Positions 1-64,000 of a stretch of 64,000 bases of DNA are shown one piece after another (positions within the stretch are counted from its first letter, which is position 1; each line of letters opens with the position of its first letter). Both the position numbers and the translations under genes were made by a program. The stretch is from Viridothelium virens. Taxonomy: Eukaryota; Ascomycota; Dothideomycetes; Trypetheliales; Trypetheliaceae. The DNA is taken from assembly GCA_010094025.1 (NCBI GenBank), contig ML991796.1:1-64000 (forward strand). Reading direction: 5' to 3'. Under the pieces are notes generated by a model that saw only the letters and a program-made list of their open reading frames with translations, did not search any database and was not told the origin of the DNA.

Positions 1-1330
1 TTATTAATTATTTAATATTAAAAAATATTTAAGTTCTTAATATTATTATTACTTATTAGTTTATTAATAATAATTTTATCTTCTCTTAAATAAACTTAGG
101 TTGTTATATTAAACTCTTTTCTGTAATCTACTTTATTTTTGGATTAGCAGTTCCTTATTATATGCTTTGGTTTTTTATAAGTATAATACTTTTTTTTAAT
201 TTGGGCACTTTTTTCCTTTTTATTTTACGCAAGGTTGGAGTATTAAACTCCTTTTATTAATTTATTATTATTATAATACTAAGTAATCCCTTTAGTCCTT
301 CTTACTAGAATATATAAGGCTGATTATTTTTCCATACACTTTATGTAAAGTTTATTATTTAATTTAATTAAGGCATTAATAAGTTCTTATAATATTTTAA
401 TAAAGCTATTATAATATATTAGCTTATTCTTAATATTATTTTTAAGTCCTCTTTAATATATAGGTTATAATACTTTATTATTTTATTTTAATTTATTAGA
501 ATATTTTTAGAACTTAGCTGCGTAATTTATTATTAAAGTTTTTTATATTAAATTTTAAATTACTTACTCTGCTATCTTAATTTTATTAAAAATTCTAAAA
601 ATTTATTTAAACTCTTTTTTAAATTAAGGGAATTTTATAAAAAAATTATTAGGGTTTTTTAAATTATTAAAATATAAAATTAATTTGGGTTTTATCCAGT
701 ATTAGGCCTGTCCTCTTAAATATAATAAGGCTATTAAAATTTATTAATTATTTAGAATTTTTTTAAATAAGAAGTAAAGTTAGATTTAATATAATTACTC
801 TTTTAACTTACTTTTTTCCCTAAAATACTTATTAGGTTATCCCACTTTACCTTCCTTTAATAGGGCTTTAATACAGGACTCTAGCTGCAGAGTAAATCCT
901 AATTAATTTATCCTTAAGGGTGTTTTATTATATTATAAGTTTATACCCCCTAATATAAGCGCAGCTTATAATAAGTATATAAAAAGGTCTTAGGGTTTTT
1001 TATATAAAAGCAGAGTATTAAGGATCCAATAATATAAAAAGGGTTATTAAGCTTTAAACAACTTAATAATAAATAAGGACTTATTTAATTTAACTTATAA
1101 TTAATTATAAGTATAATTTTAGTATAATAATAAAACATAAGGAAGTTAATTAAACTGATTTCCTCTTACATATATATACTTATAATCTCTTTAATCACAG
1201 CTGTTATCCTTTTAATTAAATTTTTACTAATCTTAAGTTAATTATTACTAATTAGTATAATAACCTATAATCTGTAAGTAATCACCCAAGATTGCTTTAT
1301 CCTAATCTGTGGTTTATTACCACTAATCAG
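1..1330 (-). mobile_element. Ty3/Gypsy LTR retrotransposon relic A (gag part, runs off the left edge)
   Basis: Very A+T-rich fossil on the minus strand. Positions 1-1120 repeat, in the same orientation, the segment at 3660-4755; the two differ mostly by C/T and G/A transitions, the usual RIP pattern. The minus-strand content recalls the Gag region of Ty3/Gypsy elements. This would be the 5' portion of a second element whose pol lies outside the window. It is heavily broken, with very many breaks. Its age cannot be dated beyond saying it postdates the duplication and has been strongly RIP-mutated. Confidence 0.6.
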
Positions 1331-4300
1331 TTACGTAACCTTTACTTATTATGACCTATCTGTGGAACGCTTGCAGCAAATACAAAGGAGATGGCGTTCA
1401 GCCTTGACGCGGCTGGGTCGTAACATATATTAAGACTGATTATACCTTTTCTGGCTTTATTTAAATTTAATCCTTTCTTATTACATACCCTAAGAATATT
1501 ATTTATTTTTAGTGGAAAATACACTTTTTTAGTAATAATTTAAGGTTCCTTTTTTTTAGATATTTTAGTACTATTTTTATATATTTTATATATTCTTCCT
1601 TTATTTTGGAATAGATTAGTATATTATTAAGATATACAATTATAAAGATGTCTAGATATTGCTGTAATACATTATTAATCTATTCTTAACAGGTTGTAGG
1701 TGCGTTTATTAATCTAAATAGCATTACTAAGGATTTAAATAGTTCATATTTTATTCTAAATACAGTTTTTTATTTCTTACCTTTTTTTATGCGGATAAAA
1801 TTATAGGCATCCCTTTAATCTAATAATATAAGCTACTTTGCTCTAATTAGGCAGTTTTTTAGTTCTGCTGCATTAAGTAATGGATACTTATTCTTAATTA
1901 TAATAGTATTAAGTTTCTAATAATTAATATATAATTGTAGTTTTTTATTCTTCTTAGGAACAAAAAATATAAAATGTCCTGCTAAAAACTCTAATTTTTA
2001 AATAAATCCTTTTTTAAGGTTTTCTTTTAGCTATTCTTAAAGCATCTTTAATTCTTTTTATAATTAAGGATATAAAGGTCCAAAAGTGGGTTGCTTCCTT
2101 AGCTTTAGTTTTATTTTATAATCCCACAGTTAATATGGAGGCAGTATTTAGTCTGCTCTCCCTTTCTTAAAGAGTAGCAAATACTTTTTGTATTTAAGAG
2201 GTATTATTATAAGTTTAGTGTTTTTACACTTTATGTTATCCCTTAGTTAACCTTTTACTTTTATTAAAGTATTAAATACGCCAGATTTAGTTTATTTTTT
2301 TTAATTATCCTTATTTATTAATATTAAAGCCATATTATAGCTTATCCTTATTTTATCCCTAAAGCAATTTATTGCTCCTCCGGGGTCCCATACAATGCTG
2401 TATTTGCACCTATAAAATATAATTTCCCCTATTTCTTAATTAATATCTGGGTTATAATTCTGCAATTATAATAATTTAAGTATAATATTATACCTAATTA
2501 GATTTATAATATTAAGTTGGATTTCTTTAGTATACCCTTGCGTAATTATAAAAATAAGTTTTGTTTTAATATCTACTTATCTTTATTCTGCAAGTTATAA
2601 TTTAGTAGCTCTATATAAATTATATAACTTTTTTTTTCCCTTGGTATTAAGTCTAATCCTTTTAATAATTATTATTATTATTATGTTTATTAATATATTA
2701 TTATTAATTATTGCTTTAATTTATTAATTCTTAATCTTAACCTTAATTTTAAACAATCCTATTATTGCTTTGCTAAGGGATATTATATTATAACTTACTT
2801 ATAACCCCTTTATAAGAAGTTATTAATTTTTCCCTCTTCTTCTCTTATCTTCTTAGCAGTTTTATAGCACTTCTGCTATTCTGGTTTTATACTTTTATAA
2901 TTTAAGCAATGTTTATAATAATTTAGGTTATTGCATTAATATTTTGCATAATAGTTTGCTTACTTTTGGCGGTGTTTAACATACATAGTGCTAATATATT
3001 TTAGCCAGCTTATTATTTTACACATAAATAGTTTATAGGGTGGTTTTGGACACAGTCCTTATTAGGATTAGCTCCTTCCTTAAGCTATATTACTGCCTAA
3101 TTTATAATATAAGCATGTCTCCTTTTTTTTTGTAGAATTTTTTATTAAATAAGTTATAATTACTTTCTTATTTTTAGTAAAATTTATAGTTCCTTATCCC
3201 ACATGTTATAAAATATTGGAACTAATATTATAACTTTTTTTTATTCTAATTTTTTGCCTATTAATACTTTAGACACGCATTATTTTAACATTCCTCTTAT
3301 CCAATTATTTAATTATAATTGGGATATTATAAGAGTCTATGGACTTCTTTTTAATATTAGAAGTTCCTTTGCTTTTAATCCCACATAATTGGTAAAAGTT
3401 TAGGTTTTACACTTACATACATTTTATAAATATTGCATTCTTGCAGTAGGCATTATCCTAGGAGTTAATAATCTAGGTGATCCTTTATTTTTAATACTAA
3501 ATGCACATAATTCTTATGTTTGTCCTAAGTTGCTTCCTTTCCTTGGATTGTGTATGTGGGTGCTTATAAGTCCTCTTAGCTATTTATAGGGTTAATAACT
3601 TCTTCTTATAAAGCACTTTTTTCCTCTGCATTGGATTTATTGTTAATTGTCTAATACTGGAAAATATTTAAGTTCTTAATATTATTATTACTTATTAGTT
3701 TGTTAATAATAATTTTATCTTCTCTTAGGTGGACTTAGGTTATTATATTAAATTTTTTTTTGTAATCCACTTTATTCTTGGATTAATAATTTCTTGCTAT
3801 ATGCCCTAATTTTTTATAGGTATAATATTTTTTTTTTATTTAAGCACTTTTTTCTTTTTTATTTTGCGCAAGGTTGGAGTACTAAACTCCTTTTATTAGT
3901 TTATTATTATTATAATGCTGAGTAATTTCTTTAATTCTTCTTACTGGAATGTATAAGGCTGATTGCTTTTTTATACGCCTTATGTAAAATTTATTATTTA
4001 GTTTAATTAAAGCATTAATAAATTCTTACAATGTGTTAATAAAGCCACTATAATATATTAGCTTATCCTTAATATTATTTTTAAGTTCTCTCCAGTACAT
4101 AGGTTATAATGCTTTATTATTCTATTTTAATTTGTTAGAATATTTTTAGAACTTAGCTGCATAATCCGCTGTTAAAGTTTTTTATATTAAATTTTAAATA
4201 ATTTACTCTGCTATTTTAACTTTATTAAAAATCCTAAAAATTTATTTAAGCTCTTTCTTAAATTAAGGGAATCTTACAAAAAGATTATTAGGGTTCTTTA

Positions 4301-5060
4301 AGTTATTAAAATATAAAATTAATTTGGGTTTTATCTAATATTAGGCTTATCCTCTTAAGTATAATAAGGCTATTAAAGTTTATTAATTATTTAGAATTCT
4401 TTTAAATAAAAAGTAAAGTTGGATTTAGCATAATTATTCTTCTAACTTACTTCTTTTCCTAAAGTACTTATTAGGTTATCCCACTTTGCCTTCCTTTAAT
4501 AAGGCTTTAATATGGGACTCCAGCCGCAGAGTAGATTTTAATTAACTTATCCTTAAGGGTGTTTTATTATGTTATAAGCCTATACCCCCTGGTATAAGCG
4601 CAGCTTATAGCAGGTACATAAAAGGGTTTTAGGAGTTTTTACATAAGAGCAGAGTGTTAAGGATTTAATAATGTAAAAAGGGTTATTAAGCTTTAAACAA
4701 CTTAATAATAAATAAGGTCTTATTTAATTTGGCTTATAACTAATTATAGGTACAGCTGGGTATAATAATAGTAATAAAATGCAAAAAGAAGAATAAAAGT
4801 GTGCCTAAAATCCAGTTCCTTAAATATTTATTCCTTTTTTATTACAGCCTTTTTTCTTATTAATATTGCAGCAAGGAGGGCGAGATATTGTCTCACTTTT
4901 TGTAAGGTAAAATCTTGCTTATCTCATTGCGAGATGGTTGAGGTGTCCATACCACGTCCTCACTTACCCCTGTTGTGAGACGCGCTCAGTGTTACGCGAT
5001 TGGTGCACTACAAGTAGTGGCTACTTCCAACGCGTCCTTGGTCAGGAGCGTTCGTAACAT
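1331..5060 (-). mobile_element. Ty3/Gypsy LTR retrotransposon relic B
   Basis: A+T-rich fossil read right to left. Parts in minus-strand order: an LTR-like remnant near 5060-4990 whose ends read TGTTACG and CGTAACA; a Gag-like region at about 4755-3660 (the copy shared with relic A); a middle region; and a reverse-transcriptase-like region at about 1840-1590 resembling chromovirus-type Ty3/Gypsy RT. A less A+T-rich patch at 1331-1430, also ending CGTAACA, may be the other LTR remnant shared with relic A. RNase H and integrase were not located, so the 3' half of pol is probably missing. It is broken in very many places and looks old and RIP-mutated. Family assignment rests on the RT and Gag resemblance; LTR borders are tentative. 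Confidence 0.65.
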
Positions 5061-5139
5061 TAGTAGATGGGAGGCTGTAGGGCTTTAACTGTTTAATTCT
5101 AAGTGCGTGTTAGGCATACTGCGGTAATTATTATCTCTA

Positions 5140-5810
5140 AAATTAAAAAACAATTTAATAAAGCTTATACCTTAAATTCCCCTTAATCTATTTAAGCTAC
5201 AACAAGTTATTATCTAAACTAAAGATCTGGTAATAAAAAAGCTCCTTTAATCTCTTAACACTATTTAAGCAGAGAATAGCCTTCTCCGCGCTAAAAATAA
5301 GGGTTTTTAGCAAGCTCTAACTAAAAAAAACACCAAACAGTTAAATAAAAAAGTATTTATTAATAATAAGCTTAATAAGGCTCAAATTTTGACCCTTATA
5401 AAGGTTTAATTATTTCGCAATAAATAAAAGCGTTTAAATAAGGAAAAAGCACAGCAAAAACAGCAAAAAGCAGCTCAAAAAAAGCAGTTATAATTAAATA
5501 GGCAGATTAAAGAGCAGGAGAAACAGCAGCAAAAGCAACAGCGTGAAGAAGCTCAAATTTGGCGACAGCAGGCTTAAACTAAAAAAGCTTAGATTCGGCA
5601 GGACTTTTTTAAAGCAAAACAAGCAGCTTAACAGCTTTAAAATAAGTCAAAACACTATAAATAGAAGCAGACAAAAACACAGAAGGCCTCAAAACAGCCT
5701 AATTCGGAAGTCGCACCTGCAGAGGTAAAATCTCTGGTGGTGGAGGTAATTTCTCGTGTTTCGCGCTCTCAGCGCGAAATTCGCCTACCACAACAGTCTA
5801 TGGAGTAAAT
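5140..5810 (+). mobile_element. Fot1/Pogo-like DNA transposon: decayed 3' end of the transposase gene
   Basis: No long ORF survives, but successive plus-strand frames give the signature of the C-terminal tail of fungal Fot1/Pogo (Tc1-mariner) transposases: a LxAxNxxLxxAL-type helix near 5270-5320, then a long Lys/Gln/Ala/Glu-rich stretch (about 5440-5700) and a final Ser/Arg/Pro-rich tail. Many codons expected to be CAA or CAG read TAA or TAG, consistent with RIP. The DDE catalytic core is not present in the window. The segment abuts the Gypsy relics on its left and a G+C-rich terminal motif on its right. It could instead be another Gln-rich transposon tail, so the family call is moderate. 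Confidence 0.5.
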
Positions 5811-5925
5811 TAAATAGCGCATTCGATTTTTCTAGTTCTCTACTATCTATCTATCTAATTATCTAGTTTATTAAGCAGTTCGTTGTTGAATTATAGCCTT
5901 ATGAAGCTGTGGAGATGAAACGCGT

Positions 5926-5963
5926 CCCACCGTGCACGGAGGTGGATCGTGCACGGAGTGGTG
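5926..5963. repeat. Paired terminal motif, possible right end of the Pogo-like element
   Basis: Two spaced copies of GTGCACGG within CCACC/GGTGG context lie about 120 bp beyond the transposase tail. The reverse complement resembles the doubled CCACCACCTGCAC motif at 11937-11973, which faces the other way. This fits repeated transposase-binding sites near a terminal inverted repeat. The assignment is inferred from position and resemblance only. Confidence 0.35.
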
Positions 5964-5965
5964 CG

Positions 5966-6044
5966 GACTTCTACGAAAAAGGTCCTCAGGCAACCCTCAC
6001 CAAATCTCCCATACGAGCACGCGGACACTTTTGTCCAATGACCG
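5966..6044 (+). mobile_element. 79-bp MITE, copy 1 (diverged)
   Basis: The segment aligns end to end with the two better copies at 9331-9409 and 36691-36769 and has the same 79-nt length. The ends share TACGAAAAAGG-type and CTTTTGTCC-type terminal repeats, the right side is followed by TA, and the interior keeps an AGGGTTGC-like block on the minus strand. It is the most diverged of the three copies; the left CAGT and its TA have mutated. Confidence 0.55.
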
Positions 6045-6394
6045 TAACTCTCCTCCGTAGCTTGAGAGTCTACTTGCACGGATACAATCTGCAAGATCCA
6101 GACTCGGTTTCATGGGAGCATTGGCAGAGAGATACATGTTTACACGAACAAGTGATTGCACCGTCACGCTCAAGTCTGTATATAACAGCCCTCTTTCATT
6201 TAAGCAAGCTATTATCTCCAAGCGGACCGACAGTCAATCTATTCAACGCTCTGAGATGCTATGAACTATAGGGAGTATGAGATGGCTCCTGTCTCCAGGC
6301 TCTAGTAAACGCCTTCCCAGCTCGCCCTACCGGTATCATCACCGACAATGCCTACTCCTGAACCCCCTGATCGGGGTATTAAAGAGCACCATGC
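6045..6394. other. Intergenic, no supported gene
   Basis: Short overlapping reading frames on both strands lack recognisable domains. I see nothing that supports a gene. Confidence 0.5.
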
Positions 6395-8560
6395 CTACTC
6401 CCTGGAACACCTACTCGTCTGCTCCTGCGGATGCAGGGCATTGTTTATGGCTATCGGTAACTGTGTAGCAGACGGCCGGCACGCCTGCAGGTCGGGTATC
6501 TTTATAGCTGATGAAGAGATCCACGTGGCCTCCTGAGGAATGAGCAACATCTCTGAGGCAACCTCGTCAAGCAAGGGCTGTATCTGGGTCAGAATGCCAG
6601 GATCAGAACGACCATCTACCTGCCCCACCGTATGACCGCATCCAGAGGCCTGTATTTCTGGCAGGAACACCACTGTATTAGCCGGCACACGCCGCTGCCG
6701 CGTCGGCGATGGTAGGGTAGCACACGGAGAAGCCCCCATGGAGACGGCGTCATCGCGGCTGATTCGGACGTTGCCGAAGTATGGGATGCCGATCTGTAGA
6801 AACTGCGCATCATCCGTCGCTGAGTGAGGATACAGATCCATTGTGACCGTAGCGGCGGCATCCGCCTTGAGGCTCAGCAGTCTCTTCAGCAGGCTCGAGC
6901 TGTGCTCGCTCAGGACGTCCGTGTTCAGCCGCGTGACGGCCTCCACGTTCTCGGAACCTGTTCCAAAATCGCACGGTCGCTATTTTTCTAATGCGCGAGC
7001 ACATTGACTGCTGTGATTCCTGGTTCCTGCCGCCGCTGTCGTTGCTTGCAGTGTCCGCAGAGGTGCGCGATGACCAGCGTCATCGCGACCGTGAGCGCGA
7101 AAGAGTCGACAAATCGACAGCAGAAAGCCACATGATTTCGAGAGCGGGTCGCCATGAAGCGGGCTGACAGCTCACGCGCTGCATTGATGTTGCTCAGCTT
7201 GCTGTCCTCATACCTGCTGCTGGCGCCAAAGTCGCCGCCACGCTCTGGGACGGAAGCGCTCGATCGAAGCATGTAGGAGAGGCGCAGCAGGTTGAGCGAG
7301 GACAGGTAGAATACTTGGTCGAGCAGACGCAGCATCTCCAAAACTATCTTCTCCGGATATATCCAACGCTAGCAAGGCTGGGAACCAGCCACCACTTGCT
7401 GGGCATCTCATTTGCCGCCTTCTGGAGCTTGGCATCGATGTCCTGTAGGACTGCGAAGTCGTCTATTATGGCAGGATGTGACGACTCTTTGCGCTCGGGG
7501 ATGCACGACGCGATGACGGTCTGCTTGCGCTTAAATCTGCCTGAAGGAGTGTCGCTTGGAAGTGCAGCTTCAGACGCCATCGAGACGTGTGGAGAGCCCT
7601 GCGGCAGGCCTGCCATTAACCTTAGCTGATGGTCTGTGTAGACGATTCGATACCAGATGAAATTTGGATAGATAGGCTCGCTCAAGTCGACCACCCTTAG
7701 TGGGCACTGAATGTCGCTGCGATGAGTATGCATCATCTGTGCATGCACCATCGCACGTCTGCACACGAACCAATCACGTCGAAGATTGCCGCCGTACGCT
7801 TGGTACATGACGTCGAGCATGATGCATTCCAGCCTGACCACGGAGCCCAGGAATTCGTCATTGTTGATCGCCAGGTTCCCAACTGAGTTGGTGAACCGTC
7901 GCATTAGTTGGCATGGCAGCTCTGATGCGGCATGGAGTTCCAGACGTGCAGTAATGGATGAATGCTTGCTTCAGATATGTCCGCTAAGTTCGCCCTTTCA
8001 GCCTCCGGTCTCTAGGCCAGCACAGCGAAAGAATGGGTGATGAATTTGTGAATTGATCCGTCGATACCTGCCTTGGTTATGTGACGGATATCCTCCCGGT
8101 GTGGTAGCGTAGCGTACAGAGCGGCTGAAGATCCTCTCACACCTAGCGCCTCTGGAGGCGTTGTTATCGCCAGAAATTCGGGTGTTCGTATTATGGGTGT
8201 CGAGCACGACTCTTTCGGAGAGCTCCTACCTGGTCCCGCTTCCGGCTACAACAGGTCAACGCCTGCCCTAAAGGCCGGCTTACACGATCTGACTTGCTCA
8301 TACGCGGTTAGTGAGCGACTCAGTTCCGCCCCGTTGCTCGATCTTGAGGCTGGGTAGCCATCCTCACTCAGGGCGGAGAAGCTAGCTCCCGCCATGGAGC
8401 CATTATTTCCGTTGCGGACTTTCTTGGCCAACTGCTCGATCAGGGCCTCGATGCGCGTGATACGGTCGCACATATCCCGACCTTGACCTACTGTTGACAA
8501 TGTAGATGCGACCGTCTCCTTTGCTTACTCCTAGCTGGCTCTATACTGGCTAGCGAGGAT
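6395..8560 (-). pseudogene. Zn2Cys6-type fungal transcription factor, broken
   Basis: Four minus-strand pieces line up in order with one C6 regulator: a post-zinc-finger linker with a short coiled coil containing RIEALIEQL (about 8500-8246); the fungal transcription-factor domain including GNLRRDWFVCRRAM and LPSKWWL (7904-7344); its C-terminal helices including NVLAH (7341-6988); and a C-terminal part including PYFGNV (6946-6395). The pieces sit in different frames with no splice sites between them. A frame change lies near 7340-7380, an in-frame TAG follows NVLAH near 6985, another frame change follows, and TGA/TAA/TAG codons occur in the 5' part where CGA/CAA/CAG would be expected. The Zn2Cys6 cluster itself was not found upstream. 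The C-to-T pattern suggests RIP leaking from the neighbouring transposons. Confidence 0.7.
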
Positions 8561-9330
8561 GCCTAGGGGGAAGAAGAGCTTGTGAGTGGGCTGCTGCAGC
8601 TAAGGAAGGGTAATCTGGACTCAACACCCATCCATGATGAGACGAACCTGTCTGTCGCAGTCTTGTACTCCTCATTCTGTTCTCGATGTCTGCATCTCCG
8701 TGTACGTGCAGATACTGGACTTCGTATCGAACAAGCTCCGCTTTCGGGATGCTTAGATCGAAGTATTCCCCGCGATTCCTATTGAAAAGTTCCATGTAGT
8801 TTGCTCCGTACTCTGTTTGCATTGACCCTCTCTTTTCTATATATATCGTCTTTATCTAACCGTCCTCGCTGACACACTACTCACCTCGTAGTACCAGCAA
8901 TCACCGATAATGCTTCAGTGAATTACCATAATCGAATGGAGAGTTTCCCTTGGGTAAGCATTGTGTGGACATTGTGGTTTATAAATTAGATTCCCGTTTC
9001 ACTGCGAAATGATGTTCCCCGGCTTTTCCTCATGCTTTTACCATTTTGTTCCTTGGTCGAGCACACCTCGTCGTCGTTCATCCTAATACCACGTTCTACT
9101 CTACGGAGTTTCAGCGCCATTCTTCCAGCAAATAACTGCATTTCACCAAGCAAAGCATTGGCAGGGACATTGTGGTATAGATGTGTGATTCCCGAACTAA
9201 AGACGCTGTCTCCGGGTATCGATACACGCACGAGCGTCTGAATGCGAGATAAAAGCCTCCAGATTCTGGGTGGATGGCATGTCACAGTCATACACAAACG
9301 ATAACGCCTCAAAGGGTCGAACCTCCCTTA
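8561..9330. other. Intergenic, no supported gene
   Basis: A 90-codon minus-strand frame (8822-8550) begins next to the regulator relic but shows no zinc-cluster cysteines and no recognisable domain. Nothing else here supports a gene. Confidence 0.45.
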
Positions 9331-9409
9331 CAGTTCTAGGACAAAAGTGTGCGGGCAGCCCCCGGCAATTTTCCCGTGCCAGCGAGCGGACACCTTTTTT
9401 GCGTGACTG
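9331..9409 (+). mobile_element. 79-bp MITE, copy 2
   Basis: A 79-nt element bounded by CAGT and ACTG and flanked on both sides by TA (9329-9330 and 9410-9411), the Tc1/mariner target duplication. The two ends form an imperfect inverted repeat (GGACAAAAGTG on one side, CGCAAAAAAGGTGTCC on the other strand). By hand count it differs from the reverse complement of 36691-36769 at 17 of 79 positions, mostly transitions. It has no coding capacity and must have been moved by a transposase encoded elsewhere. Confidence 0.75.
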
Positions 9410-9411
9410 TA

Positions 9412-10319
9412 AGCAAGTTTTTCTCCTCTCCTTCCCCAAAAGTCTCTAGAGCTAGAATGCTGAGACCCTCGTTTGAGTTTATTCTCGCTCATCTTCCAGC
9501 GCAGAAGGAGTTCGACGCTCGTCATATCCGCTTACGCTAGCAGTAACGAGGAGAGTTCAGCTGGATCTTGCTAGATGCTCTGGCTGATCACCCAATCTAG
9601 TTTCTTTCCGCGGCATCATTCGCGGCTTTCGGTTTGGTCGAAAAATTTGCTTTCCCTGGCATCTCGGTCGATCTTGTGTCCCCCGTGAGGCTGCCGTTAT
9701 CGAAGATGATGCTCATGCCCTCGTCTAGAGCATTCGTCGGCTCCTTCGGCAAGACTAATAAGACCCTAGAGTAGTGGATGAATTTATCAGGAAAACATGG
9801 AGAATAGACGCCAAAATTGTCCAATCTCAGAATCAAACATGACAAGACAGTCGGTATCAAATTGTTGCGCGTGTAGTCACGGAACTCCGAGTTACCCTCG
9901 GACCACGACAAGTGCGTGAAGAGTTCTACAAAATGCTTTCGCACGGGGAGGGCAGGAACTTGTTGTAGCCTGGTGTTATGGGTGTCTCGGTTGCTTCTAA
10001 ACCTCATCGTTTGGATGGGCTCTGTCTAACAAGTATCGGCCAGTCCTGGGGATTGCTTGAGCAGCGATTCGGTAAGTGAGTGAACCTCTTAGCTAGAAAA
10101 ACTCAGGCGTTGCTAGTTCGTTCAGTTAAAGAAGAGTGCTGTGAGTGTGACGCTGTACGTCCTGCTTGGAGCGGCTGTAAGGAGGTACAATCTTGACGGT
10201 GACAAGGCAAGTTCGAGCGGTGAAGGAGGAGGTACTTGTGAGGAGGCACATCATTTCCACAGCATTTCCACGGAATTTCTACAAAGGAATACATTGCTGT
10301 GGAGACAGCGAGATCGCTA
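9412..10319. other. Intergenic with one unrecognised minus-strand ORF
   Basis: A 136-codon minus-strand frame at 10007-9597 is the only sizeable reading frame. It has no signal peptide, membrane segment or domain I recognise, and I cannot tell a real gene from chance. Confidence 0.35.
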
Positions 10320-11297
10320 CTACGCGTCTTGAAGAAAATAGGCCTCCTTTATCAGCCGCTCTCCCACCCACAACCTCCATGCTCCATACTCAGGTCGAAT
10401 GTTCAAAGAGTGTTCCCAGAAATATCCTTTATCTGTATTAACCTCTATAGCAATTCCGCTTGACCGAGGGTGTATACGATCATCTCTATATTGGATGACA
10501 TCCACTTCTCTCACATTTGGAAATAACAGGCTGAGGCTATCCCGAAGTAAAGTAATCCGACGCTCATACTCGACATTAGAGTTAGTAGTAAGACTACGGG
10601 GTCGCTGTGTAATGATGTAGATATATATAAATTGGTTCTCCTCAGAAAATAATTGTCCTCTTTCTTTAAGCTGTTCTATTCCAAGGCTTGCACCTCGGCA
10701 GGCCCGGTTTCCAAATCGTATTATTCCGTAGGTACGTGCTAAAAAATCCTCATCATTTCGCGCATTTAGTATATTACTCTCATGGACAAGGGAGATAAAG
10801 ACACCTTTCCTAGTCATAATTACGACAGCTGTGTTCCCGGCTAAGGTCTGGGTACCAAGAGCACCCTGGTCTGGGTAATTCGGAAAAAGCGACCAATGAT
10901 TTCTCGTCTGATCACCAGGACTGCTAAGATCGCTCCATAAATGTTGCCTATCCATTGCAGCCCATAGCCTTCTGAGGTATTGTCTCGTATCTGGCATCCG
11001 TTTGTGCGGACTGTTTGTAGGATCAGCAGGGATGGCCAGAGCATGAATTGTATTATTGGCCTTGACAGCCCCAATCGCGTTACTACACGCAGTGCTGCAA
11101 TTATCGGACTGACAAATAGTGCGATTGTCAATGTGCAGGCCACTAAAAGTGTCAGGGTCTAAGGTCTGATTGCCTAGAATCTTCCCGCCAAAGAGAGAGG
11201 TTAGGTTCCTCGCTGGATTAGTCGCTAAAATCGTAATTACACCGTTTGCTAGGAGCATAATTAAGACATTAGCTTTGGAATAAGTTGCAGTACGCAT
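10320..11297 (-). CDS. Predicted secreted protein of unknown function (325 aa)
   Basis: The frame is open from about 11432, but the ATG at 11297 is preferred because it starts a textbook signal peptide: a short basic n-region, the hydrophobic core NVLIMLLANGVITILA, and a likely cut after ALA/ILA near residue 26. The mature part has several Asn-linked glycosylation sequons and Cys-bearing motifs (CQSDNC, STAC) in its first third, which suits an extracellular disulfide-bonded protein. The C-terminal half looks like a compact alpha/beta domain with a VVIMTRKGVF strand and ends in WRLWVGERL. No introns are needed. I do not recognise the family. The gene sits alone between transposon debris and a monooxygenase gene. 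Being an uninterrupted frame in a decaying region argues that it is under selection. Confidence 0.6.
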   Translation of the reverse strand: MRTATYSKANVLIMLLANGVITILATNPARNLTSLFGGKILGNQTLDPDTFSGLHIDNRTICQSDNCSTACSNAIGAVKANNTIHALAIPADPTNSPHKRMPDTRQYLRRLWAAMDRQHLWSDLSSPGDQTRNHWSLFPNYPDQGALGTQTLAGNTAVVIMTRKGVFISLVHESNILNARNDEDFLARTYGIIRFGNRACRGASLGIEQLKERGQLFSEENQFIYIYIITQRPRSLTTNSNVEYERRITLLRDSLSLLFPNVREVDVIQYRDDRIHPRSSGIAIEVNTDKGYFWEHSLNIRPEYGAWRLWVGERLIKEAYFLQDA

Positions 11298-11936
11298 TTC
11301 GTGAGATCGAGAAGAGGTAGGCTTTGTCAACTCGGTATGTAAGAGCATAGCATACGAGGGGGGGAAAGAGCAAGCGAGGAACAGTGGCTGTATATCAATC
11401 TCACGACGCTCACCATCTACGTACGACTTCATGCCAGCAACGACGACTAGTGGCTATTAAAGAAAGTCGATCTGCAATCACAAACATATGTGACGTCATT
11501 TCGTGCTGTCGGAAAGCCACTGTTGTTGGCTTCTCTATTTTCATCTCTACAGGGCTCGGTCACACCGAAGAAAAGAGCTGGCCGGAAATGCTACAGCGCA
11601 ACATAAAGACAGATAATTCCGAAACCCCAAAAATATTCACACAACTTCTTCTAGTCACTGTTGTTAGTCTAGGCGATAATCTACGGTCGGGCACTTACTC
11701 GGTGATTCCGACGCCGTATCTTATGACAGACTAGGTAAGTCAACCTCAAGGGAGCTGGACTGCCCAGAGGACTGTAATATCGAACGCTTAGGTACCAGAG
11801 GGATTTGGAGATTCTTTCAACGCTGCGTGGAATAATCATGCCATTAAGGTATTTACTACAATAACAATCTGTGCCTGGGTAGAGTGATAACCGGTACTTT
11901 ACTCGTTTCGGCCGCTCAAGTCGCCGCTAGAGGTTT
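11298..11936. other. Intergenic, no supported gene
   Basis: A plus-strand 116-codon frame (11384-11734) overlaps the 5' region of the secreted-protein gene and has no recognisable features. Promoter elements were not identified. Confidence 0.4.
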
Positions 11937-11973
11937 CCCCCACCACCTGCACGGGCCCACCACCTGCACACCA
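11937..11973. repeat. Doubled CCACCACCTGCAC motif
   Basis: Two near-identical copies of CCCACCACCTGCAC lie head to tail. They resemble,in reverse orientation, the motif at 5926-5963. It may be an orphan transposon end: the following 12050-12120 is an isolated A+T-rich patch of the kind left by a RIP-mutated insertion. Nothing else of an element is visible. Confidence 0.3.
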
Positions 11974-12442
11974 CAGTTTCACGAAGCTCCTTAGGTAGCT
12001 CTTGATACAGTATATATGTAAGAGCACCCCTAGTTGTTTCTAGCTAATTAGAAAGTTTAAATTTATAAAATAATACCCTATTGATATATTGTTATAAAAT
12101 TATAATATAATTAATTTTAGAAATTTGTGCTTCTCCGATTTCGCAAAGCCTCGGATAGTGGCTCCGTCCGTGTCCGTCCGAGTTCTCCTCACACGGCAAG
12201 GAACCTGCAATTGCGGGGCAGGAGGAAACCACGGTGGACCATCTATTACGGTTGAATTCCTCAGATAATGGTTTCTGCCTTCTGGAATATCTTGCATCCT
12301 CATGAGCTGGACCCTGCTGGTAGAACAATGGGAAATGTCGATTTTCGGGGAAAATAATTCATAGAGGAAACCGTGACCGGAGCGTTCCATCTGGTACTTT
12401 TTTCCCTCTCGTCGCCGCTCAAGATTTTAGACAAGGTAAAAC
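11974..12442. other. Upstream region of the monooxygenase gene, with an A+T-rich patch
   Basis: 12050-12120 is strongly A+T-rich and stands out from its surroundings. The remainder to 12442 is the presumed promoter and 5' UTR of the monooxygenase gene. I see no clear TATA box. Confidence 0.4.
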
Positions 12443-13867
12443 ATGAGAGACCCAGATACTCAGCCCAAATTCTCGATAATTGTCATAGGCGCCGGCATCT
12501 GTGGCTGTGCCAGCGCTCTAGGGCTAGCTCGCAGAGGTCACCGTGTCTGCGTTCTTGAAGCTCGTCCTGCGCTTTCAGAACTAGGGGCCGGTCTTCAAAT
12601 CTCTCCAAATGGATCTCGAATACTCTGTGCGTGGGGTCTACGAGCGCGTTTCGAAGAGTTTGTTTGTCAGCCACCTTGGGTACAGTACCGAACGTACGAT
12701 ACAGGTGAAACACTGGGCAAGCATCCGAGAAATATCAACTCATGGTACGAGGACATATATGGGTCTCCGCTTTGGACTATCTATCGACCGCACTATCAGC
12801 AGCTCCTGGCAGAAAGTGCCGTGTCTCACGGAGCAGAACTCGTGTTCTCAGCGAAAGCCGTCAAGGTCGACGCAGACACTGGAACCGTGTATACGACCGA
12901 TGGTCGGTGCTTTAAAGCCGATCTGATTGTCGGCGCAGACGGTATATGGTCCAAGGCTCGAGCTGGAATTGCTTCGTGCCGGGACATTGTACCTATAGTA
13001 TGGGACGAATACGCATATCGCTGTCTTGCTGATCGAGACCATATGCTCACAGCTCCACCGACAGCAGCACTATCGAACAACGGCGACACCAATTTCTTCC
13101 TCGGTCCGAGCGGGATCTTGCTCTGCTATCCATGCAACCAAGGGAAATCCTTCAACATCGTAGCTCCTTGCCATCGACCCGTCAACAAAGAGGCTCATGA
13201 CACCTTCAACCCCGAGGTCGACCCCGTAGAGCTTGTAGACGCCTACAAAGACTTCTTCTCCCCTGTACCGGAGCTCTTGAGTTCGATCAAAAAATGCGTG
13301 AAATGGACAATCGTGTATCTTCCCGATCTACCAACCTACTCGAGCGAGAATGGTCGCATAGTATTACTAGGCGATGCTGCGCACGCCATGCTTCCCGCAG
13401 CAGCAAGTGCCTCGAATATGGCTGTGGAAGACGCAGCCGCACTTTGCGAATGCATCTCAGCCTGCAAAGTTGTCTCCGAGCTCAAGTCAGCAGTCAAAGC
13501 GTACGAGGCAATCCGGAAGCGACGGAATGATCGGGTGTGGGAGATCTCGATGATCAGCCAACGGAATGTCAGCTCCTACACAGCGAAGTCGTACAATGAT
13601 GCTGTTGCCGCCCGGAATGAAGGGTTGAGGAAAGCAACAGAAGAGCTCGCTGAGTATCTGAAGCTGAGCAGTGAAGATCGGAAAGCGCTGCAAGCGTCAC
13701 AGGTGGGAGACGAGGCAGCTATATATCCGTCTCCAGCGTTGCTCAAATGGCTGTACGGGTATGATACCATTACAGTGGTGAGTTGTTTCAACCAAGTCGT
13801 TCTGAGTCTATCGCTAACTCTTTATCAGAGCCGAGAGTATCTTCGTGATAACCCTCTTTCTCAATAG
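12443..13867 (+). CDS. FAD-dependent aromatic-ring monooxygenase (salicylate hydroxylase-like)
   Basis: Family of NAD(P)H- and FAD-dependent hydroxylases acting on aromatic or polyketide-type substrates; the actual substrate is unknown. The N-terminus carries the dinucleotide fold (GAGICG at residues 16-21, followed by RRGHRVCVLEA). The DG motif GADGIWS is at 164-170 and the FAD ribityl-binding GRIVLLGDAAHAM at 304-316. The loop after it reads AAASASNMAVEDAA, where relatives usually have a Gly-containing AQGSNMAVEDAA, a possible weakening of FAD binding. A 51-nt intron with canonical ends (GTGAGT at 13778, CTAAC branch, CAG ending 13828) is in frame without a stop. The spliced protein is 457 aa (exons 12443-13777 and 13829-13867), ending REYLRDNPLSQ. 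The start ATG gives the usual short lead before the Rossmann strand. Confidence 0.85.
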   Translation: MRDPDTQPKFSIIVIGAGICGCASALGLARRGHRVCVLEARPALSELGAGLQISPNGSRILCAWGLRARFEEFVCQPPWVQYRTYDTGETLGKHPRNINSWYEDIYGSPLWTIYRPHYQQLLAESAVSHGAELVFSAKAVKVDADTGTVYTTDGRCFKADLIVGADGIWSKARAGIASCRDIVPIVWDEYAYRCLADRDHMLTAPPTAALSNNGDTNFFLGPSGILLCYPCNQGKSFNIVAPCHRPVNKEAHDTFNPEVDPVELVDAYKDFFSPVPELLSSIKKCVKWTIVYLPDLPTYSSENGRIVLLGDAAHAMLPAAASASNMAVEDAAALCECISACKVVSELKSAVKAYEAIRKRRNDRVWEISMISQRNVSSYTAKSYNDAVAARNEGLRKATEELAEYLKLSSEDRKALQASQVGDEAAIYPSPALLKWLYGYDTITVVSCFNQVVLSLSLTLYQSREYLRDNPLSQ

Positions 13868-13987
13868 CGTTAAGTTTGCATGATTTATATAAGTTTTAGA
13901 GGGAAAAAATGCCAGAGTGTCTAAATGGTACGCGTGTCTACAGAGTAGATAGCTAATCACGTTACAAGGCTAAGAAGGGGTAGACCC

Positions 13988-14584
13988 ATGGAAACACAAA
14001 CACAAGTTCTTGAGCAGGGTAACCTTCTTCAATCTCGAATAGTTGACCTTGTCCACTGTCTGTTTGACGGCGTCCCTATGGTCGTGAAATGTGCGGCATA
14101 TAAAGCAAAGGATGGGGTTGTCGGGACGCCTAAATTCTCTGTCAATCGTTCAGGACATTACGTTGTCTGCAACCAACGCAAATGCAAAGCGTGCAGTAGG
14201 AAAACAAGTCGCGATGCGTGGGATGATCTATCCACTTCGCTCAGAACGCTCTCCTCTGCCGCGACAAAGAAGGGACATCGTGCGAGATATAGAAGCGTGC
14301 TTGCGGAGCCAGAAACGTCGAGACCTCAGCAATCGCAATCAGTAGAAAGCTTTTTTCTGCGTTGCCAAGATGGGACAGAAGTCATGGGTGGTAGGAACGC
14401 GTTTGTGGACAATGAGTCAGTGCGGACTCTTGGTGAACGTCGCCCTCTTCATGTCGAACGCCGTGTGACCTGCCTGAATTGCCTAAAACTCAATAGACCA
14501 TCTGGGACATTCTTACCGGAGGATCCTAAAACACCATCAATCCACCATAAAACCCTTACTGAATTGGCCGATCTTTATGGGTAA
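13988..14584 (+). CDS. Hypothetical protein (198 aa), possible fragment
   Basis: Uninterrupted frame starting METQTQ. It contains a cluster of CxxC-like pairs (CNQRKCKAC near residues 62-70 and CLNC near 158-161) that could bind zinc, spaced as one would expect of a distant zinc-ribbon. No family is recognised. No signal peptide or membrane segment is present. It lies 120 bp downstream of the monooxygenase gene on the same strand. It could equally be a remnant of a longer gene. Confidence 0.35.
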   Translation: METQTQVLEQGNLLQSRIVDLVHCLFDGVPMVVKCAAYKAKDGVVGTPKFSVNRSGHYVVCNQRKCKACSRKTSRDAWDDLSTSLRTLSSAATKKGHRARYRSVLAEPETSRPQQSQSVESFFLRCQDGTEVMGGRNAFVDNESVRTLGERRPLHVERRVTCLNCLKLNRPSGTFLPEDPKTPSIHHKTLTELADLYG

Positions 14585-15411
14585 TACGATCGTTACGTTG
14601 TCACAAAATTACTGGATCATTGGCCTTCATCAAGTCGAGCTTATAGAGGGAGGGTTGATACTGAGCTGGGCGACACACCGGCGTGTAACCGGGCTCATGA
14701 CCTAATAAAGATAAAGCTAATTTAAATTAGATAAATTAGTATAGAGTCTAAGTTGCAGAGAAACCACAGACGAAACTAAATAGTACATACGGCGCTAATA
14801 TCAATAAGGAAGCATCCACCACCAAAGTACCAAAGCTACTTCCTTTCAAAATTATCTTCCTAGCCAATCATGTCGCCTTCGTTTTTGGTAGCCGCATCGA
14901 TCTTAGACTTAGTACGTGTATCTAGATTTGCAGGCAGATGGCACGGGCTCATCGAAGGCTTTTGACCTGAGTGAAAAGGTGGTCGTGAGAGTGCTTGTTG
15001 GAGAAGTTAATTGGCAGATGGTAGTTGAACAAAGCAGCACGCATGAGTCCATTGGTCAACGAGTATTAGCTAGCAAGTATCAATACTACGTAACAATAAA
15101 TTTTTGAGGAAGGATAAAAACAAAAGCCACGAAGCCTACTGTACTAAGAAGTCATCATTGGAATGGAAAGTAAAACTGTCAAGCTTTTGGAAAAATTTAC
15201 AATGGTGTTCAAAAGTAGGTTCAATGGTAAAATAAACACCACTGATATCAAGGAGACCTGAAAGAAGAACTATGCAACCACTATCATTGCATAAAGGTAT
15301 CTATGTAGATACAACGATGGACCGAACATAATAAAGCTACTTTCTAGATCGCCTCCGGAAGCGTGATTCGCTCTACTCAAGAAGGGAGATGAAATAAAGG
15401 AAGAATGGCTT
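14585..15411. other. Intergenic, no supported gene
   Basis: Holds the 3' flank of the kinase-HET gene (which ends at 15412 on the minus strand) and short random frames. A 63-codon plus frame at 14916 has no features. Confidence 0.5.
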
Positions 15412-18400
15412 TTATTGAATGCTGGCCAGCACAGAACCGTCGGTGAAGCATCTTCCAGGTAGATATCCTGCACCAACTCTCTCATATATCCTGGTGTTTT
15501 TATCATCGAAACGGACCGTTGGAACGACCACGAGAACGTAATGTCGTTTTTCACTTGAGGCTATCGGGCCTTTTTGAATCCCTAAGATAATACACTTGGC
15601 ATTCTTTCTATTCGTGTCTGCAGGAGTGTCGAACATGAGATAATCTTCACGTGTTCGTGCGGCGCTCTGCTTGAACTCTCGAACCTTGGCGATAAGCTTA
15701 TCGCTTGACTCGCCATTCTTGGGATGCGACCACGGCGATTCAATATCTTCCCAATCGAATCCATTAAAGCTCAGTTGGAAATAGTTGATTCCTCCAGGAA
15801 ATTCTTTCCCATTCGTATCTTTCCCACCTGCGTAGGCCATCCAAGACCATGATGGGACGGTGATCCATGAGATGCGAGTCAAACTGGGTGTGTCAGATCC
15901 CCGATGCCACAAGAGACTTCGGCGAAGTAGTCCTTTAGTTGAACCCGCATCGAATATCCCAAAACCACCTCTCACGTTCATGGTGCGCAGCAGTCGTTTT
16001 TCGAGGCCGTTGATAGCTCTGGGTCGATCTGAAGCGTCTGAAAGACCTAGACGTGAATAGATCTGGTAAAGCTCCTGATAACGAATGATCCTCTCCCCCT
16101 GGGGGGCTGATTCGAGAATCTGGGGGAAGTTAGGATCTCCTAGCAGTTGCGCCGACACACTACAATGCAATGTTGGTATCAGTTATCTCAAAAGGATCAT
16201 TAAGTCCAATGACGCGAATCTACTTACTTGCGTAATTCAGTCATAGTCTCGCATCGCACGCCGTGGCTACATTCCCAGTACGTCTGATGCTCCGTGAAGA
16301 AGACGGTTCGACGGGCAAGTGCATGCTCCTGCAACACCCAGCCGCGACTATTCAAAGTGTCTTCCAGCACGTGCTCTTGAAAGCTATCGATTGTCTGGCA
16401 TACATAGAATGGCGCTTCGCTCTCAGCTTCGCGGCGAAGGGCGACATAGTCTCTCTTGCTTCGTGGCTTGAGAAACCCAGAGTTGTGACCAGTGGCGCAG
16501 GTGGCTGCGATGACACAATATGCGCCACTGTAGACATCTTCCATGCACTTGCTTTCCTGCTCGAAATCGGCTTGGTCTCCCTCTTGAATGATGCAAATTG
16601 AGTCAATCCAGAGATATCGCCGCCCAAGGGCGCGCGTGACCAGAACAGCGTCCTTAAATGTAGCAGGTAGCGCTTCTAGGTTCATTCCCGTGAGATGCTC
16701 TCTAACGTTGTCCGATGTAGTGCAAAGGTGAGATCGCAGTCCCCATCGATGAGATAACGAAATCCATCCTCCAGTATCCTGGGTAACGAAATCCTGGGAA
16801 TTCGTCTCCCAAAGGCGGACCGTATGGTCGCCATCGATGCCAACATCAATGAGCCGGGTAGGCAATTGTGTTGACGTACCGGATGCAAGTCTATTTTCTC
16901 GCTGGGTTGGTTTGCATGTTGATGTACAGTGGTGATGGTCGCAATCGTGGAGCCACTTGCGAACTACTTCGAGGTGCGTCGGACTTCCAGCCTTTGGAAG
17001 CTCCGCAAATCCAATCTGAAGATCTGCAGTTGCTGGACTCTTGCAGTCTAGAGACTTGAAGTCAGCTTGTGCTTGCAAATCAACACCTTGAAGGTGTCAT
17101 GTGTGACTTACCGATATCGCGGAAAATTGAGAGGACAGGAAGGCGTCCGCCATTCATTGTCAACGAGCATCCAGATCTCTCAAACCGAACTTTGTCAAAT
17201 ATTGTCCCCCAATTCCTTTCGCATGTTCTCCAGAGCAAACCACACAGGTCGCACTTATGAGCTTTGCCCCTGGTCTCAAGGCTGTCTAGGTCATAGGAGA
17301 TCTCGAAAAACAAATCCCACAAGCCGTCACGGAGTCTCGTACATTCACCGCAAAGATTCGATGTTATGCAGGTCCTAGGAATGGGAAAGTGGTCGTTATC
17401 TTTTAAGATAGAGAAAACTTCAGTCGCAAGCTTATTATCCGTTTCAAATCCCCAGTGGTGAGGGTCAAGCTTGGGATAGTCGTAATCTACCTGGTCCTGT
17501 ATAGGTCTGCTGAGAGAGTCAGGAACTGATTCATCGGAATATATATGTGTGGGAATGTGAGAGACCGGTCGCCCTGGCTTTGTAGACCAGTAGCTCTCTT
17601 TTTCGTCCGCTGTCGCAATATGATCCAACCTGTCACGCAGCTGGTCAGCACGAAGTCGTTCGGGTCCTACCATACCGAACTGCGGTTCCAAATCATCTTC
17701 AGGTAGCCCTGCGGAGGATAAGTCTATCTCTGGGACGGTTGCTGAAGGGCTTCCCTGGGTGGTCGACATCCAATTGGGCGCTGACTCGCTATGGATCTCA
17801 CCACTACCAAGTCCGTGTCGCCGCGCCGTAGGAGGGCTTATATAAGGTCGTTGAAAGCCATTCTCGGCAAAGGTACCTCCTCTCCGAGGGAGTTTTACAA
17901 CCAGAAGACCTCTCTGGACGATCTCGAGAAGGTCACCAAGGGCGGTAGTACCGACCCTACAGGCGGGATCTTCGGCCATGTGATTCATCCAATATGTAGC
18001 GATATTGTGGACTCTGGCCAGCTTCCTACCCCCAACATAGCTTAATTGATAGAATGGTGAGCCGTCGCTCATATCTCCCTTCATACTTTTATTGAACATT
18101 TCCAGTCCATCGATACCGTAAAGAAGCCATACGATGAATTCGAGAGCGATGCAGCCCATGGACCAAATATCGTATAGCCGAGAAATCCGCTTCTCTTGGG
18201 ATCCCGGAAGCATCGAACTCATTCCAGTCTCAATCTCTGGAGGCTGGTAGCGTCGAGTGCCGTACTCAGCCGAAGTCTTGCTGTGGCGCATAGCAGTCAC
18301 AATTTTTTTGTTCTTGGCACAGCCCCAATCACAAATCTTGAGTGTGCCTAATTTGCTTTTCTCCTTAAACCAAAGAATGTTCGCCGGTTTGAGATCCCCA

Positions 18401-19444
18401 TGGCGATACGATGCACCACTGTAGGCACGTCCATCGGACAGAAAGTGAGCTGCATTTAAGGCTTCTGCAAGCCCCAATAGTTGCTTGATCACCTCTTGAA
18501 CGTTCAAGTTCGTCTCTTGGGGTCTGGGTGTCTGCTTCCACAGATCGTGTAGATTACCACCATCCGCCCATTCGGTGATCAAGTAATGTTCTGGTTCCTC
18601 CGGCGTGCCGCGACGAAAGGCGGTAATGAAGCGGACGATGTGATCTTTATGGTCAAGCTTATTCATCGTCGCCATGGCCTTCACCTCAGACGCCCAATTT
18701 CGGGCCACCTTTTGGCGATCCTGGTCATTATCGACCTTGAGCTCCTTGACAGCGAAAGCATGGGAATATGAAGCGTCCTACAGTGTGTCAGCGTGGAGAC
18801 CGGTAAATGGCCACTTGCGATGATTGGCTTACCGATTTCATTGGATCCTGAACGTGATCGCTGTGGATCGTATATTTAGATACCGTGCCGAACGAGCCCT
18901 CGGCATAGGTGACGTCCTTCGCCTCGAAAGGTATGGTGCAGTTCCAAAGATCGTGACTGGGCTTATCTGTCGAGAACACAGGCGCGAGGAATTTGAATTG
19001 CGCCTCCTGGAAGTCGTATATCTTGGTCGTAGTCCAGAATCGATCATCTTCGTCTTCGACGGTATCTTCCATTGATGCGAAAGGATGCAGAATGCCTTTC
19101 GCTTCGTTGTCTCGGAACTTTTTGCCAGACCACTTATCGATGGGTAGCTTTCTATCGTGGAAGTTGTTCTTGAAGAACCACGACATAGCCATTTTCAGAA
19201 ATTTTCTTTTTGGCTCGATGTAAGCCATTGTAGCAAAGACCTTCCGTGCCCTTGTGTAGACGAAATCTACCAGCGCATCATTAGACTGCGTAATATTCAT
19301 CGCTTCCATGATTGACACTCTCGAGAAGATGTCGTCAAAGGCGCCTTGCGGGACAAATTCGTACGGGGTTTTATCGAATTTGCTCTCTACTAGTTTTCCA
19401 CGCAGCTTATCGGAGAGTTGGCCCCTGACCTTCAATGATCCCAT
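15412..19444 (-). CDS. Protein kinase-HET domain fusion protein (four exons, 1281 aa)
   Basis: Exons 19444-18833, 18777-17112, 17047-16228 and 16159-15412; introns of 55, 64 and 68 nt all have GTAAG donors, and every phase closes exactly. Residues 1-170 are a helical N-terminal extension. The kinase domain follows: glycine loop AEGSFGTV near 179-187, FAVKEL with the ATP-binding Lys at 215, catalytic loop HGDLKPAN at 331-338 region, DWG in place of DFG at 354-356, YQPPE at 381-385 and DIWSMGC at 407-413. A Ser/Pro-rich linker leads to a CxxC...CxxC region. The HET domain comes next (WISLSHRWG near 853-862, YLWIDSICIIQ near 904-914, then VYSGAYCVIAA), with the usual C-terminal RGWVLQE segment. 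HET domains trigger incompatibility cell death in filamentous fungi. A kinase in front suggests a sensor or signalling input. The arrangement is intact, unlike its relic at 22-24.5 kb. Confidence 0.88.
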
Positions 19445-20126
19445 CTTCCTGGAGTCGATAATCCGCGGAGAGGCTTGTGAATATCCAAAAGGCGCAAACG
19501 ACGTTGGTAGCTCGAAAATAAGGGTGGTAAAGCAATTAAAATACGTGAAAGCAATCTTGCTCCTAGCTCATACTTGTACAAGGCTCGAAATAGCCATTTT
19601 ATATGGAGGAACCTTTTACCAGTGAGCTGCTATACTGTACGTCGGCTTACGGTTTTTATGGATATTGCATCGACCTGTACGAAAACAGCTGAAATGACCA
19701 GGCCACAGACATGCCAATGCTCAAGCTTATCAAGCACATAACGAGGCTCGCTGTTACCGTATATTAGGTGTCTCTATTTTTCTAATCGGTTTCCAGAGAA
19801 ACGAGACTGTACTTTTTGAATGTGGCAGTGCTTGTAGCGCCAGGCTTTGGCTAGCCATCATCTCCATAAGTTGAATGAAAGGCCAATTGTCGAACCTGAA
19901 AACTCACCTTTTGTCCTTTTCTACTAGGTGATGTTTCTAGGTCCTTGGTGGTGTAGATCCCTGCCCGAATTGGTATCGACCACCTCAGAGACTTCATCTC
20001 CTTAATTTCCGAGGTCATTAAATAGTCAGCTGTAGCTATGTAGAACAACAGAGTTTTTCGCCCTGATGTAGCTGCTGCCGCAGTTCGATACCAATCACCG
20101 CGGCAGCCTAAGCAGGTAATGCATTA
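19445..20126. other. Upstream region of the kinase-HET gene
   Basis: Presumed promoter of the minus-strand kinase-HET gene close to 19445. No reading frame or repeat is supported in the rest. Confidence 0.4.
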
Positions 20127-20404
20127 AGTAAGGTCGCGCAACAGGACGTTTCTGGGCGATGTATCACGTCAGCTGGACTTCAGCCGGACTTTGATCTAGA
20201 AAGAAGCAAGTATGGGGGCATCTCTGCCTAGAATACTGACCTTCATGGCTTCAGTAGGGTCGCACAATTGGGCGTTTCTGGGCGATTTATGGCGTCAGCC
20301 GGATTTCAGCCGGATTTCAGCCGGACTTCAGCTACTCTAGACTTCAGCTAGAAAGAAGCAAGTATAGGGCCATCTCTGCCTCGAGCACTGACCTTCATGG
20401 CTTG
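20127..20404. repeat. Tandem duplication of a roughly 125-150 bp unit
   Basis: Unit 1 (about 20127-20252) and unit 2 (20253-20404) share AGTA(A/G)GGTCGC, GCGTTTCTGGGCGAT, CTAGAAAGAAGCAAGTAT and CTGACCTTCATGGCTT in the same order. Unit 2 is longer because GCCGGATTTCA is itself repeated three times. No coding role is evident. Confidence 0.75.
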
Positions 20405-21989
20405 AGAGATGGCGCAATTGGTGTACGGCGAAGATGTAAACCGGGATCAGCTGGCGAGATTCCGCAGTGTGAAAAGAGAGGAACGAAACGCGCTTGCGAT
20501 GATGCTATGCCAAGGTCTTGTTAGCTCTAAACGCCCATGCTTAACATTCTATCTAGTTGCCTCTCTACACTTGAAAAGTTTTCGGCATCATGATTGCCTA
20601 CACTTATCAATCAACTCAATTTTGACACCAACCAGACGACCCCTTTATCCCCAAAAAAAAGCTCTCATGTACCGGCCTCACATACTGCTCCGTTGTGAGA
20701 GGGTGTCTTACGGTAGAACAAAAGTAGTGTCAATTGATTGTGTCTCTGATGTCCGAAGAAGCTATGTACAGGTAGGAAGTGAAGACAAATAAGTAGGTGT
20801 GTCTCACGTGCTTTCCTAGCTCCTTCCCCCTAACATCCGTGATACTCCAACGAGAAGGTACGCTTGCTATCTACAGTCCTCAATTTCTTTCTACAGAACT
20901 TATTAGTTCCTATGACTAAGAGCCATACAGATACGGAGTCCTACAGCAGAAAGAAGTCGAGGAGCTCGGATTCCATAGACATTATGCATGATCTGTAGCC
21001 ATCAAATCAGCGAGCGCCAACATTATGCTGCCTCCTGCGTGTCCCACAATGACTTTGAATTGAGAGTGAAATATCAATTCTAGCTTGTTCATCAACTTGA
21101 CTGGGTCAATATTTCCGCCGCAAATGCTCTGAAGTTCGAGATGACCTTCTCTGATTGACTCGGCCATCTTAAAGCAAGATCGATTAATGATAAAATGAGA
21201 CGATCGGGGCTAGTGATAGGAAGTAGCCAAGAATGCTACCTTCGAACGACTGTCTCCAAAGCGGACCTTCTTAAGTGTCTGCGAAGCTGTCACAGCCCCC
21301 TCAGCCTGAGTGCCAAATCCGGTCTATGCAGCGAGCTCATCTCCCTTTCAGTCAAGTCACAACCACAACTGACTGAATGCTTGCCCGAGCCGGCCTACCG
21401 GTATCTAAAATAGCCGAAATTTGGTTTCGATAAGCGATTTGTGGCGCATTTACTAGCTACGTAGTGTGTCGATCCTGTGACGTTAAAGACACCGATGAGG
21501 GCTGGACTGTGCAATTCGTAAGTCTATAGCACATCAGGAGTTCGTTCGCTTATTCCTGAGGACTTTTCAAATGAATTGACGCCTGTTTCATATAGTGATG
21601 TCCATTGGTATGCCCTCCACCTTGTCCAGGTGACCCGACATGTTTGGAGGCCATCAATAAGGTAAAAATAGGTTCTGCCGAATGCGATTGCTATGTATAG
21701 AGATGCTTCAGCCCTGCGCCCATACTCTTCCTCCAGTTACATAGCCATATCATGTAAGGGTTTTGCTCATTCGGCGAAGCATAGATCGCGAACATCAAAT
21801 CTGATGGCTGGGTTATCGCGTCGACCTGGTCCTAGTGCACGGTATCCTTTATTTTCGAATGAAAACGCATCATGGTAGCAGTTCTACCATTGAAAGAATT
21901 GGATAGCATCGCCGATGTGAGTGATACCCGGCATCGTCCGCGACAACTACTCGCCCCGGAGGCAACAAGCGAACAAGCTCGCCTAAAAG
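20405..21989. other. Intergenic, no supported gene
   Basis: A 127-codon plus frame (20409-20792) begins inside the end of the tandem repeat and lacks any recognisable feature. A 61-codon minus frame (21167-20982) has a hydrophobic patch but no domain. The 5' edge of the kinase relic may reach back toward 21880. Confidence 0.4.
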
Positions 21990-23189
21990 CGGCCAGTCAT
22001 AGGAATGACACCCCCGTCGCGACAAAAGTCTCTCGGATTGGGATGTTTTAGAAGGTAAGCTGTACGAGGAGAATGGCATCTGTTCCATCTGCCCACGAAT
22101 GCAGTACTCAATGACTGACTTGTATTAGAGCCATCGTCTAACATTGTGACTATACCTTCAGCCTCCATCCCTTCAGCAACCTCTACTGGGTCTCCCGGGA
22201 CTTATGAACCACTTGTGTCACATAATAGACCCATTCAGGGGTTCCCTCGAAGATCTCGTACAATTGATAGTCTGATTCAGTTACGTTATTCGGATTCCAG
22301 CTCGGATATCAGTCAAGTGACTAACTTGGGGAAAAGATTGAGGCAAGAACTTCGACCAAGTCGTTTCTGGTTAGATTCGCGAAGTATCGTTTTTAATCGG
22401 CTAGAAGACCAACTCAAAGCAGCCATGGAGCCATCGTACCTTGAACATCGGAAGTTTGATGTTGCATGTGATGTGTGAGAAGGCAATCTTATTAGGAAAT
22501 TGGCAATCCTATCACGTTAATAGGAGTGGGGTTCGTGAATTGGCTACGTATGTAGATAACCTCGCCTCCATAGCTTAATCTACAAGCTTTCACCACCCAA
22601 TTTACAACATCAAAGTTTCTTCACCCAAAGCTCAGTTGATAAAAGAACTCGCCAGACGAGAATACTTTCCTCCGAGGGGATCTCGGTCGCAGAAGGGACC
22701 AATCAGCATTCCCATTGAAGAACACAAGCATCGGCGCAATTGCATCTACAGCCGTTCAAGATCCGACTCTCAGCTTTTCTCGAAACTCGCGGAGGAAAAA
22801 ACATACTGCAAGATCTTTGCGATCTTGGTGTTCATTGGACGACCAGATAAAATTTGGTCATTCCATGACGAAGGTATCTGCGATGTTGACCTTCCATTCG
22901 AAGAAGTACTGACAAATAAAAATCGAGGGGCCCGCTTGGATCTGAGGTCGAAAAAGAGCCTCAATCTACCGCTGCGGTCTTTCAAGAGTTGGGAGAGCGG
23001 CGCTATAAAGCACTTCCTAGAGCATCAATGGATTGTTCTCGCTCCTGTATTTGAAAACGCCAGGGAAGAAGTTAATCCGCATCTTGAACTGCATCCGCAC
23101 CAAATCCTGCCCTTCACTTGGAAGCCGCTAGAGAGAGGTGGTTTTGGCCAGGTGTATGAGACCAAGCTCCACCCCGACCACCATAATTT

Positions 23190-23340
23190 TGAAAAGGCTC
23201 TGTTCGTACGTCCCCAAAAGGGTTATGAGGTGCTCGTGCGTGTGTCCTTCGCGGCTACGATTTCTTAAAATCATTGACTCTTTCTCAAAAGCTGTCTTAG
23301 TTCTGAGAGCTCCTTCCTTCCTGGGAAGCAGCTCTTTCAT
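23190..23340 (-). other. Micro-inverted segment of the kinase N-lobe
   Basis: The minus strand of this 150-bp stretch encodes KELLPRKEG, then AFEKESMILRNRSREG, then HEHLITLLGTYEQ, which is exactly the part of the kinase N-lobe (beta3 Lys to beta4) missing between HPDHHNF (plus, ends about 23190) and WADADLEQFW (plus, starts about 23340). An inversion inside the gene explains this. The breakpoints are uncertain by about 20 nt; a palindromic CGTACG lies at the left one. Confidence 0.8.
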
Positions 23341-23473
23341 GGGCTGATGCAGACCTCGAACAATTTTGGGAAGAGACCAGACTTGAGCCGAGCACGGCGA
23401 CATGGCTGATCGATCAATGTCAAGGACTTGCCGGTAGCCGAAGGACTAGATCACGTCCATCACTAGGATCAGT

Positions 23474-23563
23474 GCCGCAGGCCTACCCCTGTAATGCTGT
23501 GGATACCTTACGTGTCTATGTGTGTGTGTGTGTGTGCGCAGCTGCAGCAGCTTCCCGCAGGCC
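23474..23563. repeat. (TG)n microsatellite between direct repeats CCGCAGGCCT
   Basis: A run of TG dinucleotides (about 23518-23536) lies between two identical 10-mers CCGCAGGCCT starting near 23474 and 23554. It sits within the unrelated insertion that separates the two lobes of the kinase relic. Confidence 0.7.
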
Positions 23564-24589
23564 TTTACAAATTCAAGGTCAAAATATTGGCCAAATTAGC
23601 CAAAACCTTAGGCAAACAGCAGTCTCACAACGCTCTAACAATGCTCTTATGATGCTTTAACAATAATAAGAACAACTAACTCCTGACTATTAAGTATTCC
23701 TAATAGTTTCACAGTATCAACTAAGGTTCAGAGACTACTAGTTACATTGACTTTTATTTTATCAATAGCTACGCATCGAATTCAGCCTCCTGAGTGTCAG
23801 GATCTCGCATCCACTAACCCCCTCGGCCTCCAAGGTATATCGAGTACTACCATGTCCTATGAAAGCTCGCTCGCAAAGGAAAACTCGAACACGATACAAA
23901 CTCCATCCGCATCGATAAGATTATATGACCGTCATGGAGACATCAAGCCCAAGAACATTCTCTGGTTTTGCGATCGATTGCTGAACGGTAGATACGGTAC
24001 TTTAAAAATTACCGACTTCGGCATCGCCCAGTTTACCATTGACAGTTATCAAGTCGGAGCGAAAACGCGGCATAGTCCCTAATTCGGCTACATATCGTTC
24101 GCCAGAGTGCGATATTGAAATTGGTCCCCAATGTGACATTTGGGCCCTCGGATGCGTGTATCTGGTGTTCACAACATGGTTTTTGGAGTTACGTGAAGGG
24201 ATTCGCAAGCAAACGCATGGCTAGCGATCGTTATTGGCATCACATCTCTTCTGATACCCTTTTCACGATTGAGCACGACGAGTTAGGTACGCCGAGAGCA
24301 AAGGTGAAAGACTCTGTCAGTTTAAACCTTCTGTCAAAAGTGAACACCAACTCACGTCTGTTGCAACAAGAACTCCAATCTCAAAGCGCTTGTGCCAACA
24401 ATTTCCGCGCGCTCTTGGAATATATACAAGATGATACGTTAGTCGTTAAGGAAAATGAGTTGAACAACTATCTCAATGTCTCTAATCAAGATGTTAAGAG
24501 ACGAATGCGAAAGTTAGGCTCGATACAAACAAGTCTTCTAGGTAACTAAAAAGCTAGTGCGCGAGCTAGCTGCACGTGCAACTAGGCGA

Positions 24590-24720
24590 AATGAGAGGTA
24601 GGTACCTACCTTACTAAGTAATTACTATTTTACTAAGTAATAGTAATAGTAAATAGTAATACTATTTGATAATTACTACAATTTGCTATTTATTAATAGT
24701 AATTACTACTTTACTATTTC
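24590..24720. repeat. Low-complexity TAGTAA/GGTAGGTACC region
   Basis: A palindromic GGTAGGTACCTACC is followed by about 100 bp built almost only from TAGTAAT/ATTACTA variants. Similar TAGGTAGG runs recur at 29713-29741, 37577-37590 and 40671-40691, so this is probably a genome-wide simple repeat. Confidence 0.6.
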
Positions 24721-25992
24721 TTACAACGCTGGATGGAACAAGGTGTCCATTGCTCTGTACTTGGACTCTACATGCGGAGGCACATAAAGCAGCAGCTAGT
24801 TGGGCCGAAATTGGTAGCAGATTTACCAAAACACCAACTTTCTGAGGCAACAACTTCGTAAAAGCACATGACTGCGCTGAATCTCGCAGACTTGGATTCG
24901 TCGAGTAAGCTGATTGACTGCTGTATGGTTCGACATTGTGGAATGCCACGCAAGCATAGTGTGTACCCGGTCTCTGAACCGGTGCTAATTGGCCCAGAGA
25001 TACTGTACCTGCAGTTATGCACACATAATGTAGCTTATGCACGACTCCTATATAATGGAGCGAGATTGGAAGTTTTTCTATTTGGTTTTGTGGAGTATGT
25101 TTTCTCTGATTGGAAGAAGAGATTTTTGGCTTTATTTGTTTTCTGGTGGGTGTTGAGCGAACACCCATTATTTCTGTTCTTCAAGACTGGTAACGAGATC
25201 GCGAGGCTCCTATCCCGCGTTGATTGTCTATTGAAAACCCGAAGGTAAGCTGCCAGAATGTCTTTTTGTTGATCTTGCAATTATGGCGTATTCCTTGGAT
25301 ACACCCATTTCAGCCCGACTTCGACGCAAATTTTACGACTAGCTGCTCACGATCCTAGAGAAACAACGTTACCTAAACAACCAAAAATTCATTAGATTCA
25401 GGTCACATGTCTACGGTACACAAGGGACCTTACGGTGGAGGGGTGCCCCAACAGGGAATAAGGACACAGTTATCTAGACCTCCCTGTTAAAAGCGTAATT
25501 TCTTGTCGAGCCTTCGTTCATATGATGTTACTATCTATTTCTATCAAATAAGCTGGATTTACCATGAATAAGTTACAAGAATGCTGTTGACACCAAATTT
25601 TAGATAAGTGCGTCCTTATTACTTGATTAACTGCTCCAATGTTCCGGTGAATCAGCTACCGTTTTCGGCCTTATTATCCGCGACTTTAAGTCCTTTGCTG
25701 GTAATCTGTGTTCTGGTAAATCGGCTAAAGAATATACTCTTTCAAGAAAATATTTCCTGATTTATATAATAAGGGGCTGTAAATCTTTTATAAGAGTTAT
25801 GTAGAAAGTAAAACACAGTCCTTATTACTCCGCACCTAAATTCAAACTGTGAAGGTATATCACTGCCTGATAGTACAATGTGGCGGGGGGGGGGTTTTCC
25901 AACTGGTAATATTGACCCGATAGCGAAGAGGCTTAAAGAGGAGAGATATTCTTAGTATAGAGTGTTTTATCAAAGCATTGCAGAGAATCAAC
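24721..25992. other. Intergenic, no supported gene
   Basis: Overlapping frames on opposite strands (plus 24868-25248, minus 25168-24686) have no family resemblance and at most one can be real. A G run near 25884-25893 is notable only as a homopolymer. The rest holds nothing I can support. Confidence 0.4.
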
Positions 25993-26019
25993 AGTCGCTT
26001 AGCTCAGCTGGTTTAGAGC

Positions 26020-26066
26020 GTGAGTACCAGGAGATCTTTTCTTTAGGCAAATCTAACATCTTATAG
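26020..26066 (+). other. GT-AG intron-like insertion A in tRNA-Ile
   Basis: 47 nt between tRNA positions 25 and 26: donor GTGAGT, branch-like TCTAAC 14 nt before the end, acceptor TTATAG. All three match the consensus of protein-gene introns in this window. Confidence 0.75.
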
Positions 26067-26095
26067 GTGGTGCTAATAATAACTGTGACGCCAAG

Positions 26096-26148
26096 GTGAT
26101 TCTCCTCCCAAACTATCCCTTAAAAACGCACTCCTAATTCTATAGAAG
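26096..26148 (+). other. GT-AG intron-like insertion B in tRNA-Ile
   Basis: 53 nt inside the variable loop: donor GTGATT, branch-like CCTAAT, acceptor GAAG. AAGGT is repeated at both edges, so the boundary could be placed a few bases differently; the placement given restores the normal AGGTC variable loop. Confidence 0.65.
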
Positions 26149-26188
26149 GTCGCGAGTTCGATCCTCGTAGTGACTACACAACCATTTC

Positions 26189-26193
26189 TTTTT
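26189..26193 (+). terminator. Pol III terminator of tRNA-Ile (T5)
   Basis: Five T residues begin 13 nt after the mature 3' end, the standard RNA polymerase III stop signal. Confidence 0.65.
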
Positions 26194-26457
26194 GCTTTTC
26201 CCTCCCTCTGTAAAAGTAGAGAAAGAATTTTTCTTTTTTACTTAACTCTGGACCGATGCTTCTTTGGTGCAGAGTGGAAGGAGTCTGGAAAGATACACAT
26301 GTACGGCGTTGGATTGTTAAGTGTGTTGATAATTGTCCAAAGTTATACCAGGATAGTTCGGTGTTTTTTGCTGCAGTTGGGTAAAAACTGAAATAATGCC
26401 CCTTTTACCCCGCAGCTAAACTCGACCTACCACAGCGGCAGTAAAAATAAGAATAAG

Positions 26458-26467
26458 AAAAAAAAAA
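26458..26467 (-). terminator. Pol III terminator of tRNA-Asp (T10)
   Basis: Ten A residues on the plus strand (T10 on the transcript strand) begin two bases beyond the mature 3' end of tRNA-Asp. This is a strong RNA polymerase III terminator and a sign of a functional gene. Confidence 0.8.
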
Positions 26468-26468
26468 C

Positions 26469-26594
26469 CTCCGAGTCGGGGAATCGAACCCCGGTCTCCC
26501 GCGCTTGACAATGACAAGCGGAAACTATACGAATTAGCGATGAATACATTAGAGTGTTGGAAGCGCTCACTCATGACCACTAGACCAACTCGGA
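26469..26594 (-). tRNA. tRNA-Asp (GUC) gene with two introns, one of them mRNA-like
   Basis: Read on the minus strand. Acceptor TCCGAGT (26594-26588) pairs with ACTCGGA (26476-26470), discriminator G26469. The D arm is GTC/GAT, the anticodon stem TCCGC/GCGGG, the loop TTGTCA...C (anticodon GUC), the T arm CGGGG-TTCGATT-CCCCG. Two interruptions: 26570-26525 (46 nt, GTGAGC...GCTAAT...TATAG) between positions 24 and 25, and 26511-26504 (8 nt) at the canonical 37/38 site. Taking both out leaves a complete 72-nt tRNA-Asp with fungal-type sequence. The T10 terminator follows at once. The gene converges with tRNA-Ile, their 3' ends 292 bp apart. Confidence 0.87.
26525..26570 (-). other. GT-AG intron-like insertion in tRNA-Asp
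   Basis: 46 nt: donor GTGAGC, branch-like CGCTAAT, acceptor GTATAG, spacing from branch to acceptor about 8 nt. It lies just after the A box, almost the same place as insertion A of tRNA-Ile. Confidence 0.8.
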
Positions 26595-27496
26595 CAACTT
26601 AAATGGCGAACCATCTAGAAAATATTATATAATGTAATAACTGATTCCAAGCACTAAGCCTTAACCCTCCCTCAATTACATTGCCCACAACTTTTTCTGA
26701 CACTCGGTTTTTATTTTTTGTATCTATCATCAGTCTACAAACAAATACTCGCGCTCGACTCTGGGTTTAAGGTATAATATTCAATACCTCTCTATTGATG
26801 GCGGCTCTTTTTGTCTATATCAACGCAGCTAACTCATGGATTGACCGTCGAGTCCAAAAAAATCCAAGCGCTCTCATAACATTCTCAGAACAAAGAATAG
26901 ATCTCTCATTTCGTTGACGTGGAAATCTGTCAATTTGTTCCGTATTTAGTGCTCCAGAGCCACTGCGTGTAGTTTGCCGCAACTTTGAATTGCTTAAAAC
27001 TTGCAAGACCCCGATATTAGACCTTGAGAAATTGCGACGAAAATCTCAGCAGTACGAATTGATCTTGTGAAGGCTTCAAAAATCGAGGATAGGAATGAGA
27101 TCGTTAATCTGGGAAAGCATTGGGCAGAGTGCCTAAAGTATGCTGTGAGTCATTGAAATGTTGAAAACTTGATAGAGACATGCAGAAGTATTGTATGAAC
27201 GCTTGCTTTCTAGCTTGACTTGTACGCATCATTTGAAATAAACCAATGTACCTTCTCACTGTTGTCATATGTCATATGTCTAAAAACTACAAGTTTGTCC
27301 ACTAGCATTGTCGCTATAACTCTGAGTGTCTCACTTCACCCTCCACCGATACCGCTAAAGCAGACCAATTGATATACCACGCCTACAGCCTCCTGATCGC
27401 ATGATATGATTTTCTAGGAGCAGCACGTGATAACTCGGTATTCTTAGAAGATCTAAGAAGTCTATCCTCTAATGTTTGTTTTGACCCATCAATCAA
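26595..27496. other. Intergenic, no supported gene
   Basis: No frame longer than 65 codons and no repeat stands out. It includes the upstream region of tRNA-Asp. Confidence 0.5.
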
Positions 27497-28594
27497 TTAG
27501 GCAAAATGAAGACCCCCGGCGCAAGCAGTGCCAACTATGAAATTTGTATATCGTCTCTGTTGTTTTGAGACTGTATCCGTGTACTTCACGAAAGACTCCT
27601 TGGTTACAGATGCGCGTAATATCTTCAAGTCTGCATGTAGAGACACTACAGCCTGCATCGTAGTGCAGGTGCCTTGACTTGCGCGTCTGGCTATTATATC
27701 AAGATATTCTGCAAAGGGATGAAGACGGAATTGGGAAAAATCGCAAAAATTTAACAACTTAAACCAGACGGAGTCTAAAACAGGGAAGATCGAAGGGTCT
27801 GCGCAAATGATGGAGCCACCCTAAGGCCAGAACTCTAGAAGAAATTGATCAAGAAACCACAACAGATCACCACGATGTATGGGGAACCTTTCCTGAAGTC
27901 TTTGGGCAGCATTTGATGCCGAGATACCGTTACAACATGACATCTTGAAAAAAAGCTGCCGTCCTTCATAATGTGAGCGGGGCAAAGCGTCGATCACGGG
28001 CTCAAAGGAGTTCGGAAGAGAGCCGTGGGTTGCCATATCTAACGCAGTTTTTACATTGCTAGGATCATACTGCTCGATACTTTTACCAGGCAAGGCGTGT
28101 AGAATCGATGCCGTGTTGTTTGTCTTATAGGAAACGGATGCCAACAAAGCTTTACGAGTGCGGCTATCGCTTTTGTTACACCGTGGCGTTGAGCTTGGTG
28201 CATGGACGCGGAACGTTGCCGACTTGCGTAGACTTTTAGAAGCATTGAGCTCTTCTGTATTCTTCCAGCGCAGCGCATCATTCGCCTGTACCATTTCTTT
28301 TTTTGCGTTTCGGAGCCTAGTGTTTAGGGCCGTTTCGGCGACTTTGCTATCGACATAGCTTGCGATGTTCTGGCATATAAGGACGTCGTCTAAATTTTCT
28401 TCAGAACACTTCAGCGCAGCATATATCGTTAGCCAAGCTTCCAAGGTCCGCTTTTCGTCATCTTCAGATGATATCACATCATTGTTTCTCGCGTAACGTA
28501 TATTAGGAGACCACCAGAGACGATCGCTCCTTGTATGAATGTCCATCGTACCAAATTTAGCCCACTCTTCTGCTTCGTAGTAACTTCGTGACAC
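27497..28594 (-). pseudogene. Probable C-terminal half of the adjacent F-box gene, broken
   Basis: A minus-strand frame starts after a TGA and reads through EEWAKFGTMDIHTRSDR, a charged helical (coiled-coil-like) stretch near 28350-28250, to a TAG at 27821-27823. The same frame then stays open for about 108 more codons to 27497. The first ATG is at 28546. It begins 30 nt after the stop of the F-box ORF but in another frame, and I found no splice sites joining them. The likely reading is one longer F-box protein now cut by a stop, a frame change and a second stop. It may instead be an independent gene starting at 28546. Confidence 0.45.
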
Positions 28595-28623
28595 CTCTCC
28601 TTTCCAAGGGCTTCATTCAGCTT

Positions 28624-29525
28624 CTAGGTATCTTCATCGGAGCTGTTGTCCCACAGCACAAGTCTCTCCAATTCTGAGTCCAGACATCTCCACGTTGGTT
28701 TCCGGCAGCAAACGACCTCGAATAAGCTCGGCTGCCAATGATCCCACATGCTCACAAAGGTTGAAGATCCCTCTGTTGCCCCATAGTGGTCAACACGCGG
28801 CGCCGGGCAACGTCGGAGATGTCCAGAAATCCGGTCCATCTGTCCATTGACTTTGAACTGCAGAGTGAGCCGCTGTTCCCATCTCAACGTTATGTCTTCC
28901 TCCTCTTCGCAGCCGATGTTCTGGTCGAGCATGGACATCTCAAATAGCTGGTATAACCGCTTGAGTATCATGGCCTTGAGCCTCGACTCCTGTTCGGCGG
29001 CGCAAAGCTTTTTCAAGCTCCATAGCTGATAGTATGACCGTATGAACCGTGGTCGCTCAGTCTGCGTTAAAGTGGGAGGATGGTGGTTTGATGTAGGTCC
29101 GTAGAATTGCTCCGCGGGATAAGGGACTAAGATTATAACCCGGTCGTTGGCGTGAGGCACCAGCCTGTGAACAGTGCTGAGAACGTACAACGCACATAGC
29201 GAACGACATCCCTTTCGAATCTCGAAATCGCCTTGTCTACAAGTGCTGCATTGTGCGCCAGTTTGAGGATTTCTGGCATGGATAATGTCGCAGAATCGAC
29301 CGGAGGGCCTCCTTGGTCGGCAAGAAGACGACGCGCATGGCGATGGCACGGGATACTTCTCCGAACAACCCTTTCGTAGATCGAAGGTGCATTCTCACAC
29401 CAGATGATTCTGAATCGACGGGCTGTGCTCGCAAAATTAAATACGTCCAAGAAGCATGGCAATGCTTGAAAAATTCTAGTCACCAATTCCGGAGGTAAAG
29501 GCAAAGATGAGGCTTGTTCGTTCAT
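28624..29525 (-). CDS. F-box protein (279-aa ORF, probably truncated)
   Basis: Exons 29525-29189 and 29126-28624, with a 62-nt intron (GTACGT donor, CTTAG acceptor) that restores the frame. The start is the first ATG, giving MNEQASS. An F-box sits at about residues 8-48 (LPPELVTRIFQALPCFLDV, then FASTARRF). F-box proteins recruit substrates to SCF ubiquitin ligases through Skp1. The rest (PPTLTQTER, FIRSYYQLWSLKKL) is typical of large lineage-specific fungal F-box families with unknown targets. The ORF ends in an acidic SSDED tail just before the frame-shifted continuation described at 27497-28594, so the present product is probably shorter than the ancestral one. Confidence 0.6.
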
Positions 29526-30591
29526 CTTTTCGAAGAGGGAGAAATGAAACGAGAAGCCTACGTTCGAGTGCAATGCTTTGAACGGGGCACAGCACTGGCG
29601 CGCTTCAGCTACTAGCTATGAACGACATGCAGGTTTTGACAAGTTGGTGCCTAGGTAGCCAAGCGATCATTGAATCTGGCCGTCTTACGTCATACTTTGC
29701 TCATTCTCTATCTACCTAAGTAGGTAGGTAGGTACCTAGGTATGTGCCACTTCCTGCCAACATAGTTGCGCCGTCGAAGCCTTGCCGCAATATCCCGTGT
29801 CTTCTCATTTGTTTGGAAAACGCAGTCCCGCATCATTACCTTCCCAATCCAAGGTCTTACGTTCACGCAAAAATTGACGGATGGTAAGTGGGCTGATGCT
29901 AGGCCGACTGTCAATGGATCAATTACATTCCACTGGTAAACTGCATGATAAATTCTCACCTCCGTCAGCGGTTATTCTCCATGCTATCGAGTGCTGATAT
30001 CTGGTCTTCTTCTTGACGCCTCTCTATTTCCTGAACCCAGGTCGGTTTATGAGACAATGATCTTCACCTTGTAGTCACATGTAGCCGGGTATTCTAGGTA
30101 TTCTAGGCTTGATTTCCAGTGCCAGGTCGTCTTTGCCGTTGCGCTATTCATTAATGCAATGTCTCTTGCCGATGCATTCTACCGAAGAAATCTATCATGG
30201 AGAGGTGGCAAATCTGACAGAGAAGCTCGTCTTCGCCGCTGAATATCCTCATACTAGAATGTGGGAGGCATTACAAGTGGCGTCGAGAAGCGGCACAGTC
30301 TTCGCTTAGAATCGACACGATGTGGGATTTCATGGAATGGAACTCAAATTGTAAAACGAGCTCCAGCGTGGCCTCTACCGCAATCCGATTGCTGTGTTCA
30401 CAATGTTGATCAAGGCACCCCTTAATAAATGGTCATCTCCCGTCGAACGCCTCTTAGCGCAGTGACGCTGTCTAGTTCTCCAGTTTGCTTTACCAATATC
30501 GGTCTGAAAAATTCTTATCTCTCTTTTACTCCTTTTTATCGGAGTGCTTTTCCTCTTCGCTGGTCGCTGGTCGATCTAATACACCACAATC
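29526..30591. other. Intergenic with a TAGG microsatellite
   Basis: 29713-29741 is a CTACCTAAGTAGGTAGG-type simple repeat. No gene is supported; short frames on both strands lack features. CT-rich sequence before 30592 suits a promoter of the next gene. Confidence 0.45.
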
Positions 30592-30873
30592 ATGCGTGTG
30601 TTTTCGTACCCGTTTAGGAGAGTATCTACACTGCTATCCATATTATTTACTCTAGCCTTTCAAAGTCATGGCTTTAAGCACTGGGAAAGGGTTCCTCCTC
30701 CGCCAGAGGATATCAACATGGTCGAAGTTGCTGATGGCCCGACAACGGACAAATTTGCAGGGCTTAGAGTTGAAGTCGAAACTTCTGCGATAGGATGCAC
30801 TTCGCCGGACCGCAACAAGTGTGACATAGATGAGTGTAAGAAAAAGATCGTTAGTCTAAATATAGCTTATTAA
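30592..30873 (+). CDS. Small predicted secreted protein
   Basis: Starts with a clear signal peptide (basic MRVFSYPFRR, then a hydrophobic core LLSILFTLAF, likely cut after SHG). The short mature part contains PPPPED and three Cys in GCTSPDRNKCDIDEC. A GTAAGA donor at 30838 directly after that motif suggests that the frame really splices onward and the extra codons to 30873 are intronic. Candidate acceptors (TTTTAG near 30934, CACAG near 30961) give only a few more residues. No family is recognised. It resembles a small secreted (effector-like) protein or the remnant of one. Confidence 0.45.
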   Translation: MRVFSYPFRRVSTLLSILFTLAFQSHGFKHWERVPPPPEDINMVEVADGPTTDKFAGLRVEVETSAIGCTSPDRNKCDIDECKKKIVSLNIAY

Positions 30874-31080
30874 AGGCATTACTATAACAAAAAAGAAGTA
30901 CACTAAAAGCATCATTTTCCTCTTTACTTTTAGCAAAGTAAACAGCTTTCTTATCACACAGCATACGAAAGATCCTTCATTCTCGGCTTTCTTTGGAAAT
31001 AATTACAGGATTTCATCCGTCACAAGACCCCCTTGAGAAAGATATTCTGCTACGGAGCTTTTGAAAGGCATAACATCGCC

Positions 31081-32495
31081 CTACGAATCAGCATGCGGCG
31101 AAGTGCTGAAGTTACTAATGAACACAACTAGGACTGCACAGTATGCCGCTGCTGCCGCAAAGATCTCGTTCCGGCCAGCTTTGGTGAAGAGTGGCATCGA
31201 TCCCGCAAAAATAAGAGTGAAGACAATGAGAACTACTACTGCCGATCTGTACGCGGACCTGGCCCCGGAAATATTCAAACTGTACATCGCAACAATTGGA
31301 AGGACCAGCATTCCGCAGAGCACGGGAGTAATAAGAAGATCAACAAACGCTTCAATTCGTTCTGGGGTGTAAAGGTTGACGCTACGATCCCCTCCTGCTT
31401 TTTTTCGTAATTCAGCAATCCGAAAAAGGCCCTACAGTCAATGAGTCCTGGCTTTTGGGATTACAGGGCCGGATACAATACGTACCTGGTTGAAGCTCAC
31501 ATCGAATCCGCGAAGCAAAGTGATGAGTAATCCGTCAAAGGTAGCCCATTCTTTTCCCTAGTGGAGTGAAACAATGTCCTCTTTCCAAGTAATGAATTCA
31601 TCCTCTCTAGCAGCTTCAGTAAGAGGCTTGTTATTGAAGAACCACTGCTTCACGCTCTTATAATCTTCACCCGATGGCTTCCGAAACGCAGCGATTTCGC
31701 GAGCCTTAATCAGCAAATCATCTATGCCAAAGTTTAGGCAAATAGCCACGAAACCAAAGCTGACGTACCATATTCTACCAATTTAGTCCGAATCTCTTTC
31801 AGGATATCTCGTCTTGTCCTTGTACCTTTCGATAGATTTTTGGACTCGCGCATGTCATATGCACGGGAGCGCAGGCTCAGTTGTTGGCTGGATGTACCCT
31901 CCTTGTCCCCGCGGTCAAATTGATCCAACTCTCTTTCAAGCACTGCTACTTCGTCTTGAAGTTCCAGTAGCATCCGTCCATGAAGGTAACTGAAACCTCG
32001 ATACAAGGAGAATTTCGGCGTGCTACTCTGGAAGGTTGCAAGATGAGGGTACCCAACCCACTCATCTACTTGAATGGACGTTAGCATGACCATAATCCCT
32101 GTAGGATTCTTTATTCCTTGCGACCGCTCTATGCGACAGGAAGCGAGGCTTTCACATTTGAATCTCGGGGTTTGAGCTCCTCGCCAATGAGAAATATTGC
32201 TGTCCGAATATTTCGGGCATAGGATAAACCGGGGGGCTTACGTATCCTGGTCCGGCTCTCTTTCATGTATTTACGACGGGCTTCTTCCTGCCATTCAGTC
32301 TGCTGATTACTGGGCTTTCGGCGAAAGCGTTTCGTTGTGCATTTGCCTAACAGTAGATTTAGAGATTTCAATCCAATATATCGGGCTGCTGGTGATAGAC
32401 TTACGCTTCGCGGACGCATTTGTGGCTGGGCTGGCGTTTTCCGCTATGTTTACAACGAAGTGCATTGGTTGATCCCGGGGGGCAGTGCTAGTCAT
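31081..32495 (-). pseudogene. DUF6594 membrane protein gene with one in-frame TAG
   Basis: Five exons: 32495-32405, 32346-32242, 32128-31769, 31721-31486, 31431-31081. Introns of 58, 113, 47 and 54 nt have GTAAG or GTACGT donors and TAG acceptors, and all phases agree. The 380-codon product has the DUF6594 layout: a basic N-terminal tail, VGYPHLATFQS, RMLLELQDEVAVLERELDQF, LLIKAREIAAF, and three hydrophobic segments at the C-terminus (MLVLPIVAMYSL; AVVVLIVFTLIFAG; IFAAAAAYCAVLVVFI). The only lesion is TAG at 31560-31558, between VSLH and GKEW; the frame, splice sites and membrane segments beyond it are intact. That implies a recent nonsense change, or a codon recoded by mRNA editing. Members often lie near HET-type genes in fungi; the function is unknown. 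Confidence 0.7.
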
Positions 32496-32670
32496 GTTTC
32501 CCGAAAATATGGCGTTAATCGTAGTCGATACCAACAAAAGTACAAAAAGACACAGGAGCGGACAAAGTTGAAGTGGGTATTCAATGCTCTATCTCTCAAC
32601 CCCGCTCAGCCGCACGAGGCAGAAGTGACTCCAGCGCTAATTAATGATGCTGGAGCCTCAGCCTTGCGGG

Positions 32671-33031
32671 TCAAATCCACCTTAGATTGGACTCTGAAAA
32701 CCATTTGCCACCATCATAGGCACTCGATGGATCCCCTTTAGATTTCAGTTGATACTCCCAGCGGCCTCCCTCGGTCTGCCGGACATCCGCTACGATGAAT
32801 TCCATCAGCATGTGTTTTCCATCCTCCTTTATGTTCATGGTTACTACTTCGCCCTTGCTGAAGGCTTGTACGTACTGATCCACATGAATCAGTCTCCAAG
32901 ACGAACACAACTCGGAAGGAACATTGTCTCAGAAACTCACTTTTTGAGGGTCTCGTGGTGCTACCTGAAGGGAATGTTAGTGACGTGGAACAAATTAACG
33001 TGCAACAATCAGGATCATGTACAAAAGACAT
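32671..33031 (-). CDS. Small conserved fungal protein of unknown function (78 aa)
   Basis: Three exons: 33031-33023 (Met-Ser-Phe only), 32964-32941 and 32874-32671. The 58- and 66-nt introns have GTACAT and GTGAGT donors; the first has a CACTAAC branch and CTTCAG acceptor. The product reads VAPRDPQK, YVQAFSKGEVVTM, then MEFIVADVRQTEGGRWEYQL and KWFSESNL. It is a compact beta-rich domain resembling small hinge-type proteins seen in many ascomycetes that I cannot name. It has no signal peptide. The exact agreement of three tiny exons supports a real gene. Confidence 0.6.
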
Positions 33032-33329
33032 TCGATGCTCTCACTGATACTTATGTTATGCCGCAAAAGCTAGTCTTCATTCACACAGAATTCTCAAGTA
33101 CCAGACGATGAGGCGGAGCAGTTGAGTCGATTGATGTATTGGCGAGAATCCTCAAGAATCGCGGATATCTTCAGACCCCGAGGCAGGTTGTCGACAATGA
33201 TGTAAAAGCAAGAGAACTCGCTCAGCAGTGTTTTTGGAACGCCGGTGATGCAAGTATCTTTTATGCGCACCATGAAGCGCAAAGCTACCTAGAGTTAGGC
33301 TGCCACGTGCTGTGACTAAGTGATTACCA

Positions 33330-34043
33330 AAGTACGTGGGCACCCGAGAGTCAAGCGCCTCCTCGAGTCTTTACCGCGTCATCTCATGTCTCAAATGCCA
33401 TTGCCAGATCAGATCCCACCGACACGACCGAAAACACCACAGATGCCTCTTTATCCTCTTCTACTCCTGATACAGACAACTCCGACGCCGAGCTCGACTA
33501 CACCGTGATCACCTCGTTGGACTTTTCCTTCTCGCTCCACTGGGCCGAGAACGGCAACATCTATGCCGTCCCTTCAAACGATACAAGCGACTCCTCAGCC
33601 GACCCCACAGATGCCTCCGACACCGACTCTAGTGTCGATACCAACGACGTCACTGCCCTCTTCGCCGCGTACAACACTTCCGTACTCGGCGACGCGAATG
33701 GACGAACTCTTCACGGGTACTTGGACGAGTTCTCAGCATACAATGTATCGAGATTGAGACTTCACGATCCTACGGCGATGCCAAGACAGCCGTGGTGTTG
33801 AGCTTAGTGACGGCGCAGGACCCTGCCGGTGGGCAGGATTTCTTGATGGTGGCCAGTACGAACGGGGGTGCGTATGGAACGGTGGTCTGTTTGTACCACG
33901 GGTGTTACCCCAAAGTATTTGTGGTTGCGGATCCCGCTGCTGGGTCGCAGACACTGCAGAATTTGCCGGCGTTGACGGGGCCAGGGGTTAGCATGTGTGG
34001 TCAGATGGTGTTTGAGGCGGACGGGGATGGAGACGGCTTCTAA
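33330..34043 (+). pseudogene. Secreted-protein-like gene with one frame change
   Basis: The first frame runs through a Ser/Thr/Asp-rich tract (33400-33640) and FAAYNTSVLGDANGRTL to NVSRLRLHDPTAMPR, ending at 33801. The sense then continues in another frame as AVVLSLVTAQDPAGGQDF and VCLYHGCYPKVFVVADPAAG to 34043. No splice sites fit, so a one-base change near 33785 is likely. The layout recalls lineage-specific secreted fungal proteins with a low-complexity region. A signal peptide and start were not found upstream. Confidence 0.4.
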
Positions 34044-35229
34044 TGTCGCTTTTGAGGAACCAGTGACGTCTTCTAAGGTATGATTATATGTACATTGCAA
34101 TTCTCAGTTCACTGTTAGAGCTGTCTAGCGTGATCTAACACCGTTGGGACAGACATGGTCCACATACTTCAGCTGCTTTCTAAGCGCTACATTAAAAATT
34201 TGTGGTTCTAGCAGGATCTCATAGAGACAAGCACAAAAATCAGGCTCGTTGGCGCAGGCAAGTGTGCACAGAAGCAGAATGAGAGGTGTCTGTAAGCTCT
34301 AGAGATGAGTGTGTACCTAGTAATCTCTAGGTAGGTTTGCGGCAAAGGCTAAGAGGGCAGTTCTCAGCACGGGCCACATGGCCACATCAGGTATCTTTTT
34401 CTTTCAGAAAATATCGGATACTCTAAGATAATCGCAACATCCAGCAGGTAGATAGTACGAGCTTCAGCTAGTACCTACCCCCGCTACCCCATCTATATAC
34501 GTTCAGGGCGATTATGTGTATGGTGGCGGCCGGTGCGTGAAGCCACATGCAGCCGCACAATTGTGCAAGCTGGAGCGCTGCAAGTGGCTGTGACGATTGG
34601 TCAGGCATTGTCCAATAGGTGGATGACTCAGACGCCTAGTGACTTCGTTCCAGCTTGCTGCTACGATACTACAGTCGCATGTCCGAGATGCTCAGGTATT
34701 CCGCACCCTATTCGCGTGATTGCTCAGCCACGATGGTACTTAACTGCGCCTGCGCCTACAGATTCAACCCCTCGAAGAGCTTTACAGCCGCCACAAGCCG
34801 CCCAGCGCGACCAAGGTGGTACACTCGATCGCAAGACTGCTACTGCCAAGCGCCAAGAGACGCGCCCTCGATCTCGCTAGGCTATTCATAGTAGTGTTTA
34901 CGGTCCATGGCGACGAAAACTGCAGACGGCGTGTACGCTCAACTCTTTGTCACGATGGTATAATGATCAAGCCCTACCTTTTCCGAGTCATACTCATTAC
35001 CTAATAAACGATCTCTTACGTGCTCGGGCGCAGCACTGTGTAGACGATCAACCTCTCAAAAGTCTACACGGTGCCAGGATGGCGTTACGAGCTTCTCACT
35101 GCAACTCAGGCGAAGTCATTACGAGCGAAATAATAAGTCTTCGACAGGTCAGCCACTGCGACCTATTGTCTGATCGAATCACACCTCTTCGCGAGGTAAG
35201 TCAGATCCTCCAAAGCCCTGTTCTCAGAT
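34044..35229. other. Intergenic, no supported gene
   Basis: Several 60-115-codon frames overlap on the plus strand around 34533-35234 but share no features of real proteins. The last 200 bp is the upstream region of the next gene. Confidence 0.45.
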
Positions 35230-35238
35230 TATAAAAAG
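35230..35238 (+). promoter_or_regulatory. TATA box of the small secreted protein gene
   Basis: TATAAAAAG lies 133 bp before the ATG and is followed by a C/T- and CAAC-rich leader, a typical strong fungal core promoter. Confidence 0.6.
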
Positions 35239-35370
35239 GCAGTGAAGCCCTGCCAATTTTCGTCTTCACCATCACGAACAAGACCAATCAAACCTACTCA
35301 CTGATAATCCTCTAATAACTATCTTCTACCTCTCATACTTCAACGTTCAACCACTCACCACAGATACAAT

Positions 35371-35799
35371 ATGCGCTTCTCTCTCATTGCAGCTCTTGCC
35401 CTTGCTGGCTCCGCATTTGCAACTCCGACGCCCGTAAATGCTCCTGATGACGGTCTTCAGAAGCAAATCCAGACTCTCGAGATTGCGATCCTCAACGTCA
35501 TCAACGATATCGTCCAGTCGAATCCAGCCCTCAAGACCGACTACGCCGCTGGCGCACAGCAGTTCGGCGTCCTCACAAATGAGCTCCAAGGTCCTCAGCC
35601 ATGCTCACCGTTCACTCCCGGCAAGCCGACGACCCAGAGTGCCGCGATTCAGGCGCTTCAATCCTCGACGAGCAGACTGCAATCGCTTTCGCTCGATCTC
35701 CTCAACCCAGCTAACAAGCTCGCGGATGGTGCATTCCATGCTGATGTCTGCCAAGCTGCCAGCTACTATTCCGCAGTCTCGAGTTTCGTTGGGGCTTGA
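35371..35799 (+). CDS. Small secreted helical protein (142 aa)
   Basis: Signal peptide MRFSLIAALALAGSAFA with likely cleavage before TPTPVNA. The mature part is about 125 aa with two amphipathic helices (LQKQIQTLEIAILNVINDIV; IQALQSSTSRLQSLSLDLL) and two Cys (in PQPCSPF and ADVCQA) that could form one disulfide bridge. The shape recalls cell-wall or hydrophobic-surface-binding (HsbA-like) proteins, but I cannot claim membership. There is no intron. A TATA box and a C/T-rich leader stand upstream, and codon use is C-rich, which suggests strong expression. Confidence 0.75.
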   Translation: MRFSLIAALALAGSAFATPTPVNAPDDGLQKQIQTLEIAILNVINDIVQSNPALKTDYAAGAQQFGVLTNELQGPQPCSPFTPGKPTTQSAAIQALQSSTSRLQSLSLDLLNPANKLADGAFHADVCQAASYYSAVSSFVGA

Positions 35800-36690
35800 A
35801 AGGGTGTGCTGGAAGATAGTGAACAAAGATCCTTGATTGCTCAATTTTGTCCTTCTATGTTGTATGATTACAGTGCAAGAAAGTCATTCTTTGTCCAGCG
35901 ACTTGTCATTCATTCTAATATTTATTACAACCCAAGTTCAAATTGAAAATTGATTATTTTTATATCCGAATTGCATTTACTATTAAAGTTTCGCCCTCCC
36001 GCAGAAAGGCAATGTATAACATCAGGGCTTTCCGAGTCTGATTTGGTAGACTGACTTTCGCCTTTCCTTGAGAACGTAAGGCCTAGACCTCAGACCTATG
36101 AAACATTCACCAATGGATCCGGCTACATTTTTACTAGATCCTCGAGTGATGTACCGTGCTGACCTGATGTTGATGTGCGGCTCCATCTCCTGAAAGTACA
36201 CACCACTGGGAAGGATCGGGTGAGCTATATTCAATGAAAGAGTGGGCTTAGTACTGCCATTGAATTGAGGTCTACGTATGAAGCCAAGGCAATGCGTTAG
36301 CAGCTTTGGAATGAAAATGGGGATATAGGTCTGGACCTCAAAGGCTGACTATTATTTGGCGATATTAGCGAATCGCTAATGTGTGCCAAATATGGTATAG
36401 TCTACATCGATCTGAATTGATGGGTCCCTTGTGAATCAGCGCATAAAAGCACTCATTTCGCTAACTATAAGATTCCATGAGATATGTTTGATAGCATGAA
36501 TGAAAGACAGTAGTAAGAGGTCGTTGCTTCTCGAGCTAACATTATTTCGCAATTTGCTCGTATCTCCACCCAATTCCCAGATGAGCCTAATCTCTTGATA
36601 AATTTGCTCCGTACCAGCTATCGTACATATGTGTCTTTTGTGATACCTTCACATTGTCTGCTTCTAGAGCTCATGCTTGGCCTGCATCTA
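35800..36690. other. Intergenic, no supported gene
   Basis: 3' flank of the secreted-protein gene and featureless sequence up to the MITE. Confidence 0.5.
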
Positions 36691-36769
36691 CAGTCATACG
36701 AAAAAAATGTCCGCTCGCTGGTGCGGGAAAATTGCTCAGGGTTGCATGGGTACTTTTGTCCTAGTACTG
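36691..36769 (-). mobile_element. 79-bp MITE, copy 3
   Basis: Bounded by CAGT and ACTG with TA on both sides (36689-36690 and 36770-36771). It is the same length as the other two copies and in opposite orientation to 9331-9409. Conserved core CAATTTTCCCG and CCAGCGAGCGGACA on the minus strand. Confidence 0.75.
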
Positions 36770-36771
36770 TA

Positions 36772-37931
36772 ATATGTGGTAGCCCGAGTTCTTCAGTTGA
36801 AATGTGGTTCTACAGTAAATGCAGATACTTACATCCCAGGCCAATCTCGATACCTGAGTTCAGTAGACCTGATAGTTTTCAGTATTCTCGAAAGACTTGT
36901 TAATGAGCTGGGCTTTCCACAGGGGCACCATTTTAATCGAGCTTTCTTTGAAAATTCGATTAGACAGTCTAAAATGATCAAAAGGAAATTAGGTTTCAAG
37001 ACAATTACTAGCCTACTGTCAAGTCGGGCCTGCAGATTTGTGTATTACGTCCAGAGACGAAAGGCAATCAGAAAGGTATATGTACATGTAGTGAGCACGG
37101 CGGTGACAAAGTACTAAACCTTGTGCATTTAATGCATGGTGGGGCATGTGGGGCTAGATAGCGCACTGACCGCAGTACAGCCCGTTTTAGTCTTAGTGTG
37201 CCTTGGTAGTACCGACTTGCATGAACGAGAACGAGATTGTCTCCCGTCAGCTTTGCCACAACAACACACGTCAATGCCCGGCGCCCGTAACTTAGATACC
37301 TAGTAATATTCCTTAGCTCTTCACTCGGACCCACAACTCGTCAACCGGCAAAAGTCTTTGCAATTTCACAGCTTGCAGAGTTCGAGTCTGACCCAGATAT
37401 CATTCTGAGAAATCGTCAAATTGAGTTTTCTTTCACTAAGCAGAGGGGCAAGATGCTTGAGCTTCGAATCAGAACGCTGAAGTATGTACTCCGCACAGTG
37501 TCCAGACTAAATAAATCACCTGACCGGTGAAGGATTGCTATACTAAGATGGCTCCACCGTCTCACTCATCCTGACTAGGTAGGTAGGCACTTACATCATG
37601 TGCAAAAAGCAATGATACCAACTTCAGCTATGCACATGAATGGTATTCGAGTGGACGCACTTGCCGGCCAGTGTATTCTACATCTCTCACATCATCTTCC
37701 TTGTCTCTTCTGTACACATCTTCATTCGGAGGATTGTCGTGGCAATTCCTGTATTTCCTCGCTATCCGAGATGATACAGCTCAGTCAATTACGAATTATT
37801 GATTGAAGTGCTGTGGAAAAGCTCATTGAGAGCCCCGGCCAAGCTCCATTCCGTATAGGATATTGGCATCGTCTCGGAAACCTCTGGCCTGTGTCTCCTC
37901 ACCTGCCAGCCTTTCATCTTCCATTACCACG
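36772..37931. other. Intergenic, no supported gene
   Basis: Contains a short TAGGTAGG simple repeat near 37577 and the promoter region of the rhodopsin-like gene. No coding sequence is supported. Confidence 0.45.
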
Positions 37932-39284
37932 ATGCCGGCGTTCAACGCGGAACCACCTGCACAGCTTGCAGTCAGCATTCTGCTACCGCTGTTGGGGAGC
38001 TTCATAATCGCGTTGCGGTTCTGGTTGCGGATAACAAGGAAGACAGGACTTGGTACAGATGACTGGCTCTGTCTACCGGCTCTGGTCTGCACGTGGGGAT
38101 GTGCTGCAGTTGTTTACTGGGGTAAGTGTACTCGTTTCAACCCACCGACGCAATAATAATTGCTGTACTCATGCTCATAGAACCGCATTAGGGGTTTCCA
38201 AACATGCAGTCGGCCAGCATTCTCCTCCGCAAGAGAATATCAATGCATTTAAAAATGCCTACAGCGCGCAGTTATCAATTGTGCACAAATCCACTGTAAT
38301 ATTCACATTCCTCACGTACTTTGCTCTGGGCTTCGCCAAACTTTCAGCCCTCTTCTTCTACCGGAGAATCTTCCGTGGACCCATCTTCAACATTGTGACT
38401 TGGACACTCATCACGCTCGTCCTCCTTTGGATGTTGGTCTTTGGTCTCCTTTTCATTTTCAGCTGCGGTACCCACTTCGAGTATTTCTGGGCCACGCTTG
38501 AGAACGTTGAGACCAGTTGTTTGGATGTTTTCTCCCAAGTGACTGGGGGAGCCGCTGTCGACTTCATCCTAGACGTCTTCATCTTCTCCGTACCGGCCGT
38601 CATGGTATGGCGACTTCAAATGTCCAGAGAGCGTAAGATTGGGGTCATTGGTGTCTTTTTGACCGGCGCAATGTGAGTCTCTAATCCCCCATTCAAATAG
38701 CAATTTCATGTCCCATAACCCCCTATCGTACTCCTCGAAGAACGGATTCCCTAATTCAACCCAGCTCCATCGCCTTTAGTGTTCTCCATCTTGTCGGGGC
38801 TAGTTCCCTCGCCTATACTCGCGTCCACCCAGGAAGCGGCATGACTCTTGGCGTAGCCGACACTGATGCTATTAGTGTGGCCTCCATTGTCATGATGCTT
38901 GCCATGGTTGAGGTCGGCGTCGCCCTCATCGCCATTTGCCTCCCCACGCTCTACACCGGCACGTTCTTCCACAATATCCGATGGGCTTGGATCTCGCGCC
39001 GAGCCTCCAAACGTGGATCACATCGCGTTGGAAGTAAGCATGATTATCGTGGCTATCAAGCGACGTCGAGGTCGAATAAGGGGTCGAATAAGGGGACGAA
39101 TCATTCTGTCCGCGAGTCGGGGGAAGATTCGGAGACGGAGTTACGTGGAATTGGGTATCGAATGGACTTTTGGGTCGAGAGTCAGGCAGCAGATACAAGG
39201 AGTACCGAAGCGAAGAGGAGGTATGAAGACTTGTTTCCACCAGCGTCAGGCAGAGTGGAGGCGCACCCGAATGAGGCTGTGTAA
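37932..39284 (+). CDS. Rhodopsin-like (fungal seven-helix, PTH11-related) integral membrane protein (391 aa)
   Basis: Exons 37932-38121, 38192-38672 and 38780-39284. The first intron uses ATTAG at 38191 rather than the nearer CATAG, because only this keeps the conserved frame; the second is GTGAGT...TTTAG. Seven hydrophobic segments are visible, beginning LAVSILLPLLGSFIIAL, with the family motifs TGLGTDDWLCL after helix 1, ALGFAKLSALFFYRRIF at helices 3-4, and ALIAICLPTL near helix 7. The cytoplasmic tail is polar and contains SNKGSNKGTN from a short DNA repeat near 39070-39100. Members sit in the plasma membrane; PTH11-like ones act as surface sensors, but most, like this, have no known ligand. 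No CFEM domain precedes it. Confidence 0.8.
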
Positions 39285-39495
39285 AGACACTGCGCACAAT
39301 GGGCTCAGGCAGGAATATTTCTGGACAACGAGCAATGGAATTGTTCCGAGGTAAGTAACCTAAGACACTGAGAGTGCACCAAGGGAGAAAAGCTTAGTTA
39401 TTTTTCCAGCAATACTAAAAGGGTGACCGCCCTCTCACCTCTACCATTCGACAACCCTCCCCATCATTCCCCGCCACAAACGACCCCTCCTCATA
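39285..39495. other. Intergenic between convergent genes
   Basis: About 210 bp between the 3' ends of the rhodopsin-like and hydrolase genes; C-rich, with no other feature. Confidence 0.5.
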
Positions 39496-40392
39496 CTACG
39501 CACCAGCCTCTCCGTCCTTCTTCCCACCAACCACCCTCCCCAAAAACCTCCTCATCAACCCCGCCAACTCCACCCAATCCGTCTCCACCGCAAAATGGCC
39601 CGTATCCAAAAACGTCACCTCCGCCCCCGGTACATCGCGCCGAAACGCCTCCGCGCCCGGCGGCACAAACGCCGGATCATTCTTGCCCCACGCCACCAGC
39701 AGCGGCGGCTGGCGCTCCCTCAACCACGCCTGAAAGCGGGGGTACAGCTCGACGTTCGTTTGGTAGTCATACAGCAGGTCCAGCTGCGCGTCCGCGGTGC
39801 CAGGCCGCGCCACGCTCTGCGCGTAGTCCAGGGTCCAGGCGGCGGGGTCGAGGCGGTCGAGATGGGAGGCTGGCACGCCGGTGGTGTACTGCGACGCGAA
39901 GCCATCGAGGGTGAGGACGTTATCGCGTATGAAGGAGCGGTCGGCTGCGGAGTGGGAGCGCCAGTAGGCCATGATGGGGTCCCAGAAGGGGTGGCCGAAG
40001 CCGTCGAGGTAGGCGTTACCGTTTTGCGTGATTAGCGCGGTGATGGTGAAGTCGGGTTGCAGGGCGAGGCGTAGGCCGACAGGGGCGCCGTAGTCGAAGA
40101 TGTAGAGCGAGAAGGTGGTGAGGTTGAGGGCGAGGAGGAAGGCGGAGATGGTGCTGGTGAGGGCGGAGAAGGTGTAGGTGTAGTTGGATGGTGTGGTGGT
40201 GAAGCCGAAGCTGGGCATGTCGGGGGCGATGATGTGGTAGGAGTCTGAGAGGAGGGGAATGAGGTTGCGGTACTGGAATGAGGAAGCTGGGAAGCCATGC
40301 AAGAGGAGGAGGGTGGGCTTGGAGGTCGAGCCGGCTTCGCGGTAGAAGACGTTCACCCCGTCGGCGACGGTGAGGTTGTGATAGGTGGTCAT
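39496..40392 (-). CDS. Alpha/beta-hydrolase, haloalkane dehalogenase/epoxide hydrolase type (298 aa)
   Basis: The first ATG (40392) is used. The oxyanion-hole motif LLLLHGFPASS spans residues 28-38. The nucleophile elbow reads YIFDYGAPVGL with Asp100 as nucleophile, which points to the dehalogenase/epoxide-hydrolase branch rather than to Ser esterases. The acid is Asp239 in GKNDPAF and the base His266 in DTGHFAVE. The cap domain lies between about 125 and 215. Length matches the family (about 290-310). There is no signal peptide, so it is probably cytosolic. Substrate unknown. Third positions are unusually G/C-rich compared with genes to the left. Confidence 0.85.
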   Translation of the reverse strand: MTTYHNLTVADGVNVFYREAGSTSKPTLLLLHGFPASSFQYRNLIPLLSDSYHIIAPDMPSFGFTTTPSNYTYTFSALTSTISAFLLALNLTTFSLYIFDYGAPVGLRLALQPDFTITALITQNGNAYLDGFGHPFWDPIMAYWRSHSAADRSFIRDNVLTLDGFASQYTTGVPASHLDRLDPAAWTLDYAQSVARPGTADAQLDLLYDYQTNVELYPRFQAWLRERQPPLLVAWGKNDPAFVPPGAEAFRRDVPGAEVTFLDTGHFAVETDWVELAGLMRRFLGRVVGGKKDGEAGA

Positions 40393-43263
40393 GTTGGCTG
40401 GAATGATTGTGCTAAAACCTAGGATGGGAGAGGGGAAACAATCTGTCGGCCGCAAATTGTCGTCTTGGTTGGTGGTTGGGTGTCCTAATTTATAGAGTCG
40501 GGAGGTCCTATAGAATACGAAATATGAAGATACACAGACGTCTGAGTATGCAATTACGTCACAAAGTTACAATTAGTCGAAGGATTGGTCGCTAAAACAG
40601 CAAAAAACATAAATAGGCTGCTGTGTCATCAATGTAAAATCTGGTTGCCATTCCGCAAAGGGTATTAAGTAGTTACCTAGATAGGTAGGTACACCATAAC
40701 TTGACGAGTCTAGATGGTGAAATATTTGGGATATCCTGCAGAGCTGCCATGGTACTGCTTAGCGTTGCATGTTCGACCAATGACAAGATTCGCCGTAATT
40801 CGACCGATTGGAGAACGTAAGCCACTGCATATCCGCAGGGCGTGGCCATGATTGGCGCGAGTGTCAGATCTCGGTATTGTTTCGCGCCCACGCGGAATTT
40901 GCAGCTTCAAAAACTCATTGCCTGAAGCTTTGATTCCGCTTCATATAATCCGCTGATTTGCACGTTCGGCCTGCCTTAAATTCTTTTGGATGGGGAACTT
41001 ACGGGTGATGACGCACTGTATTGATCAATATAGACCTGAGGCTGATGCTGGATGCTCACGTCAAAGAGTTTAAAACTAGGCGGTGGTAAGAAATGTTGGT
41101 TCAAGTTGTCTCTTTATGTATGAACGACAGCCAGTAAGAGCCAATGCCGGAAATGTTTTGGTAGACCGAATGATTGACGTAAAAGTAAATGGACAAGAAT
41201 GGAGGTTGCGGAGATCATGAAACATTACTGTGGACTTGCACTTTCTCGAACTAGTGCTCTAGCTACTGCTCGTTGGCATCAACACAAACGCTCCCGAGAC
41301 GAACAATACACTCAAACAGAATGAAAAGACAGATGGTAGATGGGTTTTGGGAATGACCCAATACTCGAGCTTGCAGATTTCATTGCGTCAGTCTCGGGTC
41401 GGACCCCATGGAATTAGTCGATCTAGGCTATCGCGGTGTCGAGGTAATGACAATGATCTTTGCGAACAGGCAAGACATTGTCGGATTGATTGGAATCAAG
41501 ATATAGTCAAATCTTTGAAGGCAAAGAAACCAGGTGATGTTGTCCTTGTCGCAGCACTGGTGACCATTGGATTTCCGACTTCAATCTTTCGACACTCATG
41601 GGTAGTAAGGAGAAATTGTGGGGCATTCGTTACACGATTAATGAATGTGTTAATTATGGCATATGTTGCACAATACCTTCGGAGATTAAATATCCAATGT
41701 TTCAAAAGCTGCATCATAAAGGCAGCTGGAAAACGCTGTTTCGGAGGCAAAGGTGCCAAGGTCTCGGCTGATAGGAAATTTTATTGCCTCCTCTTTTCAC
41801 CATCAGAAAGCGTTCGGAAACTGACAAAAGTTTAGACGACTAATAGCACCAGTGAAGCGGCGAACCGTAATTCGTGTGAGTACATTGTTCCCGACGATGA
41901 CTTGAATAGGTACCTGTGTATGTATTCCCATAAAGATATCTAAGCCGTGAAGTTTGCTTAGTTTCGAGGCTTCCGAAGCCACCAACCTTATCTTTTCTCC
42001 GTTTCTGAGTTCTGCGACGCCCGGTAATGTTTGCGATTGATGGAAGTTTAGTTGGAGATCTCGTTTCTCTGCCGCGATTTTCAATTAGGGCGAGCGCGGG
42101 TATTTAGGCTATTGTGGAAGTCAGTCACGAAAGGTGAAGAGAAAAAATCTGGCCGCCATCGCGACTTCGACCAAAGCCAAAGGTGCAAACCACCAAACGT
42201 CCTCCAACGTCGCCGCGGATCAGTGGGTCCAGATGCAGGAACAGGCCTTTTCATCCCTTACCTTCCGAGATGACTTTGCCTAATCTCGCATGGTCGGCGA
42301 GCGCCATCTTGGCATCCTACCGCCTCAATTCAAAAGCGCGGAAGGTAAAGAAAGGACACGCGACACTACCTTATCTTTGCCGTAAATGCCTGACTCGAGA
42401 TGTGGGGTACTTGTGGTGATGCTTAACACGAGTGGAGGATGGATGGTGGTCGGAGATGGGCTTGCCCTCTAGTAACAAAACCGTTCAGCTTCGAAGTTCC
42501 AACACGGTTCCATGGTTTCTGTCTGCCTTCTTGCAAGTCCCATCAGCGTGTTTGTGCAACCCGCGCGTGAGGCTTCTCGGACAAGCACCCCAAATTGGCA
42601 TTGTCCCACCAAAGCAGCTGCGTAGAACCAGGATAAAAGATGAAGATTATTATATCGAAACTCAGCGGCCAAGAACCCTAATCTTCTCTGTAAGGCGCAC
42701 TCATTGGCTGCCAGCGGAAATGGTCTCTGGGATGGTGATCCCATCAGGGAAGCGCCGAGGCGGGATTGGGAGATTGTTTGGCGCGCTTCATTTCGTTAAA
42801 AGCGGAACTTCGACCAGAAACGGTGAATCTATCCACTAAAATGTGTAACCAGCAGACTGTAACCTCAGTTGCAGCCAGTTGGCGTCTTCGTATTCGGCGC
42901 GACCCCTTTTCTCCTCCGAAAGATACGTACCAAATGCAGGTCAGACATAGGACGGGTTTAGCGTCAGGTACGAGATGCAGCTCCTCTCCTTTAGCGTTTG
43001 TTTGTGCTTCCCCAGAGGGGCCCGTCCCGTCTGCATGAGATGAATTCTGCTCTTTGCAAGCAGCGCGGTATAAAGAAGCTTCTCGCTACGAACCGTCACG
43101 TCTTTTCTTTCCTCCTCTTTTCACGCCAGTCTGTCGTTTGAAACATATACACCGGTTATCACCGATTTCACTCGTTCCCACCTTCAACGATCATAGTCAA
43201 TCTTTCAACGTCTCTCTCTACACCACTAAACAAACCATCTTAATATTCCCCTAATCAATCAAC
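40393..43263. other. Long intergenic stretch, no supported gene
   Basis: Contains a TAGGTAGG simple repeat near 40671-40691 and several overlapping frames (41347-41835, 42084-41803, 42432-42839) without domains, signal peptides or splice logic. The last 150 bp are CT- and CAAC-rich and look like the promoter and leader of the GPI-protein gene. Confidence 0.5.
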
Positions 43264-44077
43264 ATGCGTTTCTCCACTGCTGCCGTTGCCGCTGCTGCCT
43301 TCGCCTCTGGCGTCGTTGCTACTGGTGAGGATGAGAGCAGCTACAGCAGCTCCGTAGCCTACACCACCGAGATTGTCACCCACCTGACAACCTACTGCCC
43401 GGAGAGCACCTCCTTGACCGTCGGTGGTTCCACCTACACCGTCAGCGAGGCCACCACCCTTACCATCTCCGACTGCTCTTGCACCGTCACCAAGCCAGTC
43501 ACCACGCCAGTCAGCACCTCGTAAGTCCCCACCCTCCATCGAATCCCTCTCCTTCCCTCCTCCCTACTAACTCCCTGCCCTCAGCGCCGCAACCTCCGTC
43601 CCTGCCGCGCCCCCAACCAGCGCAGCCACCACCTCCGCGGTCGCCTCCAGCCCAACCACCGCAGCCACCTCCGTCGCCACCTCCCCGGCGTCCTCCCCGG
43701 CGTCCTCCCCCGCCACCTCCGCCATAACCACCATTTCAGCAAGCTCCCCAGCAAGCTCCGCCGCCACCTCCGCCGCCACCTCCCCCGCGGCCTCGTCCCC
43801 CGCCGCCAGCAGCCCGGCCACCGTTTCGCAAGCGACGTCCGTCGTCACCTCCGCCGCAAGCTACGCCCCCAGCGTCGTCCCCACCAGCTTCAGCTACGTG
43901 CCCAGCGCCGGCGCGTCGCTGCCCTACGGCACCAACGGCACTGCTCCTACCGCGCCCGCGGGCAAGCCCAGCGGTGCGAGCGCCGCGCCTTCGTCGTTTA
44001 CTGGGGCCGCGGCTCCGGCTTATGGGGCGCCGGCTGTGGGGTTGGCGGCTGCGATGGGGTTGGTGGCGATGTTGTGA
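43264..44077 (+). CDS. GPI-anchored Ser/Thr/Ala-rich cell-wall protein (249 aa)
   Basis: Exons 43264-43520 and 43585-44077; the intron has GTAAGT, a CTAAC branch and CTCAG. A signal peptide ([19 protein letters not shown]) is followed by a short Cys-bearing head ([19 protein letters not shown], then [10 protein letters not shown]) of the kind found in fungal wall glycoproteins. Then comes a long Ala/Ser/Thr/Pro repeat region ([15 protein letters not shown]-like) that would be densely O-mannosylated. The hydrophobic C-terminus [13 protein letters not shown] after a small-residue omega site is a GPI-attachment signal. The ORF continues in the intron only as a short false tail. Role: surface coat or adhesion, by analogy. 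Confidence 0.85.
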
Positions 44078-45355
44078 GTGGGTTGGTCACTCTGTCGTGG
44101 TGATGTGAGTGGGATTGGGGTTGGGGTAATGGTCTTATGATGGGTTTGGACTGGGTTGGGTGGGGGAGGAGGTGGAGGAGTCGGCGAGGTTTAGTGGTAG
44201 ATGGTTCTGATTCTTCATGATGGGGGGGCGTTATCGATCAGTAGATACCCATCTTGATGACTTTTGGGATAAAGTTTGGATGATTTTGGGGGAATGTGTA
44301 ATGGCAGATGTGAGAGTAGACACTAATTGACAAGCCTTGGCTCGCCGCCTTCGCCGCCTATCTACCTACCCAATCCCTTGAGCTAGTCAGGTACTTGTTC
44401 TCCATAAGCTCCTCATATGAATTCTTTTTGTTAAAGCCGACAATTAAGGTACATTCGCTTCTCCAAACGAAAGCACTGTAGCTGTTCCTTGGGATTCCAA
44501 GGACTGTGTTCATTGGCCTTCGTTTCAAGGGGTCGGGGTAGAAAGGTTCTCGCTCTTTCTTGTGGTAGCTGCCCGCCATGGAAAGGGATAGCCTTGAGTG
44601 ACCTGTATTTCACACTAATACTGTTCTCGGGAGACACCGTCGTACCTGTTTCGTCTCATGCAGGTACCAAGTGTACTAAGCCTTTGTTGCTGGCGAGCAT
44701 ACATTCCTCGCGTATGAATGTGCGGCTTTACCAGGATTAGGACTGAGCGGCAAACAACGATTTATGTAAGCAGACGGTTCTTCAATTAGAGAGCCGTCTC
44801 GCATAGTGAACACTACCCAGTCAGTGTGACTATACAAGGTAAGGAAACTTGGGTGTACTTGTGTAAGGCGAACTTGCATGAGGTGGTCCGACCGTAATGG
44901 GAAGACACCATAAAATAGCCCTTTGCTAAGCGGCATTGCGATCGTCTGGCGGATGGATTCAGTAAGGACGTAGTAGTATCTTTTTGTTGTACTTTACAGA
45001 TCGACGATGACAACATTGCTTGATAGGCGGAGCTAGGACGCGACAGGAACGTTTCAACGTCACCATCTAAAGGAAGAAGCCGTTGCAAAGGAATTAAGTA
45101 ATTCCGTACGGAAGAAGCCGGAAGAGCGGGCTCCGCACGTTGCCTACGCTCTATAGCTCATGGCCGAGGCTTAGAAGGGGAAAGTACAAAGAAACAAAAG
45201 CTAGACCATACAGTGTACTAAGAAAATCTGACGAGAAACCTCACAGGCCAAATGCATTGTCTTGCCACGCTATGCAGACCTTGGTGGCCAGCACCAACGG
45301 CTAAGGTGTATGGGGTCATCGTAAAGCATCGTAATGTCATCAAGTGCGGAGGAGA
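44078..45355. other. Intergenic, no supported gene
   Basis: G/T-rich 3' flank of the wall-protein gene, then featureless sequence with short frames only. Confidence 0.5.
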
Positions 45356-46461
45356 TTAAGTAGTAGCCAACTGCCTTAAAGCATCGGTAAGCTCCCGACG
45401 CGCCTGGAGCTCCATTCCATCGGATCGTGGTCTGTAATAATGTTTGACGACGGCGACAACTGCTCTGTAGACACGATAACTAAGGTCGTGTCAGTAGGGA
45501 TCGTTTCTCGAATCACATGCCTCAGCTACACACGTGCCGATAATTGGAGAACGTACAGTAATTGCCGGACAGCTTCACTGCTAGTACGGCTCGGACTTGT
45601 TCCATACCCTTGCAAAAATGCTGCACTTGGATTAACGAACGCCGTCGCCATGAATGGATCTCCAAGAACAGCATCAGATAAGCCGAGTAGACCAGTGACA
45701 TATCTCGTTCGCTCATCGAGGAGGACATTGTGTTCATTTGTAATGCCAAGAAGCACCAACCGAGCTTCTGTCACTTGATCCAGTAGATGACCATGTCTCT
45801 GTGTGTAGTAACGAATACTATCGTAAGGAAGATTGACCAAGACGTCTTCACCATCTCGTAGGGTCATTTCTAGCATCTGGAAGAAGCTCTCCCGCCATGT
45901 GTCACACCCGCTGCCGTTGAAGACTAGGTGAGGGGGTCCAAACCGCGCAGCTGCGAGTGAAGAGACATGACGAAAATATGTACCCAACGATCTGTCGATA
46001 TTCGCACGTTCCGAAGTGGAAAGACGGCCTATATTCGACATGTTCACACCACCAGGGCATGTCTGCAGTGAGTACGATGTTCCCAAGCTGCGATCGTGTG
46101 GATCAAATTTGATGAGAGTCGGGACGGGCATTCGGAGCCTTGAAGCTAAGAGTTCAAGCGTCGTTGCTTCCGCGTTCAGAGCCTGTCGTTCCATCCTAAG
46201 GAGTCGGACGTTGGTTGAGGGCGCCATTTTGAGGACTAATCGTGATCCATCTGTCATCCGGAGAAGGTAGATCCGGTGTAAATGCCCCGAGAGCCTCTCA
46301 ACCCGGTGAACATTTGCTCCACGGCCATGTTGAAGTACAAGTTTACTGATATAGTCAAGCTCGGGAGTGACAGGAGGAGATAAGAGGTGTGCGGAACGAG
46401 ATGAACCTTGGCTCATCTTCACAATGGGGAGAGGAGAAATGGTGAGCGGTGGTAGATGCAT
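45356..46461 (-). CDS. APH/choline-kinase-fold phosphotransferase-like protein (342 aa)
   Basis: Exons 46461-45557 and 45479-45356; a GTACGT...TTAG intron of 77 nt joins RQLL to YRVYRAVVAVVKHYY, completing the fold. The N-lobe is present (RVERLSGHLHRIYLLRM, LVLKMAPS with the candidate ATP-binding Lys, AEATTLELLAS, PVPTLIKFD). In the C-lobe the brace region reads LVLLGITNEHNVLLDE where active relatives have an HxDxxxxN pattern, and the metal-binding segment reads TGLLGLSDAVLGDP instead of IDW/IDFE. The catalytic Asp and the metal Asp are therefore not in their usual places and it may be a pseudo-enzyme. Such proteins are common and functionally unassigned in fungi. Confidence 0.75.
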
Positions 46462-47575
46462 AATTGAGATAATGAATTTAACGAAAATGTTGAATCAGCA
46501 GTACAGAAAGTCAGCCCGCCGCATTTTCCGGATGGAGTACATGGCTTTGATTTTATGATAGAGTGTTTCAAAGCTGCTGACATTCATCCTCAAGCGAAGA
46601 AGGATCTGGCCGCGTACTCCTCACCTAGGCAAAGGAGAAATAGTGGAGAGTAGACGAAGGAACCTTACGAATCGGGCTATCAGAGAGCTTCTTACCGAGC
46701 GCCCAAATCTAATGGTACCGGAAGGAATGAAAAGTAGATGAGGCACTATGTTCCAAGATGTCACCTAGCAGGCCATGATCTCAGATCTATGCAGCGTAGC
46801 CAGCCGCATACCGCCATGTGCGCGGAGTCTACCTAGGTGACCGCCTCCCCGATGAAGGGCTGTCTGCGGTCAACCTTTGCAAGCATCCGGAAGAAGAGGA
46901 GTATAGTTTGAAGCAGTGTTCGTCGCCGACCACCACCCGTGGTCAGCTCGTTTAGGTGTACCCAAACGGGGTTGGCGCCGTTCCAGCATGGACGCATAGA
47001 AGACGCCGTGTGATTGGCTGGCGCGGACCAGACCTTCTGGAAATCTTCTTACTCGCCCGAAACGCTGCGGTGACTAGCGATCTTTGATGGCAGGGGAGGA
47101 GATGAGTGCGATGGTTGGGTCAAACTTGGCGCTGGTTGGCGCTCACTCGTCAATGCCGCCGCTGAGATAGCCCCGCCTGCTAAGGTGGCGGATTTCAAAT
47201 TGCCCATAGTCAGAGAGTCATAGCGAAAAAAAACCAACTCGAGGGCCAGTTTAGCGAAGCGAAAAGGATCAAGCATACTATGTACTCCACCGCGATGTTT
47301 CGTCTACGAAGGGCAAATATAGGCGAGTTTCACCGGGGGCACCTCACTGTCGGTGTGCAGCCTAATATCTGCTTGGTAAATCTGCACGTCTGGATTTGTT
47401 CGAGAAGGTTAACATGTGTCCACCCACACGGACCGAAGCGTTGGAGACGACATGTGTCAATGCAACACCCTTGCTCGCCACCTCGCATTGGCTCTAGTTG
47501 CGGTCCTTTTAGGGTTGTCTGCTATCGCCGAGCTCTCATTGAAGCTCGATGCTTAATTCCACATGCAGATATTTA
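46462..47575. other. Intergenic, no supported gene
   Basis: A 75-codon minus frame (47276-47049) and plus frames overlapping TAN1 have no recognisable content. Upstream region of the APH-like gene. Confidence 0.45.
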
Positions 47576-48835
47576 TCATTTACGGCCCTTATCCTCCCCG
47601 TCGATGCTACTGTCGGTCTGCTCCTTGGGTTTCGGAGTGGGGTCGTATATTTCTGCCAGGTTGTATCGCTTGAGCCTGTCGTAATCGCTGCCGACAACGC
47701 TCATCCCGCAGACGTTCTGATGCGCCCCAAGCAGGCGTTAGCGAGCCCTCCATTTCTTGTTTGCGAGGCTGCAGCAAACCGTTGATTACGTACCTTGTAG
47801 ATTTCCACGATAATGAGGGCGTCGTACGCTTTCAAATCGACGGAGTGCCCTGTTCCGACTGCAGAAGCAACCTGTTCAATGACGCCATCCCTTGACAATT
47901 GATTTGAATTTCGAATGGTCGGCCGGATTGCAAACTTTAAATTGGTCCTGTTAGCAAGGACAAGCTCGCTGTCGAGTTAAAAACTCCTCTTCCCGTCCAA
48001 TTACATTATATCGTGACGAGAGGCTGCGGAAAGGCACGAATTTACCTTTTTCGTACTTCCTTCTCGGTGGAAATGAGGAGCGAGAACCTCTTTAGACAGC
48101 CTTTCAAGGTCCATCTTAGTCGCTTTTCCGGTAAGATTGACCGGACTCAATCGCTTCACAAATCGTGTGCGTTTGAGCATAGAAGCCGCAGCCGCATCTG
48201 AGCAAATCTCGTGAACTAAGGATACTGGCTCAATAGGCGGACGAGTCTTAAAGAAGACGACTAAGGCGATGAGCTCGATTTTGAGAAAAGAAAGCAAGCC
48301 TTGTGATGCACTGACCGCACTCCATTTCTACCCTCACCGGATGAAATAACGGAGCAGCACTGGGCTTCTGAATGCTCGCTAATTCTTTGCTGATTTCGTC
48401 TTCGATACCAACTCCACGGGCGACCGGATCTGATAGATCTAGATCACCGTGGCTGTATAGTTTCCTAGCGTACTATATGATCTGTCAACTTCATCCTCTC
48501 GTTTCGTTGTCGGTTTCTTTGCACAAACCTCATCGAACAGGTCTCTGATCTCGGCAATACACTTCGCTTCTTTTCCTCTGGTGCAAGTAATCCAGATGCC
48601 CGAGTCCCCGGGCTCTATACTCTGAGCACGTGGCGGATCATCTGTTTGGATCTGTCTTGGCGTACGCCATTGCTTTTTGTACTGCCACGTCTATTCAGCA
48701 ATGCTTTTTGCCAGAGATTATTGTGTCATAGGAATGAGAAGGACTGTTTCATGATTGATGACTGCCCACCTTTCCCTGATTATTGGAATTTTGATCCTCA
48801 CCGCCGTCGGCTTTCCTTTTCCGGGAACTCTCCAT
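47576..48835 (-). CDS. TAN1: TAN1/THUMPD1 tRNA acetylation adaptor
   Basis: Tan1 partners the acetyltransferase Kre33/NAT10 to make N4-acetylcytidine at position 12 of tRNA-Leu and tRNA-Ser. Exons: 48835-48770, 48690-48316, 48260-48046, 47934-47794, 47716-47576. The protein starts MESSRKRKADGG, then WQYKKQWRTP, SIEPGDSGIWITCTRGKEAK, FFKTRPPIEPVSLV, and the THUMP core KRTRFVKRLSPVNLTGKAT, KEVLAPHFH, FAIRPTIRNSNQLSRD, LIIVEIYK, VCGMSVVGSDYDRLKRYNL and EIYDPTPKPKEQ. Splice sites have CTAAC or CTGA branches. One problem: between about 48437 and 48475, in exon 2, the sense changes frame by one base (one nucleotide short) with no splice signal. Either the base is missing from this sequence or the copy is inactive. 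All other features are intact, which favours the former. Confidence 0.82.
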
Positions 48836-50798
48836 GACTTTGTGGGTGGTAGGTGGTGGGTAGAGAGTGGAGAGGATCAATTGTGAATTAGCCAAGCACT
48901 GATGCGCATGATCGCCGGCTGGGATTTTTCTCGCTTAAAGTGGTACACAGACCACCGCTTATTTTCAGTCGCTCTTCAGAAACCACACACTGCACAGGCG
49001 CTCTCTCTTCTATCCGCGAGCTAGCTACCGCTGCTTCGGAGAGGTGCTCCCAATCAAATCCAGCAGCGAGCAACAGAGCTTTGGTAGGCGTTTCCCGACT
49101 TTAGGGTTCCCATGTGACAAATACTACTAGTCTCTAAGGCTAAAGGTACAGCTCGAGATTCTTTTCGCTTCAACGGCGTATACCGAACATGGGAGGCTCA
49201 GCCTCATGAAAAGCAAACAACATTCTCTCCTTGGGTTCCCCAGAAATCTGAAAGAATTTTCATTTCAATCCAGGTGAGAAGCGATGCAGCAAGCCTTACG
49301 AGCCCGAAGATCTCAGGTGGCTTTCCTTAGTTGCAGCAGCCGGCCTCCGATCTGGCTGATCTTCAACACCAACGGCTGATGCCGAATGTGCCGGACCGCC
49401 TGCTTGGTTTCCCAGATCTCTGGAGATCCCTTGCAGTAGTGTCCCGCTGATCATAGCAAAGAGGATATCCTACTCGCGTGCTCACATTGGATCTCGAACA
49501 CACCGTCTTGATCTGATTACCAGGGCGTTAGACACATGGCTTACGCCTCAGCGGCTAATGTATTTCAGCGGATTTCCTCTCGAACAGTAAATCATCTTAC
49601 GATATGATGGGTGTATAAGGCTGTGGACTAGGGAGGAGCAGAGCCGCTCAGTTCTACTGCGAAGAGTCTGATCAATCCCACCAATCAGTATTGGAGTACG
49701 CTCCTTTGGACAGAGGCAGTGTCACGGACATGGAATTCTAACCCAGACAATGAGCGTTGGAAACCCTGATGTACGGACTGACGAACTTTACTTGAAAGCG
49801 TGCCCTTAATTAGGTCAAGATGGCTGAATACTGGGCGGGATCCGTCAACTTTGCCGATTGGCGATGATCGGAGTGCTACCAAATGACTATAATGCGGCAA
49901 AATCTCGATTTTATGCTATTACCGAATGGCTCTTCATTCTACGACGCCGATTCCACAAGTACGTTCTCGAAACCGGGGTATGCGAGATGTGTTTGAGGCG
50001 GTCCCTGCAAAGCCAAGAAGAAGAGACGCGTGTTGGAGTGGCGCAAAGTCCTCCTAGCCATGTGCGAGATCGGAATCTAAAAATTGAGGTTTGTTTGATC
50101 CACAAAAACTTCTACCCCGTCCGCGTGTTGTGAGCGGAACCGAACTCAGAGGTATATGCGTAGTATTGGGATCTAGAATGAAGCGCCATCTTCATCTAGG
50201 AGTGAGAGAATGTCTAGGGCAACTTACAAACTATTGTGTTCTCTACATGCAGGTCTGAATTCTATCGAGGCACTATCGATTCAAAAAGGGTCCACCCACA
50301 GTCACTGCACCTAGCTTTTGGTCCCAAATTTGGGGCAATTTTCTCTTATCGGATCCCAAGCCCTGCATACGCCCATTTAGACCATCGTCTTGCCTTCACT
50401 TTCGTCTCAAGTACAATCAATTGAATGTACGCGATCCGAACACGATCGATGGAGTCTGTGGACAGAAGTGGCTCCTCCACTCCATGTTTCCAGGGTAGAG
50501 GCCTTGGGCCGACGAATCCTTACTTCTCTTGCTCTTTCTACACCTTCGTCTCTTTTCTCTCTCTGCTCAATGGTTTTTTGCAAACAGGACTTCACGCGGT
50601 CGAGGGAGATGAGAGGCACGCACGATAATCGACAATATTCCATACAGCCTGCTTTAGACCTCCATGGACACGCTGGCAAAATCAAAATCCTAGGTTTACG
50701 GTAACACTACAATCGTATGGTACACGTTTCACAACTGGCTTTATCAGTCCTGTTCTGACTATACCTGCTCTGCACCCATTTGCTATAAGTCCGTCAGC
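48836..50798. other. Intergenic, no supported gene
   Basis: Frames of 60-104 codons on both strands (for example 49858-50133 plus, 50685-50407 minus) show no domain, signal peptide or consistent splicing. Includes the promoter of TAN1. Confidence 0.45.
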
Positions 50799-51669
50799 TT
50801 ATCTACCCTTCTTCACCCAATCTTCCACCGCATCCCTCCCTTCCTTGACCTTATCCTGTGCCATTGCCAATGTCATCGCACTATGTGCCTTCCCCGTCTC
50901 CCAAAATCGCTCCGTCCTCTCCTGTACTCTCCGATGTGTATCTGCCACCACAGGAAATCTCTCCTCATACCTCCATATCAGCTGCCCAACGTTGCGCGTC
51001 GTGATTGGTATGAAGAAATTCCCTGCTGTTATGCCCGCTGCTACAGGCACGAAGAACCGCAGCAAGATATTGGAGCGTCGGGTGATGATCGAGCCAGCCA
51101 TGGCAGAGACGAGCACGTAGATGGCGCCGGGAAGCAGCTGTTCCTTAGATTCGCGAGGTGGGGCGAGGGAGGCGATCGTCTGGGTGAAGGAGTTTTCGAG
51201 TTTGAAGGCGGAGGTTAAGAGGGAGTTGAGGGAGTCTTCTGTAGAGACGGCATAGCGGTGGAGAAAGAGACGTGTTCGTTTGACTTCGGCCGCTAGACGG
51301 TCTGTTGGAGTTGGAGAGGAGGATTTGGAAGTTGATTCGAAAGTAGAGGGTATGAGTGTTGAGCTTGAGTTTGGAGTTGAGGGGGTACTCGATGTGGTCG
51401 GTGCTGCATCTGGGTTATCGTAGATGGGTTTCCGTATAGACTGGGAACAAGTCAAAATCTGAAAACAAGGCTTAGTTCAAATGTTTCACTTCATACAAGA
51501 ATATCTTCCGAGGGGGACTCCGCATGGAGTCTTCTCTTCGGAATTAGGACCAGGCCTGCAGTACATGCTGTTGCGACAGCGGGTGCAAGGAGGCGCTAGA
51601 AATGGTCAGTAATAGCTCTTCAATGATCAGCAGATATCGTACCCGACGTAAGACAGGGTTGAAGGCCAT
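50799..51669 (-). CDS. MIC27: MICOS complex subunit MIC27/MIC26 (apolipoprotein O-like)
   Basis: Exons 51669-51643, 51595-51497, 51440-50799 (255 aa). Introns of 47 and 56 nt (GTACGA...TCTAG; GTATGA...CCCAG) agree in phase. A basic, hydrophobic N-terminus (MAFNPVLRR, then APAVATACTAGLVLIP) leads to a mitochondrial presequence-like region ending HAESPSED. A Ser/Thr/Pro-rich spacer follows, then the apolipoprotein-O/MIC26-27 core: LFLHRYAVSTEDSLNSLL, FTQTIASLAPPRES, LPGAIYVLVSAMAGSIITRR and a second membrane segment FFVPVAAGITAGNFFIP, then WRYEERFP. It shapes cristae junctions of the inner mitochondrial membrane with MIC10 and MIC60. It is divergently paired with OCT1. Confidence 0.87.
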
Positions 51670-51837
51670 TCCGGGGCGTTGCGGGCCTTCAATTCCTGTG
51701 TGGATTGACGGGGTAGTGGTGGAAGAAAGATTTCAGGGACCAGATATCTTGCATAACTGCATAAGCAGCACAAATTAGTGCATATTTATACCAAAGTCTC
51801 TTCCGTCAACCTTATCATCTACTCCGCAAACGCTGCG
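51670..51837. promoter_or_regulatory. Shared promoter region of MIC27 and OCT1
   Basis: Only 168 bp separate the start codons of two divergent genes for mitochondrial proteins, so both core promoters must lie here. I see no strong TATA box on either strand. Confidence 0.6.
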
Positions 51838-54225
51838 ATGCTAAAGAGGCTCCAACGTCCTGCTTGGATTTGTACAAGATGCCTCAAAACCCAGCAGAAA
51901 CGATGCAAAATCGGTGTTGTAGAAGCTGCTGCAACTGCGCAGAGACTCCTTGTTCCCTTTGCCAATCATTCGTCGCCCAACGCCTCCAACGATGATCGTA
52001 CGCTACGAATGATATTCGATTCGCAACCCTTTTGGAAAGAATTTTCACAGCGAACGAGGTTACAGAATGTCAAGAGCAAGGGTCTCTTCCAGAATAGATA
52101 TCTCACGCGGCCTGAAGGATTCCAAGAGTTCGCAGCAAATACGTTGCAAAAATGCAGAAGAATCGTTGCCAAGGTTCTGGCAGCGTCAACAGCAGACGAC
52201 TTCAAGAACATGTCAAGAAACTTGGACAGACTTAGTGACTTGCTTTGTCGAGTAATAGACTTGTCGGATTTTGTACGATCAACGCATCCAGATCCAAGGA
52301 TACAGGCTGCAGCCTCGCAGGCATATGGACAAATGTTTGAATATATGAACGTTTTGAATACTACAACTGGACTTAATGACCAATTGAAGAAGGCAATGTC
52401 GATGCCTGAGGTGACACAGTCATGGACTGGGGAGGAAAATATTGTCGCGCAAATTTTGGCAAAGGACTTCTCCAGATCTGCAATCGATCTTCCTGAGAGC
52501 TCACGGCAGAAGTTCGTAGAGCTATCTAGCGAAATTGCTGAAGTCGGTACCGAATTTGTTGACAGCATGGCTCCTGCGAAATCTTATCTCGATTTTCCAA
52601 GTAGCAGACTGAAAGGCATGGATCCGACTGTGGTCAGGCAGTTGACGAAATGGGGTACGGTCACTCTTCCCACAGTTGGTACCCCTGCTACTATGGCATT
52701 GAGGAATGTTGAAGATCCCGATGCTCGGCGAGAGATTTATATGGCAAGTAGGACAGCCTCGAAAGGATCAATAGCTCAAATGGAAAAGCTCGTGAAGACG
52801 AGAGCAGAGCTTGCGCACGTATCCGGCTACGATACCTTTGCACACATGGCTCTCTCAGACAAAATGGCAAAGACTCCTGATGCTGTCAATCGCTTCCTTG
52901 AAGCACTTGTAGCTGACAATCGTCCGCGCGTAAAAGAAGAACTATTGGATTTGCTTGAGCTCAAAAAAGCTGATGCACACAACAACAATTTCCCAACCGA
53001 GCTTAATGCTTGGGACCGTGATTACTACAAGACTCAACTACTGTCCAGTCTCCGCTCAAAGGCTCGCACGCCCGACCGGCTTTCTGCCTACTTCTCCTTG
53101 GGTACTGTTATGCAAGGACTGTCCCGTCTCTTCTATCGTGTCTATGGCATTCGGCTTGTACCCCACGAAACTCCTCCCGGAGAGACCTGGAATGACGACG
53201 TCCGCCGCCTTGATGTCATCGACGAAAACGATGGCCATATCGCGGTGGTCTACTGTGATCTATTCGCTCGGCCAGGCAAAGCTCCCAACCCGGCCCACTT
53301 CACTCTTCGCTGCTCCCGCCTCATCTCCACTTCCGAAATCGACGAATCATCTCCACCACCCGCTCCCTTCTCCTCTCCCGCCGAAGCCGCCAACGACGGG
53401 ATGGCCACCACGGTAGACCGCCACACCGGCTCCCTCTACCAACTCCCCACCATCGCGCTCATCTGCGACTTCCAAACCCACTCACTCTCCTCCGCCCTAT
53501 TCTCCTCCGGCTTCTCTCCCGCGAACCCCCGACCGACCCTCCTCACCTTCACCGAAGTCCGCACCCTCTTCCACGAAATGGGCCACGCGCTGCACTCCAT
53601 CCTGGGCCGGACGACGCTACAAAACGTGTCCGGCACGCGGTGCGCCACCGACTTTGCCGAGCTGCCCTCGATCCTCATGGAGAACTTCGCCACGGCGCCA
53701 CAGTCCCTCGCGCTGTTCGCGCGGCATTGGGAGACCGACGCGGAGCTGCCGTACGCGCTGGTCGAGGACCGGCTGCGGGTGGAGAAGCGCATGGAGGCGG
53801 CGGAGACGGAGGCCCAGATTGTGCTCGCGGCTCTGGATCAGGCGTACCATGGGGTCGGGAGGGTTGGCGACGGCTGGGATTCGACGAGGGTGTATCTTGA
53901 TGTGGTGAATCGGTGGGCGTCGGTGCCGGAGCCGCAGGGGACGGCGTGGCAGGGGTTCTTTGGCCATTTGTTTGGGTATGGGGCGACGTATTATGCATAC
54001 TTGTTTGATCGCGCGATTGCGGGACGGGTGTGGCAGGAGGTGTTTGGGGCGGGAGAAAAGGCGGTGGAGAGGAGTGCGGGTCAGAGGATGAGGGAGGAGG
54101 TGTTGATGTGGGGTGGAGGCCGCGATGGGTGGAGGTGTGTTGCGGGTGTTTTGGGACGTCCTGAGTTGGCCGAGGGAGGAGAGGCCGCGATGGAAGAGGT
54201 GGGAAGGTGGGGAGTCGAGGATTAA
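51838..54225 (+). CDS. OCT1: Mitochondrial intermediate peptidase (M3A metallopeptidase, 795 aa)
   Basis: Removes an N-terminal octapeptide from precursors already cut by the matrix processing peptidase. The ATG at 51838 begins MLKRLQRPAWICTRCL, an Arg/Lys-rich presequence. The M3 fold follows (FDSQPFWKEF, GLFQNRYLTRPEGF, AHVSGYDTFAHMALSDKM, FSLGTVMQGLSRLFYRVYGI). The zinc site HEMGH is at residues 579-583 within TLFHEMGHALHS, and the third ligand lies in DFAELPSILMENFA. GYGATYYAYLFDRAIA near the end is the substrate-binding C-terminal motif. Length fits fungal OCT1 (about 780-810). There is no intron. From about 53300 on, codon third positions become strongly C/G-rich, a shift within the gene. 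It shares an upstream region with MIC27. Confidence 0.93.
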   Translation: MLKRLQRPAWICTRCLKTQQKRCKIGVVEAAATAQRLLVPFANHSSPNASNDDRTLRMIFDSQPFWKEFSQRTRLQNVKSKGLFQNRYLTRPEGFQEFAANTLQKCRRIVAKVLAASTADDFKNMSRNLDRLSDLLCRVIDLSDFVRSTHPDPRIQAAASQAYGQMFEYMNVLNTTTGLNDQLKKAMSMPEVTQSWTGEENIVAQILAKDFSRSAIDLPESSRQKFVELSSEIAEVGTEFVDSMAPAKSYLDFPSSRLKGMDPTVVRQLTKWGTVTLPTVGTPATMALRNVEDPDARREIYMASRTASKGSIAQMEKLVKTRAELAHVSGYDTFAHMALSDKMAKTPDAVNRFLEALVADNRPRVKEELLDLLELKKADAHNNNFPTELNAWDRDYYKTQLLSSLRSKARTPDRLSAYFSLGTVMQGLSRLFYRVYGIRLVPHETPPGETWNDDVRRLDVIDENDGHIAVVYCDLFARPGKAPNPAHFTLRCSRLISTSEIDESSPPPAPFSSPAEAANDGMATTVDRHTGSLYQLPTIALICDFQTHSLSSALFSSGFSPANPRPTLLTFTEVRTLFHEMGHALHSILGRTTLQNVSGTRCATDFAELPSILMENFATAPQSLALFARHWETDAELPYALVEDRLRVEKRMEAAETEAQIVLAALDQAYHGVGRVGDGWDSTRVYLDVVNRWASVPEPQGTAWQGFFGHLFGYGATYYAYLFDRAIAGRVWQEVFGAGEKAVERSAGQRMREEVLMWGGGRDGWRCVAGVLGRPELAEGGEAAMEEVGRWGVED

Positions 54226-54332
54226 GAGACGAAAAGAGGGGCTGAATATAAAGAATGTCAATTTGTGGCAACTTGTTACGTATCTAATTGTATTATACAT
54301 TGCTTTGCGTAGATCAGCAATCATCGCTCGAT

Positions 54333-55548
54333 TCATAATTGCAGACCAACTTTTGCCTTCAGCTCAGCAGTCTCCTTGGCAGACATCCCTTCGAGTTTGC
54401 CTTCTTCGAGCTGAACAAGAATTGGTAGATCTCGGGACTTGAGTAGCGCGCCAAGAAAGGACATTACCTTGCCTTCGAAGTCGAATACGGGATATTGCGA
54501 GGCGGTCAGCTCCAGTTGCCGGACAATGCCTATGTCCTTCTCTGGCTTGAAGAAGCCTATAATTCTTTCGCGGATTTCTTTCCAGCCTTCAATTTCAGTG
54601 TGGTTATCTTCATCATAAAACATATCATTTATGATCTCCTCCTCTTTGTCCATCTCTTGATATTCATGATCGGCTAGATGATGGCTATTCCGCCTATGCT
54701 TTGCCTTGCGGTTTGCTATGTCTTTTGGTCTCCATCCAAATGAGAAGCACTCGTGCAAAATCTCAGTGCCGCAGGTGCCTTGTATAAGATACTGCTCTAG
54801 CGCTGCCTGTAGCATGAACTCCGCTGCGAGTTCTAACCAACGACCCTTGACTTCCCCACCAGTCTCCTGATAAAGGTGAGCGGACAAGGACATGAATAGC
54901 GGTAAGAGGTCCAGCATGGCGACTGAGGATTGAAAGCCGTATGTCGCATTATTTGCTGCTTGTTTAACTTTGAGGCTTTTGAGAGCAAGCTCACGATTGA
55001 TGGTGAGATTTATTTCGGACAACGGAAAGACATTCCATATCCGAGGGCTCTCGTCAAAGTCTGGAGGAATGTAGGTCCTCCGCATTGTAGCACGAGTCTG
55101 GTGCATGTTACGAAGGCGTTGGAGAGACTCGTCAGTAGGTGAGCAGGTCGTGGGTCGCAAACGGCGCGTAAAGAGGGACACAAACTGGAGGAGGCGGAGA
55201 CGAAACTTTAGGTCCGATGAAATAGCTTGAGGGGGGTGTTTCGCTTTGAACTGCCCCAGAAAGGCTACGAGATGTGGGTTAATACGATAGGGAGAGCTAG
55301 ATCATGTGTTGGGGACGCATACCATCAGCCATGGCCAGAGGTAGATCGGGTTTGCCAGCTTCAGGCAATGATTCACCATCTCTCTCCGCATTGTGCTGGT
55401 TGAGGAGGGCCGTCGTAGCTTGGAATAATACATAGTCCAGGATCCAAGTCTCGACTTCTTGTTGCACTTCAGGATCTGCTTCCTTTTGGTCGCCTCTCGC
55501 GGGTGCCTCTGTAGCAGATTTACGCTTGCCAAGCACTCTCGGTGTCAT
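54333..55548 (-). CDS. Conserved fungal protein of unknown function (385 aa)
   Basis: Exons 55548-55323 and 55264-54333; a 58-nt intron (GTATGC...CGTAG) keeps the frame. The N-terminus is charged (MTPRVLGKRKSATEA), followed by helical ETWILDYVLFQATTALLNQH, then FLGQFKAKHPP, ATYGFQSSVAMLDLLPLFMSLSAH, LELAAEFMLQAALEQYL, CFSFGWRPKDIANRK, and an acidic segment EMDKEEEIINDMFYDEDN. It is all-helical, with no signal peptide or membrane segment, probably nuclear or cytosolic. I do not recognise a named domain. It converges with OCT1, with 107 bp between stop codons. Confidence 0.75.
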
Positions 55549-56497
55549 GGCAGCGATAATTGAATATGCTTGAGCGATTCAAAGCAAGTGACTCAAGGTG
55601 GAAGCATCTGTTTGACTGACGCTGTGATAAGCACAACGACCGAGAGCTCCCACATCCAGATCATGGTCGTGTGGTCGGTCGAACCCTCTGATCAATCGTG
55701 GTCAGAGTGGAAGCTCACATGAATGGGCAAGTGGAGCCTCTAGCGTAATCGTGTGGCTCTGAGCTTGAGTGAATGGTGGCCATATTGGCAAGGTGAAGTA
55801 GAAGCGGTGTGGGGAGAGCAAACGCAAACGCCCTCTCGTCTCCACTGGCGTGCAAAGCTCAGAGCAACTTCATTGCATCAACACCCACTTCTGCTGTATT
55901 CGGTCTTGATGCCAGAGTTTAAGCTCACATGATTTATGGACGCTCTATCTGACTCGCATTCTATCATCAATCTTGGCAGAAGCAAGCGCGAGTATATTAC
56001 CACGCACGACGGCTCCTAGTCCCTCGTTCTTAAGGTAGGATCATCAACATTTCCTGACAATGTATTCCCAATTGCATTATTTGTATACAGACGGGATCGA
56101 AGTATCATAAATGTCTTTGTTTTCCCACTTCAGCATGTTTTATGCATGGATAACTCGGCCAATACGAAGTACAGTAGAACCCCAACTTCGTTCGCACTTT
56201 TAGCTTCTCTTTACGCAAACTAGCGAAGACTTCCGATAGGTGCTGAAAAGTCCTTTTGCTCTTCGCCACAGGCTTTGAGTCTTCTGCTACTCTGAAGAAG
56301 TCGAATGAGTGCCCAGCCTCAGCTAAGCCACATCGCTGACGTTCGCCACAACGTATTCCAGAACGTACCTCCTAGCATTCACTGGAGTGTTGTTAAGCGT
56401 TTTCGCAGCTAATTATCTGGGCTATCAACCAATTCGCTTACTTTGTCGTTCGAGTACATTCAATTTTCAAGAAAACCTTCCACACTCCGCATCTAGA
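55549..56497. other. Intergenic; possible orphan Pogo/Tigger-type terminus
   Basis: TACAGTAGAACC at 56170-56181 followed by CCAACTTCGTTCGCAC resembles the terminal repeat of Pogo/Tigger elements (CAGT after a TA). No matching right end was found within 300 bp. The remainder is the promoter region of chiB and of the gene at 54333-55548. Confidence 0.3.
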
Positions 56498-58011
56498 ATG
56501 AGCGGTCATCCTGGCTACAGATCTGTGGCTTACTTTGTGAACTGGGTTCGTTTTGCCCCCCTATGATCTTCAGATGTAATAGCTAAGAGGTGCAGGCAAT
56601 CTATGGGCGCAACCACAATCCGCAGGATTTACCGGCAGAGAAGCTCACGCACATTCTGTATGCTTTTGCAAATGTTCGTCCTGAAAGCGGAGAAGTGTAA
56701 TCTGGCCCCTTCAAATGTTTCTTGCTCGGAGTTGCTGATAACCTTTGAGCTATCTGACTGATCCCTGGTCCGACACCGACAAACACTATCCAAGCGACTC
56801 GTGGAATGATCAAGGTACTAACATTTATGGCTGCCTCAAGCAGTTCGGTCTACTCAAACGACGGAACCGCAATTTGAAAGTCTTGCTTAGCATTGGCGGA
56901 TGGACTTACTCCTCTAACTTTGCAGGACCAGCCTCAACTCCACAGGGTCGGGCTACGTTCGCGAACTCATCCGTTGCACTTCTCAAGAACTTGGGATTAG
57001 ATGGCATTGATATAGACTGGGAGTATCCCCAAGATGCGAATCAGGCAAGGGACCTCGTTGCTCTACTGGCTGAGACCAGGCAGGCGCTCGACGGATACGA
57101 GAGGCACTGTGGTCATCCTCAAAGGCGATTTTGTTTGACTGTAGCTAGCCCCGCTGGGGAGCAGAACTATGGGAAGATGCTATTACAGCAAATGGACGGG
57201 TATCTTGACTTCTGGAACCTGTAAGTCCGCACGGTCTTAATTTGAGAATTTGCAGTGCATTTGAGCTAAGCGGTTCGATAGAATGGCCTACGATTTTGCA
57301 GGCAGTTGGGACCAGCGCGCAGGTCACCAATCGAACATCTTCCCGTCAAGGAAGGACCCAAATTCTACTCCATTCGCCGCCTCGAGAGCTGTAGAAGCTT
57401 ATGTTGCAGCTGGCGTCCCGGCACACAAAATCGTCCTTGGCATGCCACTTTATGGTCGCGCATTCCAAGATACTAAAGGTCCTGGCCATTCCTACAGTGG
57501 CGTTGGTGAAGGTAGCTGGGAGAATGGCGTTTGGGATTATAAGGTAGGATGGCTCCAACATGACAAACCTGCAAATCAGCGACGCGGCTGACTAGTGGGA
57601 AGGCTCTACCACATCCCGACGCCAAAGTGGAACATGACCACGAGATCGTCGCATCGTACGAGTATGTCAAGAAACAGAAGATGATGGTCACTTATGATAC
57701 GCCGGAAATCGCTGCCCATAAAGTCGATTATGTTATGCAGAGTGGGCTTGGCGGCGCTATGTGGTGGGAGAGCAGTGCGGATAAACAAGGAAGCGAGAGC
57801 CTAATGCATACCGTAAGTGTGGCCACTGCCCGATCATTACACCAATCGCCGCAATCTAGGCTGCTTCTCGAAGAAACTGACTTTTGCTTTGCTGCAGGTG
57901 GTCGAGCGGATGGGTGGTCACGGTGGCTGCAACATGGAGCAGCGGCCGAATACTCTTGAGTATCCCGAGTCCAAATACGATAACCTGCGAAAGGGCTTTC
58001 CAGGCGAGTAA
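56498..58011 (+). CDS. chiB: GH18 chitinase, ChiB-type (intracellular, autolytic), 401 aa
   Basis: Hydrolyses chitin (beta-1,4-GlcNAc). Six exons: 56498-56545, 56596-56696, 56750-57220, 57282-57543, 57603-57812, 57898-58011; introns of 50, 53, 61, 59 and 85 nt with CTAAG/CTGAC branches, all phases consistent. Catalytic motif [11 protein letters not shown] at residues 133-143 with Glu141 as acid. The conserved strands are [51 protein letters not shown] and [15 protein letters not shown], ending in [17 protein letters not shown]. The N-terminus [16 protein letters not shown] has no signal peptide and no chitin-binding module follows. This is the layout of Aspergillus nidulans ChiB, the enzyme of hyphal autolysis, rather than of secreted Chi42, which otherwise looks very similar. 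Confidence 0.93.
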
Positions 58012-59140
58012 TTTATGATGCGACGAAAGATTGAATAGGAAGGAATGTCAATAACCATTTTGAGCCTGAGAGTAGCCTTCAGGGATTATAAGTCTGACGG
58101 AAGAATGCCTTGCATTACTCCCTGTTTATTGATGGAAATAGGAACAGCCCTAACTTATGACCGAACACTAGCATTTGCTGCATAAGGATCATCCTTATCC
58201 TGTCCTGCCCTTGCCACCGTGGGTATCATCAGTCTATTAGATGTTGCATCCCATGCCAACCTAATTACTACATTGACCAGCCGCTAGAAAAACTAATGAG
58301 ATTTTTGCACGACCTGTCCGATGACTTCCGTGGGTCCGAGTAAGAAGACCTTTGGACGCACCAATCCATTGTCCTCTAATGCAAAGTTGTAACGAGTCTT
58401 CCAACAAGATCTCACGATCTACAAGCAGAATGACTGCTCTTTTAGGTAAACCGAGCTCAACCACACCTTGATATTACATAAATGCTTTGCGAAACCATTG
58501 GTCACGAATGTACCGGCCATGTACTGCTGGTCCGTGGATAATACATAAATCTGAACCCTAATCTCCTATTTCTTCCAACCGTCGAGGGGATCAATCTTAG
58601 GAAACGACGTAGTCACTGCAAGTGATAGGCAAGCACAGGTCAGAGCCGAGCCGAGTCAAATGCCGATTCTTCAAAAAAGCTTCACTGCCTCAGCCCGTTT
58701 TCTATTGATTCCACCAAATGCCTCCGACAACTGATCGATCGGAGGCTCGAAACGCGGCGCCGCCAGCTTGCTTGGCTGGTTATGGTTGGGAAACATGTCC
58801 AACGCATAGTTGGGCACCTGCAGCAACGAGGAAATCTCGAGCTGTAGTCCCCATTTTGGTATGTAGGTGTATTTGTGCTTAAGTACAGGCCTTGAAGTAT
58901 AGTACGTACCTACTGCATTTCCTCACAAGTCTACGTCTTGAGAAATCCCTAATGCTCTATGCTGGCGATGAGAGACCAGACGAACGATTGTACCCCGTGG
59001 GAGCTATATTGACAACTATTGTGCAAATGCAGCAATACTTAACCTCACCAGGTATGTCTAATCCACATGATATGCAAATCCATGCGAAGATTGAGTGCCC
59101 ATCCTACAGAGCCTCATGCAATGCACGTCATTTCTCCACA
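58012..59140. other. Intergenic between convergent genes, no supported gene
   Basis: 3' flanks of chiB and the DUF1275 gene. Frames of at most 98 codons with no features. Confidence 0.5.
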
Positions 59141-60091
59141 TCATACGTTCTCGTCGTCCAGCCCCTTGTCCTCACTCTCGTTGAATAAAAACATAATCGT
59201 AACAATCAGCTTCCCAATCCCAGATATCAATATCGACCAACTCGACCCCAAATACCGATACACCCCCGCGCCCGCAAACCCCCCCGCCAACAACGTCCCC
59301 AGAAACCACAACCGCCGATTCCGCGGCCGATTCTCCCCTCTCCCAAACAGTTGCGGATCGATAATCAAGTCGACCCAAGCCGCCGTCGCCATCGCCGTGC
59401 TGATCTCCGGCACCTTCAAGCTGCGAGACAGCACGACCTGGGAGCCGGACGCAAACGCCAGCAGCGCGAGGACGCCCAGCGCGGGACCCGCGCCCGCGCC
59501 CGTCCCCGCCGTGAGCGCCACCTCCTCCTTCTCCTCGGACCGCGTCGGCAGGACGCGGAACTGCAGCGCGGCCGCCGCGAGCACCAGCGCCGTCTGCAGC
59601 GCGCTGGTCGCGAGCACCCAGGCGCGCGTGCGCGGCGAGGCTGGGAGGCGGTGGCCGAGCTGCCCGGTGGACCACCCGCCCAGGAGGAAGAGGCCCAGCG
59701 CCGTGCTGACGTTGGGGGGCGTGAAGAGCGTCTTGACGGTGCCGGGGTGGAGGGCGGAGAGGGCGAGGAAGATGGTGTTGCCGGTCTGGTTGGAGGCGAA
59801 GCAGTGGTAGTCTGGGTAGGTGGTGGCGTCTTGCATGCCGATGAAGAAGGAGAGGAGGAGGAGCTCGAGCTCGGTGTAGAGCGTTGTGTGGATGGGGCTG
59901 AGGAGATGGGCGCGGAGGCGTTCGGGGAGGCGGGGGACGTAGGTACGGAGGCGGTTTGGCGTTTTCGGGAGCGGTTTTTCGTGAGCTTGGCTAATGGTAG
60001 GGCTGGTCTCGATGAGGATGATTTGGGACCGGATTGGAGACCGATCTTGTCCAGGATCCTTGGGAATATACGCAGGGGGCGGGAGTGCCAT
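59141..60091 (-). CDS. DUF1275 (YoaK-like) multi-pass membrane protein (316 aa)
   Basis: The start is the first ATG at 60091 (MALPPPAYIPKDP). A polar, Pro-rich N-terminal tail of about 80 residues precedes six hydrophobic segments. The family hallmarks are LLLSFFIGMQDATTYPDYHCFASNQTGNT (shown here in part: FIGMQDATTYPDY, then FASNQTGNT), LFLLGGWSTGQLGHRL, LALLAFASGSQVVLSRSL and PEISTAMATAAWVDLI. DUF1275 proteins are small membrane proteins of unknown transport function found in bacteria and fungi. Single exon, with strikingly G/C-rich third positions in its middle part, similar to the hydrolase at 39.5 kb. Confidence 0.85.
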   Translation of the reverse strand: MALPPPAYIPKDPGQDRSPIRSQIILIETSPTISQAHEKPLPKTPNRLRTYVPRLPERLRAHLLSPIHTTLYTELELLLLSFFIGMQDATTYPDYHCFASNQTGNTIFLALSALHPGTVKTLFTPPNVSTALGLFLLGGWSTGQLGHRLPASPRTRAWVLATSALQTALVLAAAALQFRVLPTRSEEKEEVALTAGTGAGAGPALGVLALLAFASGSQVVLSRSLKVPEISTAMATAAWVDLIIDPQLFGRGENRPRNRRLWFLGTLLAGGFAGAGVYRYLGSSWSILISGIGKLIVTIMFLFNESEDKGLDDENV

Positions 60092-62163
60092 GGGGTATCC
60101 TCCGATTTTGAAAAGGGAAAACAGAGAAAAGGCATTGATGGATACATACCGAATCAATAGTGCGAAGGATGGAAAATATACCAGATTTTAAATAATAGGG
60201 CTAAACACTGAAAAAAAGTTCGCCTTCTACTCGGGCAGTGTAGGACCATCGCAAACGTCAAACCCGCACAGATACTCGGAGTTGGGGAAGTAAATCTTGG
60301 GATGACAGCGTAATTGAAACCACATGAGGCCATGATCTATCACGTTATTCTGACATATTTCTAGTCCAATTCGGTAGAGTGGCAGTAACCTGACGGACGA
60401 GCGGGCAAAATATTGCCACAGTCGAAATGTCGCAATAGGCATTATCTCGATGAGGAATTTCGGCAGTCATGGAATATCTTGACGACGCAGAGAATACCAT
60501 CGCTTGACAATAGAAGATCCAGGTAGTCCAATGGCAACGTGCAGTGGACCCAGTATAAGTAATTCCTTGAAGGTCGACGCGGCTCGTGTCGCGAGCTTAT
60601 GCTAGATTAGAGCACCTACCTAAGCGGCTGACCGGCGTTGAGAATCATCTTGAGATTCTCGATTCTGAGAAAGATGCCATTCGACCAGCCATAATGAGGA
60701 CTCCTGAAATTCAGGAGAGTGCTCTAAGCTGTCCAAGAAAACAGTGAGGTCGGCTTCGGCCGGAGCCGAAATTTGGGTCTTTATTTTAGAGATCCTCCTT
60801 CTCCACAATGTTTGTGTGTATCGACCACGAGGTCAGCAAACCCGAAAATCAGGGGCTTAGGCGCAGGATTTTCACCTGTACTAGGCCGCTAGAAAGCTTA
60901 TATTCGTGGCTGCATGCCAGCGCCTTGTAAATGGGTAACGGACTGCCCGTTGGTGAGCTCGAGGAAGCGTCGAGCCGTTTATGATTCGGTGGGTCGATGA
61001 AGGACTACGTAGCGTTGGTCACATCTCCCTGTCGTGGGAAGTACAGGAGGAACAGTTAGGGCTTCTCTGTTTGAAAGTATTGTTGGGTAGTGTTAGAGCC
61101 TGGTATCGTGCGAATGACTGCGTGGCGCACTTTCAGACTGCCATGTTTCTCACCCATCTTCCGATTCACCGTGTCGTCAAACTTGGCTGGAACTCTATTG
61201 TAGTACACATGAATTCCCGGAAATGTAAAAGAGAGAGCCTCCTTTGGGACTTCCTTCGGCCCGTCGAATGAGGATAGAAAGGATGTGCAGGACACTTACC
61301 CTACTCCTCCAATGAGGCTGGATCTTATTCCCCGAAGATTTGCTGGAGCAGGTAGAGCTATATTAGACTCAATCGTACATACGCGAACACGCAGTGTCCA
61401 TGCCCAACTAAAGAGGCTCCTTGGGGAACATCAACGTTGTAGTCTGCCAAGGACTCAAAGCTAAGCTTAGGCGGCGACGGCCGCGCGAATCGGGGCAATG
61501 AGGACGAGTGTAGACATTCGGCTGTTGAGAGGTGTGTTACTCGAGGAATGGCTGAGGATGGAAGGGGAAGAGCTAGTCCGTCGAAGTTGCGGGTTGACCT
61601 GCGAAATATAATTGTCCTCGAATTGCACCTGGATTAGTTAATGCGTAGAGATTCTGGTCACGGTGGCGAAACGTCGCCCTGAGAGACCCTCAAACCCGGC
61701 AAGCGCGTTTCATGAGCTTAGGAAAGGCCACATTTTCAATCGTCATCATTCATTCCATTCGAGGCAATCTCCCAACTATCCCATCTCGTAGTAGTATACA
61801 TGAGGATACGAGAAAAAACGCGAAAACCCTGACCCACCAGTGAAAACCTCCCAGGGATATAAGGTCCAGCCGTAGAAGCATGCCGTAGCAGCCAATGGAT
61901 ATCTGCAATTGACCACAAGCTCCCAGAAAATAATAAGATCGAAACAAAGACAATACTGGGGTTGAGGAGACACACCCGGAAAGGCTAAAGATCACAAGAA
62001 ATCCCGAGCCTTGCGCTGCCACCCTCCATGATTTTTATCCATGGCTACCCAGATCTCCTTCACTGCTTCCTGCAATGAAAATGAAATCCCCGATATGCCA
62101 AGCGCCTAGCCAAGACGCTGTTTGCGTGCCATCCGTCCGTCCATCTAGGTACCAATCGAACGA
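60092..62163. other. Intergenic, no supported gene
   Basis: Short frames only. A 71-codon minus frame (60442-60227) containing QNNVIDHGLMWFQL and SEYLCGFDVCDG reads like the tail of some protein but has no start context or partner exons. Nothing else is supported. Confidence 0.45.
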
Positions 62164-64000
62164 TCAATCCAATTCTATCACATCATTTTTCTTCTCTTGC
62201 TTGATCTTCGGAGCACCTGCATTTACTCCTGCTCCCGGGCCCTTCGCCGCACCTACCTGTCTTCCTGCCTGCGAGTTTTGTGGTGGTTTGGCCGCTGCCA
62301 CGGCTCCACCAATGGAAGCCGCAACCGTACTCGAGTTCGCCCCTGCCGTCGTCGCACTTGCATCCCCGCCACTCTGCACGCTTTCTCTCACAACCTCATC
62401 GAGCCTTGTGATCGCATCTTCGATGCCCGCGACGGTGGCAATGAGACTGGTACGCATCCCCCACCACGATGGTCCGCTCGAGCTCTCCTCTCCTTCCTCT
62501 CCGTCTCGTCTCTTTCTCTTACCCCCAACCCTTGTCCCCCCTCCACCTTCTCCATTCAACTCAAACAGCTCCTCCAAACCTTTCTTCAACTTCTCCGTGC
62601 TTTCGTTCCCAGCAGCCTCCATGACATGCCATCGCAACAGATCCCCATGGTACGCCAACTTCACATCGAACGACACCCGCGGGCGCTCATAGTCCACCCG
62701 ATACGAGTCCACCGACCACGGATGCATGATTGCCGGCTCCCAACCAGGCTCATCGATATCTTCGATCGTGTCAAAGGCGCGCATCAGTGGCAGCGTCATC
62801 TCAAGCGCCGCTAGGAATGACCCAAACGAACGCCCAGTACGCGACTTGGCGATGAGGCGTGCCAGAAACGCGCGGATTCGGCGATGGGGATTAGTAGGTG
62901 CGAGACGGAGGGCGAGGGACTGTTCCTCGCCGTCTGTGAAGACAACGCCCGCACGCAGGAGCGCCGAGGAATCAGGAGCAGTCGTGTTGCCATACCATTC
63001 GTCGTCGTCCTTGTCAGAGAAAGGTGGTCGGGATCGCTCGCCTGGTTCGAGGTCGGATGAGTACGTGAAGACGACTTCGTTGAGGCTGAGCTTTTCGTAG
63101 CGGAATCGGCGCTGGCGGAGCGCAGATGCGATCGTGCTGAGGCGCTCGATGGAGAGCGTACGCTTCTGTAGAGGATCCATGAACGCTTTGCCAAAGGGGC
63201 TGCGGAGAAAGAGGGCGAAAGCGCCAGCGGTTGAAAAAGAAACGGCGTGGTCGTGGGTGTGGGTGAGAAGCGTAGCGAGGGAGGTGCAGTGCGGTGAGGA
63301 AATCTTTCCGCGGATAAGGTGCACGACGCGACTGTCGACGCGCTCAAGACCCGCGTGTGTGAGACGGAGCCACCCAGCCCAGTGGGGCTGCTTGCGACGG
63401 CGTAGGTGGAGAAGGCCGGAGACTTGAATATGGAGGACGGGTCGAGGGAGTGGTGATGAAGTGGAGCTTGGCGCGTATTCCGGTTCGATATAGTTTTGAA
63501 CATGTCCTCGGTCGAGCTCACGACGTGTCACATAGAAGGAGATTAAGGCGACCGCGAAACGCTCCAGTTCAGCCAGTGTTTCTCTCGAGTGTGGGCTGTT
63601 CGAGGGACCGGCTATGCAAGTAGCCTCCGTGATCGTACGGCCATTGGCAGTCTCACCTATCTCAGCAATCCACCAGGTGTCTCCCGAGAAGCTGATGGTA
63701 GTCGCGAGAGCCCAATGCTGACTCCAACCAGCAGGCCGGAAAATACTAAGACGGCTTACGTCTTGCTTGAAGCCAGCTTTGACGTTTTCTTGCGTGAGGT
63801 TGAGATTCTTCACGATACTCCAACCTTTTCGATCTGCAAACTTTTCTATCTGGCCTTGAAGGTCCAAAAAGAGCAAGTCCTTAATCCCTCGAAACGCCTC
63901 TGTAGACCGGTTTTTGTGCTGGTTGATTCCGTGCTGAATCCGCGACGACCAAATGGTCGGAGGCTGTATGGCGAGATTGCCCGTAACACGCTCAACGGCA
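62164..64000 (-). CDS. MED14: Mediator complex subunit 14 (Rgr1), C-terminal part (cut by the window edge)
   Basis: The open frame runs from the right edge (codon at 63999) to TAA-type stop at 62164, 611 codons seen. MED14 is the backbone subunit linking the Mediator middle and tail modules, in the nucleus. Matches to the fungal MED14 C-terminus: IQHGINQHKNRS, LSIFRPAGWSQHWALATTIS followed by WWIAEIG, FYVTRRELD, and VDYERPRVSFDVKLAYHG. After that come a basic KRKRR segment, a Ser/Ala/Gly-rich tail and the ending KIKQEKKNDVIELD, an acidic SUMO-interaction-like motif. No intron lies in this part. The N-terminal half is beyond position 64000. Confidence 0.85.
   Translation of the reverse strand, partial: AVERVTGNLAIQPPTIWSSRIQHGINQHKNRSTEAFRGIKDLLFLDLQGQIEKFADRKGWSIVKNLNLTQENVKAGFKQDVSRLSIFRPAGWSQHWALATTISFSGDTWWIAEIGETANGRTITEATCIAGPSNSPHSRETLAELERFAVALISFYVTRRELDRGHVQNYIEPEYAPSSTSSPLPRPVLHIQVSGLLHLRRRKQPHWAGWLRLTHAGLERVDSRVVHLIRGKISSPHCTSLATLLTHTHDHAVSFSTAGAFALFLRSPFGKAFMDPLQKRTLSIERLSTIASALRQRRFRYEKLSLNEVVFTYSSDLEPGERSRPPFSDKDDDEWYGNTTAPDSSALLRAGVVFTDGEEQSLALRLAPTNPHRRIRAFLARLIAKSRTGRSFGSFLAALEMTLPLMRAFDTIEDIDEPGWEPAIMHPWSVDSYRVDYERPRVSFDVKLAYHGDLLRWHVMEAAGNESTEKLKKGLEELFELNGEGGGGTRVGGKRKRRDGEEGEESSSGPSWWGMRTSLIATVAGIEDAITRLDEVVRESVQSGGDASATTAGANSSTVAASIGGAVAAAKPPQNSQAGRQVGAAKGPGAGVNAGAPKIKQEKKNDVIELD

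Follow-up and report, generated by a model that had tools for sequence, protein, structure and literature searches.

The window, that is, the whole 64,000-nucleotide stretch of Viridothelium virens DNA analysed here, belongs to an assembly of 30.7 Mb in 175 contigs and encodes at 51778–54225 a mitochondrial intermediate peptidase, among whose closest named matches are those of Bathelium mastoideum (81%) and Bogoriella megaspora (78%), both lichen-forming Trypetheliaceae (Dothideomycetes). Its forward strand carries a tRNA-Ile(AAU) gene at 25993–26176 (acceptor base 1 to discriminator), recovered by ARAGORN and by a boundary-blind scorer (see below), with a mature length of 75 nt once three introns are removed. 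The first of these (26020–26066, 47 nt, GTGAGT..CTAAC..TTATAG) was delimited by the scorer, by a listing of GT-AG intervals and by its putative branch site CTAAC at 26053–26057, whose branch A at 26056 is followed by a further 10 nt. The second (26096–26148, 53 nt, GTGATT..CTAAT..TATAGAAG) lies in the variable region, was found by ARAGORN, the scorer and the GT-AG listing, and has a putative branch site CTAAT at 26134–26138 (branch A at 26137). Between them ARAGORN places a 9 nt intron at the canonical 37/38 site (26079–26087, ambiguous by 1 nt), and a T run at 26189–26193 is the likely Pol III terminator. Using our own numbering, aligned with eukaryotic tRNA-Ile, we take intron 1 to fall between tRNA positions 25/26 and intron 2 between 45/46.

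The sequence and coordinates reported for this locus in an earlier, sequence-only reading were recovered unchanged when re-read from the window, as was its claim that the intron-free sequence folds into a cloverleaf with every stem paired, U33 and anticodon AAU. With the three introns removed, ARAGORN reports tRNA-Ile(aat) of 75 bases with U33 and a score of 109.4, with acceptor, D, anticodon and T stems of 7, 4, 5 and 5 bp, all but the D stem containing a single G-U pair; the insertion-free sequence is thus recognisable as a tRNA. The RNAfold minimum-energy fold of the same sequence contains the acceptor, anticodon and T helices and lacks the D arm. Intron 2 has two candidate 3' sites, TATAG (TAG at 26145) and the AAG three bases later; ending at AAG gives a normal variable loop of 5 nt and ending at TAG one of 8 nt, with equal ARAGORN scores. 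As placed, its 3' site is not the first AG past the branch, which we count against a spliceosomal reading. Neither ARAGORN at default settings nor Rfam at gathering score reported a tRNA in the window.

A second gene, tRNA-Asp(GUC), lies on the reverse strand at 26469–26594, convergent with the Ile gene and approximately 290 bp from it (scorer, GT-AG listing and BLAST). It contains a 46 nt intron at 26525–26570 (GTGAGC..CTAAT..GTATAG; GT-AG listing and paralogue comparison) and, as read from the sequence, an 8 nt 37/38 intron at 26504–26511 whose position is ambiguous by about a base, while the upstream TATAW search found a TATA-like element at 26625–26631, 35–37 bases upstream of the gene, on the same strand. 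A second Asp gene, on contig C15, is interrupted at the equivalent position by an intron of related sequence, 38 of 51 aligned columns being identical.

ARAGORN with free deletions was too permissive to place introns, and a separate scorer was therefore written, which searches for the highest-scoring cloverleaf after up to two deletions (36–112 nt, one per half), without regard to the bases at their ends. At the Ile locus it gives 2.6 uncut, 30.3 with one deletion and 34.3 with two, and because of this difference the gene was moved by hand to the two-cut group. The best single free deletion there is 79 nt long and not GT-AG; treated as a one-cut gene, the locus reaches 23.4 at best with GT-AG ends against 30.3 with free ends. 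The sets of tied two-deletion solutions (two on the left, six on the right) include GTGAGT..TTATAG (47 nt) and GTGATT..TAGAAG (53 nt).

Loci throughout the genome were collected from T-arm patterns and Rfam tRNA matches, and scoring was applied to 43 nuclear seeds, all having a perfect 5-bp T stem. These comprise 23 tRNA genes that need deletions (19 one, four two), with 27 GT-AG introns in total, 16 tRNA genes that parse uncut, and four sequences that are not tRNAs. Three of the uncut genes are intronless and 13 contain a 37/38-type intron only (L025 being the least certain in our reading of the parses), so that nearly every scored tRNA gene is interrupted in some way; those without a GT-AG intron include L063, L092, L096, L097, L116 and L117. 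The seeds are a non-random sample, as Rfam matches favour uncut genes and entry required an unbroken T arm. Some placements were made by choice: the L095 intron was set at 52 nt against the 83 nt preferred by the scorer, on the strength of its likeness to elongator tRNA-Met, while for L029 47 nt was picked over a tied 45 and for L107 64 nt was picked among four ties. The isotype of L030 is ambiguous.

The counts leave aside 16 loci on contig C129, taken as mitochondrial from its tRNA cluster and size; 12 loci with no perfect 5-bp T stem or T-arm seed (L098, L101–L103, L106, L110–L114, L118 and L119); the Rfam match L024, which has no seed; the Rfam match at C18:372939-373010; 11 further candidate places; and 60 further search matches, except any reached by other searches. 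Among these, L112 (C71:136980-137370) is a possible tRNA with a GTAAGC..CTCAG intron within the acceptor stem and a long insertion by the anticodon, and L106 and L113 have tRNA-like 3' halves that do not parse and are candidate interrupted or decayed tRNA genes.

The intron boundaries were assessed by sorting possible ends into 256 dinucleotide classes and keeping the best score of every class at a locus. Averaged over the 19 one-intron genes, GT-AG comes out highest (32.88), followed by GT-TA (28.48), with the median class at 18.38; in the four two-intron genes, with both cuts held to one class, GT-AG is again highest (mean 34.33, next 23.83). The termini expected of a U2-type intron were thus ranked first without being imposed. 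Counting ties, GT-AG ranks first in 11 of the 19 one-intron genes and in all four two-intron genes (one tied); in the other one-intron genes it ranks second to fourth (six genes), ninth (L107) and eighteenth (L095). Two observations count against the spliceosomal reading here, namely that another class lies 1.0–2.8 bits above GT-AG in eight of the 19 one-intron genes, and that in the two-intron genes L078 and L056 mixed-class free cuts score 1.5–2.0 higher than GT-AG. The shortfalls mostly concern introns in the D arm, where loop length is flexible.

Freedom to delete might turn any DNA into a tRNA, and free-deletion ARAGORN does give numerous spurious parses, one of them a Val(aac) reading of the Ile locus whose score of 115.7 exceeds the 109.4 of the Ile parse. 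We nevertheless find it barely credible that the interrupted genes are chance parses or artefacts of assembly. In 780 decoys, made by joining a real T arm and acceptor to random window DNA, the highest scores are 27.2 (one cut) and 31.4 (two) with free ends and 17.6 (one) and 16.6 (two) with GT-AG ends, where real genes, all at 30 or above, score 30.2–37.5 and 33.2–35.1 respectively. The exons of the Ile gene are moreover close to the conserved eukaryotic tRNA-Ile(AAU), and the same pattern recurs on many contigs.

Splice signals that played no part in choosing the introns agree with the U2-type consensus beyond the GT. Position +5 is G in 24 of the 27 introns and +4 is A in 18, the final three letters are TAG in 17, CAG in seven and AAG in three, and a YTRAY branch site lies 7–35 nt from the intron end in 25, compared with a fraction of 0.33 for shuffled interiors; the two introns in which it is absent are counted against the spliceosomal reading. 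The median length is 51 nt (range 46–99). Both the site within the tRNA and the number of introns vary: Lys(CUU) has an intron in the D stem (GTGAGT..ACTAACTGTAACTAG), the Asn gene has two (GTGAGT..ACTAATGAGTTGTAG and GTAAGT..GACTAATTAACGACAG), as does Gly(UCC) (both GT-AG), Arg(UCU) has an intron in its D loop and another that splits the anticodon after its first letter, the Ser(CGA) intron directly precedes the anticodon, and that of Arg(ACG) precedes U33.

Introns at unusual sites might also be non-canonical tRNA introns, cut by the tRNA endonuclease at a relaxed bulge-helix-bulge (BHB) motif as in Cyanidioschyzon merolae or archaea. Ectopic tRNA introns are described in C. merolae and in Guillardia nucleomorphs (PMC4090602 and PMC3978253, each in part), and archaeal genes may contain several introns, at non-canonical sites that include 25/26 and 45/46 (PMC4090602, in the part covered), a coincidence with the Ile gene that we count against the spliceosomal reading. 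We regard endonuclease cleavage of these introns as quite improbable. The strict 4-bp central helix of the BHB is found at none of the 27 introns; the relaxed central helix is found at one, and with an outer helix at none, compared with 15.6% and 2.4% in shifted controls. Substrates of the endonuclease require no GT, AG, +5G or branch site, and the canonical tRNA intron site, 37/38, is not occupied by any of the 27 introns as placed. With Rfam at gathering score, no family, and hence no group I or group II ribozyme, was matched in the window; introns of 46–99 nt are in any case too short for a group I or II core.

In the window, a handful of likely mRNA introns (55–68 nt) look similar to those in the tRNA genes, for example one of 55 nt (GTAAGC..CTGAC..TGTAG). 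The reading-frame scan of the window from which they come found 204 GT-AG candidates against 332–732 in controls, and 51 against 48–74 when a branch site was required, so that with no excess the scan is no yardstick and the likeness to host mRNA introns rests on few examples. A common, introner-like intron family was also considered and rejected, the best raw similarity between introns of different genes at different sites being 0.70 of aligned columns, in a single pair, and the others listed at most 0.65.

The genes may, alternatively, be in decay, with insertions that are tolerated while intact copies elsewhere serve translation. A candidate case is L114 (C63:130540-130840), a tRNA-Lys(CUU) whose intron, GTAAGT..CTAAC..TAG, is clean and shares its site with that of L031, but whose T loop has a deletion; because of the lost letters this copy may be dead, possibly a recent pseudogene. 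The loci read also cover only part of the genome's tRNA genes, and the BLAST search had gaps: queried with Asp it returned the window copy only and passed over the interrupted C15 gene of the same isotype, showing that diverged interrupted copies can escape detection. The sequence-only reading had named intact tRNA-Ile(AAU) genes elsewhere among the conditions that together would tell against it; searched against the whole assembly, the spliced Ile sequence matches only the two outer parts of its own locus, within a sensitivity that let the C15 Asp gene pass. Besides its own locus the Asn query recovers, at 86%, an intact Lys(UUU) gene, from which we judge that an intact Asn gene of like similarity would probably have been detected.

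Set against decay are the number of interrupted genes, 23 of the 39 scored tRNA genes, and their identity: all genes found for Ile(AAU) (one), Asp (both), Gly(GCC) (both) and Asn (one) are interrupted. The paralogue pairs examined also carry compensatory changes, and no base pair is broken within the parts compared. The Asp paralogues, which share an intron site, have seven differences, of which six make up three compensatory pairs and the seventh lies in a loop; the Gly(GCC) paralogues have five, including one compensatory pair and one T-G to C-G change, with no pair broken, as well as a matched change at two columns that are unpaired in our structure; and between the Lys(CUU) copies a single matched stem change is the sole difference within the first 46 nt. 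Within the same-site pairs (Asp, Gly(GCC) and Lys(CTT)) the introns share site and signals, with ends and branch kept and middles diverged. We therefore consider decay very unlikely as a general account. The interrupted loci have the attributes predicted of functional tRNA genes, as judged from the spliced cloverleaf and from the constraint seen in the Asp, Gly and Lys pairs, to which the Ile gene does not contribute.

Introns in the D loop split the A box, which we again count against the spliceosomal reading. A TATAW element starts 28–46 bases upstream of the mature 5' end in 16 of the 23 interrupted and 12 of the 16 uncut genes (28 of 39), and at 4.9% of sampled window positions; none was found in this interval upstream of the Ile gene. 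TATA-led transcription of tRNA genes is known in some plants and fungi (PMC3978253, in part), and such elements may be how genes with split A boxes stay transcribed here. Transcription of the interrupted genes by Pol III is suggested by their T runs and TATA elements. Matches to U6 (three copies) and 5S (five copies) in the genome are uninterrupted, with U6 matching its model end to end, a result that we likewise count against the spliceosomal reading. The U6 genes at C38:47563-47662 and C116:32817-32916 are followed after 14–29 nt by a B-box-like GTTCRANYC. Yeast U6 likewise has a downstream B box.

Taken together, these observations make it highly probable, in our view, that U2-type spliceosomal introns reside in functional nuclear Pol III tRNA genes, with one or two removed per precursor. 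The sequence-only reading, which had proposed spliceosomal-type introns for a single tRNA gene, is favoured by the evidence and extends to 23 of the 39 nuclear genes scored; the phenomenon is widespread in the genome, and at the level of sequence this interpretation is supported. With so many nuclear tRNA genes carrying mRNA-type introns, the spliceosome probably helps to make the cell's tRNAs. We propose that it would remove the one or two introns of each precursor, much as it does the U6 intron of fission yeast, and that the tRNA endonuclease and ligase would take out the separate short 37/38 intron where present; the part played by the spliceosome, and the order in which the two kinds of intron leave the precursor, are what we infer from the sequences. 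The introns probably arose by gain or reverse splicing followed by inheritance, as has been suggested for other fungal structural RNA genes.

Nuclear tRNA introns are, in the textbook account, removed by endonuclease and ligase. We think it fairly likely, with somewhat less assurance than we attach to the nature of the introns themselves, that the nuclear tRNA repertoire of this lineage now depends on the spliceosome, coupling translation directly to splicing, with TATA elements offsetting the split A boxes. If so, the precursors of Ile, Asn and Arg(UCU) would each depend on the tRNA endonuclease as well as on the spliceosome, one intron would have to be removed from within an anticodon, and for the Ile AUU/AUC, Asp and Asn codon families every gene found would carry spliceosomal introns. 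The supply of particular tRNAs would then be tied to the activity of the spliceosome, which would be seen to process short, tightly folded Pol III precursors, and the lineage would offer a setting for dating and testing intron gain in structural RNAs and reverse splicing. Such genes escape standard tRNA finders, and the tRNA sets of such genomes may therefore be under-counted.

Among the open-access matches listed, in the parts of them covered, there is no report of spliceosomal introns in the tRNA genes of any organism. One review describes non-canonical tRNA introns as supposedly rare in eukaryotes, naming nucleomorphs and C. merolae, and its main text does not contain the term "spliceosom" (PMC4090602). 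C. merolae and the Guillardia nucleomorph resemble the present case in having tRNA introns away from 37/38 and several per gene, but these are ascribed to the splicing endonuclease and BHB motifs or to an unknown mechanism, those of Guillardia are only 3–24 nt long, and no combination of GT-AG ends and branch site is described in the parts of these sources covered (PMC4090602, PMC3978253).

The sequence-only reading had pointed to mRNA-type introns in fungal U6 and rRNA genes as precedents, and both can be traced in the literature, so far as the sections covered go (PMC10484740, PMC11889510). Short spliceosomal introns occur in the rDNA of ascomycetes (Cubero et al. 2000 and Bhattacharya et al. 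2000, cited in PMC11889510), and the U6 gene of fission yeast contains an mRNA-type intron in a Pol III structural RNA, which is spliced and is thought to derive from reverse splicing (PMC10484740). The rDNA introns are likewise short and lie in structural RNA, but in a Pol I rRNA rather than in Pol III tRNAs as here. Many of their hosts are lichenised. Canonical 37/38 introns, which have a fixed site and no splice-site or branch consensus, co-occur with the GT-AG introns in some of the interrupted genes, as with the 9 nt intron of the Ile gene. Whereas the fission yeast U6 intron affects a single gene, whose product is near the catalytic core of the spliceosome, the introns described here interrupt many tRNA genes in a genome whose own U6 is uninterrupted.
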